From Sandaracinaceae bacterium (GTDB lineage Bacteria > Myxococcota_A > Polyangia > Polyangiales > Sandaracinaceae), in NCBI GenBank assembly GCA_040218145.1, contig JAVJQK010000063.1:1-64000 (forward strand): DNA of 64,000 nt, in the 5' to 3' direction. Positions 1 to 64,000 of this stretch are shown one piece after another (within the stretch, counting starts at the first letter, position 1; each line of letters starts with the position of its first letter). Under the pieces are notes generated by a model that saw only the letters and a program-made list of their open reading frames with translations, did no database searches and had not been told where the DNA came from. Made by a program: the position numbers and the translations under genes.

Positions 1-3
1 TCG

Positions 4-1044
4 GTGATGGCGAACATGCCGATCTTCAAGCGGCTGTTCCACGGGGAGATCAGCAAGCTCGTGAAGTGGGCGCTCGAGCAGCACGGCTTCGAGGCGCCGG
101 ACCGGGTCTTCGGGGACGCGCGGAGCCACCAGATGCGGCTCGTGAACGCCGCCGCGCAGCTCCTCTTGCTGCACTACTCGGACATCCAGGTCGTCAAGGA
201 CGGCCTCGTGGAGAAGGTCGAAGACTACCCGGGGTTCACGAGCGACCCGGGCGTGATGGCGGGCGCGTCGAAGACGCTGGAGCGGCCGCCGATGAAGCTG
301 GACCCGCGGGTGTGGCCCGAGAGGTCGACCTTGCGGTTCGGCATGGTGCCCGCGCTGGATCGGCTGCTCGGTACGGAGCACACGGTCTACACGCTGCGGA
401 AGATGCGCGAGGAGGCCGAGCGCGCCTACGCGGAGAAGCGGAAGCGGCCCGTGCTCGGCGCGCGTCGCCTGCTGCGCCAGCACCCGTGGGCGGAGCCGGC
501 GGCGCCGCGGAAGAAGCGCAAGGGCCCCCCGCCGACCTTCATGGTCGTGGACGACGACGAGCTGCAGGCGCTCTGCGAGAAGGAGACGAGGTACTTCGGC
601 GACGCGCACGAATCGGCGCGGAAGAGCCGGCTCCGCGGCGAAGAGGCGGTCTTCCCCGCGGGGACCTACCTGATGAAGGTCCAGCACAACGCCCCGGTGG
701 AGGACCCGCTGGACGACGCGGTCCTGGCCGTGTGGGAGACCTTCGAGGACATGCCGAGCCGGATTACGGCCGAGGAGCGGCACGCGCTGACGCGGGTGGT
801 CCGCCGGTACGCGCGCGAGATCGACGAGGAGGCGATGGAGGACTCGCTGGCCGTTCGGCTCGAGGCGACGCAGGAGAGCACGGTGGACCGGTTCGAGTCG
901 CCGCGGGTCTCGACGGAGGGCCCGGACGTGCCGAAGAAGCTGGTGACTCTCCGCACCGTCGGGCGGCCTCGCGACCCAGATCCCTCGGTCCAGCGCGACG
1001 CGCGGTCGACCGACGAGCCTCCCGACCCAACGAGCGACAGCTAG
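4..1044 (+). CDS. Hypothetical charged protein (possibly 5' truncated)
   Basis: The open frame runs from the window edge to a TAG at 1042-1044. GTG at 4 or ATG at 7 could start it, but the frame is open at base 1, so the true start may lie upstream of the window. The product is about 346 aa, hydrophilic, with no signal peptide or membrane segment. A Lys/Arg-rich stretch lies near residues 135-180, followed by an acidic patch (VVDDDEL) and a charged C-terminal half. I do not recognise a family. GC-rich third codon positions and the clean end before the imuA control region support it as a real gene. There is no operon partner inside the window, and no function is proposed. Confidence 0.6.
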   Translation: MMANMPIFKRLFHGEISKLVKWALEQHGFEAPDRVFGDARSHQMRLVNAAAQLLLLHYSDIQVVKDGLVEKVEDYPGFTSDPGVMAGASKTLERPPMKLDPRVWPERSTLRFGMVPALDRLLGTEHTVYTLRKMREEAERAYAEKRKRPVLGARRLLRQHPWAEPAAPRKKRKGPPPTFMVVDDDELQALCEKETRYFGDAHESARKSRLRGEEAVFPAGTYLMKVQHNAPVEDPLDDAVLAVWETFEDMPSRITAEERHALTRVVRRYAREIDEEAMEDSLAVRLEATQESTVDRFESPRVSTEGPDVPKKLVTLRTVGRPRDPDPSVQRDARSTDEPPDPTSDS

Positions 1045-1248
1045 GTCTCCGCGCGGCTCGATGACGACTCGGGCCGCGCACACCTGCGTCCGCGGTACGG
1101 GCGGGCCACCCGATGTGAGCTGAACGCGGGCGAACTCGCCGCGTTCGAGCCCCGAGATGGCTCTCACGTCAGCCGAACGCGAGCGCACAGGCCGAGACTC
1201 CGCGAGGTCATCACCGGGCGGGCGTCTGAGGTGCTGGCTCACGCCGAT

Positions 1249-1282
1249 CACCCGGCATGGAGCCAAGAGCACCCGGCATGGA
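1249..1282. repeat. 13-bp direct repeat upstream of imuA
   Basis: CACCCGGCATGGA occurs exactly twice, at 1249-1261 and 1270-1282. The 21-bp period is two helical turns, so both copies would face the same side of the DNA, as in tandem operator half-sites. Its function is unknown; it lies about 160 bp upstream of the imuA start. Confidence 0.5.
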
Positions 1283-1372
1283 TCGCCCCGCATCCGGGTC
1301 GGCCACCAGCGGCGGGCGCACGAGCGTGCGTTTTCCGCCGGTGCGTTGATCGGCCGTTCCGCCGATCGTAGA

Positions 1373-1389
1373 CTGATCGCCCGTTCAGT
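1373..1389 (+). promoter_or_regulatory. LexA (SOS) box-like operator upstream of imuA
   Basis: The 17-mer CTGATCGCCCGTTCAGT matches 15 of 17 positions of the Myxococcus xanthus LexA motif CTRHAMRYBYGTTCAGS (consensus recalled from memory). It is also a 5-bp inverted repeat, ACTGA-N8-TCAGT, at 1372-1389. A degenerate second copy (TGATCGGCCGTTC, 12/13 identical to the core) starts at 1347. The distance to the imuA ATG is 51 bp. imuAB-dnaE2 cassettes are classically LexA regulated, which fits. Confidence 0.6.
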
Positions 1390-1440
1390 AGCGAGGCGCC
1401 AGGTGGCGCATCGCGCTGGAGACGTGCGTCCGATGTACCG

Positions 1441-2190
1441 ATGGCCGCTCCCGCTCGAACCCTGGAGACCCTGCGCGCCGCGCTCCGTGAGCGCTTCGGC
1501 GCCGAGATCGATCCCGGGCTCCGCGACCGCGCCCGCAGCGGTGTGGCGATGCCGAGCGGCTGGACCGCGGTGGATCGCGCGCTCGACGGAGGGCTACGCC
1601 CGGGGCGGAGCGCGGCCATCGAAGGCAGCCCCGGAGCAGGGAGCCTGGCGCTCGCCGCCAGCTGGGCGGCCGAGGTCTGCAAGCGCGCCGAGCCCGTCTT
1701 CGTGCTCGACCCCTCCGGCACCGCGCTGCCCCACGCGTGGATCGAGCCGGAGGAGGCGCGCGCGCCGATCTGGATCGCGCGCGTCGGCGGCGGGGAGCTC
1801 TGGCCGGCCCTCGACATCGCGCTCCGCTCGGGCGCGTTCGGGCTCGCGGTGCTGCTCGAGCCGTCGCACGCCCCGCCGGGCGTCGGCCTCCGGATCAAGC
1901 GGCTCGCGCAGTCGCACGGCGCTCGCGTGGTGCTCACGCACTGGCCCGGGCACCCGCCGCCGTGGACGCCGAGTCACCGCGTCCGCCTCGCCGCGGGGTC
2001 GGTGCGCTGGGTGTCGGGCCCGACGGGCTCGGTGCCGGTCGAGCGCGATCTGGAAGTGAGCTGTGATGCGGAGCGAGAAGAGACACGACGATCGCACGAG
2101 GTCTTCACCGATCGCATGCATCCTGCTCCCCTCGCTCCCGATCGTCGCGCATCATCCGGGCGCGGCGGGCGAAAGCGGAGAGCGAGGTAG
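1441..2190 (+). CDS. imuA: ImuA-like RecA-fold protein of the translesion mutasome
   Basis: The 249-aa product has the RecA-like fold of the ImuA/SulA-related family that partners ImuB and DnaE2 in SOS mutagenesis. The opening TGWTAVDRALDGGLRPG-type stretch (residues 40-56 here begin GWTAVDRALDGG) and the following Walker A position are typical. The P-loop reads GSPGAGSL at residues 62-69, so the usual Lys is replaced by Ser and ATP hydrolysis is doubtful. The ATG at 1441 was chosen because homologues begin close to this point. imuB starts 125 bp before this gene ends, in another frame, so the Arg-rich last 40 residues overlap imuB. A LexA-like box lies 51 bp upstream. Assignment to imuA rests on order (imuA, imuB, dnaE2) plus fold cues. 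Confidence 0.78.
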   Translation: MAAPARTLETLRAALRERFGAEIDPGLRDRARSGVAMPSGWTAVDRALDGGLRPGRSAAIEGSPGAGSLALAASWAAEVCKRAEPVFVLDPSGTALPHAWIEPEEARAPIWIARVGGGELWPALDIALRSGAFGLAVLLEPSHAPPGVGLRIKRLAQSHGARVVLTHWPGHPPPWTPSHRVRLAAGSVRWVSGPTGSVPVERDLEVSCDAEREETRRSHEVFTDRMHPAPLAPDRRASSGRGGRKRRAR

Positions 2191-3535
2191 GGCCGTCCAC
2201 ACGGGGCGCGGGACCGCGGCGCGGATCCGCTGGTGTGGCGCGACGGCGTCGAGCGCGGGCGTGCGGGCAGGTCAGACCCTCGCCGCGGCGCGCGCGCGCT
2301 GCGCGAGCCTCGACAGCCGCATGTTCGACCCGGACACGCTGGCGCGCGCGCGGCGCGAAGTCGTCGCAGCGCTCGTCACCCTGACCCCGCGCGTGGCGCC
2401 CGCGGGAGACACGCGCTTCTGGGCCGAGCCCGCCCCACTCGGCGAGCCGCTCGAGCGCTGGGCGGAGGCGGTGACGCAGGCGCTCGGGGCCTGGGGCGAG
2501 GCGCGGGTCGGCGTCGGCGAGTGGGCCGCGCTCGCCTACGCGGCGGCGCTCGACGGCGCGCTCGTGGGCACCCCGGAGCAGCTCGATCGGGCCCCGCTCG
2601 CGACGCTCGAGCTCGACGCGGACGCCATCGAGACGCTGCGAAGCCTGGGCGTGCGTGACGTCGCGGCGCTGAAGCGGCTCGGCCCAGTGGAGCTGGGCGC
2701 GCGGCTCGGGCCCGCGGTGGCCGACGCGCGGCGGCGCGCGAGCGGGGAGGATCCTCGGATCCCCTGGACGCCACGCGCGGACGACGCCCCGCACGTGGAG
2801 GTGGTGTTCGACGAGGAGCTGGACCGGCTCGAGCCGCTGCTGTTCCTGCTCCGGCCCGCGCTGGCGCAGCTGCTCCGCGATCCGGTGGGCCGCGGCGAGG
2901 GCGTGACCGATCTCCGGCTCCGGCTGAGCCGCGAGCGCGGCGAAGACCTCCACGTCCACGTCCGCAGCGCACACCCCATCGGCGATCCCGCCACGCTGCT
3001 GGAGCTGGTGCGAGCGCGGCTCGAGGCGCGCCCCGATCCCACGGACGAAGACGGAACGCGCGACTTCCTGAAGGGCTTCGCGATCACCGCGCTGGAGCGC
3101 ACGCCGCTCGGTGACCGCACGGGAGATCTCTTCGGCGAGCAGGCCCGCGATCCTGCCGCGCGAGAGGTCGCGCTCGCCCGCCTCGCGAGCCGGTTCGGCG
3201 ACGTCCTCGCGCGCGCCACCCGGGTCGAGAGCGCCAGCCCCATCGCCCGGGCAGCGTGGACCGACGGCGAGCCCGCGCGCGGGCCCTCTCACCCGTGGCG
3301 CCGTCAGGATCCGCCCGCCCCGATGCGCGGCGACGCGGTACACCTCTTCGGTCGCCCGCGGCGCGTCCTTCAGCTGTCTCGGATCGAGCGCGCCCTGGCG
3401 CCCTGGTGGGACGATGGCGCGCTCCGGGTCGACCGCCTCGCGTGGGCGGAGGTGGAGGGCCCCTTGCTCGTGCTCCTGCGAGAGCGGCGCGACGTCACCC
3501 CCGCTCGCTGGGAGGCCATCGCGTGGCTCGACTGA
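2066..3535 (+). CDS. imuB: ImuB, catalytically inactive Y-family polymerase-like protein
   Basis: The 489-aa protein resembles the ImuB/DinB-like Y-family. The palm start reads IACILLPSLPI, where an active polymerase has Asp residues in a DxDxF motif. The missing carboxylates are typical of ImuB, which bridges DnaE2 and the beta clamp and does not synthesise DNA. The segment GVRAGQTLAAARARC (about residues 70-85) and the helix-hairpin-helix-like LRSLGVRDVAALKRL (about residue 195) are family-like. A TGDLFG stretch near residue 355 could be the clamp-binding site. The start is ATG 2066, with GTG 2063 immediately before it. No later in-frame start precedes the conserved N-terminus, so the 125-bp overlap with imuA appears real. 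Confidence 0.85.
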   Translation: MRSEKRHDDRTRSSPIACILLPSLPIVAHHPGAAGESGERGRAVHTGRGTAARIRWCGATASSAGVRAGQTLAAARARCASLDSRMFDPDTLARARREVVAALVTLTPRVAPAGDTRFWAEPAPLGEPLERWAEAVTQALGAWGEARVGVGEWAALAYAAALDGALVGTPEQLDRAPLATLELDADAIETLRSLGVRDVAALKRLGPVELGARLGPAVADARRRASGEDPRIPWTPRADDAPHVEVVFDEELDRLEPLLFLLRPALAQLLRDPVGRGEGVTDLRLRLSRERGEDLHVHVRSAHPIGDPATLLELVRARLEARPDPTDEDGTRDFLKGFAITALERTPLGDRTGDLFGEQARDPAAREVALARLASRFGDVLARATRVESASPIARAAWTDGEPARGPSHPWRRQDPPAPMRGDAVHLFGRPRRVLQLSRIERALAPWWDDGALRVDRLAWAEVEGPLLVLLRERRDVTPARWEAIAWLD

Positions 3536-3539
3536 CGCG

Positions 3540-4961
3540 CTACTCGGCGGCCTCGACCTGTCCGACGCCGGCGTCGGGCGGGTCGACCATCACGCGGTTT
3601 CGACCCGAGGTCTTCGCCATGTACATCGCCCGGTCGGCGCGATCGACGACTCCGTCCATGTCCTCGTTCGGCGCGAGCGCGGCGACGCCGAAGCTGGCCG
3701 TGACGGGGATCGGCTCACCCGCCTCGTCCACCACACGCAAGGCCTCCATCGCAGCGCGCACCCGCTCCGCCACCACCACTCCGCCCCCGCAGTCCGTCGA
3801 GCTGAGGAGAATGACGAATTCCTCACCACCCCAGCGCGCGCAGACGTCGGACTCGCGCGCGAGGCTCGAGAGCAGCTCGCCGACCGTCTTCAGCACACGA
3901 TCCCCCATCGCGTGGCCCTGGTTGTCGTTGATGCTCTTGAAGTGGTCGATGTCGAAGAGCACGACCGACAGCGGGTCGCCGTGCCGCTGCGCGCGCGCCA
4001 GCTCCCGCCGGGCCGCCTCGGCGAACGCGCGCCGGTTGTAGAGGCCGGTCAGCGCGTCCACGGTCGCGAGCCTCCGCGACTCCTCCACCAGGGTCGCGGT
4101 GCGCAGCGGGCCACCGAGCTCCCGCGCGAGGATCTCGAGCAGCGCGGCGTCCTCGCGCTCGGAGGCCGCGCGCGGCGCGAGCGCGATGGCGCCGAGTCGC
4201 GTGTCGCCGAACGTGATCGGTCGGACGAGCGGCGCGGGACCGTCGAGATCGCTCGCCGGGTCCTCGTCTTCGATGAGGTTGAAGCGGGTGTCGGCCGACA
4301 CCTCGAGCGCGGCGATCGCCTCCTCGAGCGCGCGACGCGACTGCCCGGGCTGCGCATGCACGCCCCCTCGCACCGGCGCGTCGGTGACGACCGAGAGCCA
4401 GCGGTAGGTCGTGACCTGCGAGACGAACTGCGCGAACAGATCGAAGAGCGTGTCGAAGGACTCGCAGATCGCGAGCTTGCGCACCTCGGCCGCGATGACG
4501 GAGTCGAAGAGCGCCGCGTCGAGGCACTGCGCGATCCGATCGCGGACGCTGACGTCGCAGGAGAGCGCCATGAAGAAGTCGTCTTCTTCCGGCGACTGCT
4601 CGAAGCCGCGGTTCATCGCCCGGACGAGGTCGCCCATGCGCCCCTTGATCACGTACGCGAGCGCGCCCGTCTGCTCGGCCCAGAAGCGGTTCCGGTGGCC
4701 CTCGTCGCCGCGCAAGATCACGGGCACGTCCGACGTCGCGGGCTCTGCCTTGAGCAGGCGACAGAGCTGCGCGCCCGAGATGCTCGGCATCGACAGGTCC
4801 GCGATCACCGCGCTCGGCGGCCGCTCGAGCGCCTCGTGCGCTCCCTGCACGCCGTCGTTGGCGGTCGCCACGTCGTATCCGAGCGTGCGCAGCCGCACCG
4901 CGAGCGCTTCACGAGGGCCCTCTTCGGGGTCGATCAGGAGAATCCGACGCTTTGCCGACAT
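3540..4961 (-). CDS. Response regulator diguanylate cyclase (REC-GGDEF)
   Basis: The 473-aa protein makes cyclic di-GMP from two GTP. An N-terminal receiver domain (residues 5-120) has the phospho-acceptor Asp55 in VIADLSMPS. A middle region (about 140-295) may be GAF-like. The C-terminal GGDEF domain (about 305-465) carries an intact WGGEEF active site and an RESD inhibitory I-site five residues before it, so it should be an active, product-inhibited enzyme. The start is the ATG at 4961, directly behind AGGAGGGG; longer frames add residues with no receiver homology. The gene lies between imuB and dnaE2 but points the opposite way, stopping 4 bp after imuB. No membrane segment is seen, so it is cytoplasmic. 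Its histidine kinase is not nearby. Confidence 0.93.
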   Translation of the reverse strand: MSAKRRILLIDPEEGPREALAVRLRTLGYDVATANDGVQGAHEALERPPSAVIADLSMPSISGAQLCRLLKAEPATSDVPVILRGDEGHRNRFWAEQTGALAYVIKGRMGDLVRAMNRGFEQSPEEDDFFMALSCDVSVRDRIAQCLDAALFDSVIAAEVRKLAICESFDTLFDLFAQFVSQVTTYRWLSVVTDAPVRGGVHAQPGQSRRALEEAIAALEVSADTRFNLIEDEDPASDLDGPAPLVRPITFGDTRLGAIALAPRAASEREDAALLEILARELGGPLRTATLVEESRRLATVDALTGLYNRRAFAEAARRELARAQRHGDPLSVVLFDIDHFKSINDNQGHAMGDRVLKTVGELLSSLARESDVCARWGGEEFVILLSSTDCGGGVVVAERVRAAMEALRVVDEAGEPIPVTASFGVAALAPNEDMDGVVDRADRAMYMAKTSGRNRVMVDPPDAGVGQVEAAE

Positions 4962-5013
4962 CCCCTCCTGAATCGGCGTCCTCGAGGAAGACTTGAGTAT
5001 CCTGGGCCACCGA

Positions 5014-5997
5014 ATGGCCCACGTCGTGACGCACCGCCGCCACCCGGACGCGCTCCGACTCCTGCTCGGGGCCGGCCATGGCAAGTGGGCACACGGTCAC
5101 GCGCGCCGGAAGCTGTCCTTCATGCCGAACGTGGCCGAGGAGGGAGAGCGCGGCGTGGCATTCGTCTGCGACTCGGCGGGCGCGATCGCGATGATGTCAC
5201 TCGAGCACCTCGTGGTCCGGTCCGTCGACGGCGTGCCTCCCGCCCGCGCGGTCGAGCGGGGCAGTCGGAGCGCGGTGGTCCTCGACGCCGGCGGCCGGTC
5301 GACGCTGTTCCTCGGCGCCGCGCTCGCGTCCTGGGACAGCGCGACGAGCCGAGGCACGTCGGCGAAGCTCGCCGAGCTCCGGGACGGCGACGCCCGGTGG
5401 CGAGAGGCCGATCGCGCCATCGTCCGGTCCCTCGGCGGGGCGTCGCCTCGGCGCGCGCTCGAGCCGGGGGAGCACGGCATCTCGTCGCGCGTCGTCCTCC
5501 GCACCCGCGGCGGCGCTCGGCACGCCGTGCTCGACCTCGGTCTGGACGTGAGCGAGCGAGCGCCAGACCGCGCCCTGCTACGACCGAAGCCCACCCGTCA
5601 GGTCCATCAGGGCGCCTTCGTGTGTGGCACCGACGGACGCGCGCGGTGGGTGCCGCTCGACGGCGCGGTCATCGAGAGCGTCGGCGGCCGGCCGCTTCAG
5701 GACGCGCTCGAGCGCGACGACGCCTGCGGGCTCACGCGCCTGACGGATCCGCAGGGCGGCGGACACTGCTTCCTGCTCGGCACCGTCTACGCCGAGTCCG
5801 CCTGGGCGAGCGCTGGCCCCGAGATCTTCGGCGATCGTCACGTGTGGTCCGACGCCAGCTCGGTCGTCGCGGTCGGCGTCTGCAACGAGCGCGGACAGGT
5901 GCGCTTCTTCCCCGCCGACGCGCTCCGCGTGACTCGAATCGACGGAGGCACGCCGGCCCGCGCGCTCACGGAGGCGAAGACCTCGGCCTACCGATAG
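5014..5997 (+). CDS. Unknown protein with four internal repeats
   Basis: The product is about 327 aa from ATG 5014; TTG 4993 and ATG 5122 are alternative starts and none has a clear ribosome site. Four copies of a motif can be aligned by eye: LEHLVVRSVDGVPPARAVE, ADRAIVRSLGGASPRRALE, DGAVIESVGGRPLQDALE and ADALRVTRIDGGTPARALTE. The two best-matched copies are each preceded by FVC and followed by an FLG strand (FLGAALASW, FLLGTVYAE). It looks like a beta-rich repeat protein with no signal peptide. I do not recognise the family. It ends 2 bp before the next gene, so the two are probably co-transcribed, within the imuB-dnaE2 interval. Confidence 0.65.
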   Translation: MAHVVTHRRHPDALRLLLGAGHGKWAHGHARRKLSFMPNVAEEGERGVAFVCDSAGAIAMMSLEHLVVRSVDGVPPARAVERGSRSAVVLDAGGRSTLFLGAALASWDSATSRGTSAKLAELRDGDARWREADRAIVRSLGGASPRRALEPGEHGISSRVVLRTRGGARHAVLDLGLDVSERAPDRALLRPKPTRQVHQGAFVCGTDGRARWVPLDGAVIESVGGRPLQDALERDDACGLTRLTDPQGGGHCFLLGTVYAESAWASAGPEIFGDRHVWSDASSVVAVGVCNERGQVRFFPADALRVTRIDGGTPARALTEAKTSAYR

Positions 5998-5999
5998 CG

Positions 6000-6719
6000 A
6001 TGCCCTACCGCTCGACGACGACGTTCCGCTGCGGGTCCGCGAGCCGCGACCCCGCCAAGCCCGCGACCGTGTTCGCGTGCGACGCGCGAAGCGCCCTCCT
6101 CGTGTACTGCCCGGACCCCGGGATGCGGCGGCTGCCGGTCGACGTGATCCGCGAGGCGCTGGCGGGCGTCGCCCCCCACCCCCCGCCCCAGGGCCCGCGA
6201 CAGCTCGCCGCCATCGACGCCGCTCTTCGAGGCCTGGTCGACGAGGTCGGGGACACCTTCGGCTTCGGCGGCGACGCGCTCTCGCTCGAGCTCGTCGGAG
6301 ACGGACTCGTCTACTGCGCCTCGGGCAACGCGCGGCTCCATCGGCTGCGAGGAGGGCGCGTGAACACGCTCTTCGGGGGAGACACGGCCGCGCGCCAGGC
6401 GCTCGAGGCGGGCGCCGACCCGCTCTCCCTCTCGCCGCAACACGAGGTGTTCGTGGTCAGCTCGCTCGGTGCACGCTGCGCCGGCCCGGCGTGGCGTGGC
6501 CCCACGCCCCTCGACGTGGAGCCCGGCGACCGCCTCCTCGTGACGACGTTCCCGACCATGGCGGGGCTGACGACCGACGATCTCGAGCGCGCCCTCGCGG
6601 CGCCGGACCCGGAACGCGCCGCGCGGGCCGTGCTCGCGCGATCAGCGCGAGCGGCGCGCTCCGAGCAGCGCTCCGGCTGGTTTGCCCAAGCGCTCGTGGT
6701 CGATCTCGCCGCCGCGTGA
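6000..6719 (+). CDS. Degenerate PP2C-like protein (putative pseudophosphatase)
   Basis: The 239-aa product begins at ATG 6000, 2 bp after the previous stop. The layout follows a PP2C phosphatase core: a strand with LVGDGLVYCASGNARLHRLRGG where active enzymes have a GDSR motif, then LDVEPGDRLLVTTF where they have GDRLLLCSDG, then an alternating helix-strand end. The metal-binding Asp residues at those two places are absent or replaced, so catalysis is unlikely. The fold assignment is inference from pattern only. It lies between imuB and dnaE2 and just upstream of the dnaE2 control site, which suggests co-transcription with the preceding unknown gene. Confidence 0.55.
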   Translation: MPYRSTTTFRCGSASRDPAKPATVFACDARSALLVYCPDPGMRRLPVDVIREALAGVAPHPPPQGPRQLAAIDAALRGLVDEVGDTFGFGGDALSLELVGDGLVYCASGNARLHRLRGGRVNTLFGGDTAARQALEAGADPLSLSPQHEVFVVSSLGARCAGPAWRGPTPLDVEPGDRLLVTTFPTMAGLTTDDLERALAAPDPERAARAVLARSARAARSEQRSGWFAQALVVDLAAA

Positions 6720-6720
6720 C

Positions 6721-6737
6721 ACTGAACACTCGCGCAG
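6721..6737 (-). promoter_or_regulatory. LexA (SOS) box-like operator upstream of dnaE2
   Basis: Read on the minus strand the 17-mer is CTGCGCGAGTGTTCAGT, which matches 14 of 17 positions of CTRHAMRYBYGTTCAGS (M. xanthus LexA motif, from memory), including the full GTTCAG core. It lies 15 bp before the GTG start of dnaE2 and directly after the preceding gene. This suggests dnaE2 has its own damage-inducible promoter apart from imuAB. Confidence 0.5.
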
Positions 6738-6752
6738 GTAGATCGGGGGCTC

Positions 6753-9700
6753 GTGTACGTCGAGCTCCACGCGCGAAGCGCCTTCTCGCTCCTGGACGGG
6801 GCGTCGCTGCCCGAGACCCTCGCGCGGCGCGCGGCGAACCTCGGGATGACGAGCCTGGCCCTGACGGACCGGGACGATCTCGGCGGCGCGGTGCGGTTCA
6901 TGGAGGGCTGCGCGGAGCACGGGGTGCGGCCCATCTTCGGCGCGGAGCTGTCGCTGGACGTGGGCGGCACGGTGGTGCTCCTCTGCGAGTCGGCGGAGGG
7001 CTGGGCGAGCCTGAGCCAGCTCATCACGAAGGCGCGCATGGAGCGGCCGCGCGGGCGGCCCGGGGTGAGCCTCGACGCGCTGGCCGGGCAGGCGCGCGGG
7101 CTGGTGTGCCTGAGCGGCGGCCGAGACGGCGCGCTGGAGCTCGCTTCGGATCCGGAGGCGCTGGCGGGCGGGCTGGCCGAGATCTTCCGCGGGGGTTTCT
7201 ACGTGGAGGTCGGCGACCACGCGCTGACCGAGGACGTGCTCCGCGCCCGCGAGCGCCTCGACCTCGCGCGCCGGCTGAGCGTGCCGTGGGTGGTCGCGGG
7301 GGACGTGCGCCACGCGACCTCGGCCGACAAGATCGTGCACGACACCTTGCGATGCCTCGGACTGAAGACGACGCTCGCCGAGGCGGGCGACGCGCTCTTC
7401 CCCAACGACGCGCGCCGCCTCCGCTCGCCCGAGGAGATGGGGCGGGCGTTTCGCGACGCGCCGGAGGGGATCTGGCGCACTCTGGAGATCGCCGACCGCT
7501 GCCGCTTCGATCTCCGGTCGCTGCGCCCGTCCCTGCCGCGCTTCGACGTGCCGGACGCGGACGCGCGGCTCGACGAGCTCGTGCGGGAGGGCGCGCGACG
7601 CCGCTACGGCGACTCGTTCACCGACAGACACCAGGCGCAGCTCCGCCACGAGCTCGACGTGATCCGCCGCCTCGGGCTCGCCGGCTACTTCCTGATCGTC
7701 TGGGACATCGTGCGCTTCGCGCAGCTCGAGGGGGTGCTCGCCCAGGGGCGCGGCAGCGCCGCCAACAGCGCCGTCTGTTACTGCCTCGGCATCACCGCGG
7801 TCGACCCGATCGGCTGCGGGCTGCTCTTCGAGCGCTTCCTCAGCGAGGGGCGCGACGAGCCCCCGGACATCGACCTGGATCTCGCGCACCAGGACCGCGA
7901 GCGGGTCCTGCAGTACGTGTACGAGCGCTACGGCCGCGAGCACGCCGCGATGGTCTGCACGGTGGTGACCTGGCGCGCGCGGAGCGCGGTGCGCGACGCG
8001 GCGCGGGTGCTCGGGCTGCCGGCCGAGGTGGGCGATCGGCTCGCGAGGGAGGTCGGCCCCTCCGTGCCCACCGACGGCCCCGCGTTCGGCGCGGACACCG
8101 CCGCCCGGGAGCTCTCCCACGGAGGCCTCCAGCGCGCGGGCGTCGACCCCGGCTCGGGCACGGCGCGCGCGCTCGTGCGCATCGTGCGCGGGCTCAGCGG
8201 GCTGCCGCGCCACCGCGGGATCCACGTCGGGGGCTTCGTGCTCACCGGCGAGCCGCTCTCGCGCGTCGTGCCGATCGAGCCGGCGAGCATGGCCGAGCGC
8301 ACGGTGATCCAGTGGGACAAGGACGATCTCGGCCCGCTCGGGCTCGTGAAGATCGATCTGCTCGGGCTCGGCATGCTCACCCTGCTCGCGGACGCGCTCC
8401 GGCTCTGCGAGCGCCACCGCGGCGAGACGATCGATCTCGGGCGGCTGCCCCCCGACGACCCGGAGACGTACGCGATGATCCGGCGCGCCGACACCGTGGG
8501 GGTCTTCCAGATCGAGTCGCGCGCGCAGATGAACACCCTGCCCCGCACGCGCCCCGAGCGCTTCTACGACCTCGTGGTGCAGGTCGCGCTGATCCGCCCG
8601 GGGCCGATCCAGGGCGAGATGGTCCACCCCTACATGCGCCGCCGGCGCGGCGAGGAGCCGGTCAGCTACCTGCACCCCTCGCTCGAGCCGGTGCTGGAGC
8701 GCACGCTCGGCGTCCCGCTGTTCCAGGAGCAGGGAATGAAAGTGGCGGTCACGGCGGCGGGGTTCTCGGCCGCGCAGGCGGACGAGCTGCGGCGCGCGAT
8801 GAGCAGCAAGCGCTCTCACGCCCGCATGGCGCGGCTGTCTCTGCAGCTCGTCGAGGGCATGCGCGAGCGCGGCATCGACGGCGAGGTGGCGACCCGCATC
8901 GTCAAGCAGCTCACCGCCTTCGCGAGCTACGGCTTCCCGGAGAGCCACGCCGCGTCGTTCGCGCTCCTCGTCTACGCGTCGGCGTGGATGAAGACGCACC
9001 GCGCCCCGGAGCTCTACGCGGCCATCCTCAACGCGCAGCCCATGGGCTTCTACCCGGTGGGCACGCTGGTCGCGGACGCGAAGCGCCGCGGGGTCGAGGT
9101 GCGCGGGCCGCACGCCCTGAGGAGCGACTGGGCCTGCACGCTCGAGCCGGCGTCGGGGGGGCCGCACCCGTCCGCGGTGCGCGTGGGGCTGTCCCTCGTG
9201 CACGGGATCGGCGACGCGTCGGAGGAGGCGCTGGCCGCGGCGCGGGAGGCGGCGCGGGAGGCGGAGGGCCTCGCGGCGCTCGAGGCGTACGTCGAGGCGT
9301 CGGGGCTCTCGGCCCGCGCCCTGAAGTCCCTCGCGCGGAGCGGCGCCTTCGACGACTTCTGCGGCGACCGCCGGACGGCGCTGTGGGAGGTGCTGCGGCT
9401 GAGCCGACGCCGCGCGGGCCCGCTCGACCGCCCGGCGCCGCCCGGGCCGCGGCCCGCGCTGCCCCCGCTGACGGAGGGCGAGGTCGTGATCGACGAGTAC
9501 GCGAGCTTCGGCGCGAGCACGGGCCGGCACCCGATGGAGCTGCTGCGCCCTCGCCTCGCGCCCCTCGGCGTGGTGCCGGCCGGCGCGCTGCCCGAGCGGC
9601 GCCCCGGGCCCGTCCGCGTCGCCGGGCTCGTCAACAGCCGCCAGGCGCCGATGACGGCCAAGGGCTTCGTCTTCGTCTCGCTCGAGGACGAGAGCGGCAT

Positions 9701-9887
9701 GATCAACTGCGTGGTCAGCCCGCAGCTCGCGGCGCAGCAGCGCCGCGTCCTGACCCAGTGCCCGGTGCTGATGGTCGAGGGTGAGCTCCAGCGTCACCAG
9801 GGCGCGATCAACATCAAAGCCCACCGCCTCGTCCCGGTGCGCGACGTCCCGGGCGCCGCGTCGACGAAGAGCCACGACTTCCATTGA
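6753..9887 (+). CDS. dnaE2: DnaE2, error-prone DNA polymerase III alpha subunit
   Basis: This is a 1044-aa C-family polymerase of DnaE2 type, the catalytic subunit of the ImuA-ImuB-DnaE2 mutasome that copies damaged DNA. An N-terminal PHP domain starts with YVELHARSAFSLLDGAS (residues 2-18). The polymerase core has QGRGSAANS (about residue 330) and the catalytic PPDIDLD (about 370). Helical segments include SHAASFALLVYASAWMKTH near 735, and a C-terminal OB fold (about 945-1020) includes AKGFVFVSLEDESGMINCVV. The length is that of DnaE2, shorter than replicative DnaE1. The start is GTG 6753; PHP residues follow at once. It is separated from imuB by three genes. The following gene is convergent, with a 21-bp gap. 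Confidence 0.97.
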   Translation: MYVELHARSAFSLLDGASLPETLARRAANLGMTSLALTDRDDLGGAVRFMEGCAEHGVRPIFGAELSLDVGGTVVLLCESAEGWASLSQLITKARMERPRGRPGVSLDALAGQARGLVCLSGGRDGALELASDPEALAGGLAEIFRGGFYVEVGDHALTEDVLRARERLDLARRLSVPWVVAGDVRHATSADKIVHDTLRCLGLKTTLAEAGDALFPNDARRLRSPEEMGRAFRDAPEGIWRTLEIADRCRFDLRSLRPSLPRFDVPDADARLDELVREGARRRYGDSFTDRHQAQLRHELDVIRRLGLAGYFLIVWDIVRFAQLEGVLAQGRGSAANSAVCYCLGITAVDPIGCGLLFERFLSEGRDEPPDIDLDLAHQDRERVLQYVYERYGREHAAMVCTVVTWRARSAVRDAARVLGLPAEVGDRLAREVGPSVPTDGPAFGADTAARELSHGGLQRAGVDPGSGTARALVRIVRGLSGLPRHRGIHVGGFVLTGEPLSRVVPIEPASMAERTVIQWDKDDLGPLGLVKIDLLGLGMLTLLADALRLCERHRGETIDLGRLPPDDPETYAMIRRADTVGVFQIESRAQMNTLPRTRPERFYDLVVQVALIRPGPIQGEMVHPYMRRRRGEEPVSYLHPSLEPVLERTLGVPLFQEQGMKVAVTAAGFSAAQADELRRAMSSKRSHARMARLSLQLVEGMRERGIDGEVATRIVKQLTAFASYGFPESHAASFALLVYASAWMKTHRAPELYAAILNAQPMGFYPVGTLVADAKRRGVEVRGPHALRSDWACTLEPASGGPHPSAVRVGLSLVHGIGDASEEALAAAREAAREAEGLAALEAYVEASGLSARALKSLARSGAFDDFCGDRRTALWEVLRLSRRRAGPLDRPAPPGPRPALPPLTEGEVVIDEYASFGASTGRHPMELLRPRLAPLGVVPAGALPERRPGPVRVAGLVNSRQAPMTAKGFVFVSLEDESGMINCVVSPQLAAQQRRVLTQCPVLMVEGELQRHQGAINIKAHRLVPVRDVPGAASTKSHDFH

Positions 9888-9908
9888 AGGCTGGGTCGGC
9901 CTCGTCGA

Positions 9909-10373
9909 TCAGCCCAGGTAGATCTTGTCGGCCAGGACCTTCGCGTCCTTCTTCGCGCGCAGGCGTAGGCGCGACGCGACGGCGCGGAGCGTCTTCTCGG
10001 CCACGAGCTTGATCTGCCCCGCGCGGGTCTGCGAGACGCCCTCGGCGTCCCGGTAGACGTCCTTCGACTTCTCCACGATGCGGCGCGCCCGCGTCTCGAG
10101 CGAGCCCACGCGCTGCCGCAGCGTCTGCGCGTCGATGCGGACGACGGGACCCCGGATCTCGACGCCCTGCTTGCCCTCGATGAGGACCCGCCCTTCGGTC
10201 GCCTTCAGGTGGAGATCCCCCCGCGGCACGAGCAGCGCGATCGTCCCGTCCTCCTCGACCTCGAGCAGGAGCCGCCCGTCGGGCGCGCGCACGCGCAGGC
10301 GCTGCTGATCCTCCAGCGCGGCCGTCACCCCCGAGGGGGAGCAGAGCTCCGGCGAGCGCGGATCGGAGTCCAT
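9909..10373 (-). CDS. DUF3540-like protein, type VI secretion associated
   Basis: The 154-aa protein has a central run of short hydrophobic/charged beta repeats (GDLHLKATEGRVLIEGKQG at about residues 52-70) like the needle repeats of gp5/VgrG. A helical stretch (RQRVGSLETRARRIVEKSKD) and a basic C-terminus ending DKIYLG follow. This matches the DUF3540 group found beside VgrG, PAAR-like and DUF2169 genes in myxobacteria and other proteobacteria; I make the call from pattern and context. It is divergent from vgrG across 242 bp and convergent with dnaE2. It is likely a cytoplasmic or spike-associated accessory of T6SS assembly. The exact role is unknown. Confidence 0.7.
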   Translation of the reverse strand: MDSDPRSPELCSPSGVTAALEDQQRLRVRAPDGRLLLEVEEDGTIALLVPRGDLHLKATEGRVLIEGKQGVEIRGPVVRIDAQTLRQRVGSLETRARRIVEKSKDVYRDAEGVSQTRAGQIKLVAEKTLRAVASRLRLRAKKDAKVLADKIYLG

Positions 10374-10615
10374 CGCGTGAGGCTAGAGCAGAGATCCGAC
10401 CGGTGGAAGGGGAGATGGCGCCGGACCGGCGCTTCAGGGCAAGGCGCGACGACGAGTCGATGCACCGCATCGGCGAAGAGGAGCAACGCCGCCCTGGAGC
10501 GTCGAGACGAGCCAGGTCCCCTTCTACCGGGATGGATCTCGCGCTAGCACCGTCGGCGGTTGTCAGGCGATGCGCGAATCCTTACGCTCGCCTGGCGTTC
10601 GGGGGAGCACTACGC

Positions 10616-12106
10616 ATGACGGATCCGGCAGTTCTGAATCGAGTTCACATCCACTGCGAGGGGCTCGACACGCCACTCCGAGTTCTTCGCATGCGCGGGC
10701 GCGAGACCCTCTCTCAGCCCTTCGAGTTCGTCGTCGAGGTCGAGACCGAGGACGACATCCCGCTCATCTTCGACGACCTCGACGCGATGATGGGCGCGCC
10801 GACCACGCTCTCGTTCGGCCCGGACGCCGAGTACCCGATCCACGGCGTCGTGCGCGAAGCGACCGTCCTGCCCATCCGGGGACATGGCAGCAACGCCTAC
10901 CGCCTCCGGCTCGTGCCGCGCCTCTACGACACGCGGCTCACGCGCGGCTCGTGGATCTATCTCGACCAGAAGCCGGCGGAGATCATCGAGGCGGCCCTCG
11001 CGCACTGCGGCGACGCCGCGCTCCAGCCGGGCGACGACTACGAGCTGACCCTGGAGGGCTCGTACAACCCGCGCGAGTACGTCGTGCAGTACGAGGAGAG
11101 CGTCTTCTCCTTCATCTCGCGCCAGGCCGAGCACTGGGGCCTGTTCTACTTCTTCGACCACGTCGGTGACCGGGACAAGCTGGTCTTCGGAGACACCAAC
11201 GCCGCCTTCCCGCAGCTCGAGGGCTTCGAGGAGATCGCGTTCGACACCCGCGCCGGCCGCTCCGGGGAGGAGACGGTCCGCGAGATCGGGATGATCCAGC
11301 GCATGGTCGAGAAGGACATCTCGCTGCGCGAGTACAACTACCGCATCCCCTCGGTGACCCTCGTCACCGAGGCGCAGGAGATCGACCCGACGGGCATCGG
11401 CTCGGTGCACGTCACCGGGGATCACTTCTGGACGCCCGACGAGGGCACGATGATGGCGCGGCTCCGCGCCGAAGAGCTGGCCTCGCACCGGCGCCGCATG
11501 CGCGCCATCACCACGGTCCGCGGGCTGCGCGCGGGGCACCGCTTCGCCCTGACGGGCGCGGCGCCCGAGGGGCACGGCCTCGCCCGCGAATACGTGGTGG
11601 TGTCGGCGACGCACTCCACGTCGTCCCCCGATCACGGCGCGGGCCCCGGCGCGAGCGACGCGGGGCTGCAGTACTGGAACGAGGTCGAGCTGCTCCCGGT
11701 CGAGCTGGCCTTCCGCCCTCCCCTCATCACGCCGAAGCCCCGCATCCACGGCGTGATGCACGCGAGGATCGACGCGGAGGCGCCGGACGACACCAACGTG
11801 CCCGTGGACGAGTGGGGTCGCTACAAGGTGATCATGCCCTTCGACGTCGCCGGCGCGGCCGGCGGCCGCTCGAGCTGCTGGATCCGCCCCGCGTATCCGT
11901 CGGGCGGCGGAGGCTGGGGCTTCGCGCTCGGCCACCACGTGGAGACCGAGGTGGTCATCTTCCACATCGACGGCGACCCGGATCGACCGGTCATCGCGGG
12001 CGCCGCGCCGAACTTCGAGCAGCCCTCGACGGTGCGCACGGAGAACGCGCAACAGGGAGTCATCGCCTCGCGCCACGGCATCGCGATTACGCTGTCGGAC
12101 TCTTGA
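10616..12106 (+). CDS. vgrG: Short VgrG-type spike protein of type VI secretion
   Basis: The 496-aa protein is the gp27/gp5-like trimeric tip of a contractile secretion system. The gp27-like part includes the hallmark REYVVQYEESVFSFISRQAE and WGLFYFF near residues 160-185. An OB-fold follows, with DEWGRYKVIMPFD (about 400) and HVETEVVIFHIDGDPDRPVIAG (about 445-466; shown to give the typical EV...DGDPDRP motif). It stops about 30 residues later, so the long gp5 beta-helix needle of most VgrGs is missing. The start ATG 10616 has GGGGGAG nine bases upstream. The stop overlaps the next start (TGATG), so the genes are translationally coupled. No T6SS sheath or baseplate genes are in the window. 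Confidence 0.92.
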   Translation: MTDPAVLNRVHIHCEGLDTPLRVLRMRGRETLSQPFEFVVEVETEDDIPLIFDDLDAMMGAPTTLSFGPDAEYPIHGVVREATVLPIRGHGSNAYRLRLVPRLYDTRLTRGSWIYLDQKPAEIIEAALAHCGDAALQPGDDYELTLEGSYNPREYVVQYEESVFSFISRQAEHWGLFYFFDHVGDRDKLVFGDTNAAFPQLEGFEEIAFDTRAGRSGEETVREIGMIQRMVEKDISLREYNYRIPSVTLVTEAQEIDPTGIGSVHVTGDHFWTPDEGTMMARLRAEELASHRRRMRAITTVRGLRAGHRFALTGAAPEGHGLAREYVVVSATHSTSSPDHGAGPGASDAGLQYWNEVELLPVELAFRPPLITPKPRIHGVMHARIDAEAPDDTNVPVDEWGRYKVIMPFDVAGAAGGRSSCWIRPAYPSGGGGWGFALGHHVETEVVIFHIDGDPDRPVIAGAAPNFEQPSTVRTENAQQGVIASRHGIAITLSDS

Positions 12107-13944
12107 TGGAGGCGCTCCCGGCCCATCCGACCGCTCCGCGCGACGCGCAGCCCGAGCCCGCCGCCCCCCTGGCGGAGGACCGGCTGCTCGACGACGTGAG
12201 CTGGTGGATGGCGCACGTGCGGGAGGAGCCGTGCCCCCGCGACCGACTCTGGCTCGACCTGCGCTGCGGCGCGTGTGAGCGCAGCGGGACCGCCGTGTTG
12301 CGACTGACCGCGCCCTGGACGACGGGAGCGCCAGCGTGGATCAGCGCCAGCTGGGAGCTCGAGGCCCGGCTGCGTGAGGCGGCGCGCGCCCGCCCGAGCT
12401 TCCTCGACGCCGACGCCTGGAGGGACGCCCACGCCTGCGCGTGCGGCGCGCCCGAGCATCACCGCCGCGTCACCGGGGTGGCCCTGCTCCGGGCGATGCC
12501 TGGCTCCGGCGCGGGGCTCGTGGCCGCCGTCCCGGCCGACGCCGGCGCGCTCCGGCGCTGGCGCGTCCCGATCGGCGGCGCCGCGCAGCCGCTGAGCGAG
12601 ACCGACGCGATCGACGACGTGTTCGGCACCCCGCTGTCCCAGCACGATGGCTGGGCGCCGCTGCTCGAGCGTCTGCCCGCGCCGCCCGACCTCTTGTCCG
12701 AACACGTGATCGGGGTCGAGAGCGAGCCCGGCGTGTGGCTCCTGATCGGCCCGAGCCGAGAGGCGCTCCGTTGGGCGCTCGCGCAGCGGCTCGGCGACGC
12801 CCCGCACCTCGCGGTCGACGTCGCGCCGGAGGGGCTCGACTGGCCGGCGCGCCTCGAGCCGCTCGCCGACGCGGCGGGGCGGGGCGCGGGCGTGGTCGCG
12901 GTGGAGCGCGACGCGGCGTTCCGGCAGGTCCGCGCCTTCGCGCGCGGCCAGCTGCACATGGACGCGCGCATGGGTGAGGACGCCACCGACGGCCACGTCA
13001 TCACGCTGAGCGACGACGCGACGAGCTGCATCGCACATCTCGAGGAGATCGCGCTGAGGGTGGCCAAGCGCGGCGCGCCCCTCGCGTGGGCGGTGGCCGG
13101 GGTCCTCTCGGAAGCCGCCGAAGCGTCCGCCGCGCGGCTCGGGGTCTTGAAGCGCCTGGTCGACCAGGTGCCCGGCGCCTCCTTCGAGCTGGAGCGCGGG
13201 CGGGTGCACGCGCGCCGCCCGGACGGCACGCCCGGCCGCGTCCTCGAGCTCGCCTCGCTCCCGCGAGACGTCGACGCCGTCGACGAGGCGGAGCTGGCGC
13301 GACACGCCGCCTTCCTCTTCGACCTCGCGCCCGCCTGGGCCGACCCGACGCGCGTGTGCCCCTGCGGCGCCGCCTCCACGGTGGAGCGCCGCGTGGTTCC
13401 CTGGCCCTGGACCGGCGAGGCCGACAGCAAGCCGATGCTCGTCGAGCGGCTCGAGCCGGAGGGCGCCGACAGCCCTGGCGTCGCGGTCGTCGTCGCGCTC
13501 TGCTGCGATCGCCACGTGCGCGTGCCCGCCGCGGTCGAGCTCGAGCGCATGGGGCTGGCCGCGGGGGGCGAGGCGCTCGAGCGCCGGCTCGCCGAGGACG
13601 CGCCGCGGCGCGCCCAGCGGGTTCGCGCCTGGGTGCACGAGGCGCCCGACGGCGGCGTGGTGATCCTGGCGGAGGCGCCGATGATCGCGGCCTACGCCCT
13701 CGAGGACGCGCGACTCGCGGCCCTGCACCACGCGGTGGGCGCGCCCTTCGGCGCGCTCGGCGAGGTCTTCGCCTGGGCCGCCGGGCCCGACGTGCTGGTG
13801 ATGGGCCCTCACGCCGCCTGCGCCGACGCGCTCGGCGCGCGCGGTCATCTCGAGCGCGCGGTGCCCTTCATGCTGCAGCGGGTCGCGCGCCTGGACGTGC
13901 CCCCCGCGGGGACGATTCACCTCGCGCCGCGAGGGAGGAGCTGA
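12106..13944 (+). CDS. Unknown Cys-rich protein between vgrG and PAAR-like gene
   Basis: The 612-aa product starts at ATG 12106, sharing one base with the vgrG stop. Cys clusters occur as CGAC (54/57), CAC (111/113), CPC (418/420) and CC (466/467). CACGAPEHHRRV and CPCGAASTVERRV are alike, hinting at a duplicated zinc-binding module. The rest is Ala/Arg/Asp/Glu-rich with no signal peptide or membrane segment. I do not recognise a family. Position between the spike protein and the PAAR-like tip protein is where VgrG adaptor or chaperone genes usually sit (the known types are DUF4123, DUF1795 and DUF2169), so a loading role is a guess. A cargo toxin is the other option, but no toxin motif is visible. 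Confidence 0.8.
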   Translation: MEALPAHPTAPRDAQPEPAAPLAEDRLLDDVSWWMAHVREEPCPRDRLWLDLRCGACERSGTAVLRLTAPWTTGAPAWISASWELEARLREAARARPSFLDADAWRDAHACACGAPEHHRRVTGVALLRAMPGSGAGLVAAVPADAGALRRWRVPIGGAAQPLSETDAIDDVFGTPLSQHDGWAPLLERLPAPPDLLSEHVIGVESEPGVWLLIGPSREALRWALAQRLGDAPHLAVDVAPEGLDWPARLEPLADAAGRGAGVVAVERDAAFRQVRAFARGQLHMDARMGEDATDGHVITLSDDATSCIAHLEEIALRVAKRGAPLAWAVAGVLSEAAEASAARLGVLKRLVDQVPGASFELERGRVHARRPDGTPGRVLELASLPRDVDAVDEAELARHAAFLFDLAPAWADPTRVCPCGAASTVERRVVPWPWTGEADSKPMLVERLEPEGADSPGVAVVVALCCDRHVRVPAAVELERMGLAAGGEALERRLAEDAPRRAQRVRAWVHEAPDGGVVILAEAPMIAAYALEDARLAALHHAVGAPFGALGEVFAWAAGPDVLVMGPHAACADALGARGHLERAVPFMLQRVARLDVPPAGTIHLAPRGRS

Positions 13945-13947
13945 GCG

Positions 13948-14367
13948 ATGTTTCCCGGTTCGACCAAGGCAGGTGGCATGTGCGCGGCGGGCGGCGGCGC
14001 CCCGATCGACGTCTGCAAGATCCCCGCGCCGCCCGCGCCCTTCGCGCCCGCGCCCTTCCCCAACCTCGTGCAGTGCCCCTCGGCGGGGAGCCCCGCGAGC
14101 AAGGTCAAGTTCTGCAACTCGCCTGGACTGACGAAGAGCTCGAGCTTCTCGCGGAGCCAGGGCGACGAGGCGGGCACGCTCAAGGGCCTCGTGAGCCCGT
14201 TCAACATGGGCAAGGTCGAGTACAAGATGGCCTCGTCCGCGGTGAAGCTCCAGGGCAAGCCCGCGGTCACCGTGACGAAGATGACGAGCCACAACGGCGC
14301 GAGTCCCAACGCGCCGCCCGGGCTCCAGGTCGCGCCGAGTCAGACGAGCGTGATCATCATGATGTGA
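13948..14367 (+). CDS. PAAR-like DUF4150 spike tip protein
   Basis: The 139-aa protein has the DUF4150 pattern: MFPGSTKAGGMC start, a Pro-rich stretch (IPAPPAPFAPAPFPN), a conserved SRSQGDEAGTLKGLVS segment near residue 70, TSHNG, and a C-terminal PSQTSVIIMM strand. DUF4150 proteins are PAAR-like cones that cap VgrG and carry effectors. No C-terminal toxin extension is fused here, so any effector must be a separate protein. The start ATG has GGGAGGAG nine bases upstream. It sits 3 bp after the preceding gene and 10 bp before the next, within one operon. Confidence 0.85.
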   Translation: MFPGSTKAGGMCAAGGGAPIDVCKIPAPPAPFAPAPFPNLVQCPSAGSPASKVKFCNSPGLTKSSSFSRSQGDEAGTLKGLVSPFNMGKVEYKMASSAVKLQGKPAVTVTKMTSHNGASPNAPPGLQVAPSQTSVIIMM

Positions 14368-14377
14368 GGAGATGACG

Positions 14378-15742
14378 ATGGGTGGACAGTGTTTCAGCAT
14401 CAAGGTGCCCAACACCGACGTGACGATCCAAGGCGGGTCGGGCGCGGTCGAGGGCATCTCCCTCACGACGGCGCAGAACGTCTTCTCGTTCTCGGCCGTG
14501 GACACCTTCATCGAGTCGGGCTCGGACATGAAGCTCGCCTCGACCGGCCTCCTCGGCGCGGCCGGGAGCACGGGCGTGGTCGTCGGGACACCCGCGTCCA
14601 TCCAGGCCTCGGCCGGAGGCGCGGTGCAGATCTATGCCGGCGCGGGCATCACGCCCGACATCGGCGGCCCGGGCGGACCGGGTGAGGCCTTCGGGCCGTC
14701 CGCGCCCGCGCAGGTCAACGCCGGGCAGAAGGCGGACGCGCTCAACCGCTTCAACGACGGGCTCAAGGCGGTCGGCGATCTCGCGAGCGCGGGCCTCGAC
14801 ATGCACGACGCGATGGAGGCGGGGGGCGCCGAGGGCGCGCTCGGCGCGGCCAAGGGCGCGTTCGGTGTGCTCAAGGGCAGCTGGGACCTCGCGAACGCCG
14901 CGTCGCCCGCGTCGGGCAGCGGCGCCGACGGCGTGAACACCGCGATGACGGTCGGCGAGACGACCCTCAGCGCCGTGGAGACCGGCATGAAGTTCGCCAG
15001 CGGCGACACGACGGGGGGCGTCGTGGGCCTCGCGGGCCTCGCGGCCAAGGCGGCCGGCTTCGCGGGCGGGGGCGCGCCGATGAGCGGCGAAGAGATCGAG
15101 GCGGCGACGGCGGCGCAGCAGGCCATCGCGGACGCGGCGGCCCAGGGCGGGCACATGTCGGGCCCGGTCGACGGGCCGCGCATTCACGAGGTCGCGCCCG
15201 CGAACATCGACCGCGAGTGCGGCGCCGATATGACGGCGAAGGTGGCGGGCAACAAGACGACCGCGGTCGACGGCAAGATCGAGTACACGTCCGGCGCCTC
15301 CATCAGCATGAAGGCGTTCAGCAAGGTCGAGACCTCGTCGCTCAACTTCGAGGCGTACGCCAACGTCGGCGCCACGATGAAGGGCCTCGCGAGCGCGAAG
15401 GTGGAGTCGCTCGGCCAGGCCATCATGGAGGGCAAGGCCAAGTTCAAGGTCTCGACGATGGCCAAGGGCGGCATCGAGGCGTCGACGCTCACCATCGAGG
15501 GCAAGGGCTCGACCACGCTCGACTCGCCGAGCCACACCATCAAGGGTGGCAAGCTCGAGATCCAGAGCGAGACGAAGATCACGAAGAAGACGACGGTCGA
15601 GGGCATCACCACGCTCAAGAACAAGCTCTTCGTCGAGAAGAAGACCCACATCAAGAACGCCCTGAAGGTCGACAAGAAGATCCAGGCGGGCGGCAACATC
15701 ACCACCCAGGCCAAGTTCAAGAACAAGAACTTCAGCGCCTGA
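14378..15742 (+). CDS. Beta-repeat needle-like protein (possible detached VgrG spike)
   Basis: The 454-aa protein starts at ATG 14378, with GAGGAG ideally spaced before it; ATG 14372 is two codons earlier. The N-terminal 100 residues (TDVTIQGGSGAVEGISLTT and similar) and the C-terminal 170 residues are short hydrophilic beta-strand repeats rich in Lys, Thr, Ser and Gly, such as STTLDSPSHTIKGGKLEIQS, as in gp5/VgrG beta-helices. Between them lies an Ala/Gly-rich, probably helical region (about 130-260). A C-terminal Lys-rich tail ends the protein. It follows the PAAR-like gene by 10 bp. Because the VgrG here lacks its needle, this protein may supply it in trans; that is inference. An effector with a helical membrane-active middle is the alternative. 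Confidence 0.7.
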   Translation: MGGQCFSIKVPNTDVTIQGGSGAVEGISLTTAQNVFSFSAVDTFIESGSDMKLASTGLLGAAGSTGVVVGTPASIQASAGGAVQIYAGAGITPDIGGPGGPGEAFGPSAPAQVNAGQKADALNRFNDGLKAVGDLASAGLDMHDAMEAGGAEGALGAAKGAFGVLKGSWDLANAASPASGSGADGVNTAMTVGETTLSAVETGMKFASGDTTGGVVGLAGLAAKAAGFAGGGAPMSGEEIEAATAAQQAIADAAAQGGHMSGPVDGPRIHEVAPANIDRECGADMTAKVAGNKTTAVDGKIEYTSGASISMKAFSKVETSSLNFEAYANVGATMKGLASAKVESLGQAIMEGKAKFKVSTMAKGGIEASTLTIEGKGSTTLDSPSHTIKGGKLEIQSETKITKKTTVEGITTLKNKLFVEKKTHIKNALKVDKKIQAGGNITTQAKFKNKNFSA

Positions 15743-15775
15743 GCGCGCGGCGGACGCCCTCCAGGCCCGAGCTTC

Positions 15776-18112
15776 ATGCGGGTATACAAAGACACGCCCT
15801 TCGAGTTCTCGCTCATGCCGTGGGAGCTCGACCCTCCCCGGGTGTCGCTCATGCTCGTCGTCAAGGCGACGTTCGATCTCGTGGACGGCGCGCCCTGCAC
15901 CATCGCCGAGGAGCAGGTTCCCTGCCTGGGCGAGGTGCCGTGGGACGACGGCGACCCGCCTTCGCTGCGCACGGAGACGGACTACGCGGTCTTCAAGCCG
16001 CGCGGAGAGTGGTACCTGCATGGCCACGCGTACGCGCCCGGCGGACGCCCCGCCACCGTCGTCCCCATCGAGGCCGCGGTCGGGAAGCTCGAGAAGCGGC
16101 TCGCGGTGTGGGGCGATCGCGCGTGGCAGCGCGGCTTGCTCGGCGCCGCGCCGTCCGAGCCGACGCCCTTCGTGAGCATGCCGCTCCGGTGGGAGCGGAG
16201 CTTCGGCGGCCCGCGCGTCGCGGCGAACCCGGTGGGGCGCGGCGTCGCGCGGCAGGGCGCGGACGGCCCCATCCCCCTGCCGAACATCGTCGACCCACGC
16301 CACCCCGTGGTGTCTCGCGACGACCACCCGCCGCCCGCCGGCGCCTTCGCCATCCCCTCCACCTGGGCCGCCCGCACGCGGCTCACGGGCACCTATGACG
16401 AGGCGTGGAAGCGGACCCGCTGGCCCTTCTTCCCGACCGACTTCCAGCTCGGCTTCTTTCAGGCCGCGCCCGCCGATCAGCGCCTCGCGGACGGCCGCTA
16501 CTGGGTGGGTGACGAGCCGATCCAGCTCGTCGGGCTGCACCCCGAGCGCGGTCAGCTCGAGACGCGCCTGCCGGGGCTCCGCGCCCGCGCGTTCCTGGAG
16601 CGCGTCGAGCGCGCCCCCGGATCCCCCGCGCCGCATCTGCTTGAGCGGGCGGAGCTGGAGGCGGCGGGACCGCCCCGGCTGACCGAAATCGAGCTCCGGC
16701 TCGACACCGTCGTCATCGACACGGACGCCGCGCAAGCGCAGTGCAGCTGGCGCGGGCTCATCGAGGTCTCGAACGCGGCCCTGGACGACGTCGAGCGGCT
16801 CTACTTCGTGCACGAGCCGATCGGCGCCTCGCACGACGTCGAGCACCACGCGCGCGGGCTCTTCCGCAAGGTCGTCGAGGAGGCGATGGAGTTCGAGGGG
16901 CCCGACGAGGACGACGAAGACGAAGTGGCCGCGCTCGAAGGCCCGGCGACCGTCCCTGCGCCGGCGTTGCCCGGAGCCGACACGCCGGACGCCGACGGCG
17001 ACATGTCGCGTCACCTCGCCGACTTCCGCACCAACCTCCCCATCGCGCTCAGCGTGTTCGCCGAGCCGAGCGGCACGCCCACCCGGGAGGAGCTGCGCGA
17101 GCGGCTCGAGGCGCACGAGGTCGACCCCGACGAGATCCTGCCGCCGCTCGAGATCGAGGAGCCGCCGCCCGAGCTGGTGGAGCCACCGAGCCTGCTCCGG
17201 CTCGCCGCGATCGTGCGCCGCAAGCTCGGCAAGCCCTTCACCGACCTCGACCTCACGGGCGCGCCGTATCGGAAGCTCGACCTGAGCGGCGTGGACTTCA
17301 GCGGATCCCGTCTCACCGACGCGGATCTCTCGGGCTGCGTGCTCACCGGCTGCGTGTTCGACGGCGCCACCCTCGACCGTGCGCGCTTCACCAAGACCGA
17401 GGCGAGCCGCGCCTCGTTCCGCGGCGCCGATCTGACGGAGCTCCAGGCCGGGAACGCGCGCTTCGCCGAGAGCGTCTTCGACGGCGCCGTGGGGAGCGAC
17501 GCGCTCTTCGACCGCGCGAGCTTTCACCGCGCCTCGATGGTCGACGTGGAGCTCGAAGGCGCCTCCATGAAGGCGTGCGACCTGCGGGAGGCCAAGCTCG
17601 ACGGCGCAGACTTCACGGGCGCCGACCTCGAGGGGGCCGGCTTCGTCTCCAGCTCGCTGGTCGACGCGAGCCTCGAGGGCGCCAGGGCGGTCCGCGCCGT
17701 CTTCGATCGATGCGTGCTGATCGACCTGCGCGCGTCGGACGGCGCGGACTTCACCCAGGCGCGCTTCCTCCTCGCCAACGCGGCGCGGGCCCAGTTCCAG
17801 GGCGCGATCCTCGTCGAAGCCAACTTCTCCGGAGCCAACCTGGAGGAGGCGGATCTCTCCGACGCGATGGCCGGGCGCGCGAACTTCATGCGCGCCAACG
17901 CGCCGAACGCGAAGCTCGATCGGACCGACCTGCGTGAGGCGGTGCTCATCTCGGCCAACCTGTTCGAGGCCAGCTTTCAGGAAGCCAAGCTGTCGAACGC
18001 CGACGCGCGCGGGGCACACCTCTTCAGCGCGGGGCTCTTCCGCGCCGAGACCCACGGGACGCTCTTCGAGGGCGCGGATCTCCGGCGCACGCTCCTGGAG
18101 CCCGGCGCGTGA
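15776..18112 (+). CDS. DUF2169 domain fused to pentapeptide repeats
   Basis: The 778-aa protein begins with a DUF2169 domain (about residues 1-330: FEFSLMPWELDPPRVSLMLVV, later RWERSFGGP, typical of the family). DUF2169 proteins act as adaptors that load effectors on PAAR/VgrG tips. An acidic linker (about 365-400, GPDEDDEDE) leads to a helical connector. A pentapeptide-repeat domain (about 490-778) of the A(D/N)LxG type follows, which should fold into a right-handed square beta-helix. The stop overlaps the next start by 4 bp (GTGA), so the two pentapeptide proteins are coupled. No clear ribosome site precedes ATG 15776; it is the first Met of the conserved domain. Confidence 0.88.
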   Translation: MRVYKDTPFEFSLMPWELDPPRVSLMLVVKATFDLVDGAPCTIAEEQVPCLGEVPWDDGDPPSLRTETDYAVFKPRGEWYLHGHAYAPGGRPATVVPIEAAVGKLEKRLAVWGDRAWQRGLLGAAPSEPTPFVSMPLRWERSFGGPRVAANPVGRGVARQGADGPIPLPNIVDPRHPVVSRDDHPPPAGAFAIPSTWAARTRLTGTYDEAWKRTRWPFFPTDFQLGFFQAAPADQRLADGRYWVGDEPIQLVGLHPERGQLETRLPGLRARAFLERVERAPGSPAPHLLERAELEAAGPPRLTEIELRLDTVVIDTDAAQAQCSWRGLIEVSNAALDDVERLYFVHEPIGASHDVEHHARGLFRKVVEEAMEFEGPDEDDEDEVAALEGPATVPAPALPGADTPDADGDMSRHLADFRTNLPIALSVFAEPSGTPTREELRERLEAHEVDPDEILPPLEIEEPPPELVEPPSLLRLAAIVRRKLGKPFTDLDLTGAPYRKLDLSGVDFSGSRLTDADLSGCVLTGCVFDGATLDRARFTKTEASRASFRGADLTELQAGNARFAESVFDGAVGSDALFDRASFHRASMVDVELEGASMKACDLREAKLDGADFTGADLEGAGFVSSSLVDASLEGARAVRAVFDRCVLIDLRASDGADFTQARFLLANAARAQFQGAILVEANFSGANLEEADLSDAMAGRANFMRANAPNAKLDRTDLREAVLISANLFEASFQEAKLSNADARGAHLFSAGLFRAETHGTLFEGADLRRTLLEPGA

Positions 18113-20037
18113 GGGTCGTCGAGGACATCGAGTCGCTGCGCACGCTGATGGAGGGCGGCACCCAGATCGCGGACGCGCGCGTGGTGGGCCTCGACCTCTC
18201 GGGGGTGAGCTTCATCGACCTGGGCCTCTCCGGGGTCGTGTTCGAGCGCTGCCGGTTCGACGACGGCGGGTTCGTGCGGAGCAGCCTGACCGCAGTCTCC
18301 TTCGAGAGCTGCCAGCTGTCGAAGACGGGGTTCATCGAGTGCTCGCTGAGCACGGTCGTGTTCCGCGGCGGCGAGGCGGGACCGGCGGTGCTCGACGACT
18401 CCGCGTTCGTCGGAGGCGTGGCGAGCGAGGTCGCGTTCGTCGACGCGAGCCTCGGGCGGGTCGCGTTCAGCGCGTGCGCCTGGCGGTACGTCATCTTCCA
18501 GCGCGCCCTGGTCGAGGACTGCCGGCTGCTCGACGACAGCTGGCAGGGCGTCCGGATCATGGAGTCGTCGCTCTCCAAGACGCAGCTCTTGGACTGCTCG
18601 ATCGCCGAGGCCGACGTGAGCGGCTCGAGCCTGGACGATCTGCTCGCCGCGCGCTGTCAGCTCGACGGCTGGGACGTCTCGGGCGCGACGCTGATGGGCG
18701 CGCGGCTCGTCGCGTGCAGCCTGCGCGGGGTGGACTTCTCGCGCGCGACCCACCCGCCGAGCGTTCTCTACCGCTCCGATCTGTCGCGCGCGCGCTTCGA
18801 CGGGATGAGCCTCGAGTCGATCGAGCTGAAGGAGACGACGCTCGACGACGCGAGCTTCGTCGGCGCGCAGCTCTCCAAGGCCGACCTCCGCGGCGCGAGC
18901 GGCGAGCGGGTCGACTTCTCACGCGCCCGACTCGACGGGGCCGATCTGTCGGGGGCCAGCCTGACCGAGGCCCGCTTCGAGTCGGCGCGGTTCCGCGGCG
19001 TGACGGCGGAGGACGTCGACCTCAGCCACGCGGTGTTCCGCGACGCGGACCTCCGATCGACCTCGTGGGTGGACGTGCGCTTCAGCGGGGCGGACCTCCG
19101 CGAGGCGAGCATCGAGCAGTCGCGCTTCCTCCGCTGCGAGCTCATCGAGACGAACCTCGCCGGGCTCTGCTTCGACGGGCTCGAGCTCCGGGAGTGCGCC
19201 TTCGAGAGCTGCTCGCTCGCGGGCAGCAGCTTCCGCGGCGCGCGCCTGCCCGAGTGCTCGTTCGAGACCACCTTCCTGGGCGACGTCGACTTCACCGGGG
19301 CCGAGATGGAGAGCGCGGCGTTCATCGAGTGCGCCCTGCCCCGCTGCCTGCTCGCGGGCGCGCGGCTCCAGTTCGCGGAGCTCTCGGGGTGCGCGCTGGC
19401 GGAGGCGGATCTCCGCGGCGCCGATCTCACCCGCGCCACGCTGGCGGGCGAGGACCTGACGGGGTGTCGCATCGACGCCGCGACGATCTTCGAGGAGGCG
19501 GTGCTCGAGGGGGCGAACGCGGACGGCCTCGACTTCTCGCGCTGCCGCATGACGCAGGTGGATCTCAGCTCGGCCAGCCTGCGGGGCGCGCGCTTCGATC
19601 GCGCGGCGCTGGAGCGCGCGCTCTTCCGCGAGTCGAACCTCGACGGGGCCTTCCTCCTCGAGGCGCGCGCGTCCTACGCGGACTTCACCAAGGCTCGCCT
19701 GCAGGGCGCGGATCTCCGGGGCGCGGATCTGCGCACCGCGCTCTTCGACGAGGCGGCGGCGGACGGCGCGCAGCTCGTGCTCGCCGACCTGACTCACGCG
19801 TCCTTCGCCGGCGGCTCCTTCCGCAAGTCCGATTTCTCTCACGCGAAGCTTCGCTACGCGGACTTCAGCCACGCGGCGCTGGATCTCTCGCGCTTCCGCG
19901 ACGCGGACGCCACGCAGGCCCGGCTGCATCGCACGTCCGAGACGGAGACCGACTGGGCGGGGGCGGACCTGACGCTCGTCGAGCGCACCGACATGGACGG
20001 CGCGCGCGCAGAGGACTGGAAGCCGCCCGCGCTCTGA
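18109..20037 (+). CDS. Long pentapeptide-repeat protein, T6SS island
   Basis: The 642-aa protein is almost wholly pentapeptide repeats from about residue 20 to 625, for example LSGVSFIDLGLSGVVFERC near the start and ADLRGADLRTALFDEAAADG near residue 550. The predicted fold is a very long right-handed quadrilateral beta-helix. Many repeats have Ser/Cys/Glu at variable positions, giving an acidic surface. The GTG start overlaps the stop of the DUF2169-pentapeptide gene, so both are translated from one message. There is no signal peptide or membrane helix. Likely roles are structural partner or adaptor of the DUF2169 protein, or immunity/cargo; the sequence does not decide. It ends the plus-strand island. 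Confidence 0.85.
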   Translation: MRVVEDIESLRTLMEGGTQIADARVVGLDLSGVSFIDLGLSGVVFERCRFDDGGFVRSSLTAVSFESCQLSKTGFIECSLSTVVFRGGEAGPAVLDDSAFVGGVASEVAFVDASLGRVAFSACAWRYVIFQRALVEDCRLLDDSWQGVRIMESSLSKTQLLDCSIAEADVSGSSLDDLLAARCQLDGWDVSGATLMGARLVACSLRGVDFSRATHPPSVLYRSDLSRARFDGMSLESIELKETTLDDASFVGAQLSKADLRGASGERVDFSRARLDGADLSGASLTEARFESARFRGVTAEDVDLSHAVFRDADLRSTSWVDVRFSGADLREASIEQSRFLRCELIETNLAGLCFDGLELRECAFESCSLAGSSFRGARLPECSFETTFLGDVDFTGAEMESAAFIECALPRCLLAGARLQFAELSGCALAEADLRGADLTRATLAGEDLTGCRIDAATIFEEAVLEGANADGLDFSRCRMTQVDLSSASLRGARFDRAALERALFRESNLDGAFLLEARASYADFTKARLQGADLRGADLRTALFDEAAADGAQLVLADLTHASFAGGSFRKSDFSHAKLRYADFSHAALDLSRFRDADATQARLHRTSETETDWAGADLTLVERTDMDGARAEDWKPPAL

Positions 20038-20040
20038 GCC

Positions 20041-20745
20041 TCAGGCGGCCAGGCGCTGGGCGAGGCGCTGCTGGAAGAAGCGCGCCTGCTCGTGCGCGCG
20101 CAGCCCGCGCAGCAGATCCACCTCGCGTCCATCGTGGAGCTGCGCGACCACGCGGTAGAGGTAGTACACGCCCGAGCTCTCGCCCGACACGCGCCGCTGC
20201 TTGCGGACCTCGATGGCGCGCACGCTCCCCAGCGACAGCGCGGCCACGGGCGCTCCGAACGCGGGGAGCGGCCCATGCTCGACCTTCAGCTGCCCGCCCG
20301 CCACCGAGAGGCGCGTCGTGTTGAGGAGGCCGAGGGCCCCATACCCGAGCATCGCGGCCGCGATGAAGAGGAAGACCACCGGCAGGAGCATGAGGACGAG
20401 ATCGCCGCGGGCGACCCCGACCGCGAAGACGACCAGCGTGATCACGAGGAGCAGCAGCGCGAGCCCCATCGCGATCTTGTGGCCCGCGTGCAGCCACCTG
20501 CGCGTCAGCACCAGCGGCGGCGCGGCGCCGGCCTCCCGGTAGGCGCTCGGATCGGCGGCGCCCTCGCTCACCTCCACGCCGTCCGGCACCCTGCCTGCTG
20601 AGACGATCGGCCGCTCCGCGGGCGCCTTCGACGGGGCTCTCACCTCGAAGACCGCCTGACAGCTCCTGCACTTGGCGACCATGCGCTCGAGGTTCACGTC
20701 CTCGGCCGGCACCGCCGCGCCACAACTCTCACAGCTCACCCTCAC
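20041..20745 (-). CDS. Zinc-ribbon membrane protein, unknown function
   Basis: The product is about 234 aa from GTG 20745, with GTG 20739 as an alternative start. The N-terminus is a CxxC-x18-CxxC zinc ribbon (SCESCGAAV and KCRSCQAVF) of the MJ0042 type, followed by a polar linker. Two adjacent membrane helices (about residues 95-140, rich in Leu/Val) come next, then a C-terminal PH-like strand-rich region with VRAIEVRKQRRVSGE and YYLYRVVAQLHDGREVDLL, ending in a helix. The zinc ribbon and tail should face the cytoplasm. It is convergent with the pentapeptide gene (3-bp gap) and divergent from the next membrane protein. No function is assigned. Confidence 0.75.
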   Translation of the reverse strand: MRVSCESCGAAVPAEDVNLERMVAKCRSCQAVFEVRAPSKAPAERPIVSAGRVPDGVEVSEGAADPSAYREAGAAPPLVLTRRWLHAGHKIAMGLALLLLVITLVVFAVGVARGDLVLMLLPVVFLFIAAAMLGYGALGLLNTTRLSVAGGQLKVEHGPLPAFGAPVAALSLGSVRAIEVRKQRRVSGESSGVYYLYRVVAQLHDGREVDLLRGLRAHEQARFFQQRLAQRLAA

Positions 20746-20795
20746 GCGGCCAGCCTCGGCCAACCGGGCGTCCACCGCAACCGGGCGCCGAATGG

Positions 20796-20824
20796 TTGAC
20801 GCGGACGCGGTGGGTTCATAGACA
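20796..20824 (+). promoter_or_regulatory. Possible sigma-70-type promoter, leaderless start
   Basis: TTGACG (20796-20801), a 17-bp spacer and TAGACA (20819-20824) resemble -35 and -10 boxes. Transcription would begin at about the GTG start (20830) of the downstream gene, implying a leaderless mRNA. The -10 match is weak (3/6). Confidence 0.3.
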
Positions 20825-20829
20825 GTCGT

Positions 20830-21438
20830 GTGGCCAAAGCTAGACGCGCCAGCGAGCGCCTCCGCGCGCGGCGGGCGCTCTTCGGAGCCGCCCCGGCGGG
20901 TTGGCTGACCCTCCTCGTCGCGGGCTTCGTGCTCGTCGGCGGCTCGACCCTCGCCGCCCTGCAGGTGGAGCTGCCCAAGCCCTGGCTCGCGGGCGTCAGC
21001 GCGGCGAGCGCGCTCGTCTACCTCGCGCTCGCGGTCTTCGTGATCTACCCCGCCTGGATCGCCCTCGAAGAGCGTCGGCTCGCGCGCCTGCCGTTCCGGT
21101 TCGGCGTGTCGAAGTACCTCAAGGCCCTCGGCAAGGAGCGGCGCGAGACCCGGGTGAAGATGGTGGCCACCTTCGCGCACACCCCGGACGCGGAGGCCAA
21201 GGCAGAGATCCTCGGTCGCGTCGCCGGCGGCGAGGGCGACGCGAAGCTCTCGGGCCGGGAGCTGACGGTGCGCGCGACGCTCGAGACGTACGTGGGCGCG
21301 CGCTCGAGCGACAGCGACACCGACCGCTACCGGAACCACGCCGTGCACGCGCTCGTGCGGCGGGCGCTCGGTCAGCTCTCCTCCCTGCACGGCCAGCACC
21401 CCGTCGAGGGTGTGGCCGTCACCCTCTCCGGCGACTGA
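20830..21438 (+). CDS. Two-helix membrane protein, unknown
   Basis: The 202-aa product starts at GTG 20830. A basic N-terminus (AKARRASERLRARRALFG) is followed by two membrane helices (about 24-45 and 54-76), then a cytoplasmic-looking charged domain. That domain includes SKYLKALGKERRETRVKMVATFAH and a conserved-looking end, RYRNHAVHALVRRALGQLSS. The positive-inside rule puts both ends in the cytoplasm. I do not recognise the family. It is divergent from the zinc-ribbon membrane gene across 84 bp, and the shared control region may link them. Confidence 0.7.
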   Translation: MAKARRASERLRARRALFGAAPAGWLTLLVAGFVLVGGSTLAALQVELPKPWLAGVSAASALVYLALAVFVIYPAWIALEERRLARLPFRFGVSKYLKALGKERRETRVKMVATFAHTPDAEAKAEILGRVAGGEGDAKLSGRELTVRATLETYVGARSSDSDTDRYRNHAVHALVRRALGQLSSLHGQHPVEGVAVTLSGD

Positions 21439-21442
21439 CCGA

Positions 21443-21467
21443 TCAGAGCTGGGCGGGTCAGAGCTGG
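21443..21467. repeat. 10-bp direct repeat upstream of dodecin
   Basis: TCAGAGCTGG occurs at 21443-21452 and again at 21458-21467, just after the stop of the preceding gene and about 95 bp before the dodecin start. It could be operator half-sites or a chance duplication. Confidence 0.35.
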
Positions 21468-21561
21468 TACCCCAGGGCGGGCGTCCAGAGATGGCGTCCC
21501 TTGGCGCCGCGCGCCGCGCGCGTACGTCGTCACCCCACACACGAGACAGGGAGGGGAAGAC

Positions 21562-21765
21562 ATGACCATCGCGAAGATCGTCGAGCTCTCGGCGGAGTCC
21601 AACAAGGGCTTCGACGACGCCATCCGACACGGCATCGACCGCGCCCGGAAGACCCTCGATGGGGTCCGAGGCGCGTGGATCGAGGATCAGAAGGTCGAGA
21701 TCGGCAACGACGGAGTCCTGACCTATCGAGTCAACATGAAGGTCACGTTCCTGATGAAGGAGTGA
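21562..21765 (+). CDS. Dodecin family flavin-binding protein
   Basis: The 67-aa protein is full length for dodecin. It has the family start MTIAKIVELSAESNKGFDDAI, the GIDRARKTLDGVRGAWI middle and the IGNDGVLTYRVNMKVTFL end strand. Dodecins form hollow 12-mers that store or buffer riboflavin, FMN or coenzyme A in the cytoplasm. The Trp in GAWIEDQ is at the place where the stacking Trp that sandwiches flavins is found. The start ATG has GGGAGGGG a few bases upstream, a strong site. It looks monocistronic, followed by about 70 bp before the TPR gene. Confidence 0.93.
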   Translation: MTIAKIVELSAESNKGFDDAIRHGIDRARKTLDGVRGAWIEDQKVEIGNDGVLTYRVNMKVTFLMKE

Positions 21766-21838
21766 GCGCGCCACCGCGACCACGTAGCGCTCAAAGCAAG
21801 CTGTGATACTCTGCTCCGCCGCAAGGCGGTATGCAGAG

Positions 21839-24800
21839 ATGACAGGAACACTCTCCACGAACGAGACGGACACGGCGCTGGCCGCGCTCTCGGAGGTGGC
21901 GCTCTCGGGGAGCGCGTTCGCGCCGGCCGACATCCGCGCCGCGTACGACGCGGGCCGCTTCGGCGAGGCGCTCGCTCTCGGCGGCGGCCCCGACGCGCTC
22001 CGGCGATGGCCCGGCGCCGAGGGGCGCGTCCTCGCCGCGCGGCTCGCCATGCGGCTCGGCGCCCCGCGCCTCTGCCAGGCCCTCTCTTTTCGCGCGCACC
22101 GCGACGCGCCCGACGACGACGACGCCGCGTACTACTTCGCCACTCTGCTCTTTCGGCGCCGAGGGGCCTGGCACACGCTGCGCTGGCTTCGGAGGCGTGG
22201 CGCGCGCTCGAGCCCGTGGCTCCGGAGCCTGGAGGGTCGGTGCCTCGCCGGGCTCCGTGACTTCGAGCGCGCGGAGCCGCTACTCGAGGAGGCGGCGCGG
22301 GCGTTGCCCGACGAGCCGTGGCTGGAGGTGGAGCGCATCACCGGCGTCCTCACGCTGCGCGATCGCCGGGAGGCGGCGCTCGCCGCGGCCGAAGCGCTCG
22401 GCCGCCGAGCGCCCGAGCTCCGCCCCGCGCTGCACCAGCGCGCCCAGCTCCTCTCGTCGCTCGGCCGGCTGGAGGAGGCCCACGCTCTGCTCGCCGAGTC
22501 CCCCACGGCCGGGCCTAGCTATGAGCTGTTGTCGCATCGCGCCGAGCTGGCGTTCGGGCTGGGTCGATACGCCGACACCGAGGAGGACCTCGTCGCCGCG
22601 ATGGAGACGGCGGCGCTCCTCGAGCCCGCGGTGCGACGGGCGCTCTGCGCGCGCGCCGCCGAGGCCGCGTACCTGCGCCGCGCACATCGCCGCGCGGCGA
22701 AGTGGGCAGCGGAGGCCGGGCGCGAGGTCGGAGGCCCCTTCGCCGAGGCGCTCGCGCGCCTGGAGGACGGAGCGGCCCCGCCGCGCGTGTGCCTGAACGA
22801 GGTGCCGCACGTCCGACAACACCACGTGACGTGTGCCCCGGCCAGTCTTTGCAGCGTGGCCGCCTACCACGGCGACCCCCAGGACCAGCGGGCCATCGCC
22901 GACGCCATCACCTACGCGGGCACGCCCCTGTGGGCGCAGCGGCGGTGGGCGGAGGAGCGCGGGTATCTGGTGCGCGAGCTCGACGTCACCCTCGAGGCCG
23001 CCCGCGCGCTCATCGACGCAGGTCTGCCCTTCGTGCTGTCCACGTTCGGCACGGTCGACGGACACGCGCAGGTCGTCATCGGCTACGACGAGGCGCGACG
23101 ATCGCTCCTCGTGCGGGATCCGTCGGTCACGGAGCTGGTCGAGCTGCGAGCCGACTTCCTCGAGCAGCAGGCGTGGAGCGGCCCGCACGGAATGGTCTTC
23201 GCGCCGGACGCTCACGCGGCGGCGCTCGCGTCCCTGCGCCTCCCCGGCGGAGAGGACCTGGAGGCGCGTCACCGACTGTCTTTCGCCCTGTCGAAGCACG
23301 ACGTGCCCGCCGCCCGCGAGGCCCTGCGCTCTCTCGAGGCGAGGGCCTCGGATCCGGAGGCGCGCCCCGTTCACCTGTGGAGCGCACGTCTGGAGCTGGC
23401 TCGCTACGAGGGGCGACGCGACGACGTGCTCGAGGCCCTCGACGCCCTGCTCGCGCTCCACCCCGACGCGCGCAGCTGGGTGCTGCAGCGCGGGGAGGCG
23501 CTCCGGGGCCGGGGGTCGCGCGCCTCGCTGCTCGCCTACTGGCGCGAGCACGTGAACGACGGCGACCCGGCGCTGCTCGAGTCGCTCGCGGAGGAGCTGC
23601 GGACCGAGCCGGCGCATCGCGACGAGGCCGCTCGGCTCCTGCGCCGCGCGCTCTGGTTGCGGCCGACGAGCGGCATGGCGCACCACGTCCTGGCCGACCT
23701 CGAGGTCGACCGCGCCGGCGACCTCGAGGAGGCGGTCGAACAGTACCGCTTCGCCGCTTGCCTCTCGTTCGCGAACGAGCACTTCGCGGACGCGTATTTC
23801 CATCACGCGCGGCTCGTCGGCCGCGAGGCGGAGGCGCTCGCGCTCCTCGAGCGACGCGTCGAGGACGCTCCCGACCACTCGACGGCGCCGGCCCAGACCC
23901 TCATCGCCGCGTACGCGGACCGCGGCAACCCGGAGCGGGGAATCGAGCTGGTCCAGCGGCTGGCCGAGCGACGACCGGACGACGCGGAGCTCTGCCTGGT
24001 CGCCGCCCACGCCGCCCTCGACGCGGGTGACGAAGAGGCCGCGGCGAGGTGGCTGGCCCGGGCCGAGCGGGGCCCCTCTCCGCTCGGCGCACTGGAAGGC
24101 GCTCGGGCGCGCCTCGCGCGCCACCGAGGCGACCTCCCCGCGGCGCTCGAAGCGTCGCTGCGCGTGCTGGAGGTGCTCCCCTTCGACCTCGGGGCGCTGA
24201 TCCGACACGCGAGCCTCCTCGACGACGCTCGAGGTCCCGAGGCCGCGGTGGCGTTCCTCGATGAGCGTCATCGCCGGACTCCCGACGATCGCGACCTCAC
24301 CGCGGAGCTGTGCATCCGACTCCGGGGCCACGACGACGCGCGGGCGCGCGAGCTGCTCCGGTCGCAGGTCGAGAGACAACCGCAAGACATGTGGTCCCAT
24401 CGCGAGCTGTCTCTCGCGCTCGCTCGCGAGGGGCACCTCGACGAAGCCATCCAGCATGCGGAGGCGACGGTCGAGCGCTTCGCCGAGGACGCGAGCGCGC
24501 GCTCGATCCTCGGAGGCTTGCTGGAGCAGGCGGGCGAGCACGAGCGCGCGCGGCAGGCGCTCCGCCGGGCGGTCGAGCTGCACATCGACGACGTGCACGC
24601 GATCGAGCGGCTCGGTCGCCTGCACGGAGACCCTGAGCGTACTCGCGAGGACGCGCGCTTCGTGCTGGACTTGCTCGAGCGGCGCACCAGCCGCGGGCCT
24701 GGCCTGGTCGAGGCCGCCCTCCTCGCGAGGGTCCTCCCCCACGAGGAGCGAACGTCCCGCCTGGGCCGCCTGCTCGAGCGATGTGGCCATCGCCCCGACG

Positions 24801-26872
24801 CGTGGGAGGCGGTCGCGCGCGCGGAGGTCGACGCCGGGGCGCTGGACGAGGCGCTCGCCCACGTCGACGAGGCGCTCGCCCGCTTCCCGAGCTGGAGCAT
24901 CCTCAAGGCCTTGCGCGCCGAGGTGCTGCGCACGCTGGGGCGATTCGACGAGGCCGAGGCCGCCTGGCGCGAGGCGCTCGCGTCGGCCCCCGGCTGGTCC
25001 CACGCGCGTCTCGGGCTCGCCGCGAGCCTGGAGCGCGCGGGGTCCTTCGACGAAGCGGCCGAGGTCCTCGAGGAGGGCGTACGGCGCGCGCCGAAGGACA
25101 TCTCGCTCCGGACGGCGCTGGCGCGCATCCTCCATCGGAGAGGAGATGGCGCGGCCGCGTTCGAGCTGCTGCTCGGAGTGCTGAAGGTCGGGCTGGACCG
25201 CCACGACGCCTTCTCGGACCTCGACGCGCTCGCGCGAGAGCTGGGACGCGAGCGCGAGCTCGAGGCGGCGCTGCGTGACGAGATTGCCGCCGCGCCGCAG
25301 CGCGCGATGCCCTGGCTCCGGCTCGCCCAGCTCGCGTCCCACCGCGACCGCGTCGACGAGCGCCTCGACGCGCTGCGCCGAGCGCTCGAGCTGGACCCAC
25401 GCTTCTTCGACGCCGCCGACCTCCTGGCCGAGACCCTGGCGTTCGCCGGTCGGCTCGACGAGGCGCTGGCGGCGTGTCCGCCTCGAGGCTGGGTGGGCCC
25501 GCAGCCCATCGCCATGCGCGGTCGGCGAGCGTGGGTGCTCGCCCGGCGAGGCGAGCTCGAGGAGGCCATCCGCGCGTCGGAGTCGCTCTTGGCGGAGAGC
25601 CCCGCCTACGCCTGGGGCCGGCGCAATCTCTGTGACTGGCTCGACCACCTCGGGCGCAAGCGCGAGTTCCACACGCACGCGGAGGAGCTGGTGGCGCAGG
25701 CGCCGACCGTGGGGCTGCACCACGTCTACCTCGCCGACGCGCGGACCGCGATCGGCGACACAGCGGGCGCGCGCGTGGCGTACGCCCGGGCGCTCGAGCT
25801 CGACCCGCGCAACTCCTATCCCGCCACGAGGCTGCTCGATCTGCAGCTGGAGGACGCCGACGTGGAGGGGGCGAGAGAGACCCTCGCGAAGGTCGCGCAC
25901 ACGCTCGGTCCGGGCGAAGCCGACGCGTTGACCGTACGCGTCGAGGTCGCCGCGAGCCGCGAGCCGGAGGCGCTCGCGGCCCTCGAGCGCCTGCTCCGGA
26001 GTCGAGCCAACCAGCAGACGATGGAGGGCGCGGCCGAGCTGCTCGTGCGGTCTCCGTTCCGGCGGGGCGCGCTCGCCGCGATGGAGGCGGCGCTGCTTCG
26101 AGACGACGTCCCCGCGGCGGAGCGTCTGGGCTTCACCTGGGCGAACGTGCGACACCGGGCGGCGCCGAGGGGGGCGATGCGGATCCTGCGCCACCGCGAG
26201 CGACTCGGCCCGGCGGGGGTGACGGCGGTCTCGGTCTTCCTCGAGCGCCTGGCCGACGGTCGCTCCACGCTTCGCCTCGCGTGGCTGTGGCTGCGTCATC
26301 GACGCTGGCTCCGACGGCACGCCGAGACCTGGGCCTCCTTCGGCTACGCGCTCCGGCGGCTGGGCTGGGCCTCGGCGTGCGCGCGCTGGCTGGCCGACTG
26401 GGAGGGTCGCGTGGGCGTCCAGCAGTGGATGCTCCTCCACCTCGTGGTCGCGCTCTGGATGCTCCGGCGCCCGCAGGCCGCGAGGCCGGTGGTCGACGCC
26501 GCGCTCGCGCTCCCCTCGGACGGCTCGCTGGACGCGCACCCCGCGTGGCGCGCCTTCGAGGACGCGATCGACGGGGACGCGCGGCGGGTGGAGCCCGAGC
26601 TCGAGCTGCTCCAGCTCGGCTCCGCGCAGGTCGAGGGTGGGCTCGTGCCCATGGTCGAGGCGCTGGCGGCCGCGGAGCGGCTCTCCCCCGACGCGACCGC
26701 GCGCGAGCTGGCCGACGCGCTGTCGGAGCCGCTCGATGACGCGGCGCGCTGGGTGCACGACTTCCCCGAGCTGAGGGCCCCCTGGGACGCGACCCTGCGT
26801 CGCGCCCTGCGCCATCGCTTCTTTCTCGTCCGCTGGTGGCTCCGGGAGGTCGTCCTCCCGCGCCCTCAGTGA
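21839..26872 (+). CDS. Giant TPR protein with embedded C39-like peptidase domain
   Basis: The 1677-aa product is mostly TPR-like helical repeats (about 30-310 and 460-1500), with a papain-fold C39-like domain between them (about 322-460). The catalytic residues seem intact: Cys332 in VTCAPAS, His409 in GHAQVVIGYD and Asp427 in VRDPS. C39 enzymes cleave after double-Gly leaders or process peptides; some C39-like domains are inactive. No signal peptide or membrane helix is seen, so it is probably cytoplasmic. ATG 21839 was chosen over GTG 21803. A small CCGCC-GCAA-GGCGG hairpin (GNRA loop, 21816-21829) ends nine bases before the start, and a GATACT -10-like hexamer lies at 21805. It is convergent with the IgGFc-like gene. 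The TPRs probably recruit protein partners. Confidence 0.85.
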   Translation: MTGTLSTNETDTALAALSEVALSGSAFAPADIRAAYDAGRFGEALALGGGPDALRRWPGAEGRVLAARLAMRLGAPRLCQALSFRAHRDAPDDDDAAYYFATLLFRRRGAWHTLRWLRRRGARSSPWLRSLEGRCLAGLRDFERAEPLLEEAARALPDEPWLEVERITGVLTLRDRREAALAAAEALGRRAPELRPALHQRAQLLSSLGRLEEAHALLAESPTAGPSYELLSHRAELAFGLGRYADTEEDLVAAMETAALLEPAVRRALCARAAEAAYLRRAHRRAAKWAAEAGREVGGPFAEALARLEDGAAPPRVCLNEVPHVRQHHVTCAPASLCSVAAYHGDPQDQRAIADAITYAGTPLWAQRRWAEERGYLVRELDVTLEAARALIDAGLPFVLSTFGTVDGHAQVVIGYDEARRSLLVRDPSVTELVELRADFLEQQAWSGPHGMVFAPDAHAAALASLRLPGGEDLEARHRLSFALSKHDVPAAREALRSLEARASDPEARPVHLWSARLELARYEGRRDDVLEALDALLALHPDARSWVLQRGEALRGRGSRASLLAYWREHVNDGDPALLESLAEELRTEPAHRDEAARLLRRALWLRPTSGMAHHVLADLEVDRAGDLEEAVEQYRFAACLSFANEHFADAYFHHARLVGREAEALALLERRVEDAPDHSTAPAQTLIAAYADRGNPERGIELVQRLAERRPDDAELCLVAAHAALDAGDEEAAARWLARAERGPSPLGALEGARARLARHRGDLPAALEASLRVLEVLPFDLGALIRHASLLDDARGPEAAVAFLDERHRRTPDDRDLTAELCIRLRGHDDARARELLRSQVERQPQDMWSHRELSLALAREGHLDEAIQHAEATVERFAEDASARSILGGLLEQAGEHERARQALRRAVELHIDDVHAIERLGRLHGDPERTREDARFVLDLLERRTSRGPGLVEAALLARVLPHEERTSRLGRLLERCGHRPDAWEAVARAEVDAGALDEALAHVDEALARFPSWSILKALRAEVLRTLGRFDEAEAAWREALASAPGWSHARLGLAASLERAGSFDEAAEVLEEGVRRAPKDISLRTALARILHRRGDGAAAFELLLGVLKVGLDRHDAFSDLDALARELGRERELEAALRDEIAAAPQRAMPWLRLAQLASHRDRVDERLDALRRALELDPRFFDAADLLAETLAFAGRLDEALAACPPRGWVGPQPIAMRGRRAWVLARRGELEEAIRASESLLAESPAYAWGRRNLCDWLDHLGRKREFHTHAEELVAQAPTVGLHHVYLADARTAIGDTAGARVAYARALELDPRNSYPATRLLDLQLEDADVEGARETLAKVAHTLGPGEADALTVRVEVAASREPEALAALERLLRSRANQQTMEGAAELLVRSPFRRGALAAMEAALLRDDVPAAERLGFTWANVRHRAAPRGAMRILRHRERLGPAGVTAVSVFLERLADGRSTLRLAWLWLRHRRWLRRHAETWASFGYALRRLGWASACARWLADWEGRVGVQQWMLLHLVVALWMLRRPQAARPVVDAALALPSDGSLDAHPAWRAFEDAIDGDARRVEPELELLQLGSAQVEGGLVPMVEALAAAERLSPDATARELADALSEPLDDAARWVHDFPELRAPWDATLRRALRHRFFLVRWWLREVVLPRPQ

Positions 26873-26886
26873 ACGCGCCGCCTCAC

Positions 26887-26901
26887 GAGCCGCTGGGGCT
26901 C
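26887..26901. terminator. Possible bidirectional hairpin between convergent genes
   Basis: GAGCC (26887-26891), a 5-base loop and GGCTC (26897-26901) form a small perfect stem between the stops of the TPR gene and the convergent lipoprotein gene; the right arm overlaps the latter's stop. No U-tract follows on either strand, so intrinsic termination is only possible. Confidence 0.3.
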
Positions 26902-29005
26902 AGCGGATGACCTCGAGGTTCAGCCCGCCGGCGTAGGCGTAGCTGACGAACGCGTCGAAGCCGTAGACCACCATGCCCACGTCTTCGGTCGAGCGCAGGG
27001 TGTGGTAGCCGTCGTTCTGGTCTCCGTCCTCCACCCGTCCCCGGTTGTCCGGAGGGATGTCGGGGAACGAGAACTGACAGCGGTAGACGACCCAGTCCGG
27101 CGGCGGATCTCCGTCGCGCCGTCGGATGCCGTCGGCGGGGGCCACGTCGCAGTCGAACTCGGCGATGGGCCGCTCGTCGAGCAGGATCTCCGCTCCGCGA
27201 GGCGCGACCACCGTGACGAAGTCGAATCCGTACAGGCCGGGGGTGAGGAACACGTAGTCGGAGCGGTACTGCTCGACGGGCGGCACCGCGATGATCGCGG
27301 GGTCTCCGCCGGGGTACTCGCTCGGGATCCCGACCGCCTCCTGGCTGGCCAGCACCTGCAGGACCGCGACGGCCTGCGAGGAATTGATCTCGATGTCCTG
27401 ATTGGCGACGAGGATGGCGCTCTGCCCCTGCTCGAGCGCGATGCGATCCTCCGGCGGCGGGAGCGTGGTCGTCACGTCCGTGGTCCCGCTGGCCACCGCG
27501 ACGATCCGCACGTACTCGGGCTCGTTGAACTCGCCGACGCTGTCCTGGGTCGGGTCGAGGAACGCGCGGTTCAGGGCGCTGCTGCGCGGCGGCATGCGCC
27601 CGATGAAGAACCGCGTGCCGAGCGTGTCGTTCGGGAACAGCTGCTCCTCGAGGTGATCCGCGCAGCACTGACGGTTCGCGAGCACGTTGAAGCGCGGCGC
27701 GTCCGACGCCTCCGAGCCGCTGAACACGGCCACCGGGCGGTCGGCGTCGACGGTGGTCCCCGTGAAGTCGGCGTTGAAGCCGTCGGTCTCGAGGTTGATC
27801 ACGTCGAAGGCGCCGATGTCGAACTCCCAGACGGTGCCCTCGATGCCGGGCTCACCTTCGCCACCGACCGGCACCACCTCACGCACCTGCGGCCCGAGGG
27901 TCACCGTGACGTGGGTCCCCGCCTGCGAGCCGACGATGGTGAGGAACGCGCGGAGGTCCTCGTCGTCCACGCGGGGGTCGAAGTCTTCGTTGGGGTTGCT
28001 GCTGTCGGCGATGGTCTGCGGCCAGCCCACCACGGTGTACGTCTGGCCGATGGCCGACGTGGGGAGCAGCAGCGACGCGTCGTTCGAGAAGACGCCGACG
28101 TTGTCGAGCGGGTTGAACTGGTAGGCGATGATCGGGAGGATCGAGGTCACGCGGTAGGCGTTCGAGCTGAGCGCCGAGTGCGTGCCGTCGTTGAGCCCGT
28201 CCGTCATCGCCTGGTTGCGGCAGCGGCAGTCGCGGTCGCCGCCCTCCTCGGTCGTCATCGCGCCCGCACACCAGCACGTCTCCGCGCCGCACTCGCTGCT
28301 GGCGGTGCACGGGATGAAGCTGCTCGAGCCGTCGACCTCGCGGCGCGGCAGGTTCAGCACCTCGAGGTCGCCGGGGAGCACCGTGACGCGCTCGACCTCG
28401 GTGAGCGACGGCTCCTCGCCGACCGGCGCGTCGTTGCGCTCGACGACGACCTCGGTCGGGAAGCCGCCGGGGTTGGACACGACGATCGAGTACTGCTGTC
28501 CGCTCGCGTCGAGGCCGCGGTCGATGGCGGCGTTGTCGAGGTCGACTCCGTAGAACTCGCAGCCCTGGTAGGAGCGCTCCTCGATGGCGAGCTCGCAGAG
28601 GTTCTTGCAGCGGTTGACGTCGCAGACGAAGCCCTCCTCGAGCTCGCACTCCTCCATCACCTCGTACGCGGTGCCCTCGCCGTTGCAGACGACGACGTCG
28701 TTGCCGACACAGAACACGTCGTCGGGGCGGCAGATCGAGCAGCCCAGCGAGGGGATGCACGTGTTCTTTCCGTCGTCGCGCGCCGCGCAGTCGTCACGCA
28801 CCGTGCTGAGGAACTCGCCGTCACGCGAGCAGCTGAAGTGCACGTTGCCGATGCAGGCGCGCGCGTCGGGCGTCACGCAGACGAAGCCGCCGTCGACGAT
28901 GGGCGAGATGGAGCCGTCGCCCGCGCCTCCGTCCGCGCCGCCCATACCGGTCGTGCACGCCGTCGCGGCGAGCGCGGCGGCGATCCAAAGCCAAGAAGAA
29001 CGCAA
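26900..29005 (-). CDS. IgGFc-binding-domain surface lipoprotein
   Basis: The 701-aa protein starts at a TTG codon (29005) with TAGGAG spaced six bases before it. The N-terminus is a lipoprotein-like signal (WLWIAAALAATAC, Cys17). A Cys-rich region follows (about 40-135, with CIGNVHFSC, CSICRPDDVFC, VVCN), then an IgGFc_binding-type domain (about 290-680). That domain includes FDVINLETDGFNADFTGTTV, RPVAVFSG and CCADHLEEQLFPNDTLGTRF, and an end strand GYHTLRSTEDVGMVVYGF. Myxobacterial proteins of this kind are predicted surface adhesins; IgG binding itself is not implied. It follows the IPT/TIG lipoprotein gene by 52 bp, as one operon. Confidence 0.85.
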   Translation of the reverse strand: MRSSWLWIAAALAATACTTGMGGADGGAGDGSISPIVDGGFVCVTPDARACIGNVHFSCSRDGEFLSTVRDDCAARDDGKNTCIPSLGCSICRPDDVFCVGNDVVVCNGEGTAYEVMEECELEEGFVCDVNRCKNLCELAIEERSYQGCEFYGVDLDNAAIDRGLDASGQQYSIVVSNPGGFPTEVVVERNDAPVGEEPSLTEVERVTVLPGDLEVLNLPRREVDGSSSFIPCTASSECGAETCWCAGAMTTEEGGDRDCRCRNQAMTDGLNDGTHSALSSNAYRVTSILPIIAYQFNPLDNVGVFSNDASLLLPTSAIGQTYTVVGWPQTIADSSNPNEDFDPRVDDEDLRAFLTIVGSQAGTHVTVTLGPQVREVVPVGGEGEPGIEGTVWEFDIGAFDVINLETDGFNADFTGTTVDADRPVAVFSGSEASDAPRFNVLANRQCCADHLEEQLFPNDTLGTRFFIGRMPPRSSALNRAFLDPTQDSVGEFNEPEYVRIVAVASGTTDVTTTLPPPEDRIALEQGQSAILVANQDIEINSSQAVAVLQVLASQEAVGIPSEYPGGDPAIIAVPPVEQYRSDYVFLTPGLYGFDFVTVVAPRGAEILLDERPIAEFDCDVAPADGIRRRDGDPPPDWVVYRCQFSFPDIPPDNRGRVEDGDQNDGYHTLRSTEDVGMVVYGFDAFVSYAYAGGLNLEVIR

Positions 29006-29057
29006 GAGAGACTCCTATTGGAGAGAGCACGAATGGGGAGCGGACGGCGCTCGAAGC

Positions 29058-31157
29058 TCAGCGCTGCGCCGAGAAGAAGTCGACCGCCCACGCATCCCAG
29101 TAGCGGTCCGAGAGGTACTCGTAGCGGAACTCGTCGAAGTCGAAGCCCGGGATCGAGACCGCGAAGACGCCCCACGTCAGGAAGCCCGACGGGATGTCGG
29201 TGATCTCCGGGATGCCCGAGAGATCGGGGATGGGCGCCTCGCGCACGTTGCCGGGGAGGAACATGCGCCACGCGGGGTTTCCGTCCGCGCCGACCATCAA
29301 CACGATGTGCAGGTCGGGGTCGGGCCCGTCCGCGCTCCAGCGCAGGGTGCGGTCAGCCGGAAGACGCTCACCGAGGCCCGGCGAGGTCGCCTGCGGGATG
29401 CCGAGGAAGTTGCCCATCGTCAGCGTGTTGTCGATGGCGGTGACGCCCTCCTCCACGACGATGGTGTACGGCTGGCTGTCGAAGTCGCCCGTGAACCAGC
29501 CCGCCTCGACCCGGAATCGGCCGTCGGCGAGGGCGCCCTCGAGGCTCGGCTGCGCGACGAACCGGAAGGCCCGGCCCGCGTCGCGGCGGCGCACCACGTC
29601 GACCTCCTCGGCGTTGACGACGCGGTTGATCACGCCCTCTCCGCCGAGATCGATGTTGGCCTGGAGCCGGAAGCGATCCGGACCCCGCGGCGTCTCCATC
29701 GGCAGCCCGGTGACCTCCACCTCGAGGTAGTGGTCGAGGGGGATGTTCATCACGATGTCCACGCCGGTGATGGTCTGGCCCGGGCCCGCGAGCACGTTGC
29801 GCGCGACGCCCATGACGTACGGGATGAAGCGGCCCGTCGAGGTCTGCTCGAGGCCCGCGAGCGCGTAGACTGCCAGGCCGGCCGGGCGCGCGAAGATCGA
29901 GTACGGGTAGCCGGAGCGCCCCTGCGGTGACTCGAGCACGCGCTGCGTGCTGCCGCCCGCCGCCGGGTCGGGGTTGGCCAGCCCGAGCGCGCGCTCGGTG
30001 GTGTACACGTACGCTACCTTGACCCAGCCCTCGCGGGGATCGGGCACGTTGAGCCACGGGTTCGGGCCCATCTCGTTCGGTCCGAGGAAGACGAGCTCAC
30101 CCTCGACGAACGCGCCGTTCCGGCCCCGCCCCGGCGGAGGCGGCTCGCCGCCCATGCCGCACATCGGGTCCATCCACGGCACCAGGAAGACGGTGACGTC
30201 GCGCGCGTCGAAGGCCACCACCGAGGTCTTCTCGAAGCAGTGCTTGGCGATGTGCACGGTGGCCGGCGGCAGGATGTCGGGACCCGAGAAGGTGATCTGG
30301 CCGAGGCTGTCGGTCAGGCCCTGATGCTCGGTGGCCGTGTCCTCCCCCACGATGGCGAACGCGTCGGGCACCGGCGCGCCGGTCATCGCGTTGACCACGG
30401 TGACGTTGATCGCGCCCTCGATCGGGCCGCCGCCGAGCCCGCCGGAGCGGGGGTCGGAGCTGTCGTAGTAGCTGTAGGCGTCCTGGGCGACGGTCTCGGA
30501 GCCGTCCTCCGAGTCGGTCACCGTGACGTCGACCGTGCCGGCCGCCATCGGGGGCGTGCGGCAGGTGATCACGGTCGGGGAGACGACGTCGACGTCGTTG
30601 CACGCGGTCCGCCCGAAGGTGACCTCGTCGCCCGCCTCGAAGCGCGTGCCGCTCCCGGTGATCGTGACGAAGGTGCCGCCGGCGACCGCGCCGGAGCTCG
30701 GCTCGACGAAGATCGCGTCGTAGGTGTAGCCGCCCTCGAGGACCGCCGTCGCGCCCGCGACCTCGATCTCGACGTCGACCGTGCCGACCTCACCCGCCGG
30801 CACGACGACCGCGAGGCGGCGCGCGTCGATCAAGCGGTGGTCGGCCGGCTGCACGTCGCGGCCGCCGAAGCGCGCCTGCGAGAGATCGTCGAAGCCGTTG
30901 CCGCGCAGGATGACGGTGTTGCCACCGATGAACGGGCCGTGGTCCGGGACGACGCGCTCGAGCGCGAGGTCGGTCTGGCCGATGCCGCCGCCGTCCTCGA
31001 ACCCCGGGCCGGAGTCCTCCGCCGGGCCCGCGTCCGGGATCCGGATGCGCGCGTCGCCGTCGATGGTCGGGGGATCGCCGCAGCCCGAGAAGGCGAGCGC
31101 CAGCCCGAGGAGCAAACCCACTCGGGTCTGGAGTCGAGTCATCCAAGCATGCGACAT
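29058..31157 (-). CDS. IPT/TIG-domain surface lipoprotein
   Basis: The 699-aa protein starts at ATG 31157, which has AGGGAGA eight bases upstream. A lipoprotein signal ends at Cys26 (LALAFSGC). An Asp/Gly/Pro linker follows. Two IPT/TIG-type beta domains are next (about 65-155 and 155-240): VVPDHGPFIGGNTVILRGNG and VEPSSGAVAGGTFVTITGSG are hallmark strands. A carboxypeptidase-regulatory-like beta domain (about 270-340, NAMTGAPVPDAFAIVGED) and a long C-terminal beta region follow. It should sit on the outer membrane surface. It is the first gene of an operon with the IgGFc-like gene, behind a recognisable promoter. Confidence 0.85.
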   Translation of the reverse strand: MSHAWMTRLQTRVGLLLGLALAFSGCGDPPTIDGDARIRIPDAGPAEDSGPGFEDGGGIGQTDLALERVVPDHGPFIGGNTVILRGNGFDDLSQARFGGRDVQPADHRLIDARRLAVVVPAGEVGTVDVEIEVAGATAVLEGGYTYDAIFVEPSSGAVAGGTFVTITGSGTRFEAGDEVTFGRTACNDVDVVSPTVITCRTPPMAAGTVDVTVTDSEDGSETVAQDAYSYYDSSDPRSGGLGGGPIEGAINVTVVNAMTGAPVPDAFAIVGEDTATEHQGLTDSLGQITFSGPDILPPATVHIAKHCFEKTSVVAFDARDVTVFLVPWMDPMCGMGGEPPPPGRGRNGAFVEGELVFLGPNEMGPNPWLNVPDPREGWVKVAYVYTTERALGLANPDPAAGGSTQRVLESPQGRSGYPYSIFARPAGLAVYALAGLEQTSTGRFIPYVMGVARNVLAGPGQTITGVDIVMNIPLDHYLEVEVTGLPMETPRGPDRFRLQANIDLGGEGVINRVVNAEEVDVVRRRDAGRAFRFVAQPSLEGALADGRFRVEAGWFTGDFDSQPYTIVVEEGVTAIDNTLTMGNFLGIPQATSPGLGERLPADRTLRWSADGPDPDLHIVLMVGADGNPAWRMFLPGNVREAPIPDLSGIPEITDIPSGFLTWGVFAVSIPGFDFDEFRYEYLSDRYWDAWAVDFFSAQR

Positions 31158-31286
31158 CGGAGCGATCTCCCTGCGTCCGCGTTCTTCCGCGATCGGTGGT
31201 GGTGAGCACGCTCTGCATTGCAGCGCGCGCTGCGCGGCCCCCCGCACGTCTCCGCACGGCCCGAAAGCCGGGGGAGCCACCCGGCC

Positions 31287-31314
31287 AGTATCGGGGCAGT
31301 CCAGTACAAGTCAA
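31287..31314 (-). promoter_or_regulatory. Sigma-70-type promoter for the surface lipoprotein operon
   Basis: On the minus strand TTGACT (31314-31309), a 16-bp spacer and GATACT (31292-31287) match -35 (5/6) and -10 (4/6) boxes in a region that is AT-richer than its surroundings. Transcription would start near 31280, giving a leader of about 120 bases before ATG 31157. Confidence 0.5.
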
Positions 31315-31387
31315 GGCAGGGCCCCCTCGCGGTGATGGAAGGAAACTCGCCCAATGACGCCGGCGCGTTACGCTTCGCCGTCCAGGC

Positions 31388-32491
31388 ATGAAGCTCACCC
31401 GACTCGTGCTCAGTGATCTCCACCTCGGCGTCGGCAGTCGCCCAGGGGAGCTGAACGTCTTCGAGGACTTCCACTTCGACGACGACTTCGCGGAGCTGCT
31501 CGCCCACTACGACCGAGAGGCCGGCGAGGACGGCGAGGTCGAGCTCATCCTGAACGGAGACGTCTTCGACCTGCTCAAGGTGAAGATCGGGGGCATCTGG
31601 CCCACCGAGATCACCGACGACATCGCCACCGAGAAGGTGCGCCAGTGCATGGACGGGCACCCCAAGTTCGTCATCGGCCTCAAGCGCTTCCTGGCCAAGG
31701 AGCGGCGCCGCCTGGTCTTCCTCCCCGGCAATCACGATCTCGACATGTGGTTTCCCGGCCCGCAGGAGCTGTTCAAGCGGTACGTCGCGCCCGGGGCCGC
31801 CGCCGACCGCGTCCACTTCGTCACCTCGAGCGACACCTATTACCTGCCGGAGGGGATCCAGATCCGGCACGGCCACCAGCTCGAGCGCATCCACCGCGTG
31901 GACTACGCCAACATGACGAAGAAGCGGCGCGACGGGACGGAGATCCTCGACCTGCCGTGGGGGAGCCTCTGGATCCTCGAGGTGATGAACCCCGCGAAGG
32001 CGCTGCGGAGCTACGTCGACCGCATCCAGCCGCTCGGGCGCTTCCTGCTCGCGGCGCTGCTCTTCGACACGCGCTTCGTGGCGCGCTTCATGTATCACAC
32101 GAGCGCCTACTGGCTCCGGCGCCGGGTGTTCAACCTGGAGGCCTGGCGGGAGCGGCTCCGCTGGCTGCCCAAGGCGCTGCGCGAGGAGATCATCGCGCTC
32201 GGGGGCTTCGACGAGGCGGCGGTGCGCGCGCTGAAGAAGATGCGTGGCGTCCAGTACCTCATCGTCGGGCACAGCCACGGGCCCCGCTTCCGGCAGCTCC
32301 CGGACGGGAAGATCCTCGTGAACACGGGCACGTGGATGCGCATGATCAACCTCGACATCCGCCACCTCGGGCAGGACAGCGGCCTGACCTACTGCCGCAT
32401 CGAGTACAGCGAGGACGGTCGCCCCACCGTCAACCTGATGCGGTGGCTCGGCAGCCGGCGGCCATATCAGATCGTCCCCTACGCCGATTGA
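31388..32491 (+). CDS. Calcineurin-like metallophosphoesterase
   Basis: The 367-aa protein has the full metal-binding set of the calcineurin-like fold: SDLHLG (residues 9-14), NGDVFD (about 55-60), GNHDLD (about 116-121), HGHQ (about 161-164) and GHSHGP (about 296-301). The closest style is the UDP-2,3-diacylglucosamine hydrolase-like (LpxH-like) branch, but with a longer middle insertion (about 170-270, helical) that may sit on the membrane. The substrate is not determined. It is divergent from the IPT/TIG operon across 230 bp, and a small secreted protein gene follows 42 bp later. Confidence 0.9.
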   Translation: MKLTRLVLSDLHLGVGSRPGELNVFEDFHFDDDFAELLAHYDREAGEDGEVELILNGDVFDLLKVKIGGIWPTEITDDIATEKVRQCMDGHPKFVIGLKRFLAKERRRLVFLPGNHDLDMWFPGPQELFKRYVAPGAAADRVHFVTSSDTYYLPEGIQIRHGHQLERIHRVDYANMTKKRRDGTEILDLPWGSLWILEVMNPAKALRSYVDRIQPLGRFLLAALLFDTRFVARFMYHTSAYWLRRRVFNLEAWRERLRWLPKALREEIIALGGFDEAAVRALKKMRGVQYLIVGHSHGPRFRQLPDGKILVNTGTWMRMINLDIRHLGQDSGLTYCRIEYSEDGRPTVNLMRWLGSRRPYQIVPYAD

Positions 32492-32533
32492 CGGAATGCG
32501 CGGCGGCGTCACGCTCGTAGAGGAGTCGAACGC

Positions 32534-33112
32534 ATGAGGGGAGCGGTCTTCGTCATCGGTCTGGCGCTCGCTTCGACGTCGCTCGCTTCGACGGGGCGCG
32601 CCGAGCCCCCCGCGGAGGAGGTCTCCGCGCCGGAGGCGGTCGAGCCCGTCGAGTCCTCCGAGGCGCGGGCCGCGCGCCAGGAGGCCGCGCGTCGGGCCGC
32701 CGGCGGTCACGAGGGCGTGTGGGCCATCTCGGCGCGGATCGCGCGGGAGGCGGACGAGGCGGCGCGGGCGGTGGCGGTGCCGCTGCCCGAAGTGACCACG
32801 TGGTACCGCCCGCCCGGACACTGCGCGGGATGCAGCACGGCGCACGCGCAGGGCGGCGTGACGCTCTCACTCGACGGCGTGGAGCGCGAGAGTCGGCTCG
32901 CGTTCGCCCGGGAGCTGAGCCGCCGGCTCGGCCGCCACCACCGCGTGTCGGTGGTGGAGGCGCAGGGGAGGCGCGAGCTCCACACCGCGTTCCGCGGCGG
33001 CCGCCCCGACGGTCGGCCCTTCCACCTCGACCGCCGCGTCGAGCGAGACGGGATCGTGGTCCGGCCCGACGTCGCGCTGCCGCCGCCCGCCGCGCTGGTG
33101 TTCGGGGACTGA
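32534..33112 (+). CDS. Secreted protein with CxxC motif, unknown
   Basis: The 192-aa product begins with a signal peptide (GAVFVIGLALASTSLASTGRA, cleavage near residue 23). An Ala/Glu/Val/Pro linker follows, then a helical segment rich in Arg/Glu (about 45-75) and a globular end with PGHCAGCSTAHAQGG (Cys97 region). ATG 32534 is preceded by GAGGAG in GTAGAGGAGTCG, a good site. The CxxC could be a disulfide or metal site, but no thioredoxin signature is seen around it. I do not recognise the family. It is probably periplasmic. Confidence 0.65.
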   Translation: MRGAVFVIGLALASTSLASTGRAEPPAEEVSAPEAVEPVESSEARAARQEAARRAAGGHEGVWAISARIAREADEAARAVAVPLPEVTTWYRPPGHCAGCSTAHAQGGVTLSLDGVERESRLAFARELSRRLGRHHRVSVVEAQGRRELHTAFRGGRPDGRPFHLDRRVERDGIVVRPDVALPPPAALVFGD

Positions 33113-33181
33113 ACCGGCTTGAGCCAGAGGCCGTCCCGTGCCAGGGTGCGGTCCCCCGTCGCCCCAACCCCTCGGGCAGCC

Positions 33182-34306
33182 GTGCCGTTGCGACAGCCTC
33201 ACTCCACATCCACGGCCCTCACGGGCAGCGCCTCGTTCGCGCCACCGCACGTGGTGACCAACGAGCAGCTCTGCACGGCCTACAACACGTGGGCCCGTAG
33301 CGAGAACGCCCGCCGCCAGGGCACCGACGAGCCCGCGCTCGACGAGTCCACGCCCGAGTTCATCGAGCGCGCGTCGGGCATCCTGCGCCGCCACTACTGG
33401 GACGCCGAGGGAATCCTCGACCCCAACCGGCTCTGCCCGCGCATCCCGGACCGCGCCGACGACGTGCTGTCGGTCCAGGGCGAGATGGCGGTCCGCGCCG
33501 CGCGCGGCGCGCTCGAGTCCGCGGGGCGCGAGGCGGAGGAGATCGACCTCGTCATCGTGGGCTCGTCCGCGCTGCAGCGGCCCTACCCCGCGCTCGCCAT
33601 CGAGGTGCAGGCGGAGATCGGCGCCCGCGGCCACGCGTTCGACGTGTCGGTCGGCTGCAGCAGCGGCACCTACGGCATCCAGCTCGCGGTCGACGCGATC
33701 CGCGGCGGCACCGCGCAGCGCGCGCTCGTGTGCACGCCCGAGCTGCCGAGCGCGTACTGCAACTTCCGCGATCGCGACAGCCACTTCATCCTGGGCGACG
33801 CGGCGGCCGCCGTCGTGATCGAGCCCCTCGAGGGCGCGACGAAGGGCTTCGAGATCCTCGCCACCCGCGCGGCGTCGCAGATGAGCAGCGCGGTGCGCAA
33901 CAACGGCGGCTTCCTGAACCGCGGCGACGAGGACCGCCGGGACGACGCGGACAAGCTCTTCTACCAGCAAGGTCGCCGGGTCTTTCGCGACATCGTGCAC
34001 CTCGTGCCCACGCTGGTCCGCGCGCAGCTCGACGCGCTCGGCCTCGCGCCCGAAGAGGTCTCTCGCTACTGGCTGCACCAGGCCAACGCCCGCATGAACA
34101 GCGCGGTGCTCGAGCGCATCCTCGGCCGCTCCCCCGAGAACGGCGAGGCTCCGTCGGTGCTCTCGGAGTACGCCAACACGGCGGCCGCGGGCTGCCTGGT
34201 CGCGCTCGACGCGTACCGCGACGACCTGAAGTCGGGAGACGTCGGCGTGCTCTGCGCGTTCGGCGCCGGCTACACGGTCGGCTCCCAGGTCCTGCGCAAG
34301 CTCTGA
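33182..34306 (+). CDS. Beta-ketoacyl-ACP synthase III (FabH-like)
   Basis: The product is about 374 aa from GTG 33182; TTG 33119 would give 395 aa with an Arg/Pro-rich extension unlike the family. The thiolase fold has the complete KAS III triad: Cys159 in SVGCSSGTYG, His299 in WLHQANARM and Asn332 in YANTAAAG. A family end, GAGYTVGSQVL, is present. It condenses an acyl-CoA starter with malonyl-ACP. The sequence EFIERASGILRRHYWDAEG after the N-terminus is longer than in E. coli FabH, so a specialised KAS III for branched or modified fatty acids is as likely as the housekeeping one. No other fatty-acid genes are adjacent. Confidence 0.88.
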   Translation: MPLRQPHSTSTALTGSASFAPPHVVTNEQLCTAYNTWARSENARRQGTDEPALDESTPEFIERASGILRRHYWDAEGILDPNRLCPRIPDRADDVLSVQGEMAVRAARGALESAGREAEEIDLVIVGSSALQRPYPALAIEVQAEIGARGHAFDVSVGCSSGTYGIQLAVDAIRGGTAQRALVCTPELPSAYCNFRDRDSHFILGDAAAAVVIEPLEGATKGFEILATRAASQMSSAVRNNGGFLNRGDEDRRDDADKLFYQQGRRVFRDIVHLVPTLVRAQLDALGLAPEEVSRYWLHQANARMNSAVLERILGRSPENGEAPSVLSEYANTAAAGCLVALDAYRDDLKSGDVGVLCAFGAGYTVGSQVLRKL

Positions 34307-34365
34307 GCGCGGCGTCCTGCGGCGCGAGGCTCGGATCGCGCCGAAGATCTGTCATGATCGGGGCG

Positions 34366-35823
34366 ATGCGCTTCCTTCTGCTGACTTGCCTCGCGCTGGC
34401 TGCCGTCGGGTGCGAGGAAGACCCGCCCGCCCCGCCGCCACCTCCGCCGCCGGACACGGGGCCGCCGCCGGACACCGGCCCCCCGCCCGACACCGGGCCC
34501 CCGCGCGACGCGGGCCCGCGACGCCCGACCGTCGACGGCGAGGTGAGCGACCGCGAGTGGCGTGGCGCGTCGGAGGCCGAGAGCGATCAGCGCACCGACC
34601 GCACCGGCTCCGAGCTCCGTCGGCTGCGCGCGACGATCCACGAGGATCAGCTCTGGTTCGCGATCGAGGGCAGCCTCGCGGACGGCGATCGGCTCGTGCT
34701 CTTCGTCGACCGCGCGCTCGGCGAGGCGGACGGCGTCGGCGATCTCTCGACCCTGGACGACACCGACGGCGGCGTGGACGCGGCCCTGTCGCGCGAGCCC
34801 ATCATCACCCCCACCGAGTTCTCGGCCGACTTCGGCTGGGCGACCACGCTGATGAACCACACCGCGACCGGCCTCGACGACGCGCAGGGCTGGCGGAACC
34901 TCGGCGAGGATCCGGGCATGTTCGTGTGGGTGGACGGAGAGCGAGCCCCCTCGGTGTGCAGCGACGTGGCCTGCGAGGGCACGATCTCGCTCGAGGCGCT
35001 CGGCGGAGAGGCGCCGAGACGGATCGGGCTCTTCGCACGCATCCTCCGCGCCGACGCGGGGCTCGTGAACCAGACGCTCCCGATGGACGATCCGGACGAG
35101 CCCGCCCTGGTCACCCAGGTGCTCACGGTGATGGACGGGATGTTCCCGATGGACGGCGGCGTGCCGATGGACGCGGGCATGGACGCGGGTCCGCGCGGCC
35201 TCGTGATCGACGGCGTGCTGTCACCCGGAGAGTGGGACGCCGCGAGCCGCTACGTCGACACGGGCCCCGCCTCCTTCGGCGCGTTCGGCGGCAACGACCT
35301 TCTCACCCTCCACGCCCTGCGCGCGGATGGTCGGCTCTACGCCGCCATCGAGGGAGACCTCAGCGCGGGCAACGCGTTCGTGATGTACGTCGATCGAGAG
35401 GTCGGCGGCGCGGACGGGGCGGCGAGCCCGACGCCCTTCGCCGACTTCTCCGGCGCGCTCGACCGGGCGCTCTCGAAGACCTTCTTCACGCCGGCCGAGC
35501 TCCGCGTCGACTACGCGTGGGGCACGCTCGACACGCTGCGCGCGGCCACCGCGGGCGACGACCGGATGGGCTGGCGAGACGTGGGCTCGAACCCCGCCGT
35601 CTTCTCGGCCGTCGACGGAACGAGCGCCCCGACCACATGCAGCGCCACGGTATGCGAGACGTCGATCTCGCTCTCCCGGCTCGGCGTGCCGGCCGGGGCG
35701 AACATCGGGATCTTCGTGCGCCTGGTGTCGGCGACGTCGGACGGCGTGTCCAACCAGACATTGCCGACCGACGACCCGTCCGCGCCCGAGCTCATCAGCG
35801 TCTGGGCGTCGCTCCCTCCCTGA
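34366..35823 (+). CDS. Lipoprotein with duplicated beta domain
   Basis: The 485-aa product starts at ATG 34366; ATG 34354 is an alternative. The signal ends at Cys16 (LLLTCLALAAVGC), followed by a Pro-rich linker with repeated PPPDTG units. Two homologous halves (about 50-255 and 285-485) each contain an IDG/VDGEVS or IDGVLSPGEW start, an AxIEGxLxxGxxxVxxVDR core, a TxFxxDxxWxT segment and an NQTLPxDDPxxPxL end. It resembles cell-surface proteins with a carbohydrate-binding-type beta-sandwich, but I cannot name the family. MDGG/MDAG runs form the interdomain linker. The following gene starts 9 bp later. Confidence 0.8.
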   Translation: MRFLLLTCLALAAVGCEEDPPAPPPPPPPDTGPPPDTGPPPDTGPPRDAGPRRPTVDGEVSDREWRGASEAESDQRTDRTGSELRRLRATIHEDQLWFAIEGSLADGDRLVLFVDRALGEADGVGDLSTLDDTDGGVDAALSREPIITPTEFSADFGWATTLMNHTATGLDDAQGWRNLGEDPGMFVWVDGERAPSVCSDVACEGTISLEALGGEAPRRIGLFARILRADAGLVNQTLPMDDPDEPALVTQVLTVMDGMFPMDGGVPMDAGMDAGPRGLVIDGVLSPGEWDAASRYVDTGPASFGAFGGNDLLTLHALRADGRLYAAIEGDLSAGNAFVMYVDREVGGADGAASPTPFADFSGALDRALSKTFFTPAELRVDYAWGTLDTLRAATAGDDRMGWRDVGSNPAVFSAVDGTSAPTTCSATVCETSISLSRLGVPAGANIGIFVRLVSATSDGVSNQTLPTDDPSAPELISVWASLPP

Positions 35824-35832
35824 TTGGCGCGC

Positions 35833-37155
35833 ATGCGCTCGTTGCTCATCGGCCTCTTCGCGTGCGCCGCCTCCTGGGTCGGCGCGTCGAGCGCGTGCGC
35901 GCAGCTCGACGTGTCGCTGTCCGACCCCGGCGCGCTGACGGTGGGGGATCGCGCGGAGATCGTGGCGCGGGTCTCGGGCGCGGGCGCGCACCCGGTGATG
36001 CTGACGCCCAGCGCCGAGGGGACCGCGCTCGAGGTGGTCCGGGGCCGGCTCCTCCGCGCCGACGCGCGCGACCCGGACGCGTCGGAGCTGGAGCTGCGCA
36101 TCCCGATCGTGGCCCGCAGCGCGGGCACCTCGGTCTTGCGCGTGAGGGTCGCGGGCTACGCGTGCGAGGCGCGCTGCCGGCTCGTCGAGGCCACGACCTC
36201 GCTCGTCGTCCGCGTGCGCCCCGCCGCCGCAGGCCCGGAGAAGGGACGCGCGAAGCAGGCCCGCTCTTCCTCGCTCGGCTGGGTGCGGCTGCCCGGCGCG
36301 GAGAGCTGCCTCGGCGCCGCCGCCCTCGCGCGCGCCGTGGAGGCGCGACTCCAGCGCTCCGTCTTCGTGTCCGCGGCGGAGGCGGGGCTCAGCGTCGAGG
36401 GGCGCGCGGAGCGCACGGAAGGCGGATGGCGCGCGGTGCTCCTCGTGGAGGGTCACGACGGCGAGAGCCTCGGCGAGCGCACCCTCGAGAGCGCGGCGGA
36501 GTCCTGCGACGAGCTCGGCGAGATGGTCGTGACCGTGGTCGCGCTCACCATCGATCCGCTCACGGCGCCCGAGGAGGAGACCCCGCGAGAGGTGGTGCGG
36601 ACGGTCGAAGTGCCAGTCGAGGTGCCGGTCGAAGTGCCAGTCGAGGGCCCGCGCTGGCGGGTCGAGATCGACGCCAGCGGCGTCGGCGCCCTCGGCCTGA
36701 CCCCGGAGCCGACGATCGGCGGCCTCACCGCCGTCGTGCTCGAGCCCCCGGGCTTCGTGCCGCTCGTGCTCGAGGGCGCCCTGCTCCCGTTCTCGCGCGC
36801 CGCCGCGGGCGGGCGCCACGCCGACTTCCTGCACGCGCACGCGGGGCTGCAGATCTGTCCGCTGTCGCTGCGCGACGCGGGCCTCGCGCTGCACGGCTGC
36901 CTGGGCGCGGACGCGGGCGCCGTCTTCGTGCTCGGCGGGGACGCGAACGTGACCGAGCGGGAGCGGATCACCGGCTTCGGCCACGCGGCGCTGCGCGGTC
37001 ACTGGGACGTGATCGGCCCGCTCACGGTGCGGCTCGGCCTGCACTTGATGGTCCCCTTCCGCCACGACGCCTTCGTCGCGGACGGCGCGGAGTTCTACCG
37101 TCCCGAGCCAGTGGCCGGTTTCTTCGATCTCGGCGTCGGGCTGCACTTCGAATGA
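35833..37155 (+). CDS. Secreted/outer-membrane protein, unknown
   Basis: The 440-aa protein begins at ATG 35833 with a signal peptide (SLLIGLFACAASWVGASSACA). An Ig-like beta domain (about 25-130) with a pair of Cys (ACEARC) follows. A region of about 150-245 looks like a small periplasmic alpha/beta domain (LGAAALARAVEARLQRSVFV). A short VPVE repeat (about 255-270) is a linker, and the C-terminal 160 residues resemble an outer-membrane beta-barrel with alternating hydrophobic strands and a terminal aromatic (GVGLHFE). I do not recognise the family. It forms a likely operon with the duplicated-domain lipoprotein upstream. Confidence 0.7.
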   Translation: MRSLLIGLFACAASWVGASSACAQLDVSLSDPGALTVGDRAEIVARVSGAGAHPVMLTPSAEGTALEVVRGRLLRADARDPDASELELRIPIVARSAGTSVLRVRVAGYACEARCRLVEATTSLVVRVRPAAAGPEKGRAKQARSSSLGWVRLPGAESCLGAAALARAVEARLQRSVFVSAAEAGLSVEGRAERTEGGWRAVLLVEGHDGESLGERTLESAAESCDELGEMVVTVVALTIDPLTAPEEETPREVVRTVEVPVEVPVEVPVEGPRWRVEIDASGVGALGLTPEPTIGGLTAVVLEPPGFVPLVLEGALLPFSRAAAGGRHADFLHAHAGLQICPLSLRDAGLALHGCLGADAGAVFVLGGDANVTERERITGFGHAALRGHWDVIGPLTVRLGLHLMVPFRHDAFVADGAEFYRPEPVAGFFDLGVGLHFE

Positions 37156-37188
37156 GAATCTCGGGCGCCCGCGTCCACACACCCACCG

Positions 37189-37719
37189 ATGCCGACCGCG
37201 CAGACCACCGAGGGCGCCGACTTCGCGGAGATCTTCCGCGCGCACGCCCCGCGCGTCTGGCGTGCGCTCCGGCGCCTCGGGGTGCGAGAGGCGGACGTGG
37301 AGGACCTCTGCCAGGAGGTCTTCGTGGTGGTGCACCGCAAGCTCCCGGCTTTCGAGGGCCGCTCCGCGCTGAGCACCTGGATCTACGGGATCTGCGTGCG
37401 CGTCGCGTCCGATCACCGCAAGCGCGCCCACGTCCGCCGCGAGCGGCCCACGGACGAGATCCCCGACGACCGCCAGAGCGCGCCCCAGCTGAAGGAGCTG
37501 GAGAGGGAGCAGATGCGCCGCCTCCTCGACCGCGCGCTCGACACGCTCGACGACGACAAGCGCGCGGTGTTCGTGCTCTACGAGATCGAGCAGCTCGAGA
37601 TGCCCGAGGTCGCCGACGCGCTCTCGTGTCCTCTGCAGACCGCGTACTCGCGGCTCTACGCCGCGCGCAAGATCGTCAAGCGAGCGGTCCTCGCCGCCAC
37701 CGAAGGAGGCGCCCGATGA
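37189..37719 (+). CDS. ECF-type RNA polymerase sigma factor
   Basis: The 176-aa protein has sigma region 2 (about 12-82, with VEDLCQEVFVVVHRKLPAFEG and LSTWIYGICVRVASDHRKR) and region 4 (about 120-165, LDDDKRAVFVLYEIEQLEM then the helix-turn-helix LQTAYSRLYAAR). It directs RNA polymerase to an extracytoplasmic-stress regulon that is not identified here. The next gene overlaps it by 4 bp (ATGA) and encodes a single-span membrane protein, the usual arrangement for a sigma/anti-sigma pair. Confidence 0.93.
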   Translation: MPTAQTTEGADFAEIFRAHAPRVWRALRRLGVREADVEDLCQEVFVVVHRKLPAFEGRSALSTWIYGICVRVASDHRKRAHVRRERPTDEIPDDRQSAPQLKELEREQMRRLLDRALDTLDDDKRAVFVLYEIEQLEMPEVADALSCPLQTAYSRLYAARKIVKRAVLAATEGGAR

Positions 37720-38546
37720 GCGACCCGCGCTGGCTCTCCGATCCCGAGACCCCCGAGGCCCTGCGCGCCGCGCTCGAGGCCGGCCGCGCGGAGCTGCCGA
37801 GCGACGCGGAGCTGGCCCGCGTGGCCGCGAAGCTCGGACCGCTGTTGCCCGGCGGCGGTGGTGCGGGCGGTGGGGGTGGCGCGGCCGGTGGGGGCGCGGT
37901 GAGCGGAGGGATGGCGGCAAAGGCCATCGGTGTCTTGCTCGCGGTCGGCGCGGTGATCGGGGGAGGGGTGTGGATCACGCGCACGTCCGAGCCGGAGGGC
38001 GTGGCGGGCCCGGTGGTGGCCACGGACCCGGTGCTCGTACCCATGCCGGCGACGGAACCCGACCCCGAATCCGATCCCGAACCCGATCCCGATCCCGATC
38101 CCGCATCCGCTTCCGAGTCCGCACCCGCGTCCGAGTCCGCACCCGCTTCCGCTTCCGCTTCCGCTTCCGCATCCGAGTCCGAGTCCGCACCCGCGTCCGA
38201 GTCCGAGTCCGCTTCCGCTTCCGAGTCCGGCGGCGCTGGGGCCGGTTCCGCGTCCGGGGCGCAGAGGACCGACGGCTTCGAGCGGGATCCTGGCGCCGAG
38301 CTCGCGCTCATCCGGCGCGGGCAGGCGGCGCTCGGAGGGGCGCCGGGGGCGGCGCTGGAGGTCACGGCCGAGCACGCGCGGCGCTTCGGGCCCGACGCGG
38401 CGTTCGCACAGGAGCGAGAGGTGCTCGCCATCGACGCGCTCACGCGGCTGGGTCGGAGCGAGGAGGCGAGGCGACGGGCGCAAAGGTTCCGCGCGCGCTG
38501 GCCGCGCTCCGCGCATCGGCGGCGCGTCGATGTGCTGGTGCCCTGA
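37716..38546 (+). CDS. Single-pass membrane protein, putative anti-sigma partner
   Basis: The 276-aa product overlaps the ECF sigma stop by 4 bp. A short cytoplasmic N-terminus (about 1-45) lies before a Gly-rich stretch and one membrane helix (about 69-90, AKAIGVLLAVGAVIGGGVWI). A long low-complexity periplasmic linker (about 108-180) of EPDP and SASE units follows. A C-terminal helical domain (about 195-270) has TPR-like ELALIRRGQAALGG and ALEVTAEHARRFG. No classical HxxxCxxC zinc anti-sigma motif is visible, so the anti-sigma role is inferred from coupling and topology only. The linker DNA is a simple repeat related to the tract at 61-62 kb. Confidence 0.72.
   Translation: MSDPRWLSDPETPEALRAALEAGRAELPSDAELARVAAKLGPLLPGGGGAGGGGGAAGGGAVSGGMAAKAIGVLLAVGAVIGGGVWITRTSEPEGVAGPVVATDPVLVPMPATEPDPESDPEPDPDPDPASASESAPASESAPASASASASASESESAPASESESASASESGGAGAGSASGAQRTDGFERDPGAELALIRRGQAALGGAPGAALEVTAEHARRFGPDAAFAQEREVLAIDALTRLGRSEEARRRAQRFRARWPRSAHRRRVDVLVP
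38047..38235 (+). repeat. Low-complexity coding repeat (EPDP / SASE)
   Basis: A run of CCCGAT-type units passes into TCCGAG/TCCGCA/TCCGCT-type units, encoding an Asp-Pro run followed by a Ser/Ala/Glu/Pro run. It lies inside the putative anti-sigma gene. The same two unit types occur, in the reverse order, in the long tract at 61351-62301. Confidence 0.7.
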
Positions 38547-38617
38547 GCGCTCGGCGTCGCGTCGATGTGCGGGTGGACGAGCTGAGCGCGCGCTCTCGGC
38601 GTCGAGACCGAGCGGCG

Positions 38618-40207
38618 CTATCGCGCGGTGGCCGCTTCGTAGACCGAGGCGCGGGGCGTGCCGGCGGCGACGAGCGCGCGCGCCTCGGACAGCTCGGTGT
38701 CGATCCGCGCGGTGAACGCGCTCAGCGGCTGGGCGCCGGTGAGCACGTGCCCGTTGATGAAGAAGCTGGGCGTGCCGCGCGCGCCGAGCTCCGCCGCGAG
38801 CGCCTGGTCACGCGCGATCACGTCGCGATGCCGGTTGCCGTCGAGCGCGGCCTGCACTCGCCCGCGGCTCGCGCCGGTCTGCGCGGCGTGGCGGACGAGA
38901 TCCGCGTCCTCGAGGGCGCGCTGGTTCTCGAAGAGCGCGTCGTGCATCCGGAAGAACGCGGCGTCGCCGAGCTGGGCGTGCACCTCGATCGCCGCCTCCG
39001 CGGCGGCGTCCGCGCGCGAGTGGAACGGCAACGGGTTGTGCTTGAACACCACGCGCACGTCGTCACCGTAGCGCTCCCGGATCTGCTGGAGCGTCGGGAC
39101 CACGCGCGCGCAGAACGGGCACTGGAAGTCGCTGAAGACCACCAGCGTCACGAGCGCGTCGTCCGGGCCGAGCTGCGGCGAGTCGAGCACGGGCACCACG
39201 CGCACCACCTCGGGGTCGGGCCGGTTCGGGCGCGGGGCGGCGGCAGCGGCTGGCGTGGGCGCGGGGCTGACGCGGCCGTGCTCGATGATGCGGTCGTAGA
39301 CCTGGCTCGCGGGCACGCCCGCGTCTCGCACCGACTGGGCGTAGGTCAGCTCCTCTCGCACGATCTCGCGGAAGCGCTCGATGGGCTGGGCGCCGCTCAG
39401 GAGGCGGCCGTTGATGAAGAACGTCGGGGTCCCGCGCGCGCCGAGCTGCGCAGCGAGGGCCTGATCCGCCGCGATGGTCGCGTCGTGGGTGCCGCCCGCG
39501 AGCGCGCGGTCGTAGCTCGCGGTGTCGAGCCCGTTCTGGATCGCGAGGGCGCGCAGCGTCAGCGCGCTCAGGAGGGTCTGGTTCTCGAGCAGCGAGTCGT
39601 GCATGCGCCAGAACGACGCGTCGCCGCCCTGCGCGTAGGCCTCCTGCGCGAGCACCGCGGCGGGCTGCGCCTGCGCGTGCATCGGGAGCGGGTTGTGACG
39701 CCACGCGACCCGGACGGTGCCGGGGTACTCGGCCTGGAGCTGGGTGAGCACGCCCGACGCGCGCGCGCAGAACGGGCACTGGAACTCGCCGATCTCCACG
39801 ATGGTGACGAGCGCGGTGTCCGGGCCGCGGACCGGGGTCGTCGCGAGGACGGGCACGCGGAAGCGCTCGCCCGCGTGCGCATCGATGGGCATCGGCTGCG
39901 GGGGCGGCGCCCAGGCGCTCGGCGCAGTCGCCACGGGCGCCGCGTCGTCCTGATCGACCATGAACCAGACGCCGGCCATCACGCCGGCCATCAGGACGAG
40001 CAAGGCGAAGCCGCCGCAGCCGAGCCCGACGAGCAGCACGCCCAGCCCGGCGCCCTGCTTGGACGTGGCGGCGGGCGCGGGCGTCGGCCAGCCCGGGGGC
40101 GGCCCGGCCGGCGGCGAGCCCATGCTCGACGGCTGCGTGCCCGAGGAAGGGGCGGCCTGGGACTGCATCACCATGGTCTGCGGCATAGGCCGCTGGCTGT
40201 CGCTCAT
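38618..40207 (-). CDS. Membrane-anchored protein with two DsbA-like thioredoxin domains
   Basis: The 529-aa protein has a Pro/Gln-rich cytoplasmic start, one membrane helix (about 53-86), and two tandem DsbA-family domains. Each has a CPFC active site (Cys144/147 and Cys363/366) and a cis-Pro loop (GTPTFFINGR and GTPSFFINGH), with RHNPLPMH/KHNPLPFH and WRMHDSLLENQ/FRMHDALFENQ matching between copies. It should form or isomerise disulfides in periplasmic proteins. CPFC is closer to DsbG/ScsC-type sites than to the CPHC of DsbA. It is convergent with the anti-sigma-like gene, and DUF1415 is 10 bp away on the same strand upstream. Confidence 0.93.
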   Translation of the reverse strand: MSDSQRPMPQTMVMQSQAAPSSGTQPSSMGSPPAGPPPGWPTPAPAATSKQGAGLGVLLVGLGCGGFALLVLMAGVMAGVWFMVDQDDAAPVATAPSAWAPPPQPMPIDAHAGERFRVPVLATTPVRGPDTALVTIVEIGEFQCPFCARASGVLTQLQAEYPGTVRVAWRHNPLPMHAQAQPAAVLAQEAYAQGGDASFWRMHDSLLENQTLLSALTLRALAIQNGLDTASYDRALAGGTHDATIAADQALAAQLGARGTPTFFINGRLLSGAQPIERFREIVREELTYAQSVRDAGVPASQVYDRIIEHGRVSPAPTPAAAAAPRPNRPDPEVVRVVPVLDSPQLGPDDALVTLVVFSDFQCPFCARVVPTLQQIRERYGDDVRVVFKHNPLPFHSRADAAAEAAIEVHAQLGDAAFFRMHDALFENQRALEDADLVRHAAQTGASRGRVQAALDGNRHRDVIARDQALAAELGARGTPSFFINGHVLTGAQPLSAFTARIDTELSEARALVAAGTPRASVYEAATAR

Positions 40208-40217
40208 CTCGCTCTCC

Positions 40218-40760
40218 CTACGCCGGCCCGCCGCGGAGCTTCCTCAGCGCCTCGCGCGACATCCCGCGCAGCAGCACCACGTTCCGCTGCCAGATCGCGT
40301 CCGGGTCCGGGTGCGCCAACACCGCCTCGGTCACGCTCTCTTCCCGCAGCAGGTGCAGGGTCGGGTACGGCGAGCGGTTCGTGAAGTGCGCCGGGTCGTC
40401 TTCGGGCTCGCCTCGGAAGCGGTACGCCGGATGGAAGCTCGCCACCTGCAGCACGCCCTCGAGCCCCCGGGCCGCGAGCAGCGCGTCGGCGACGCCGAGG
40501 AATTCGTTGAAGTCGCCGAAGTCGGCCATGCAGCCCGTGCACACCAGCAGCGAGGTCTCGCGCTCGCTCCGGGGGGCGTCCATCAGCGCGGCGATCTCCG
40601 CGTCCAGCGCCGCCGCGACGCCGTCCTCGTCCGGCGCGTCGGTGAGCGCGAGGTGCACGCGCTCGCGCTCCCACGGGACGCGCGCGAAGGGGCAGAGCGA
40701 GAGGCCGAGCACCGCCTCCTCGATCCAGCGCGCGGTCTCCTCGAGCGGCCCGTCCGACAT
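40218..40760 (-). CDS. DUF1415 family protein
   Basis: The 180-aa protein has the DUF1415 pattern: TARWIEEAVLGLSLCPFAR near the start, LLVCTGCMADFGDFNEFLGVA in the middle, VASFHPAYRFRG and the NRSPYPTLHLLREESV stretch. The function of the family is unknown. Conserved Cys/His residues (LCPFA, FHPAY) suggest a metal or catalytic site. ATG 40760 has no strong ribosome site; longer frames begin with poorly coding sequence. It precedes the double-DsbA gene by 10 bp, so both are likely one operon. Confidence 0.88.
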   Translation of the reverse strand: MSDGPLEETARWIEEAVLGLSLCPFARVPWERERVHLALTDAPDEDGVAAALDAEIAALMDAPRSERETSLLVCTGCMADFGDFNEFLGVADALLAARGLEGVLQVASFHPAYRFRGEPEDDPAHFTNRSPYPTLHLLREESVTEAVLAHPDPDAIWQRNVVLLRGMSREALRKLRGGPA

Positions 40761-40842
40761 CCGGCGGACAGCATACGACCGGGCCGCGAGAAAAAAACCA
40801 GCCTGCATCAGAACGGCGCGCCCGCGCCTCCACACACGGGGC

Positions 40843-41439
40843 ATGACACGCACCGTCTGGATCGGGCTCACCCTCCTCTGCCTCTCCCTCTGCGCCACGC
40901 CGGCCCTCGCGCAGGAGCGCGACGAGCCGCACGCGTTCGAGCGAGAGTTCGCCATCGCCGTGTACGCGACCGGCCACACCGGCAGCTACCACGCGGGCGG
41001 CGTGGGCGGCCGGCTCCGCTGGGAGCCCTTCGACTTCCTCGGCGTCGAGGCCTACCTCGAGGCGACGATCGTCGACTGGCCGGGCGGCGGCTTCCGGCAC
41101 GACTACCCCAACGGGTTCAACGTCTACGTGCCCATCCGCTTCGACGACCTCCGGCTCCGCCCCTACCTCGGCTTCTGCGACATCCTGAGCTTCGTCGAGC
41201 CCGAGCAAGAGGGCGCCCCGCGCGCCGACGACGTCCTGTTCGGCGTGCACGGCGGGCTCGGGGCGGAGCTGGCCGTGCACCGGATGTGGAGCGTGTTCGC
41301 GGACGCGCAGGCGAACGTCTACATGGGCCACGACCGCACGGCCGAGGGCTGGACCGGCGGCGTGGAGGAGGAGCTGACCTTCTTCTGGAACGTGCAGCTG
41401 AACCTCGGCGTGCAGCTGCATTTCGGCGGGCCCCGGTGA
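40843..41439 (+). CDS. Small outer-membrane beta-barrel-like protein
   Basis: The 198-aa protein starts at ATG 40843 with a clear signal peptide (WIGLTLLCLSLCATPALA, cut before QERDE). The mature part is alternating polar/hydrophobic strands with turns: FAIAVYATGHTG, GGRLRWEPFDFLGVEAYLEA, VYVPIRFDDLRLRPYLG, GAELAVHRMWSVFADAQA, and a final aromatic strand LNLGVQLHFGG. This fits an 8-strand barrel of the OmpA/OmpX or porin-like kind. The stop overlaps the GTG start of the pentaheme cytochrome gene, so the two are made together. Confidence 0.7.
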   Translation: MTRTVWIGLTLLCLSLCATPALAQERDEPHAFEREFAIAVYATGHTGSYHAGGVGGRLRWEPFDFLGVEAYLEATIVDWPGGGFRHDYPNGFNVYVPIRFDDLRLRPYLGFCDILSFVEPEQEGAPRADDVLFGVHGGLGAELAVHRMWSVFADAQANVYMGHDRTAEGWTGGVEEELTFFWNVQLNLGVQLHFGGPR

Positions 41440-42464
41440 GGGCGCTCTGGGCCTGCTGCCTCCTCGCGTGCGCCACCCCCACCGGGCCCCCGGTAGAGGC
41501 CACCGGGTCCGAGGCCTGCGCCAGCTGTCACGCGGACCACGGCGACGATCATCGCCTCTCCCCGCACGCGCGCGCGGCCGCGTCCCCCGTCTTCGCCGCG
41601 ATGCTCCCGGAGGTGGAGGCGGAGTGGGGGGCCGTCGCGCGGCAGGCGTGCGAGGGCTGCCACGCGCCCTCCCATTCGCCCGACGAGGGCATCGGCTGCG
41701 TGAGCTGCCACGCCGCGGTCGGAAACCACGAGACGCGCGACGGAGCCCTCGCGGTCGATCTCCGGGCGCCGATCGGGGGCCCGCGAGCAGGTGTGGACGC
41801 GCCCCACGCCGTCCGACAGAGCGCGTTCCTGTCTGCACCGGAGCTCTGCGGCACCTGCCACGAGCTGAGCGGCCCGCGCCTCGCGGTCGAGCCGACGTTC
41901 ACGGAGTACCTCGCGTCGCCCCAGGCCGCCGACGGCGAGACCTGCGCGAGCTGCCACATGCCCAGCGTCGAGGGACGGCGCTCCCACCGCTTCGTCGGCT
42001 TCGACCCGCTCTGGGACGCGCCCCCCGACGAGGCCGCGCGCGCCGAGGCCGAGACGCTCGCCCTGCTCCGCGCGGCGCTCGCGCTCCGCGTGACGCGCTC
42101 GGACGGCGCGCTCGAGATCGCGGTCACCAACGTCGGCGCGGGTCACGCCGTGCCCACCGGCGCCGCGTTCCTGCGCGATCTCTGGGTCGACGTCGAGCGC
42201 GGCGGCGAGGTCGTGGTGGCGCGGGTGATGACGATCGGGGACCAGCCGATGCAGGGAGAGACGCCGGTGCCGCTCCTGACCCGCGCCAGCCACGTGGTGC
42301 CGGGATCGCTTGCGGCGGGAGAGACCCGGGTCGCGCGCGTCGCGGCGACGGACGACTCGCAAGTCATATTACGAGGCCGCGCGGTGCGTCCCGCGGTCCT
42401 CGCGGCGCTGGGGCTCGAGGGGCTCTCCGCGAGCGTCCCCGTGCACGAGATCGCCAGGCGGTGA
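41436..42464 (+). CDS. Pentaheme c-type cytochrome lipoprotein
   Basis: The 342-aa protein starts at GTG 41436, overlapping the previous stop (GTGA). A short lipoprotein signal ends at Cys12 (LLAC). Five CxxCH haem sites are present: CASCH, CEGCH, CVSCH, CGTCH and CASCH, all in the first 185 residues, resembling the cytochrome c-554 or multihaem electron-transfer family. The C-terminal 140 residues are a beta domain (VTRSDGALEIAVTNVGAGHAVP) without haem sites. It probably lies on the outer membrane, moving electrons to or from the periplasm; the coupled barrel protein may be its partner. Confidence 0.88.
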   Translation: MRALWACCLLACATPTGPPVEATGSEACASCHADHGDDHRLSPHARAAASPVFAAMLPEVEAEWGAVARQACEGCHAPSHSPDEGIGCVSCHAAVGNHETRDGALAVDLRAPIGGPRAGVDAPHAVRQSAFLSAPELCGTCHELSGPRLAVEPTFTEYLASPQAADGETCASCHMPSVEGRRSHRFVGFDPLWDAPPDEAARAEAETLALLRAALALRVTRSDGALEIAVTNVGAGHAVPTGAAFLRDLWVDVERGGEVVVARVMTIGDQPMQGETPVPLLTRASHVVPGSLAAGETRVARVAATDDSQVILRGRAVRPAVLAALGLEGLSASVPVHEIARR

Positions 42465-42500
42465 CGTTCAGGCCCTTCGCGCTCCGTCGTTGTCCGCTGT

Positions 42501-43091
42501 GTGCCCCCCTCCGCCGTCGCCCTGCCCGCCCCGACCCGGCTGCGGCGGATCGCGCGGAGCCTGTGGAGGCCGAGCACCCTGCTGGCGCTCGCGCTCATCG
42601 GCGGCGTCGTGGCGCTCGACCAGTGGGTCCGGGCCATCGGCGGCCCCGAGGTGCTGATCGAGCGCTTCGGCGTGGGCGCGCCGCTCCTCTGCGTCCCGGT
42701 GCAGACCCTGCTCGCGGCCGCGCCGGTCCCGAGCGAGCTGTTTACGGTGGCCGCGTCGTCCGCCTACGGCTGGCTCGCGGGCGCCGCCATCGGCGTGCTC
42801 GGCTGGACCGGGGGCTCGATGATCCAGTACGGGCTCGCCCGCAAGAGCACCTCGTCCGCGGCGGCCGAGGCCGGCCTCGCGCGGCTCCCCGCCTGGCTGC
42901 GGCGCTTCCCGGTCGGTCACCCCGCGTTCCTCATCATCGGCCGGTGGATCCCGATGGGCTACCACGTCGTCAACGTGATGAGCGGCATACGACGCGTCCC
43001 GGCGCGTCGGCACCTCTGGTGCGCGATCGTCGGCTCGGTCCCCGGCGCGGTCGTCTGGGCCGGCGTCGGCGCGGGCGTGCAGCTCCTCTGA
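42501..43091 (+). CDS. VTT (SNARE-associated/DedA-like) membrane protein
   Basis: The 196-aa protein starts at GTG 42501. It has about five hydrophobic segments and the VTT-domain pattern: a re-entrant region VPVQTLLAAAPVPSELFTVAASSAYG and GAAIGVLGWTGGSMIQYGLAR, then the helix FLIIGRWIPMGYHVVNVMSG in which Arg and Pro are the usual family positions. TVP38/DedA proteins act as lipid scramblases or in envelope homeostasis. It lies between the cytochrome gene and the glutaredoxin-fusion gene with short gaps on both sides. Confidence 0.82.
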   Translation: MPPSAVALPAPTRLRRIARSLWRPSTLLALALIGGVVALDQWVRAIGGPEVLIERFGVGAPLLCVPVQTLLAAAPVPSELFTVAASSAYGWLAGAAIGVLGWTGGSMIQYGLARKSTSSAAAEAGLARLPAWLRRFPVGHPAFLIIGRWIPMGYHVVNVMSGIRRVPARRHLWCAIVGSVPGAVVWAGVGAGVQLL

Positions 43092-43127
43092 GGCGTAACG
43101 CGCGCGCTGGCGCTACGTACCGGGTGC

Positions 43128-43700
43128 GTGCACGACACCGACGACCTCCAGCTCTTCGTCATGCCCGGCTGCGGCTGGTGCCAGGACGTGCGCGACGCGG
43201 CCGACGGCCTCGGCGTGAAGCTCGAGGAGCGCGACGTGCGGGCCGACCCCGAGGCCTTCGCCGCCCTCCGTGAGGCGCGCGGCCGCACCACCGTGCCCGT
43301 GCTCCGGATCGCCCGGCAGGAGTCCGTCGAGTGGATGGGCGAGTCGAGAGACATCGTCGCCTACCTGCACCGCCGCTTCGGCACGGGGAAGCCTCCGGTC
43401 CGTCTGGGCCCCTACCTCCAGCTCGCGATGTGGGGTCTGCTCCTCGGCGGCGCGGTGGCGGGTGAGCCGCTCCGCTCCGCGCTGTGGACGGGCGCGTGCG
43501 TCGTCGCGGGCGGCCGGAGCCTCCACGTCGGCTGGCGCACCGGCGCCGTCACCCACTGGGCGATCGGCGCGACCTTCCTGTTCGGCGCGGTGTCCATCGC
43601 GCTCTCCGCCCTCGAGATCGCCGACCTGCCCTGGTGGTGGGCCGCCTTCGCGGTGGCCGCGGTGCTGCTCGTTCGCGCCCTCCGCCCCCGCGCGCGCTGA
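43128..43700 (+). CDS. Glutaredoxin-like domain fused to membrane helices
   Basis: The 190-aa protein starts at GTG 43128. The first 82 residues are a glutaredoxin fold: LQLFVMPGCGWCQDVRDAAD, then VEERDVRAD-like strand, TTVPVLRI with the cis-Pro, and SRDIVAYLHRRFG. The active site is CGWC in place of CPYC. Four hydrophobic segments follow (about 90-188), ending in RALRPRAR. A cytoplasmic thiol-redox domain tethered to the inner membrane is suggested. I know no name for this fusion. The radical SAM gene follows 166 bp later. Confidence 0.8.
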   Translation: MHDTDDLQLFVMPGCGWCQDVRDAADGLGVKLEERDVRADPEAFAALREARGRTTVPVLRIARQESVEWMGESRDIVAYLHRRFGTGKPPVRLGPYLQLAMWGLLLGGAVAGEPLRSALWTGACVVAGGRSLHVGWRTGAVTHWAIGATFLFGAVSIALSALEIADLPWWWAAFAVAAVLLVRALRPRAR

Positions 43701-43866
43701 CGCCGCGGGAAGGCGCGCCGCTCCGTTCCCGTATCCAGACCCGCGGGCTGACCTGGCGCGAGGCCCCGCCCGCGCTGCTCAGCCTGGCGTTCCAGGACCT
43801 GCGCACGATCTGCCGCGGTCTCTGAGCACACTGTACACCCGAGCAGCACCATGCCATGCTCGGTGC

Positions 43867-44892
43867 ATGGCGCGCCCGCAGCCGGTTCACAACCCGCCCA
43901 ACCCGTTCGAGAGCGCGCACGTGGAGTGGGAGGGCCCGCCGCCGGACGTGGCGCTCGAGGTCTTCGAGGAGCACGCCAAGTCGATCGTCAGCGAGAACCG
44001 CAGCCCGGACGTCGGCTTCCGCTACAGCGTCAACCCGTACCGGGGCTGCTTTCACGGCTGCATCTACTGCTACGCCCGACCCAGCCACCAGTACCTCGAC
44101 TTCGGCGCGGGGACCGACTTCGACCGGAAGATCGTGGTGAAGGTCAACGCGCCGGAGCTGCTCGAGCGCCGCGTCAGAAAGGCGAGCTGGACCTTCGAGC
44201 CCATCGCCTTCAGCGGCAACACCGACTGCTACCAGCCCCTCGAGGCGAGCTACGGGCTGACCCGTCGCTGCCTCGAGGTCTGCCTCGCGCACGCCACGCC
44301 GGTCGGCGTGATCACGAAGGGCACGGTGATCCGGCGCGACATCCCGCTCCTGGCCGCGCTGCACCGACGGGCCGGGGCGCGGGTCTCGGTGAGCTGCGCC
44401 TTCGCGGACGACGCGGATCGCAAGGTCTTCGATCCCTACGCGCCGCCGGTCGAGGCGCGCTTCGAGACGATGAGGCGGCTCGCCGACGCGGGGGTGCCGG
44501 TCGGGGTGGGCTGCTCCCCGATCATCCCGGGGGTCAACGACAGCCAGATCCCCGAGATCCTCGGCCGGGCGAAGGAGGCGGGCGCGCGCCACGCGTTCAT
44601 GACGCTGCTCCGGCTCCCGGCGGAGGTGAAGCCCTACTTCGAGGTGCGCGTCGACGCGCTCCTGCCGGGGCGCGCGAGCAAGGTGAAGAACGGCATCCGG
44701 GAGCTGCGCGGCGGGGGCGCGAACGACGCCCGCTTCCACCACCGGATGCGAGGGCGCGGCGCGCGCTGGGCGGCCATCGAGCAGCTCTTCGCGATGCACG
44801 TGCGCAAGCTCGGGCTGAACGCCGAGGAGGGGGACGACGACTTGGGCGCGCCCCCCACCCGACGCCCTCGCGGGCAGCTCGATCTGTTCTGA
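43867..44892 (+). CDS. PA0069-type radical SAM protein
   Basis: The 341-aa protein has the radical SAM cluster motif CFHGCIYC (CxxxCxxC, about residues 60-67) in YRGCFHGCIYCYARPSHQYL, which is the PA0069/Rv2578c and spore photoproduct lyase-like signature. SAM-binding strands include VGVITKGTVIRRDIPLL and VGCSPIIPGVND. The family is widespread but its reaction is unknown; the link to DNA photoproduct repair is only by sequence likeness. ATG 43867 was chosen because the conserved NPFE region begins close after it. The C-terminal tail (about 320-341) is basic and ends in QLDLF, which resembles a beta-clamp binding motif. Confidence 0.92.
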   Translation: MARPQPVHNPPNPFESAHVEWEGPPPDVALEVFEEHAKSIVSENRSPDVGFRYSVNPYRGCFHGCIYCYARPSHQYLDFGAGTDFDRKIVVKVNAPELLERRVRKASWTFEPIAFSGNTDCYQPLEASYGLTRRCLEVCLAHATPVGVITKGTVIRRDIPLLAALHRRAGARVSVSCAFADDADRKVFDPYAPPVEARFETMRRLADAGVPVGVGCSPIIPGVNDSQIPEILGRAKEAGARHAFMTLLRLPAEVKPYFEVRVDALLPGRASKVKNGIRELRGGGANDARFHHRMRGRGARWAAIEQLFAMHVRKLGLNAEEGDDDLGAPPTRRPRGQLDLF

Positions 44893-45113
44893 CGTTCAGC
44901 CCCGGCGTCGACGGATCCCCACTGACGGACCACCGACACCTTCTTTCTCGGGGCCGGAGATGACCGGACACGCCTGAAATCACTGGCATATTCGGTTTTC
45001 TGACCAGAAAGGGAATGCGTGACGGGGGACAGACTGTCATAGCCCATGACATGATGTCCTCGACTGACATGCTGGCACCGCCCGCCCGACGGGGTGCCGA
45101 GGAGCGACGACCG
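44893..45113 (+). promoter_or_regulatory. Leader of sigma-54 activator gene with TGACA palindromes
   Basis: In the 220 bp before ATG 45114 there are overlapping inverted repeats: GACAG-A-CTGTC (45028-45038), TGTCAT-AGCCC-ATGACA (45035-45051) and TGACA-TGA-TGTC (45047-45058). The last has the same form as TGACA-GAA-TGTCA (46471-46483) in front of the gsp promoter. They look like activator binding sites and suggest self-regulation. An upstream start (ATG 45015) would put these sites inside the coding region. Confidence 0.55.
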
Positions 45114-46451
<1,338 letters not shown>

Positions 46452-46470
46452 GCCCCTCCTCGAGCCGCGA

Positions 46471-46483
46471 TGACAGAATGTCA
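46471..46483. promoter_or_regulatory. TGACA inverted repeat, candidate activator site
   Basis: TGACA-GAA-TGTCA is a perfect 5-bp inverted repeat, 130 bp upstream of the -24 element of the gsp promoter. That is a usual distance for an enhancer-type site of NtrC activators. Repeats of the same form lie in the leader of the regulator gene. Confidence 0.5.
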
Positions 46484-46601
46484 GCGCGGCGAGTGAGAAC
46501 CCGGGACCCGCTGCCATCCTGTCGATCGCGCAGGTGTCACAGGTGCGGCTTAACCCTGCAAATTCAGCGTTTTTCCTGGCATCGACCCGGGCTCTGAGCT
46601 A

Positions 46602-46615
46602 GGCACGGCCGTTGC
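46602..46615 (+). promoter_or_regulatory. Sigma-54 promoter of the gsp operon
   Basis: The core GGCACGGCCGTTGC has GG (46602-46603), exactly ten bases, and GC (46614-46615). It matches the consensus TGGCACG-N4-TTGC(A/T) at all positions except the first T, which is A. Transcription would start near 46627, leaving a leader of about 50 bases before the gspC GTG at 46680. Confidence 0.8.
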
Positions 46616-46679
46616 TGTTCCTCAGGTCGGGCCCTCTCTTTCCGAGCGCGCGCGGCCCGTCTCCGGAGAACCCTCGAAC

Positions 46680-47657
46680 GTGGCATCCAGCAGCCGACAG
46701 CGACGCACCGTCGCCGCCATCCTGCTCTCGACCCTCGGCCTCACGGGCATCCTCGTGGCGCAGGGGGGCACGCAGATCATCGCCGCTGCGGCGCTGCCCC
46801 TCGATCCGTCCGCCGTCGCCCCCGCCCCGCTCGGGGACGTGCGCCCCGCCCCGCCCGAAGAGGTGGACGCGACGGGCATCCTCCGGCGCAACATCTTCGA
46901 CTCCGAGACCGGGCCCCTCGAGCGCAACCCGCCGGTGGCCGTCGTCGACGAGCCCGTGGACGAGGAGCCCGAGGAGATCGACCCGAACGCCCCGCCCCCG
47001 CGCTGTGACGGGAGCATGCGGCTGGTCGGCGCCTTCGTGCGCATGCGCAGCCCGGACGACTCCTTCGCGGCCATCACGAACGCGACGGGCGAGGCGCTGC
47101 TCTACCAGACGGGCATGGAGATCGACAGCCGCGAGGTGCTCGCCATCCAGCACAACCGCGTGATCTTGCGGCCGCGCGGCGGGAGCCCCTGCTCGCTGAC
47201 CATGTTCGCCGCCGACGAGGACGAGCGCGTGGCCACCGCGCCGGCGCCGGCCCGCCCCACCCCCGCGCGACCGCGGCGCGCCAGCGCGGACGGCCTCGAC
47301 CCGGCCGCGCTCGAGGCGGGCATCTCCCAGGTCAGCGAGCGCGAGTACGCGATCGATCGCGGCCTCGTCAATCAGCTCCTCGCCAACCAGGCCGCCCTGA
47401 TGCGCACCGCGCGCGTCATCCCGCACGAAGAGGGCGGGCAGGTCGTCGGCGTGAAGCTGTACGGCATCCGGCGCAGCAGCCTGCTCGGCCGCCTGGGCAT
47501 CCAGAACGGCGACATGCTGCGCACCATCAACGGCTACGACATGACCGCGCCCGACAGCGCCCTCGAGGCGTACGCGCGGCTGCGCAGCGCAGACCGAATC
47601 ACGATCAACCTGAACCGACGCGGGTCGGATCAGACGATCGACTACCAGATCCGCTGA
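46680..47657 (+). CDS. gspC: Type II secretion inner membrane protein GspC
   Basis: The 325-aa protein starts at GTG 46680. It has one N-terminal membrane helix (about 10-38, AILLSTLGLTGILVAQGG), a Pro-rich linker, and a homology region (about 105-165, MRLVGAFVRMRSPDDSFAAI...) that binds the secretin. A C-terminal PDZ domain (about 225-320) has SLLGRLGIQNGDMLRTING. GspC couples the inner membrane platform to GspD. It is the first gene of the operon, 65 bp after the GC element of the sigma-54 promoter. ILRRNIFDS in the linker is a family signature. Confidence 0.9.
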   Translation: MASSSRQRRTVAAILLSTLGLTGILVAQGGTQIIAAAALPLDPSAVAPAPLGDVRPAPPEEVDATGILRRNIFDSETGPLERNPPVAVVDEPVDEEPEEIDPNAPPPRCDGSMRLVGAFVRMRSPDDSFAAITNATGEALLYQTGMEIDSREVLAIQHNRVILRPRGGSPCSLTMFAADEDERVATAPAPARPTPARPRRASADGLDPAALEAGISQVSEREYAIDRGLVNQLLANQAALMRTARVIPHEEGGQVVGVKLYGIRRSSLLGRLGIQNGDMLRTINGYDMTAPDSALEAYARLRSADRITINLNRRGSDQTIDYQIR

Positions 47658-47677
47658 GTCCTCACGGAGCAACGCGA

Positions 47678-50248
47678 GTGAAGCTACGTTTCGCCATTCC
47701 GATCCTGCTGACGAGCGCGTCGGTGATGTTCTGCGCGCTCGGCATGGCCGTCGCGCAGCCGCAGCGCCCGCAGGTTCGCATCCCGCGCCCGGGTCAGACG
47801 CCGCAGGTGCAAGAGCAGGAGGACGAGGCGCCGCAGCCCGCGGGCAAGCTGCGCCCCTTCCGCACCGGGCTCGAAGACCGCCCGAGCCGCCGCGTGCCGC
47901 CCGGCGCGCGCGTGGACTTCACGCTCGAGGACGCGGATCTGCCGGACCTCGTCCGCATGATCAGCCGCATCACCGGCAAGCGCTTCATCCTCCCGGGCAA
48001 GGCGCGCTCCATCAAGGCCACCGTCGCGAGCGAGGCGCCCGTCAGCGCCGCCGAGGCGTACCGCGCGTTCCTGTCGATCCTCGAGCTGAACGGCATGACC
48101 GTCGTGCCCTCGGGTCGCTACCTGAAGATCGTCGAGACCGCCGGCGCGGAGAGCCAGCCGCTGCCGCTCTACACGGACGGCGAGGCCACCCCGCGGGACG
48201 ACCGCTACGTGACGCGCATGCACCGCGTCGAGAACGTGTCGGCCGAAGACGTCGCGACGCTGCTCGGCCGCTTCAAGTCGCGCGAGGGCAACATCACCGC
48301 CTACGCGCCGACCAACACGATCATCATGACGGACACCGGGACGAACATCCGGCGGATGCTGCGCATCCTGCAGGAGATCGACGTCCCACGGACCGGCGAG
48401 CAGATCTGGATCGAGCCGATCCACTACGCGAACGCCACCGAGATGGCCGCGCGACTGCAAGAGATCTTCCCGAGCGCGGGCGGCGGGAGCAGCGGCGGCG
48501 CGACCGCGTCCAAAGCCAGAGCCACGCCCAGACGCGCGACGCCACGAAGACCGGGCCAGCCGGCGCAGGCCGCGGCCGCCGCGGGGCCGACCACGGTGGG
48601 CTCGCGCAGCGGTGAGAGCCGGATCACCAACATCATCCCGGACGAGCGCACCAACTCGCTCATCCTGCTCGCGACCGAGCGCGCCTACATGCGCATCCTC
48701 GAGGTGATCCGCGCGCTCGACATCCCCGTCGAGGGCGAGGGCTCCATCCACGTCCACCAGCTGCAGTACGCCGACTCCGAGCAGATGGCGCAGACGCTCC
48801 AGAGCCTGATCGGCGGCGGCGGCGGCTCGGCCGCCAGCAAACGGGCCACCAAGCAGGGCGGCGTGACCGGGGCCACCGGAGGCGCGGGCGGGGCCTCGTT
48901 CGAGGGGCAGATCGCCGTGCAGGCGCACAAGTCCACGAACTCGCTGCTCATCACCTCGTCGCTCCACGACTACGTGGCGCTCCGGCGCGTGATCCAGCGG
49001 CTCGACGTGTCGCCGCGACAGGTCTTCATCGAGGCGGTCATCATGGAGCTGAGCGTGCAGCGCTCGAGCAGCCTCGGCCTCTCGTTCCACGGCGGCGTCC
49101 CGGACGCGCCGGAGGAAGGCGCCCTGAGCCTCTTCGGCTTCGAGGCGAGCCGCTCCGCCGGCCTCGACCCGAGCAGCCTGCTGACCGGCCTAGCGGTCGG
49201 CATCCGCGGCCCCGAGGTCCCGCAGTCCGCGCAGCTCATCGGCGTCTCGATCCCGAGCTTCGGCGTGGTGCTCAACGCCATCGCCAACTCGGGAGACGTC
49301 AACGTGCTGTCGACGCCCCACATCATCGCCATGGACAACATCCAGGCGGAGATCACCGTCGGCGCCAACGTCCCCCTCCAGACGTCCGGCCTGCTGGGCG
49401 GGCTCGGAGGCGGCGGCGGGCTCGGCGCGCTCGCGGGAGCGGCCGGTCAGCAGGGGGGCGCGGGCGCGCTCGGCGCCCTCGGCGCGCTCGGCGGCCTCGG
49501 CGGCCTCGGCGGCGGGCTCGGCGGCGGCGTGCAGCGGCAGAACGTCGGCACCACCATCCGCATCACCCCGCACATCAACGACGCGGGCGAGATCCGGATG
49601 GAGATCGAAGAGGAGATCTCGGAGGCCGGCGAAGCCCAGGGCACGCTCGGCGTGATCCCGATCAACCAGCGCATCGCCAAGACCCAGGTGGTCGTGCGCG
49701 ATCAGGAGACGATCGTCATCGGCGGGCTGATGCGCGACCGCGTGTCGACGAGCGAGGACAAGATCCCGATCCTCGGCGACATCCCGCTCCTCGGCGTGCT
49801 CTTCCGGCGTCAGTCCACGACCACGCAGAAGACCAACCTCCTGCTCTTCCTCACGCCGTACATCATCCGCTCACCGGCCGATCTGCGCGCCATCTTCGAG
49901 CGCAAGATGCGTGAGCGGCAGGAGTTCATCGACCGCTACTTCGTCTTCAGCGACTCGGGCTACACGCCGGCCACCGATTACTCCCGCACGCGCGGGCTGG
50001 TCGGGGAGATCCTCAACACCATCGAGGCCGAGCAAGAGCGGCAACGCCTGATGCAGGAGATGGAGGCGCGGCCGCCGCCGGAGCACAACCCGCGGCCGCC
50101 GATCGGCTCTGCGCCCTTCGACGCGACCGAAGGGGAAGAGGGCGCGGTGATCATCGGGCCCGACGGCGAAGAGAGCATGGACACCTCCTCCGAAGGGGGC
50201 GAGTCCAACATCCAGGTCGAGGCGGAAGCCGAGACCGGAGAAGAATAG
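47678..50248 (+). CDS. gspD: Type II secretion outer membrane secretin GspD
   Basis: The 856-aa protein has a signal peptide (PILLTSASVMFCALGMAVA), then an N0 domain (VDFTLEDADLPDLVRMISRITG, about 75-130) and N1-N3 repeats (about 165-440). The secretin core (about 440-740) ends with PLLGVLFRRQSTTTQKTNLLLFLTPYII. It forms the large outer membrane ring. A Gly-rich stretch (about 570-620, e.g. GLGGLGGGLGGGVQ) sits in the gate loop, between NVPLQTSG and VGTTIRITPHIN. Another Gly/Ala/Arg-rich insert separates N2 and N3. The acidic tail (about 790-856) is extra. An inverted-repeat hairpin follows before gspE. Confidence 0.95.
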   Translation: MKLRFAIPILLTSASVMFCALGMAVAQPQRPQVRIPRPGQTPQVQEQEDEAPQPAGKLRPFRTGLEDRPSRRVPPGARVDFTLEDADLPDLVRMISRITGKRFILPGKARSIKATVASEAPVSAAEAYRAFLSILELNGMTVVPSGRYLKIVETAGAESQPLPLYTDGEATPRDDRYVTRMHRVENVSAEDVATLLGRFKSREGNITAYAPTNTIIMTDTGTNIRRMLRILQEIDVPRTGEQIWIEPIHYANATEMAARLQEIFPSAGGGSSGGATASKARATPRRATPRRPGQPAQAAAAAGPTTVGSRSGESRITNIIPDERTNSLILLATERAYMRILEVIRALDIPVEGEGSIHVHQLQYADSEQMAQTLQSLIGGGGGSAASKRATKQGGVTGATGGAGGASFEGQIAVQAHKSTNSLLITSSLHDYVALRRVIQRLDVSPRQVFIEAVIMELSVQRSSSLGLSFHGGVPDAPEEGALSLFGFEASRSAGLDPSSLLTGLAVGIRGPEVPQSAQLIGVSIPSFGVVLNAIANSGDVNVLSTPHIIAMDNIQAEITVGANVPLQTSGLLGGLGGGGGLGALAGAAGQQGGAGALGALGALGGLGGLGGGLGGGVQRQNVGTTIRITPHINDAGEIRMEIEEEISEAGEAQGTLGVIPINQRIAKTQVVVRDQETIVIGGLMRDRVSTSEDKIPILGDIPLLGVLFRRQSTTTQKTNLLLFLTPYIIRSPADLRAIFERKMRERQEFIDRYFVFSDSGYTPATDYSRTRGLVGEILNTIEAEQERQRLMQEMEARPPPEHNPRPPIGSAPFDATEGEEGAVIIGPDGEESMDTSSEGGESNIQVEAEAETGEE

Positions 50249-50258
50249 GAAAGCTGGT

Positions 50259-50290
50259 ACGCGCGGAAGGAAAACCGTCCTACCGCGCGT
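50259..50290 (+). promoter_or_regulatory. Intercistronic hairpin between gspD and gspE
   Basis: ACGCGCGG-A-AGGA (50259-50271), a 6-base loop and TCCT-A-CCGCGCGT (50278-50290) form a stem of 12 pairs with one A.A mismatch. It lies between the gspD stop and the gspE ribosome site (AGGAGAG). It could stabilise the upstream mRNA, cause partial termination, or set relative GspD and GspE levels. No U-tract follows. Confidence 0.6.
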
Positions 50291-50302
50291 CAGGAGAGAC
50301 GA

Positions 50303-52303
50303 ATGGAGCAGCAGCGTTACGTCGGTGAGATTCTGGTCCGCCGGGGCGCCCTCGAGGAGGCCCGGATGGAAGAGCTGCTCCAGACCGCGGTCGAGAAGGA
50401 CGTCGACTTCCTGGATCTCCTCTTCGCGTCTCGCGAGCAGGACGAGCGCCCCATCGTCGAGGCGCTCGCGGACGAGGTCGGCATCCCCTTCCGGGAGGTC
50501 ATCAAGGCCGAGCACGTCTCGCTCGAGCTGATCGAGCTGGTGCCGATCACGTTCGCACGTGCGCACGGCATCTTGCCGCTCGAGGAGCGCGACGGTCGCG
50601 TGCACGTCGCCGTCTCGAACCCGCTCGACCCCGCGCCGCTCGACGACCTGCGCGCGCTGCTCGGCAAGCCGGTGGAGCCCGTCGCGGCGACGGGCGAGCT
50701 GATCGAAGACCTGATCAACGCGATCTACGAGCGCAAGGCCGAGGCCGAGATCGGCCAGGACCACGCGGAGGAGGAGGACGAGCTCCAGGACCTCATCGAC
50801 ATGACCGACGAGGCGCCGGTCATCCGCTGGGTCAACAACCTCTTCTACAACGCGTCGCGCAGCAACGCGTCCGACATCCACATCGAGCCCGGCGACAAAG
50901 AGGTCGTCGTCCGCAACCGGATCGACGGCAAGCTCTTCGTGGCCAAGACCGCGCCCAAGAGCGCGCTCGCGTCGATCGTGAGCCGCGTGAAGATCGAGGC
51001 CGGGCTCAACATCGCCGAGAAGCGCCTCCCGCAGGACGGCCGCATCACGAAGAAGATCCAGGGCCGCCTGATCGACGTGCGCGTCTCCTCGATCCCGACC
51101 GCCAAGGGCGAGCGGATCGTGATGCGTCTGCTCGACAAGGAGAAGATCCTCCTCGACCTGACGGACCTCGGCTTCTACGGCGGCCGGCTGCAGACGATGC
51201 AGCACCTCATCACGCGCCCGAACGGCATCATCCTCGTCACCGGCCCGACCGGCTCGGGCAAGACGACGACGCTCTACGCGTGCCTGAGCCGCATCAACTC
51301 CCCCGACCGGAACATCCTCACCGCCGAGGACCCGGTCGAGTACGAGCTGCCCGGGATCGGTCAGCTGCAGATCCACCCGAAGATCGGGCTGAGCTTCGCG
51401 TCCGCGCTGCGCTCGTTCCTGCGGCAGGATCCCGACGTCATCATGGTCGGTGAGATCCGGGATCACGAGACGGCCGAGATCGCGATCCACGCGTCGCTCA
51501 CCGGCCACCTCGTGCTCTCCACCCTGCACACCAACGACGCGGCCGGCGCCGTCACGCGCATGGTCGAGATGGGCGTGCAGCCGTTCCTGATCAGCTCGAG
51601 CGTCCTCGGCGTGATCGCCCAGCGCCTCGTGCGTCGCCTCTGCAAGCAGTGCCGTCAGCCCTACCGCCCGAGCGCGCAGGACTTCCGCTCGCTCGGGGTC
51701 GACGCGGCGCGCTTCGAGGCGCTCAAGGGCTCGGGCGTGCAGACCTTCCGGGGCCTGACCCACGAGGCCGAGGCGGGCGCGGAGGACACGGCCGAGGACG
51801 CGGCGGACGACGCGGCCCAGCTCAGCGGGCCGGAGCTCGCCGGCCTCGATGTAGCGGGCCTCGAGGTCGAGGAGCTCGAGGGCCTCGAGGAGATGAGCGC
51901 CGAGCCCACGCGCGTGTTCGCCTCGCCGGAGGAGGAGCTCCACATCGCCGAGCCGCCGCCGGGCGTGGACGTCGCCGACCTCGAGGGCGGCGAGCGCCTC
52001 TCCCAGGTCCCGGCCGGCTTCCCGGACGAGCTCGATCGGGCGGTCTTCTTCCGCGCCACGGGCTGCGAGGAGTGCAGCCACACCGGGTACCGCGGCCGGG
52101 TCGCGATCAGCGAGATGCTGATCATCGACGAGCCCGTGCGCCGCGAGATCCTCAACCAGGCGGACGCGGCGACCATCTCCCGCGTCGCCCAGACGCGCGG
52201 CATGCGCAGCCTGCGCGAGGACGGCGCGCGCCTCGTGCTCACCGGCACGACGAGCCTCGAAGAGGTCCTCGCCGCCACGCAGGCCGGCGAGGGGATGGAC
52301 TGA
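50303..52303 (+). CDS. gspE: Type II secretion ATPase GspE with large insert
   Basis: The 666-aa cytoplasmic ATPase powers pseudopilus growth. It has an N1E domain (about 1-150), Walker A GPTGSGKTTTLYA (about 314-326), the Asp box and Walker B IMVGEIRDHETAEIA (about 381-395). The C4 zinc site normally has about 29 residues between its two CxxC pairs; here they are Cys447/450 (CKQC) and Cys588/591 (CEEC), 137 residues apart. The insert (about 470-580) is strongly acidic, with Glu/Asp/Leu repeats (e.g. AGLDVAGLEVEELEGLEEM). The start ATG 50303 has AGGAGAG upstream. gspF follows by 3 bp. Confidence 0.95.
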   Translation: MEQQRYVGEILVRRGALEEARMEELLQTAVEKDVDFLDLLFASREQDERPIVEALADEVGIPFREVIKAEHVSLELIELVPITFARAHGILPLEERDGRVHVAVSNPLDPAPLDDLRALLGKPVEPVAATGELIEDLINAIYERKAEAEIGQDHAEEEDELQDLIDMTDEAPVIRWVNNLFYNASRSNASDIHIEPGDKEVVVRNRIDGKLFVAKTAPKSALASIVSRVKIEAGLNIAEKRLPQDGRITKKIQGRLIDVRVSSIPTAKGERIVMRLLDKEKILLDLTDLGFYGGRLQTMQHLITRPNGIILVTGPTGSGKTTTLYACLSRINSPDRNILTAEDPVEYELPGIGQLQIHPKIGLSFASALRSFLRQDPDVIMVGEIRDHETAEIAIHASLTGHLVLSTLHTNDAAGAVTRMVEMGVQPFLISSSVLGVIAQRLVRRLCKQCRQPYRPSAQDFRSLGVDAARFEALKGSGVQTFRGLTHEAEAGAEDTAEDAADDAAQLSGPELAGLDVAGLEVEELEGLEEMSAEPTRVFASPEEELHIAEPPPGVDVADLEGGERLSQVPAGFPDELDRAVFFRATGCEECSHTGYRGRVAISEMLIIDEPVRREILNQADAATISRVAQTRGMRSLREDGARLVLTGTTSLEEVLAATQAGEGMD

Positions 52304-52306
52304 GCC

Positions 52307-53533
52307 ATGGCGGTCTACGAGTGGCGCGGCATCACGACCGCCGGCAAGGAGGTCAAGGGGACCCGCGACGCGGACAACCCCCGCGTCCTGCGCACCACGC
52401 TGCGCAAGGACGGCATCCTCGTCACGGAGGTGCTCGAGGAGTCGGAGGCGCGCGTCAAGAAGGCGCGCGAGGTCGACTTCGGCCGCTACTTCCGTCGCGT
52501 CTCCGCGCTCGACCTCGCGCTGGCCACCCGGCAGCTCGCCACCCTGCTCAAGAGCGGCGTGCCGCTCGTGGAGTCGCTCAGCGCGCTGACCGAACAGCTC
52601 GAGAAGCCCGAGCTCAAGAGCGCCTTCACCATCACGCGCGACAGGGTGAACGAGGGCACGAGCTTCGCGGACGCGCTCGGCCAGCACCCGACCATCTTCA
52701 AGCCGCTCTTCGTGCACATGGTCGGCGCGGGCGAGGCCTCCGGCACCCTCGAGGTGGTGCTCGCGCGCCTCGCGGACTTCCTGGAGAACCAGGCCAAGCT
52801 CCAGAACACCGTCGTCGGCGCGCTCGTCTACCCGGTGATCATGCTCGGCATGACCATGCTGACGGTGGCGATCATGATGATCGTCGTCGTGCCGAAGGTC
52901 ACCGCGATCTTCGAGGACTTCGAGCAGGCCCTCCCCTGGTACACGCTGGCCCTCATCGGCTTCTCGAACTTCCTCAGCGGCTACTGGTGGCTGCTGCTGA
53001 TCCTCTCGGTCGGCGGCGGCTACGGCTTCATGCGCTGGAAGAAGACCGACAAGGGCAAGGCCAAGTGGCACGCCTTCGTCCTCGACATGCCGCTCTTCGG
53101 CAAGCTCAACCTGATGGCGGCGGTCGCGCGCTTCGCCCGCACGCTGGCCACCCTGCTCTCGAGCGGCGTGCCGCTGCTCCGCGCGATGGAGATCACGCGG
53201 AACGTGCTCGGCAACGTGGCCCTCGAGAAGGTCATCGAGGACGCGCGCAACTCCATCCGTGAGGGTGAGAGCATCGCGCAGCCGCTCAAGCGCTCGGGCC
53301 GGCTGCCGCCCATCGTCACCCACATGATCGCGGTCGGCGAGCGCTCCGGTCAGCTCGAGGAGATGCTCGAGAACGTGGCCGACAGCTACGAGCAGCAGGT
53401 CGAGTCGCGCGTCACCGTGATGACGGCGCTCCTCAACCCGCTGATGATCCTGATCCTCGGCGGCATGGTCGTCGCGGTCATCTTCCCGATCCTCTTGCCG
53501 CTCATGCGGATCAACGAGTTCGTGGCGGGGTGA
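52307..53533 (+). CDS. gspF: Type II secretion inner membrane platform protein GspF
   Basis: The 408-aa protein has an N-terminal strand (VYEWRGITTAGKEVKGTRDADN) and two homologous helical halves (about 75-195 and 270-400). Each opens with a LATRQLATLLKSGVPLVESL or FARTLATLLSSGVPLLRAM signature. Membrane helices lie at about 170-195, 220-245 and 375-400. It is the polytopic platform that meets GspE and the pseudopilins. ATG 52307 follows the gspE stop by 3 bp. Confidence 0.96.
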   Translation: MAVYEWRGITTAGKEVKGTRDADNPRVLRTTLRKDGILVTEVLEESEARVKKAREVDFGRYFRRVSALDLALATRQLATLLKSGVPLVESLSALTEQLEKPELKSAFTITRDRVNEGTSFADALGQHPTIFKPLFVHMVGAGEASGTLEVVLARLADFLENQAKLQNTVVGALVYPVIMLGMTMLTVAIMMIVVVPKVTAIFEDFEQALPWYTLALIGFSNFLSGYWWLLLILSVGGGYGFMRWKKTDKGKAKWHAFVLDMPLFGKLNLMAAVARFARTLATLLSSGVPLLRAMEITRNVLGNVALEKVIEDARNSIREGESIAQPLKRSGRLPPIVTHMIAVGERSGQLEEMLENVADSYEQQVESRVTVMTALLNPLMILILGGMVVAVIFPILLPLMRINEFVAG

Positions 53534-53536
53534 TGG

Positions 53537-53974
53537 GTGGCCATCATGACGCGAAGGCGACGCGGCACCCGCTCCATCTCGCTCCCCTGGGAGCGGCGGG
53601 GGGCGTGGATCCGCGAGCTGCTCGCGGGGCGGCGCTGGAAGGTGCTGCTCGCGGCGCTGGTGGGCCTCGCGGTGCTCTACGGCGTGGGCCGCGCGGCGGA
53701 GCAGCGCCAGCGGGAGCGCGAGACGCGGGCGGCCATCGCGGAGATCAAGCGCGGGCTCTCGGCCTTCCGGGCGGACCTCGGGCGCTGCCCGCACTCCTTG
53801 CACGAGCTGATGCACCCGCCGCGCAGCGGCCGGCGCTACCTCCGGCAGGTGCCGCTCGACGGCTGGGGGAACACCTTCTTCGTGAGCTGCCCGGGTCGCT
53901 ACGACCCGGAGGGCGCCGACGTCGCCAGCGCGGGGCCCAGCGGCAATTTTCTGATCGACGACAACATTCAGTGA
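53537..53974 (+). CDS. GspG-like protein without a prepilin signal
   Basis: The 145-aa product starts at GTG 53537; ATG 53546 is an alternative. An Arg-rich start and one membrane helix (about 33-52, VLLAALVGLAVLYGVG) are followed by a helix (IAEIKRGLSAFRADLGRCPH) and the GspG-type end LDGWGNTFFVSCPGRYDPEG and SAGPSG. The fold therefore looks like the major pseudopilin, but no (G)F/MTLxE cleavage motif is present. It lies 3 bp after gspF, exactly where gspG is expected, and is followed 7 bp later by a canonical pseudopilin. It may be an anchored assembly factor or an unprocessed pseudopilin. Confidence 0.8.
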   Translation: MAIMTRRRRGTRSISLPWERRGAWIRELLAGRRWKVLLAALVGLAVLYGVGRAAEQRQRERETRAAIAEIKRGLSAFRADLGRCPHSLHELMHPPRSGRRYLRQVPLDGWGNTFFVSCPGRYDPEGADVASAGPSGNFLIDDNIQ

Positions 53975-53981
53975 GGAATCG

Positions 53982-54416
53982 ATGAACGTTCGAAGCTATG
54001 CACGCATCCGCGGGGCTCTGCGCCGCGGGACCCTGCGCCGCGGGACCCTCCGCCGCGGCGCCCGGCGCCGCGAAGGCATGACGCTCGTGGAGATCATGAT
54101 CGTCGTGATCATCATGGCGCTCATCGCGACCGCGGTCGGCGTCGCGGTGCTGCCTCGCCTCAAGCAGGCGCGCATCGACAGCAGCCGCACCGACGCGCAG
54201 TCCGTGCGCGGCGCCGCGGTGATGTACGTCTCGGAGAACCCGGGCGGCGACTGCCCCTCGGTCGAGGATCTGACCGAGGGCGGCTACCTCGACAGCTCGC
54301 GCCGCACCACCGACGCCTGGGATCGCGACTTCCTCATCGAGTGTGAGGGCGACGACATCATCGTGATCAGCGCCGGGCCCGACACCGAGATGGGCACCGA
54401 GGACGACATCCAGTAG
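53982..54416 (+). CDS. gspG: Major pseudopilin GspG
   Basis: The 144-aa prepilin has a long basic leader with three RRGT-type copies (about 9-30, e.g. ALRRGTLRRGTLRRG), then the cleavage motif GMTLVEIMIVVIIMALIA, where peptidase GspO would cut after Gly32. A helix and a GspG-like beta end (TTDAWDRDFLIECEG, VISAGPD) follow. It is the main subunit of the pseudopilus. The leader is about 32 residues, longer than the usual 6-12. It is translated just after the preceding GspG-like gene. Confidence 0.9.
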   Translation: MNVRSYARIRGALRRGTLRRGTLRRGARRREGMTLVEIMIVVIIMALIATAVGVAVLPRLKQARIDSSRTDAQSVRGAAVMYVSENPGGDCPSVEDLTEGGYLDSSRRTTDAWDRDFLIECEGDDIIVISAGPDTEMGTEDDIQ

Positions 54417-54418
54417 CC

Positions 54419-55189
54419 ATGGCCTCCCGGGACACGACGATGGGACCTCTGCCGGCGCGCGCGCGCCGGGGGGGATCCATGCGTCGTGTCCGCCGCTCAC
54501 CCTCGATGCGGCGGCGCGGCATGACCCTGATGGAGGTCATCGTCGTCGTGATCATCGGGGCGCTCGCCGTCACCGGGATCACCTACGGCATCGGCGCCAT
54601 CACCCGCGCCAACCTGCGCTCGGGCGCGATGACCTTCGCCGCCGCGTCGCGCTTCGCCTACGGCCGCGCCATCGCGGAGAACAGCACCGTCCGGCTGAAG
54701 CTCGACTTCGAGACGAGCCAGATGAGCTTCGAGGAGGCGCACGGCAACGTGACCCTCGCGCGCATCGGCGACGCCACCCGCCAGGACCTCGAGGAGGAGG
54801 ACGGCGACGACGGCGCCGCGGTCGATCCCTGGGCCGCGGCCCAGGCGCGCCTCGAGGACACGCTCAACCCGTCCTTCGGCGCCTCGCCCTTCGCGACCAT
54901 CCCCGGCCGCCGCTATCAGGCGCGCGAGCTGGCCGACGGCGTGCGCGTCGTGCGCCTCTTCGTCCCGCACGAGCCCGAGCCGCTCGAGGAGGGGACCGGC
55001 GCGGTCTACTTCTTCCCGGGCGGCCAGACCGAGCACGCGGTGGTGTGGCTCGGCGACAGCTCCGACCGCATCTACTCCGTGGAGATCCACCCGCTCACCG
55101 GCCGCGCGCAGGTCTATGACTACGCGTACGAGCCCGAGCAGCTCCTCGACGACGGCGAAGGCGCGACCCGATCGGAGGTCGACGACTGA
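54419..55189 (+). CDS. gspH: Minor pseudopilin GspH
   Basis: The 256-aa product has a basic leader of about 34 residues, the cleavage motif GMTLMEVIVVVIIGALAVTG and a long C-terminal beta domain (about 90-250) with an acidic EEEDGDDGAA insert. Start codons at 54419, 54479 and 54506 are all possible; the motif is reached from each. The stop shares one base with the next start. It is placed as GspH by order and size: second pseudopilin of the cluster. Confidence 0.85.
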   Translation: MASRDTTMGPLPARARRGGSMRRVRRSPSMRRRGMTLMEVIVVVIIGALAVTGITYGIGAITRANLRSGAMTFAAASRFAYGRAIAENSTVRLKLDFETSQMSFEEAHGNVTLARIGDATRQDLEEEDGDDGAAVDPWAAAQARLEDTLNPSFGASPFATIPGRRYQARELADGVRVVRLFVPHEPEPLEEGTGAVYFFPGGQTEHAVVWLGDSSDRIYSVEIHPLTGRAQVYDYAYEPEQLLDDGEGATRSEVDD

Positions 55190-55884
55190 TGCGCAGGAAG
55201 ATCTTCGGCGCGTTCACGCTCCTCGAGGTCATGGTCGCGGTCGCGATCCTGGGCATCGCGCTCACGGCCATCTTCTCGAGCGAGGCGGGGGCCATCCGGG
55301 TCGGCGCGCGCGCGCGGCACATGTCCGTCGCGTCGCTCCTCGCGCGCTGCAAGATGGGCGAGATCGAGGAGAACATCCTCCGCGAGGGCATGCCCGCCGT
55401 GAGCGACGACGGGCGCGACGAGTGCTGCGAGGGCGGCGAGCAGCAGGGCTTCCGGTGCGAGTGGAGCGTCGAGCGGGTGGAGCTGCCCGACGCGCTCGAC
55501 ATGGGCGCCGACGACCCCACGAGCGCGCTCGGGAGCCTGACCGGCGATCACGAGGGCGACACGGCCAACCCCGCCGACATGCAGAACGCGCTCGCCGGCG
55601 CGGCGGGCGGCGACGCGCTCGGGTCCTTCGCCGTGCAGTTCGCCTTCCCCGTCCTGCGCCCCGCCATCGAGGAGCAGGTCCGGCGCGCGACGGTGACGGT
55701 GTTCTGGGCCGAGGGCGAAGACGAGCGGTCCTTCGACGTCGTGCAGTACCTGGTCGCCGACCAGGGCTCGATGACGAGCGCGGACGATCCATCGGGCGCC
55801 ACCGCGCCGGGCACGCCTGGCAGCCCAGGCGCGCCGGCCACGCCGACCATCCCGCGCATCGGTCTGCCGGGAGCGCAGCGATGA
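55189..55884 (+). CDS. gspI: Minor pseudopilin GspI
   Basis: The 231-aa prepilin has a short leader and AFTLLEVMVAVAILGIALT (cleavage after Ala8; the usual -1 Gly is replaced by Ala in GAFTLLEV). The following helix includes SEAGAIRVGARARHMSVASLLARC and KMGEIEENI, typical of GspI. A Pro/Gly/Ala-rich tail (about 205-231) is extra. ATG 55189 overlaps the gspH stop, and the stop overlaps gspJ by 4 bp. It acts at the pseudopilus tip. Confidence 0.88.
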   Translation: MRRKIFGAFTLLEVMVAVAILGIALTAIFSSEAGAIRVGARARHMSVASLLARCKMGEIEENILREGMPAVSDDGRDECCEGGEQQGFRCEWSVERVELPDALDMGADDPTSALGSLTGDHEGDTANPADMQNALAGAAGGDALGSFAVQFAFPVLRPAIEEQVRRATVTVFWAEGEDERSFDVVQYLVADQGSMTSADDPSGATAPGTPGSPGAPATPTIPRIGLPGAQR

Positions 55885-56576
55885 GGCGGACGCTCAAGGG
55901 CATGACGCTCATCGAGATCATGGTCGCGGTGACCATCCTCGCCATCGTCTCGACCGTCATCTTCGGCGGCTTCTCGACGACGATGCGGAACAAGGCGCGC
56001 GTCGAGCAGATGGCCGACCGCAGCCACGTGATCCGCGTCGCGATGGAGCGCATGGTCGCGGAGCTGTCGCAGGCGTACGTGTCGATCCAGGTCAACCCGA
56101 ACCCCGCGCTCCAGATGATGAACACCTGCTTCATCGGCGGGCGCAGCGGGCGCGGGCATCGCGTCGACTTCACCAGCTTCAGCCACCGGCGGCTCTACCG
56201 GGACGCGCACGAGTCGGACCAGAACGAGCTGAGCTACTTCATGACCTCGCACCCGGAGGACCCGGGTCGCTACGTCCTCGCGCGCCGGGAGGACAACCGC
56301 CCCGACGACGATCCGCAGTCCGGCGGGACCACGATGATCCTGGTCGACGACGTGCTCGACTTCGAGGTGGAGTACTTCGACATCGCGACCAGCGAGTGGA
56401 GCGAGACCTGGGACACGCGCGAGATCACCGCGCAGCCCAACCGGCTCCCCGTGCAGGTGAAGATCTCGCTGACCGTGCCCGACGAGCGCGCCTCGAGCCG
56501 CCGCCGGACGTTCGTGACGCGCGCCGAGCCGCGCAACACCTGGGCCCTCAACCACGCCATCTACATCGCGCGATGA
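55881..56576 (+). CDS. gspJ: Minor pseudopilin GspJ
   Basis: The 231-aa prepilin has a 7-residue leader and GMTLIEIMVAVTILAIVSTV. The helix ends in SHVIRVAMERMVAELSQAYVS, and the beta domain has RVDFTSFSHRR and YFMTSHPEDPGRYVL, both GspJ features. It forms the tip complex with GspI and GspK. ATG 55881 overlaps the gspI stop (ATGA), and the stop overlaps gspK in the same way. Confidence 0.9.
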   Translation: MRRTLKGMTLIEIMVAVTILAIVSTVIFGGFSTTMRNKARVEQMADRSHVIRVAMERMVAELSQAYVSIQVNPNPALQMMNTCFIGGRSGRGHRVDFTSFSHRRLYRDAHESDQNELSYFMTSHPEDPGRYVLARREDNRPDDDPQSGGTTMILVDDVLDFEVEYFDIATSEWSETWDTREITAQPNRLPVQVKISLTVPDERASSRRRTFVTRAEPRNTWALNHAIYIAR

Positions 56577-58033
56577 CCCCGCAGGCACATGGCTCCTCCA
56601 TCCTGGGCCTCGGCGGCTCGATGGACTCGCGCGCGAGGGACTGGCGGCCGCCCCACCCGCACTCGATCCGGCGCGGGGCCGGCGCGCGCGAGAAGGGCAT
56701 CGCGCTCGTGCTCGCGATCATCGCGATCATGATCCTCGCCGTCGTGCTCTCGGACATGCACGAGAACACCGGCACCTCCTACGCGCTGGCGAGCACGCAG
56801 CGCGACCGGCTGCAGGCCGAGTACATGGCCAAGAGCGGGCTGAACCTGACCCGCATGCTCATCGGCAACGAGCAGCCCATCCGCCAGGCCGTCGCGCCCT
56901 TCTACCAGGCCGTGCTCCAGCGCCCGCCGCCCCAGCTGCCGATCTGGAGCTACGCGAACGACATCCTCGCGCCCTTCTGCAACTACGAGGCGGCGCAGGG
57001 GAACATCGAGCTGACCGGCGTGGACTTCAGCGCCGCGACCGGCCTCGGGGAGAACCCCGCGAGCTGCGAGATCATCGCCTTCGCCGAGAACTCGAAGCTC
57101 AACGTGAACAACCCGCTGCACATGGGCGGCGACCGCGGGCGGCTCAATGTCGCGCAGCAGGTCTTCGCGATGACCGGCGGCTACCAGGCGTCGAGCCCCT
57201 ACGACCCGCTCTTCGAGCGCCGCGACGCCGACAACCAGATCACCACCCGCCTCGACATCGTCGGCGCGCTGATCGACTGGTGGGACTACGACACGCAGCG
57301 CACCGTCTTCGACCCCGGCGCCAACAGCGTCGACAGCAACTCGGGCGCCGAGGACGACGTCTACGCGCAGTTCCGCGACCCCTACCAGGTGAAGAACGCG
57401 CCCTTCGACACCCTCGAGGAGCTCCGCTACATCCGCGGCGTCGGCGACGACTTCTGGGCCACCTTCGTCGAGCCGGATCCCGACGACCCGCGCAGCCGGC
57501 GCATCACCGTCTACGGCTCGGGCAAGGTGCACCTCAACGAGGCCGAGCCCGCCGTCCTGCTGGCTCGCACCTGCGCCATCCTCGTCGACCAGCCGCTCTG
57601 CACCAACCCCGCCGAGGCGGCGAAGTTCATCCAGATCATCGGCACCGCGCGCTCCCTCGCGCCCATCCCGTGGTTCGGCAACATCCCCGACTACATCCAG
57701 TTCCTGCGCGGCCAGGGCGACTCGGGCGAGCTGCGCCCGATGCTCGAGTCCGTGCTCGGCGCCGACAACGCGCTGTTGCCCGCGCCGGTCACCGTCTCCC
57801 CCGAGGCCGAGCGCTTCTTCCACCAGGGCTTCGTCACCGGCGCCGCCATCATCTTCATCCAGTCGACGGGGCGCGTCGGCGCCTGCGACGAGACCGATGA
57901 AGACGCCGTCGGCCGCTGCACCTCCATCCGCTTCCGGTCGGTCGTGAACTTCGATCCGCCCTGGACCCCACCGCCGCCGAACGCGGGCTCGATGCCCCGC
58001 ATGGGCGTCTTCCACCACTTCAGGATCGACTGA
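56573..58033 (+). CDS. gspK: Minor pseudopilin GspK
   Basis: The 486-aa protein has a long basic leader (about 1-40) and EKGIALVLAIIAIMILAVVL, the GspK motif without the usual +5 Glu. The body includes the SAM-like helical part (SNSGAEDDVYAQFRD, NAPFDTLEELRYIRGV) and KVHLNEAEPAVLLA, all GspK features. It caps the pseudopilus. The long leader again exceeds the usual size. Starting ATG 56573 overlaps the gspJ stop. Confidence 0.9.
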   Translation: MTPQAHGSSILGLGGSMDSRARDWRPPHPHSIRRGAGAREKGIALVLAIIAIMILAVVLSDMHENTGTSYALASTQRDRLQAEYMAKSGLNLTRMLIGNEQPIRQAVAPFYQAVLQRPPPQLPIWSYANDILAPFCNYEAAQGNIELTGVDFSAATGLGENPASCEIIAFAENSKLNVNNPLHMGGDRGRLNVAQQVFAMTGGYQASSPYDPLFERRDADNQITTRLDIVGALIDWWDYDTQRTVFDPGANSVDSNSGAEDDVYAQFRDPYQVKNAPFDTLEELRYIRGVGDDFWATFVEPDPDDPRSRRITVYGSGKVHLNEAEPAVLLARTCAILVDQPLCTNPAEAAKFIQIIGTARSLAPIPWFGNIPDYIQFLRGQGDSGELRPMLESVLGADNALLPAPVTVSPEAERFFHQGFVTGAAIIFIQSTGRVGACDETDEDAVGRCTSIRFRSVVNFDPPWTPPPPNAGSMPRMGVFHHFRID

Positions 58034-59628
58034 TGGCCACCATTCTCGGTCTCGACATCGACCCCCAGACCGTCCGCGCGGTCGCGGTCCGCACCGCGCT
58101 GCGCAAGACGGAGATCATCGGCTACTACCAGCAGCCCATCGAGCTGGCGCCCCCGCCCGAGGCCGGCGAGGGGGGCATCACCGTCACCGAGGCCGCGGGC
58201 GGCCCGGAGGACGCGCACCAGGCCGCGACCCGGCGCGCCATCCGCGGGGTGCTCGGCAGCCTGGGCCAGCCGCCCGACAAGGTCATCACCGAGCTGAGCG
58301 GCGACGAGGTCTCCATCCGCAAGGCGTCCTTGCCGTCCAAGGCGGCCAAGAAGCTCGACGAGCTGTTGCCCTTCGAGCTCGAGGGCAAGGTCCCCTTCGA
58401 CATCGCCGAGTCGATCGTCGACCACCAGCCGATCGAGACGGTCAGCGGGGAGCTGCGCATGCACGCGGCGGTCGTGCCGCGCGAGCGCATCGCCGCCCAC
58501 CTCGCCGAGATGCGCATGTTCGGGCTCGAGCCGCGGCACGTGGCCGTGGGCGCGGTCGCCCTCGACGGGCTCGTGCCGCTCCTGCCCGAGCTGTCGACGC
58601 CGGGGCCGCACGCGCTGATCGACATCCACCCCGAGGGCACCGACGTGTGCATCCTCGTCAACGGAGTGTGCCATTTCGCGCGCACGCTCTCGGTGACCAT
58701 CGCGGACCTCGACGCGGGCCGGCAGTCGGTCCTCGAGCGCGAGCTGCGCCAGACGCTCGCCGCGTGGCGCATGGAGGGCGGCTCGAGCCCGAGCACCTTC
58801 TTCGTGTGCGGGCAGATGGCGATCCGCCCGGGCACCGACGCGTGGCTCGGTCAGATCGTCGGCGCCCCGGTGGAGACGCTGCGCCTGCCGCAGGCGCCCG
58901 GGGCGGACGACGCCGTGCGGCCGGCCTTCGCGCGGGCGGCGGCGCTCTCCGGTCGCGCGCTGGCCCGAGGCAAGCACCTCGACGCGCGGCAGGGTCCGTT
59001 CGCCACCAAGCAGGCCGCGAACGCGCTGCGCGAGCACCTGCCGCTCATCGCGGCGTGCGCCACGGCCGTCGTCTTCGCCTTCATCTTCTCGAGCTACGCG
59101 CGCTACTCGGTGCTCGAGGCGCGTCATCAGCAGCTCGAGGACCAGCTGGCCGAGGTGACGCAGGAGTACTTCGGCACCGAGGCCCGGAGCGCGGACATGG
59201 CGCTGCGAGCGCTCTCGCGCGGCGCGCGGGGCGACGACCCGATGCCGAAGTTCGACGCGTACGACGCGCTCGAGGCGCTGAGCGCGGCCATCCCGACCGA
59301 GGTCACGCACGACGTGCGGCAGCTGCAGATCGATCTGGGCGACGGCGACGAGACGGGGCGCTTCTCGATCCGCGGCACCGTCGACAGCGTCAGCGACACC
59401 GAGCAGGTCGTGCAGGCCATCAACAACTACCGCGTCGTGCGCACCGAGGGCGACACCGAGACCCGGCTGCGCTGCTTCCACGAGCTGGACCTGGGCAACA
59501 CGACGTCCACGGCCGAAGACCGCCGCAGCTATCGCCTGGAGGGGCAGATCCGCTGCCTCCCCGAGGATCAGGAGCTGTCGGAAGAAGAGAGCAGCGGGCG
59601 CCGGGGCCGCCGCCGGAGGAGCAACTGA
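58033..59628 (+). CDS. gspL: Type II secretion assembly protein GspL
   Basis: The 531-aa protein has an N-terminal actin-like (PilM-like) cytoplasmic domain (about 1-310) starting TILGLDIDPQTVRAVAVRT. One membrane helix (about 340-358, LIAACATAVVFAFIFSS) and a periplasmic coiled-coil/ferredoxin-like part follow. GspL binds GspE in the cytoplasm and GspM in the periplasm. Its first base is the last base of the gspK stop, and its last base starts gspM. Confidence 0.88.
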   Translation: MATILGLDIDPQTVRAVAVRTALRKTEIIGYYQQPIELAPPPEAGEGGITVTEAAGGPEDAHQAATRRAIRGVLGSLGQPPDKVITELSGDEVSIRKASLPSKAAKKLDELLPFELEGKVPFDIAESIVDHQPIETVSGELRMHAAVVPRERIAAHLAEMRMFGLEPRHVAVGAVALDGLVPLLPELSTPGPHALIDIHPEGTDVCILVNGVCHFARTLSVTIADLDAGRQSVLERELRQTLAAWRMEGGSSPSTFFVCGQMAIRPGTDAWLGQIVGAPVETLRLPQAPGADDAVRPAFARAAALSGRALARGKHLDARQGPFATKQAANALREHLPLIAACATAVVFAFIFSSYARYSVLEARHQQLEDQLAEVTQEYFGTEARSADMALRALSRGARGDDPMPKFDAYDALEALSAAIPTEVTHDVRQLQIDLGDGDETGRFSIRGTVDSVSDTEQVVQAINNYRVVRTEGDTETRLRCFHELDLGNTTSTAEDRRSYRLEGQIRCLPEDQELSEEESSGRRGRRRRSN

Positions 59629-60263
59629 TGGATCGCCTCAGCGGCATGTTCGCGGGTCTCCGCACCTACTGGGAGAACCTCTCCGAGCGCGAGCGCATGC
59701 TCGTCGGCGTGATGGGCGGCGTGGCCGGCCTGCTCTTCATCCTCTTGCCGGTCTACCTGCTCAGCACGAGCATCAGCGACCTCGAGGAGGACAACCAGCA
59801 GATCACCGCCGCGCTGCGTCGCATCTCGCACTCCCGCGGCCGCCTCGCCGCGCAGCAGGCGGAGCGCGCGGCGGCGGAGATGCGCTACGGCCGGCAGGCG
59901 CCGTCCCTCGGCTCCTTCCTCGAGGCCAAGGCGGGTGAGTTCGAGGGCGTGGCCATCAGTGACGTGCAGCACGAGCCCGAGCGCGAGGAGGGCCGCTTCC
60001 GCATCCGGCACACGCGCGCCCGCTTCCAGGGCGTGGATCTGCGCAACGCGGTGCTCATGATGGAGGCCATCGAGAACAGCCGCTACCCCGTGGCCATCGA
60101 GCGCATCCACGTCGACCACCATCAATCCGGCGACCGCTACAACGTCCAGATCGGCGTGCTCGCCTTCGATCGCGAGGGCGGCGGCGCCGACGCTGGCGTC
60201 CCGGGCGCGCCCACCGCCGCGCCCGCCGACCGAGGCGGCCGCGCTGGCCCGCCTGCGCCCTGA
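59628..60263 (+). CDS. gspM: Type II secretion assembly protein GspM
   Basis: The 211-aa protein has a cytoplasmic start with LSERERMLVGVMGG, the standard GspM signature, and one membrane helix (about 25-48). A coiled coil (ITAALRRISHSRGRLAAQQAERAAAE) and a ferredoxin-like domain (about 115-185) follow, then a Pro/Gly/Ala tail. It forms a dimer with GspL in the inner membrane platform. ATG 59628 overlaps the gspL stop by one base. Confidence 0.88.
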   Translation: MDRLSGMFAGLRTYWENLSERERMLVGVMGGVAGLLFILLPVYLLSTSISDLEEDNQQITAALRRISHSRGRLAAQQAERAAAEMRYGRQAPSLGSFLEAKAGEFEGVAISDVQHEPEREEGRFRIRHTRARFQGVDLRNAVLMMEAIENSRYPVAIERIHVDHHQSGDRYNVQIGVLAFDREGGGADAGVPGAPTAAPADRGGRAGPPAP

Positions 60264-60285
60264 GCCTCGCCGACTGAAACCGACG

Positions 60286-61260
60286 ATGACCGATCGACTC
60301 AAGAAGATCCTGTTCTACGCGGTGGCGTGTCCACTGTTCTTCCTGTTCTCGCTGGTGGTGGGCGCGTACTTCACGTTCCCCTACGACCACGTGCGCGACT
60401 TCATCGTGCAGGAGGCCGAGCGCGGCGGATCGCTGCAGCTCGAGATCACGAGCCTCGAGCCCGACTGGGTCACCGGGGTCGAGGCGGAGGGCGTGCGCGT
60501 GGCCACGGTTTCGGACGACGCCGACGGGCCGCCGCCCGAGCTGCTCATCCGCCGGGCGAACGCGCGCGTCGGCCTGCTGTCGCTGCTCGGCGGCGACACC
60601 GACATCGACTACGCGCTCGAGCTCGACGGGGGCGGAACGCTCGAGGGCAACTACGCCAAGAGCGAGGAGAGCCTGCACATCGAGGCCGAGATCCAGCGCG
60701 TGGATCTACGGCGCGTGGGTCTGATCCGCGACGCCATCGGGCTCCCGATGACGGGCCGGCTCGAGGGCAACATCGACCTGACCGTCGGCGCCGAGGCGGC
60801 GGCCACGGAGGGCTCGGCCGACCTGACCATTCGCAACCTCTCGGTCGCGGACGGCGAGACCGCGCTGCAGATCGACGGGCTCGGATCGAGCGGCCTGACG
60901 CTCGAGCAGATGAACCTCGGCACCCTGCGCCTGAGGGCCGAGGTCGAGCGCGGCGCGGCGCGCATCCAGGAGCTGCACGCGGACGGCGAGCACGCGGAGA
61001 TCTGGGGCACGGGCAGCGTGCGCCTCGTGCAGCCGCTCCAGCTCAGCAGCGTCGACATGCTCTTCCGGATCAACTTCGAGGACGCCTACAAGACGTCGAG
61101 CCCCCGCATGGAGGGGCTCTTCGCGCTGCTCGAGGTGAACCCGCAGATCCGGCCCGCGCGAACCCCCAACGGCGCCTTCCAGTGGCGCATCCAGGGCAGC
61201 TTCGGCGGCCGCATGCGCATGGTCCCCAGCGGCCGCGCGCCCATGCCCGAAGCCGAGTAG
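60286..61260 (+). CDS. gspN: Type II secretion protein GspN
   Basis: The 324-aa protein has an N-terminal membrane helix (about 9-30, FYAVACPLFFLFSLVVGAYF), the FPYDHVRDFI segment, and then repetitive beta strands (LEITSLEPDWVTGVEAEGV, LEGNIDLTVGAEAAATEGS) of the GspN/AsmA-like type. GspN is optional in T2SS and its role is unclear. It is the last gene of the operon, 22 bp after gspM. Confidence 0.85.
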   Translation: MTDRLKKILFYAVACPLFFLFSLVVGAYFTFPYDHVRDFIVQEAERGGSLQLEITSLEPDWVTGVEAEGVRVATVSDDADGPPPELLIRRANARVGLLSLLGGDTDIDYALELDGGGTLEGNYAKSEESLHIEAEIQRVDLRRVGLIRDAIGLPMTGRLEGNIDLTVGAEAAATEGSADLTIRNLSVADGETALQIDGLGSSGLTLEQMNLGTLRLRAEVERGAARIQELHADGEHAEIWGTGSVRLVQPLQLSSVDMLFRINFEDAYKTSSPRMEGLFALLEVNPQIRPARTPNGAFQWRIQGSFGGRMRMVPSGRAPMPEAE

Positions 61261-61350
61261 CCCCGATCAGCCTCGCTCGCGGGGCGGCGCGGATGCGTCC
61301 GCGGACGCCGTGCATGCGGGCCCACGTGCGGCGTGCGCCAGCGGGAATCT

Positions 61351-62179
61351 GAGTCCTTCGCGTCCGAGTCCGCAGCCGCGTCCGCGTCGGGCGTCCGCGG
61401 CCGAGTCCGCCTCCGCGACCGAATCCGCCTCCGCGACCGAGTCCGCGTCCGCCACCGCGACCGAGTCCGAGTCCGCGTCCGCCTCCGCGACCGAGTCCGC
61501 CTCCGCGACCGAGTCCGCCTCCGCGACCGAGTCCGCGTCCGCCACCGCGACCGAGTCCGCGTCCGAGTCCGCGTCCGCCTCCGCGACCGAGTCCGCCTCC
61601 GCGACCGAGTCCGCCTCCGCGACCGCGTCCGCCTCCGCGACCGAGTCCGCCTCCGCGACCGAGTCCGCCTCCGCCTCCGAGTCCGCCTCCGCGACCGAGT
61701 CCGCCTCCCAAACCGAGTCCGCCTCCGAAACCGAGTCCGCCTCCGAGACCGAGTCCGCCTCCGCGACCGCGTCCGCCTCCGCGACCGAGTCCGCGACCGA
61801 GTAGTCCGCGACCGAGTCCGCCTCCGCGACCGAGTCCGCCTCCGCGACCGAGTCCGCCTCCGCCTCCGAGTCCGCCTCCGCGACCGAGTCCGCCTCCGAA
61901 ACCGAGTCCGCGTCCGCCTCCGCGACCGAGTCCGCCTCCGCGACCGAGTCCGCCTCCGCGACCGCGTCCGCCTCCGCGTCCGAGTCCGCGTCCGCCTCCG
62001 CGACCGAGTCCGCCTCCGCGGCCGAGTCCGCGTCCGCCACCGCGACCGAGTCCGCCTTCGCGACCGAGTCCGCCTCCGCGTCCGAGTCCGCGTCCGCCTC
62101 CGCGACCGAGTCCGCCTCCGAGTCCGCGACCGAGTCCGCCTCCGAGTCCGCGACCGAGTCCGCCTCCGAGTCCGCGACC
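61351..62179. repeat. About 830-bp low-complexity tract, 18-bp units (ESASAT)
   Basis: The unit GAGTCCGCCTCCGCGACC repeats with variants (6-bp and 12-bp insertions and losses). In the plus frame that starts at 61310 it encodes Ser/Ala/Thr/Glu runs until a TAG at 61802-61804. That TAG lies in AGTAGT, a 3-bp tandem duplication, and the same frame then continues open. In the minus strand it would encode VAEADS or GRGGGL runs. Codon third positions are equally GC-rich in the ESASAT and VAEADS frames. The plus frame resembles the Ser/Ala/Glu linker of the anti-sigma-like gene at 37.7 kb. Confidence 0.85.
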
Positions 62180-62301
62180 GTTCCCGAACCCGTTCCCGTG
62201 CCCGTTCCCGTTCCCGTTCCCGTTCCCGAACCCGATCCCGTTCCCGTTCCCGTTCCCGTTCCCGATCCCGATCCCGTTCCCGTTCCCGTTCCCGCGCCCG
62301 A
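62180..62301. repeat. CCCGTT/CCCGAT hexamer tract
   Basis: Directly after the 18-bp tract a run of CCCGTT, CCCGAA and CCCGAT hexamers begins. In the same plus frame it encodes alternating Val-Pro, Glu-Pro and Asp-Pro. The order of the two tract types is the reverse of that in the linker at 38.0-38.2 kb. Confidence 0.8.
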
Positions 62302-62539
62302 CGCAGCTACCGCGAGACCGAGTCCCCAGCCGCATCCGAATGCGAGTCCGCCCCCGAGGGCGACGCTCGGGTGGGTGGACTTGGCAGTCGTGGAGGGGCC
62401 CGGTACCACTCCGACGAGACGGACGAGCGCGAGCGCGTACCCACGCGTCGACCTGCACGGGCACGCGCTCCGCTCGCCCGTGCTTCGGGCGGCGCCTCGC
62501 ACGGCTGCGCTACCGGGAAACGAGGACGGGCACGGGCCC

Positions 62540-64000
62540 TCAGCGCGGGAGGAAGAACACCTCGACCTCGTCCTCGAGCACGATGCGGTCGAGGGCGGGG
62601 GAGCCGAACGTCAGGCCGCCGAGCGTGACCGCGCCGAGGCCGGGGAGGCCGGTCGTCGTGTGGAAGATGCGCTCGCTCTGCAGGGAGAGCGTGACGCCCG
62701 ACAGCGCCATCGCGGCGCCGGTTCCGTCCACCGCGCCGCTGAACACGTCGACGGCGCGGTTCGCCGTCCAGCTCGCGTTGGCGGCGCCACCGGTGAAGAC
62801 GACGCGACGCGCGGGGGGGCCCCGCGTGCCGTCATCACGCTCCGGGCCGGCGAACTCGAACGTCTCGGCCATCGCGCCGAACGCGTGCGGCCGCACCTGC
62901 GTGGGCGCCGTGAGGCCGCGCTCGACGGAGACCGTGTAGGAGCGGGTCGCGGGCGCGGAGGGGGTGTTGCAGTACTCGGTCTCGACGCCGTCCATCGCGA
63001 ACACGGGCGCCATCATGCCCAGCTCGCACTGCGGGCCGTACCAGCCGACCACGAGGGCGCGCTGGCCGTTGTCGATGGTGGTGACCGCGGGGCGGTGCAG
63101 GCTGAACTCGGGGCGCTGCTGATCCTCGGTCGGGCTGCTGCTCGGGAACGAGCCGAGCGAGGAGGCGGGCTGCGTGGCGCCGTTCGGGTCGTCGTCGATC
63201 GGGCTCCAGATCTCGGCCAGCTCCTCGTTGCTCGCCGCGAGCCGGCCGCCGAAGATCCACACCGTCCCCTCGAAGCCGACCGCGCCGGGCAGGGCGCGCG
63301 GGAACGCGAGCGCGCCGCCGCCGCGGTAGAAGCCGTAGCCGCCGGGCTTGCGCGCGTCGAAGATCTCGTACGTCGCGGCGCTCTGCTCCGCCCCCGAGCC
63401 GCCCGCGAGGAGCACGCGGTCGGGGTTGGCCGGGATGGCGGCCGCGGCGTGCATGAAGCGGGCGACGTTCATCGCGCCTGCGTTGGTGGTCCCGGCCGTG
63501 CCGAGGAAGCCGCCGCGGCCGAGGTCCCCGTCGCGGTCCGGGTCGTCGGCCTCACCGCCGAGGAACGCGTCGAAGATCTCGTACGTCGCGTGCGCTCCGT
63601 CCGTCCCGTCGGCCGCGAGCGGGAAGATCTCGAAGCGGAACCCGGAGGCGGCGGCCACGCCCTGGGGGATCATCGCCATGAGCGCGCTCGGCGCGCCGCC
63701 CGTCAGGAGCACGCGACCGTCCGGGAGCGCGGTGGCCGTGTGGCCGGCGCGCGCCGCGAGCATGGGGCTCCGGATGGGCTCGACGATGGCGCCGCCCGGG
63801 TCGAACGCGAGCGCCTCGCGCGAGGCCGTGAGCTGGAAGCACGCCGAGCCCTCCGGGAACGTGCGCTCGGCCGGGCACTCGGTGAGCGCCTGGACCTGGT
63901 CGAAGCCGCCCGCCACCAGCACGCGCCCGTCCGGGAGCCGGGTCGCCGTATGGAGGAAGCGAGCGATGTTGACACCAGGCAGCGGGATGGACGCGCCCAC
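62540..64000 (-). CDS. Kelch/galactose-oxidase-like secreted protein (5' truncated by window)
   Basis: At least 486 aa are visible; the open frame runs past the window edge, so the start is missing. Kelch-type beta-propeller motifs are clear: ARFLHTATRLPDGRVLVAGGF, AARAGHTATALPDGRVLLTGG and ARFMHAAAAIPANPDRVLLAGG, with TYEIFDA partner strands. Later blades include GTVWIFGGRL and RVVFTGGAANA. The ending DEVEVFFLPR is the natural C-terminus. Many myxobacterial propellers of this kind are surface lipoproteins, but the signal region is not visible. It is convergent with gspN. Confidence 0.85.
   Translation of the reverse strand: MGASIPLPGVNIARFLHTATRLPDGRVLVAGGFDQVQALTECPAERTFPEGSACFQLTASREALAFDPGGAIVEPIRSPMLAARAGHTATALPDGRVLLTGGAPSALMAMIPQGVAAASGFRFEIFPLAADGTDGAHATYEIFDAFLGGEADDPDRDGDLGRGGFLGTAGTTNAGAMNVARFMHAAAAIPANPDRVLLAGGSGAEQSAATYEIFDARKPGGYGFYRGGGALAFPRALPGAVGFEGTVWIFGGRLAASNEELAEIWSPIDDDPNGATQPASSLGSFPSSSPTEDQQRPEFSLHRPAVTTIDNGQRALVVGWYGPQCELGMMAPVFAMDGVETEYCNTPSAPATRSYTVSVERGLTAPTQVRPHAFGAMAETFEFAGPERDDGTRGPPARRVVFTGGAANASWTANRAVDVFSGAVDGTGAAMALSGVTLSLQSERIFHTTTGLPGLGAVTLGGLTFGSPALDRIVLEDEVEVFFLPR

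Follow-up and report, generated by a model that had tools for sequence, protein, structure and literature searches.

A strong hairpin at positions 50259 to 50290 occupies the spacer between gspD and gspE in the 64,000-nt window analyzed here, from a Sandaracinaceae bacterium. The reading we tentatively prefer, at somewhat below an even chance, is that this is an intercistronic hairpin lacking a U-tract and acquired by the lineage itself, which, if active, would act as a modest local stabilizer of the mRNA and as a spacer. A neutral insert is a close rival of this explanation.

The inverted arms of the hairpin (50259 to 50271 and 50278 to 50290, plus strand) were complementary at 12 of 13 positions, exactly where a preliminary description of the region had placed a 12-bp stem with one mismatch. 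Eight base pairs, whose arms form a perfect inverted repeat, are followed by a single A·A mismatch (50267/50282), four further base pairs, and a 6-nt loop at 50272 to 50277, the whole reading ACGCGCGG-A-AGGA-AAACCG-TCCT-A-CCGCGCGT, with AAACCG as the hexaloop. The fold energy predicted for the 32 nt was -20.5 kcal/mol. When the 54-nt gap alone was shuffled with dinucleotide composition preserved, 0 of 5,000 shuffles contained a 32-nt fold as stable (shuffle mean, -9.7; SD, 2.5), and the 91-nt stretch around the hairpin gave a z score of -3.15, with 1 of 200 shuffles equally good. The described stem was therefore borne out, and the hairpin is real and non-random. The stem-loop contains three U residues, the 10 bases 3' of the stem (CAGGAGAGAC) contain no T, and no U-tract follows the hairpin. 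A search of the 11.06-Mb genome returned one full match, the next best having an E value of 0.37 over 19 nt; there was no second copy, and a dispersed repeat was rejected on that ground. Rfam release 15 gave three weak matches across 49700 to 50800 (E values up to 5), far below the gathering threshold and none of them covering the hairpin, and a known RNA family was likewise rejected.

The gene upstream, gspD (47678 to 50248, plus strand, with its TAG stop at 50246 to 50248), was identified as the secretin by NCBIfam TIGR02517 (499 bits; cut-off, 351) and Pfam Secretin, and the gene downstream, gspE (50303 to 52303, plus strand, starting with ATG), as the ATPase by NCBIfam TIGR02533 (637.6 bits; cut-off, 630) and Pfam T2SSE and MshEN. 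In the 54-nt spacer (50249 to 50302) the gspD frame, which is also the gspE frame, remains open throughout, giving 18 codons without a stop in frame with both genes. The hairpin begins 10 nt after the gspD stop and ends 12 nt before the gspE ATG. One base 3' of the stem lies AGGAG (50292 to 50296, plus strand), the probable Shine-Dalgarno (SD) sequence of gspE, and the mean unpaired probability of 50291 to 50297 was predicted to be 0.58 to 0.67. Scanning both strands of the gap listed neither a terminator-like site nor a sigma-70-like promoter, and no sigma-70-type promoter was found by scan between 46000 and 62000.

Among the other products of the operon, GspC, GspF, and GspN were, like GspD and GspE, named by NCBIfam models above cut-off, while the pseudopilins, GspJ, GspK, GspL, and GspM were assigned from matches that reached or approached Pfam cut-offs or fell short of those of NCBIfam. 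The remaining gaps of the operon were at most 22 nt, the junction before gspI excepted, where the start is uncertain: 54419, the ATG at 54479, or a later position, 54521 being the choice of the gene caller. The statement that the hairpin sits in the only sizeable gap of the operon is accordingly right if gspI starts at 54419 and wrong if it starts at 54479 or later, which would leave a second gap of at least 62 nt. A stronger hairpin (54444 to 54475; -22.7 kcal/mol) was seen within the region 54417 to 54530, after the gene that precedes gspI and before the later candidate gspI starts. A pseudopilin gene at 53982 to 54416 carries in its leader a 15-nt tandem repeat at about 54013 to 54060, which in the same-species genome is one unit (15 nt) shorter.

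To place the hairpin against its genomic background, an 864-kb sample of the same genome was used, made up of 400 kb of contig C33, 380 kb of C50 (including 5 kb of N), and 84 kb of C63, with a GC content of 71 to 73%. On the plus strand of 46680 to 61260, 15 other nonoverlapping 32-nt places were at least as strong as -20.5 kcal/mol, and in the sample this value or lower was reached in 15 of 134 same-strand gaps of 32 to 100 nt, the gspD-gspE gap included. Raw hairpin strength is therefore not unusual in this genome, and it is against its own A-rich spacer that the hairpin stands out. Genes in the sample, including their starts, were called by codon usage with the author's own caller, and each gap of 32 to 150 nt was shuffled 60 times. 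Of 172 same-strand gaps, 14 held a hairpin beating all 60 shuffles, as did 3 of 11 convergent gaps but none of the 71 divergent gaps (same-strand versus divergent, Fisher P = 0.012), and only 4 of these 17 hairpins had at least four T residues in the next 10 bases. Since such hairpins follow transcripts and are mostly poor in U, they point to RNA-level roles rather than to DNA sites, and the gspD-gspE hairpin looks like one of this common class. Five of the 14 significant same-strand hairpins, again with that of gspD-gspE included, ended no more than 15 nt from the called start that follows. What the case mainly shows is that strong hairpins are common at 72% GC and that conservation or RNA data are needed before a function is assigned.

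A second allele was available for comparison. The assemblies MED-G138 and G056 gave identical alignments and are probably the same, and they were counted as one allele. It shares the 54-nt gap, which differs from the one under study by four substitutions, two in the linker (50256 and 50258) and two in the loop (50274 and 50277); none of the 24 paired bases had changed, the fold energy was the same, and no compensatory change separated the two stems. The chance of all four changes missing the stem was 0.087, with Fisher values of 0.12 and 0.13. Because 50277 may mark the end of the diverged tract, the 5' arm was also tested alone (Fisher, 0.10). At P values of 0.09 to 0.13 in a single allele, stem conservation is suggestive only. 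Divergence between the two genomes was 4/54 in the gap and 14/349 in the last 349 bases of gspD, with 0.8 to 1.0% in the surroundings. The tract of raised divergence, at 4 to 7% versus about 1%, spans the last part of gspD and the gap (49945 to 50277) and stops immediately short of the hairpin's 3' arm; it is perhaps a recombination tract. Of 23 hairpins from the genome under study, 19, including the gspD-gspE one, were matched in G056 and 4 were unmatched. In the matched set from these near-identical genomes, changed bases numbered 3/482 in stems, 2/99 in loops, and 23/2,090 in flanks, too few to give the comparison power; overall, stems were not clearly better kept than flanks, and both loop changes were those of the gspD-gspE hairpin. 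Elsewhere in the same-species genome (L153 and L156), the counterpart of G000:C50 near 373158 had about 40 extra nucleotides beside an intergenic hairpin, together with a second partial match to that hairpin.

Beyond the species, the hairpin was not recovered at the junctions read. All 56 genomes searched from the order, the present one among them, had matches to gspE, and 47 of the 50 best gspE loci retrieved had a readable junction, the other three (L015, L039, and L051) showing no gspD end. The genes overlapped or were separated by at most 20 nt at 34 of the 47 junctions, by 21 to 31 nt at 4, and by at least 32 nt at 9, own included. Folding was tested in 13 gaps of 20 nt or more with 200 shuffles each, and only in the gap under study were 0 of 200 shuffles as good. 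The one other gap with P < 0.05, near chance expectation for 13 tests, was that of L042 from another family, which measured 240 nt as placed by the gspD protein tail, was unrelated in sequence, and folded at -20.1, matched by 4 of 200 shuffles; the remaining gaps, among them the 28-nt gap of L011, also placed by the protein tail, gave P values of at least 0.07. G002, from the closest other genus (GspE 73% identical), has gspD and gspE overlapping as TGATG, with no gap and in different frames, and at all 46 other junctions the spacer was absent or different in size and sequence. Ten genomes of the family were searched, two of them of the same species. A scan of GTDB contigs, which may omit very near records, gave four loci, one of them of this species (Sandaracinaceae bacterium MED-G138, SHBB01000267.1).

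Among the genomes searched, then, the hairpin and its gap were restricted to the one species. Conservation with compensatory changes, which had been set beforehand as a test of the idea, was not borne out: none of the 12 other gaps matched, 34 of 47 junctions had no room for a hairpin, and in the one relative sharing it the stem was unchanged. As an element conserved across type II secretion (T2SS) operons the hairpin was rejected, the other junctions reading without it; in 47 junctions and 13 tested gaps it was shared by the same-species allele only. Its lack at the junctions of relatives means that a need common to all secretins or ATPases cannot alone explain it. The gap and hairpin would most simply be an acquisition of this lineage, with insertion as the direction we infer.

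On the preferred reading, about 50 nt would have been inserted between two genes that most relatives have adjoining or overlapping, and the spacer RNA would fold into a nuclease-resistant stem lying between the ribosome that ends gspD and the one that starts gspE. If the upstream gspC-gspD portion were processed into a separate fragment, the stem could cap its 3' end. With 32 of the 54 spacer bases folded away, about 22 unpaired nt would separate the gspD stop from the gspE start, and the ribosome site of gspE would be mostly open. Effects on decay, processing, or translation are ones we infer. Consistent with stabilization, the fold was unmatched by shuffling, the second allele keeps all paired bases at the same fold energy, shuffle-beating hairpins in the sample occur after stop codons and not in divergent gaps, the spacer has no listed terminator or promoter, and genes for PNPase and for an RNase E/G-family protein are present in the genome. 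Against it, stem conservation is weak, in one allele and with no compensatory change, and the other gspD-gspE junctions lack a hairpin. The preliminary description had proposed that the hairpin may set the ratio of secretin to ATPase. What stands of this is a non-random hairpin in an untranslated spacer, with the stem kept in the one other allele; partial termination is unsupported, and the expected conservation was not seen. Judged from the sequence, an RNA-level element is plausible and protection of the mRNA by the hairpin is possible, while control of the GspD:GspE ratio by it, though possible, is unsupported and would not be a general solution because relatives do without the hairpin. It appears quite improbable that the stem divides the mRNA in two, with the gspC-gspD part outliving the part from gspE onward, and so raises the secretin:ATPase ratio by RNA processing. 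Were stabilization true, a single palindromic insertion would have given an operon control of its subunit ratios, if on a small scale.

The nearest counterparts are the stabilizer stem-loops (SSLs) of selective RNA processing and stabilization (SRPS) operons, such as cip-cel of Ruminiclostridium cellulolyticum, which are likewise intergenic stem-loops without a U tail (PMC8219983; see also PMC4423207 and PMC10311766). A multisubunit complex is encoded by SRPS operons and by the gsp operon alike. The gspD-gspE hairpin is a stable intergenic stem-loop inside an operon, and it has no poly(U) tail, three U residues, and none in the next 10 bases, where the SSL rule given in PMC8219983 is no poly(U) tail and a U content of at most four. 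By its sequence the hairpin thus fits the rule for a stabilizer, a fit that does not prove membership of the class. In contrast to the cip-cel SSL (PMC8219983), it belongs to another phylum, at 72% GC, and is known from sequence alone. Protective RNA structures and differential decay have also been described in Escherichia coli operons (PMC5927463); there, too, the proposal is that structured RNA protects a portion of the operon mRNA, but the structures reportedly lie mostly within coding regions and are often conserved, whereas the gsp hairpin is intergenic and species specific. By title or start of abstract, none of the listed matches from the open-licence literature dealt with a gspD-gspE hairpin.

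The alternative that comes closest, and which we regard as a serious possibility, is self-complementary DNA inserted between the genes and tolerated since it folds up and hardly obstructs the gspE ribosome site, with no selected role. Its restriction to one species among the genomes searched, the overlapping genes of the closest other genus, the divergence of the gap, higher than anywhere else in the region, and the frequency of strong folds in this genome all favor it. Pure drift would not, however, be expected to enrich hairpins after stops, the insert has no second genomic copy, and the changes between the alleles fall in loop and linker and spare the stem, a contrast short of significance. 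Control of translation, in which a hairpin abutting the gspE SD would lower or tune initiation or couple it to gspD termination, draws on the closeness of stem, AGGAG, and ATG and on the hairpins that end just before called starts, although those starts come from the author's own caller. With the hairpin bases kept unpaired, predicted SD openness rose from 0.58-0.67 to 0.84-0.86, so the hairpin may slightly hinder rather than aid gspE, which also counts against stabilization; still, the SD lies outside the stem and is mostly unpaired, and the modeled effect is modest. Translational control is unlikely.

Partial termination, the other mechanism of the preliminary description, would lower transcription of gspE and later genes. 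A stable GC-rich stem-loop 3' of a stop codon resembles an intrinsic (Rho-independent) terminator, but this one lies inside an operon and lacks a U-tract; with no T in CAGGAGAGAC and no entry in the terminator scan on either strand, the idea was unsupported. An intrinsic terminator was rejected for want of a T-run directly after the stem, and a partial terminator or attenuator is very unlikely. Equally unlikely is a DNA-level site, be it a palindrome bound by a protein or a repeat of mobile origin. The perfect 8-bp arms speak for such a site, and the single genomic copy and the absence of such hairpins from divergent gaps speak against it. REP-type dispersed palindromes are palindromic intergenic sequences found inside operons; unlike these many-copy elements, the gsp hairpin is single in its genome. 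Read-through of the gspD stop into gspE, stimulated by a stem 10 nt past that stop, would use the shared frame and the 18 open codons of the gap. All four substitutions between the alleles would alter an amino acid, which speaks against read-through coding and led to its rejection. The two frames also differ in G002, there is little sense in fusing a secretin to a cytoplasmic ATPase, and the probability left to this reading is close to nil.

More about control of the operon is told by a sigma-54-type promoter, AGGCACGGCCGTTGCT, at 46601 to 46616 on the plus strand, 63 nt before the gspC start. It agreed with the sigma-54 consensus at 11 of 12 positions. A gene for an NtrC-type regulator, a sigma-54 activator, lies directly before the operon (45015 to 46451), and sigma-54 is encoded in the genome. 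Sites scoring 10 to 11 of 12 were present at the matching place, 3.56 to 3.84 kb before gspE, in nine of nine relatives, hand-picked as six of the family and three of the order, and in the same-species genome; in the relatives, an open reading frame of 325 to 336 codons begins 22 to 65 nt 3' of the site. Three of the nine loci held one further score-10 site elsewhere, and the 864-kb sample contained 31 sites scoring at least 10, so chance matches exist, but not at one fixed place. By this comparison, the putative promoter is far better conserved than the hairpin, and the gsp operon is probably driven by sigma-54. Among the listed open-licence matches, none dealt, by title or start of abstract, with a sigma-54 promoter for T2SS genes in a myxobacterium. 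At the other end of the operon, 3' of gspN, a long low-complexity repeat (61267 to 62500) was open in several frames on both strands, with readings rich in Ser/Ala/Glu/Thr, in Arg/Asp, or in Gly.
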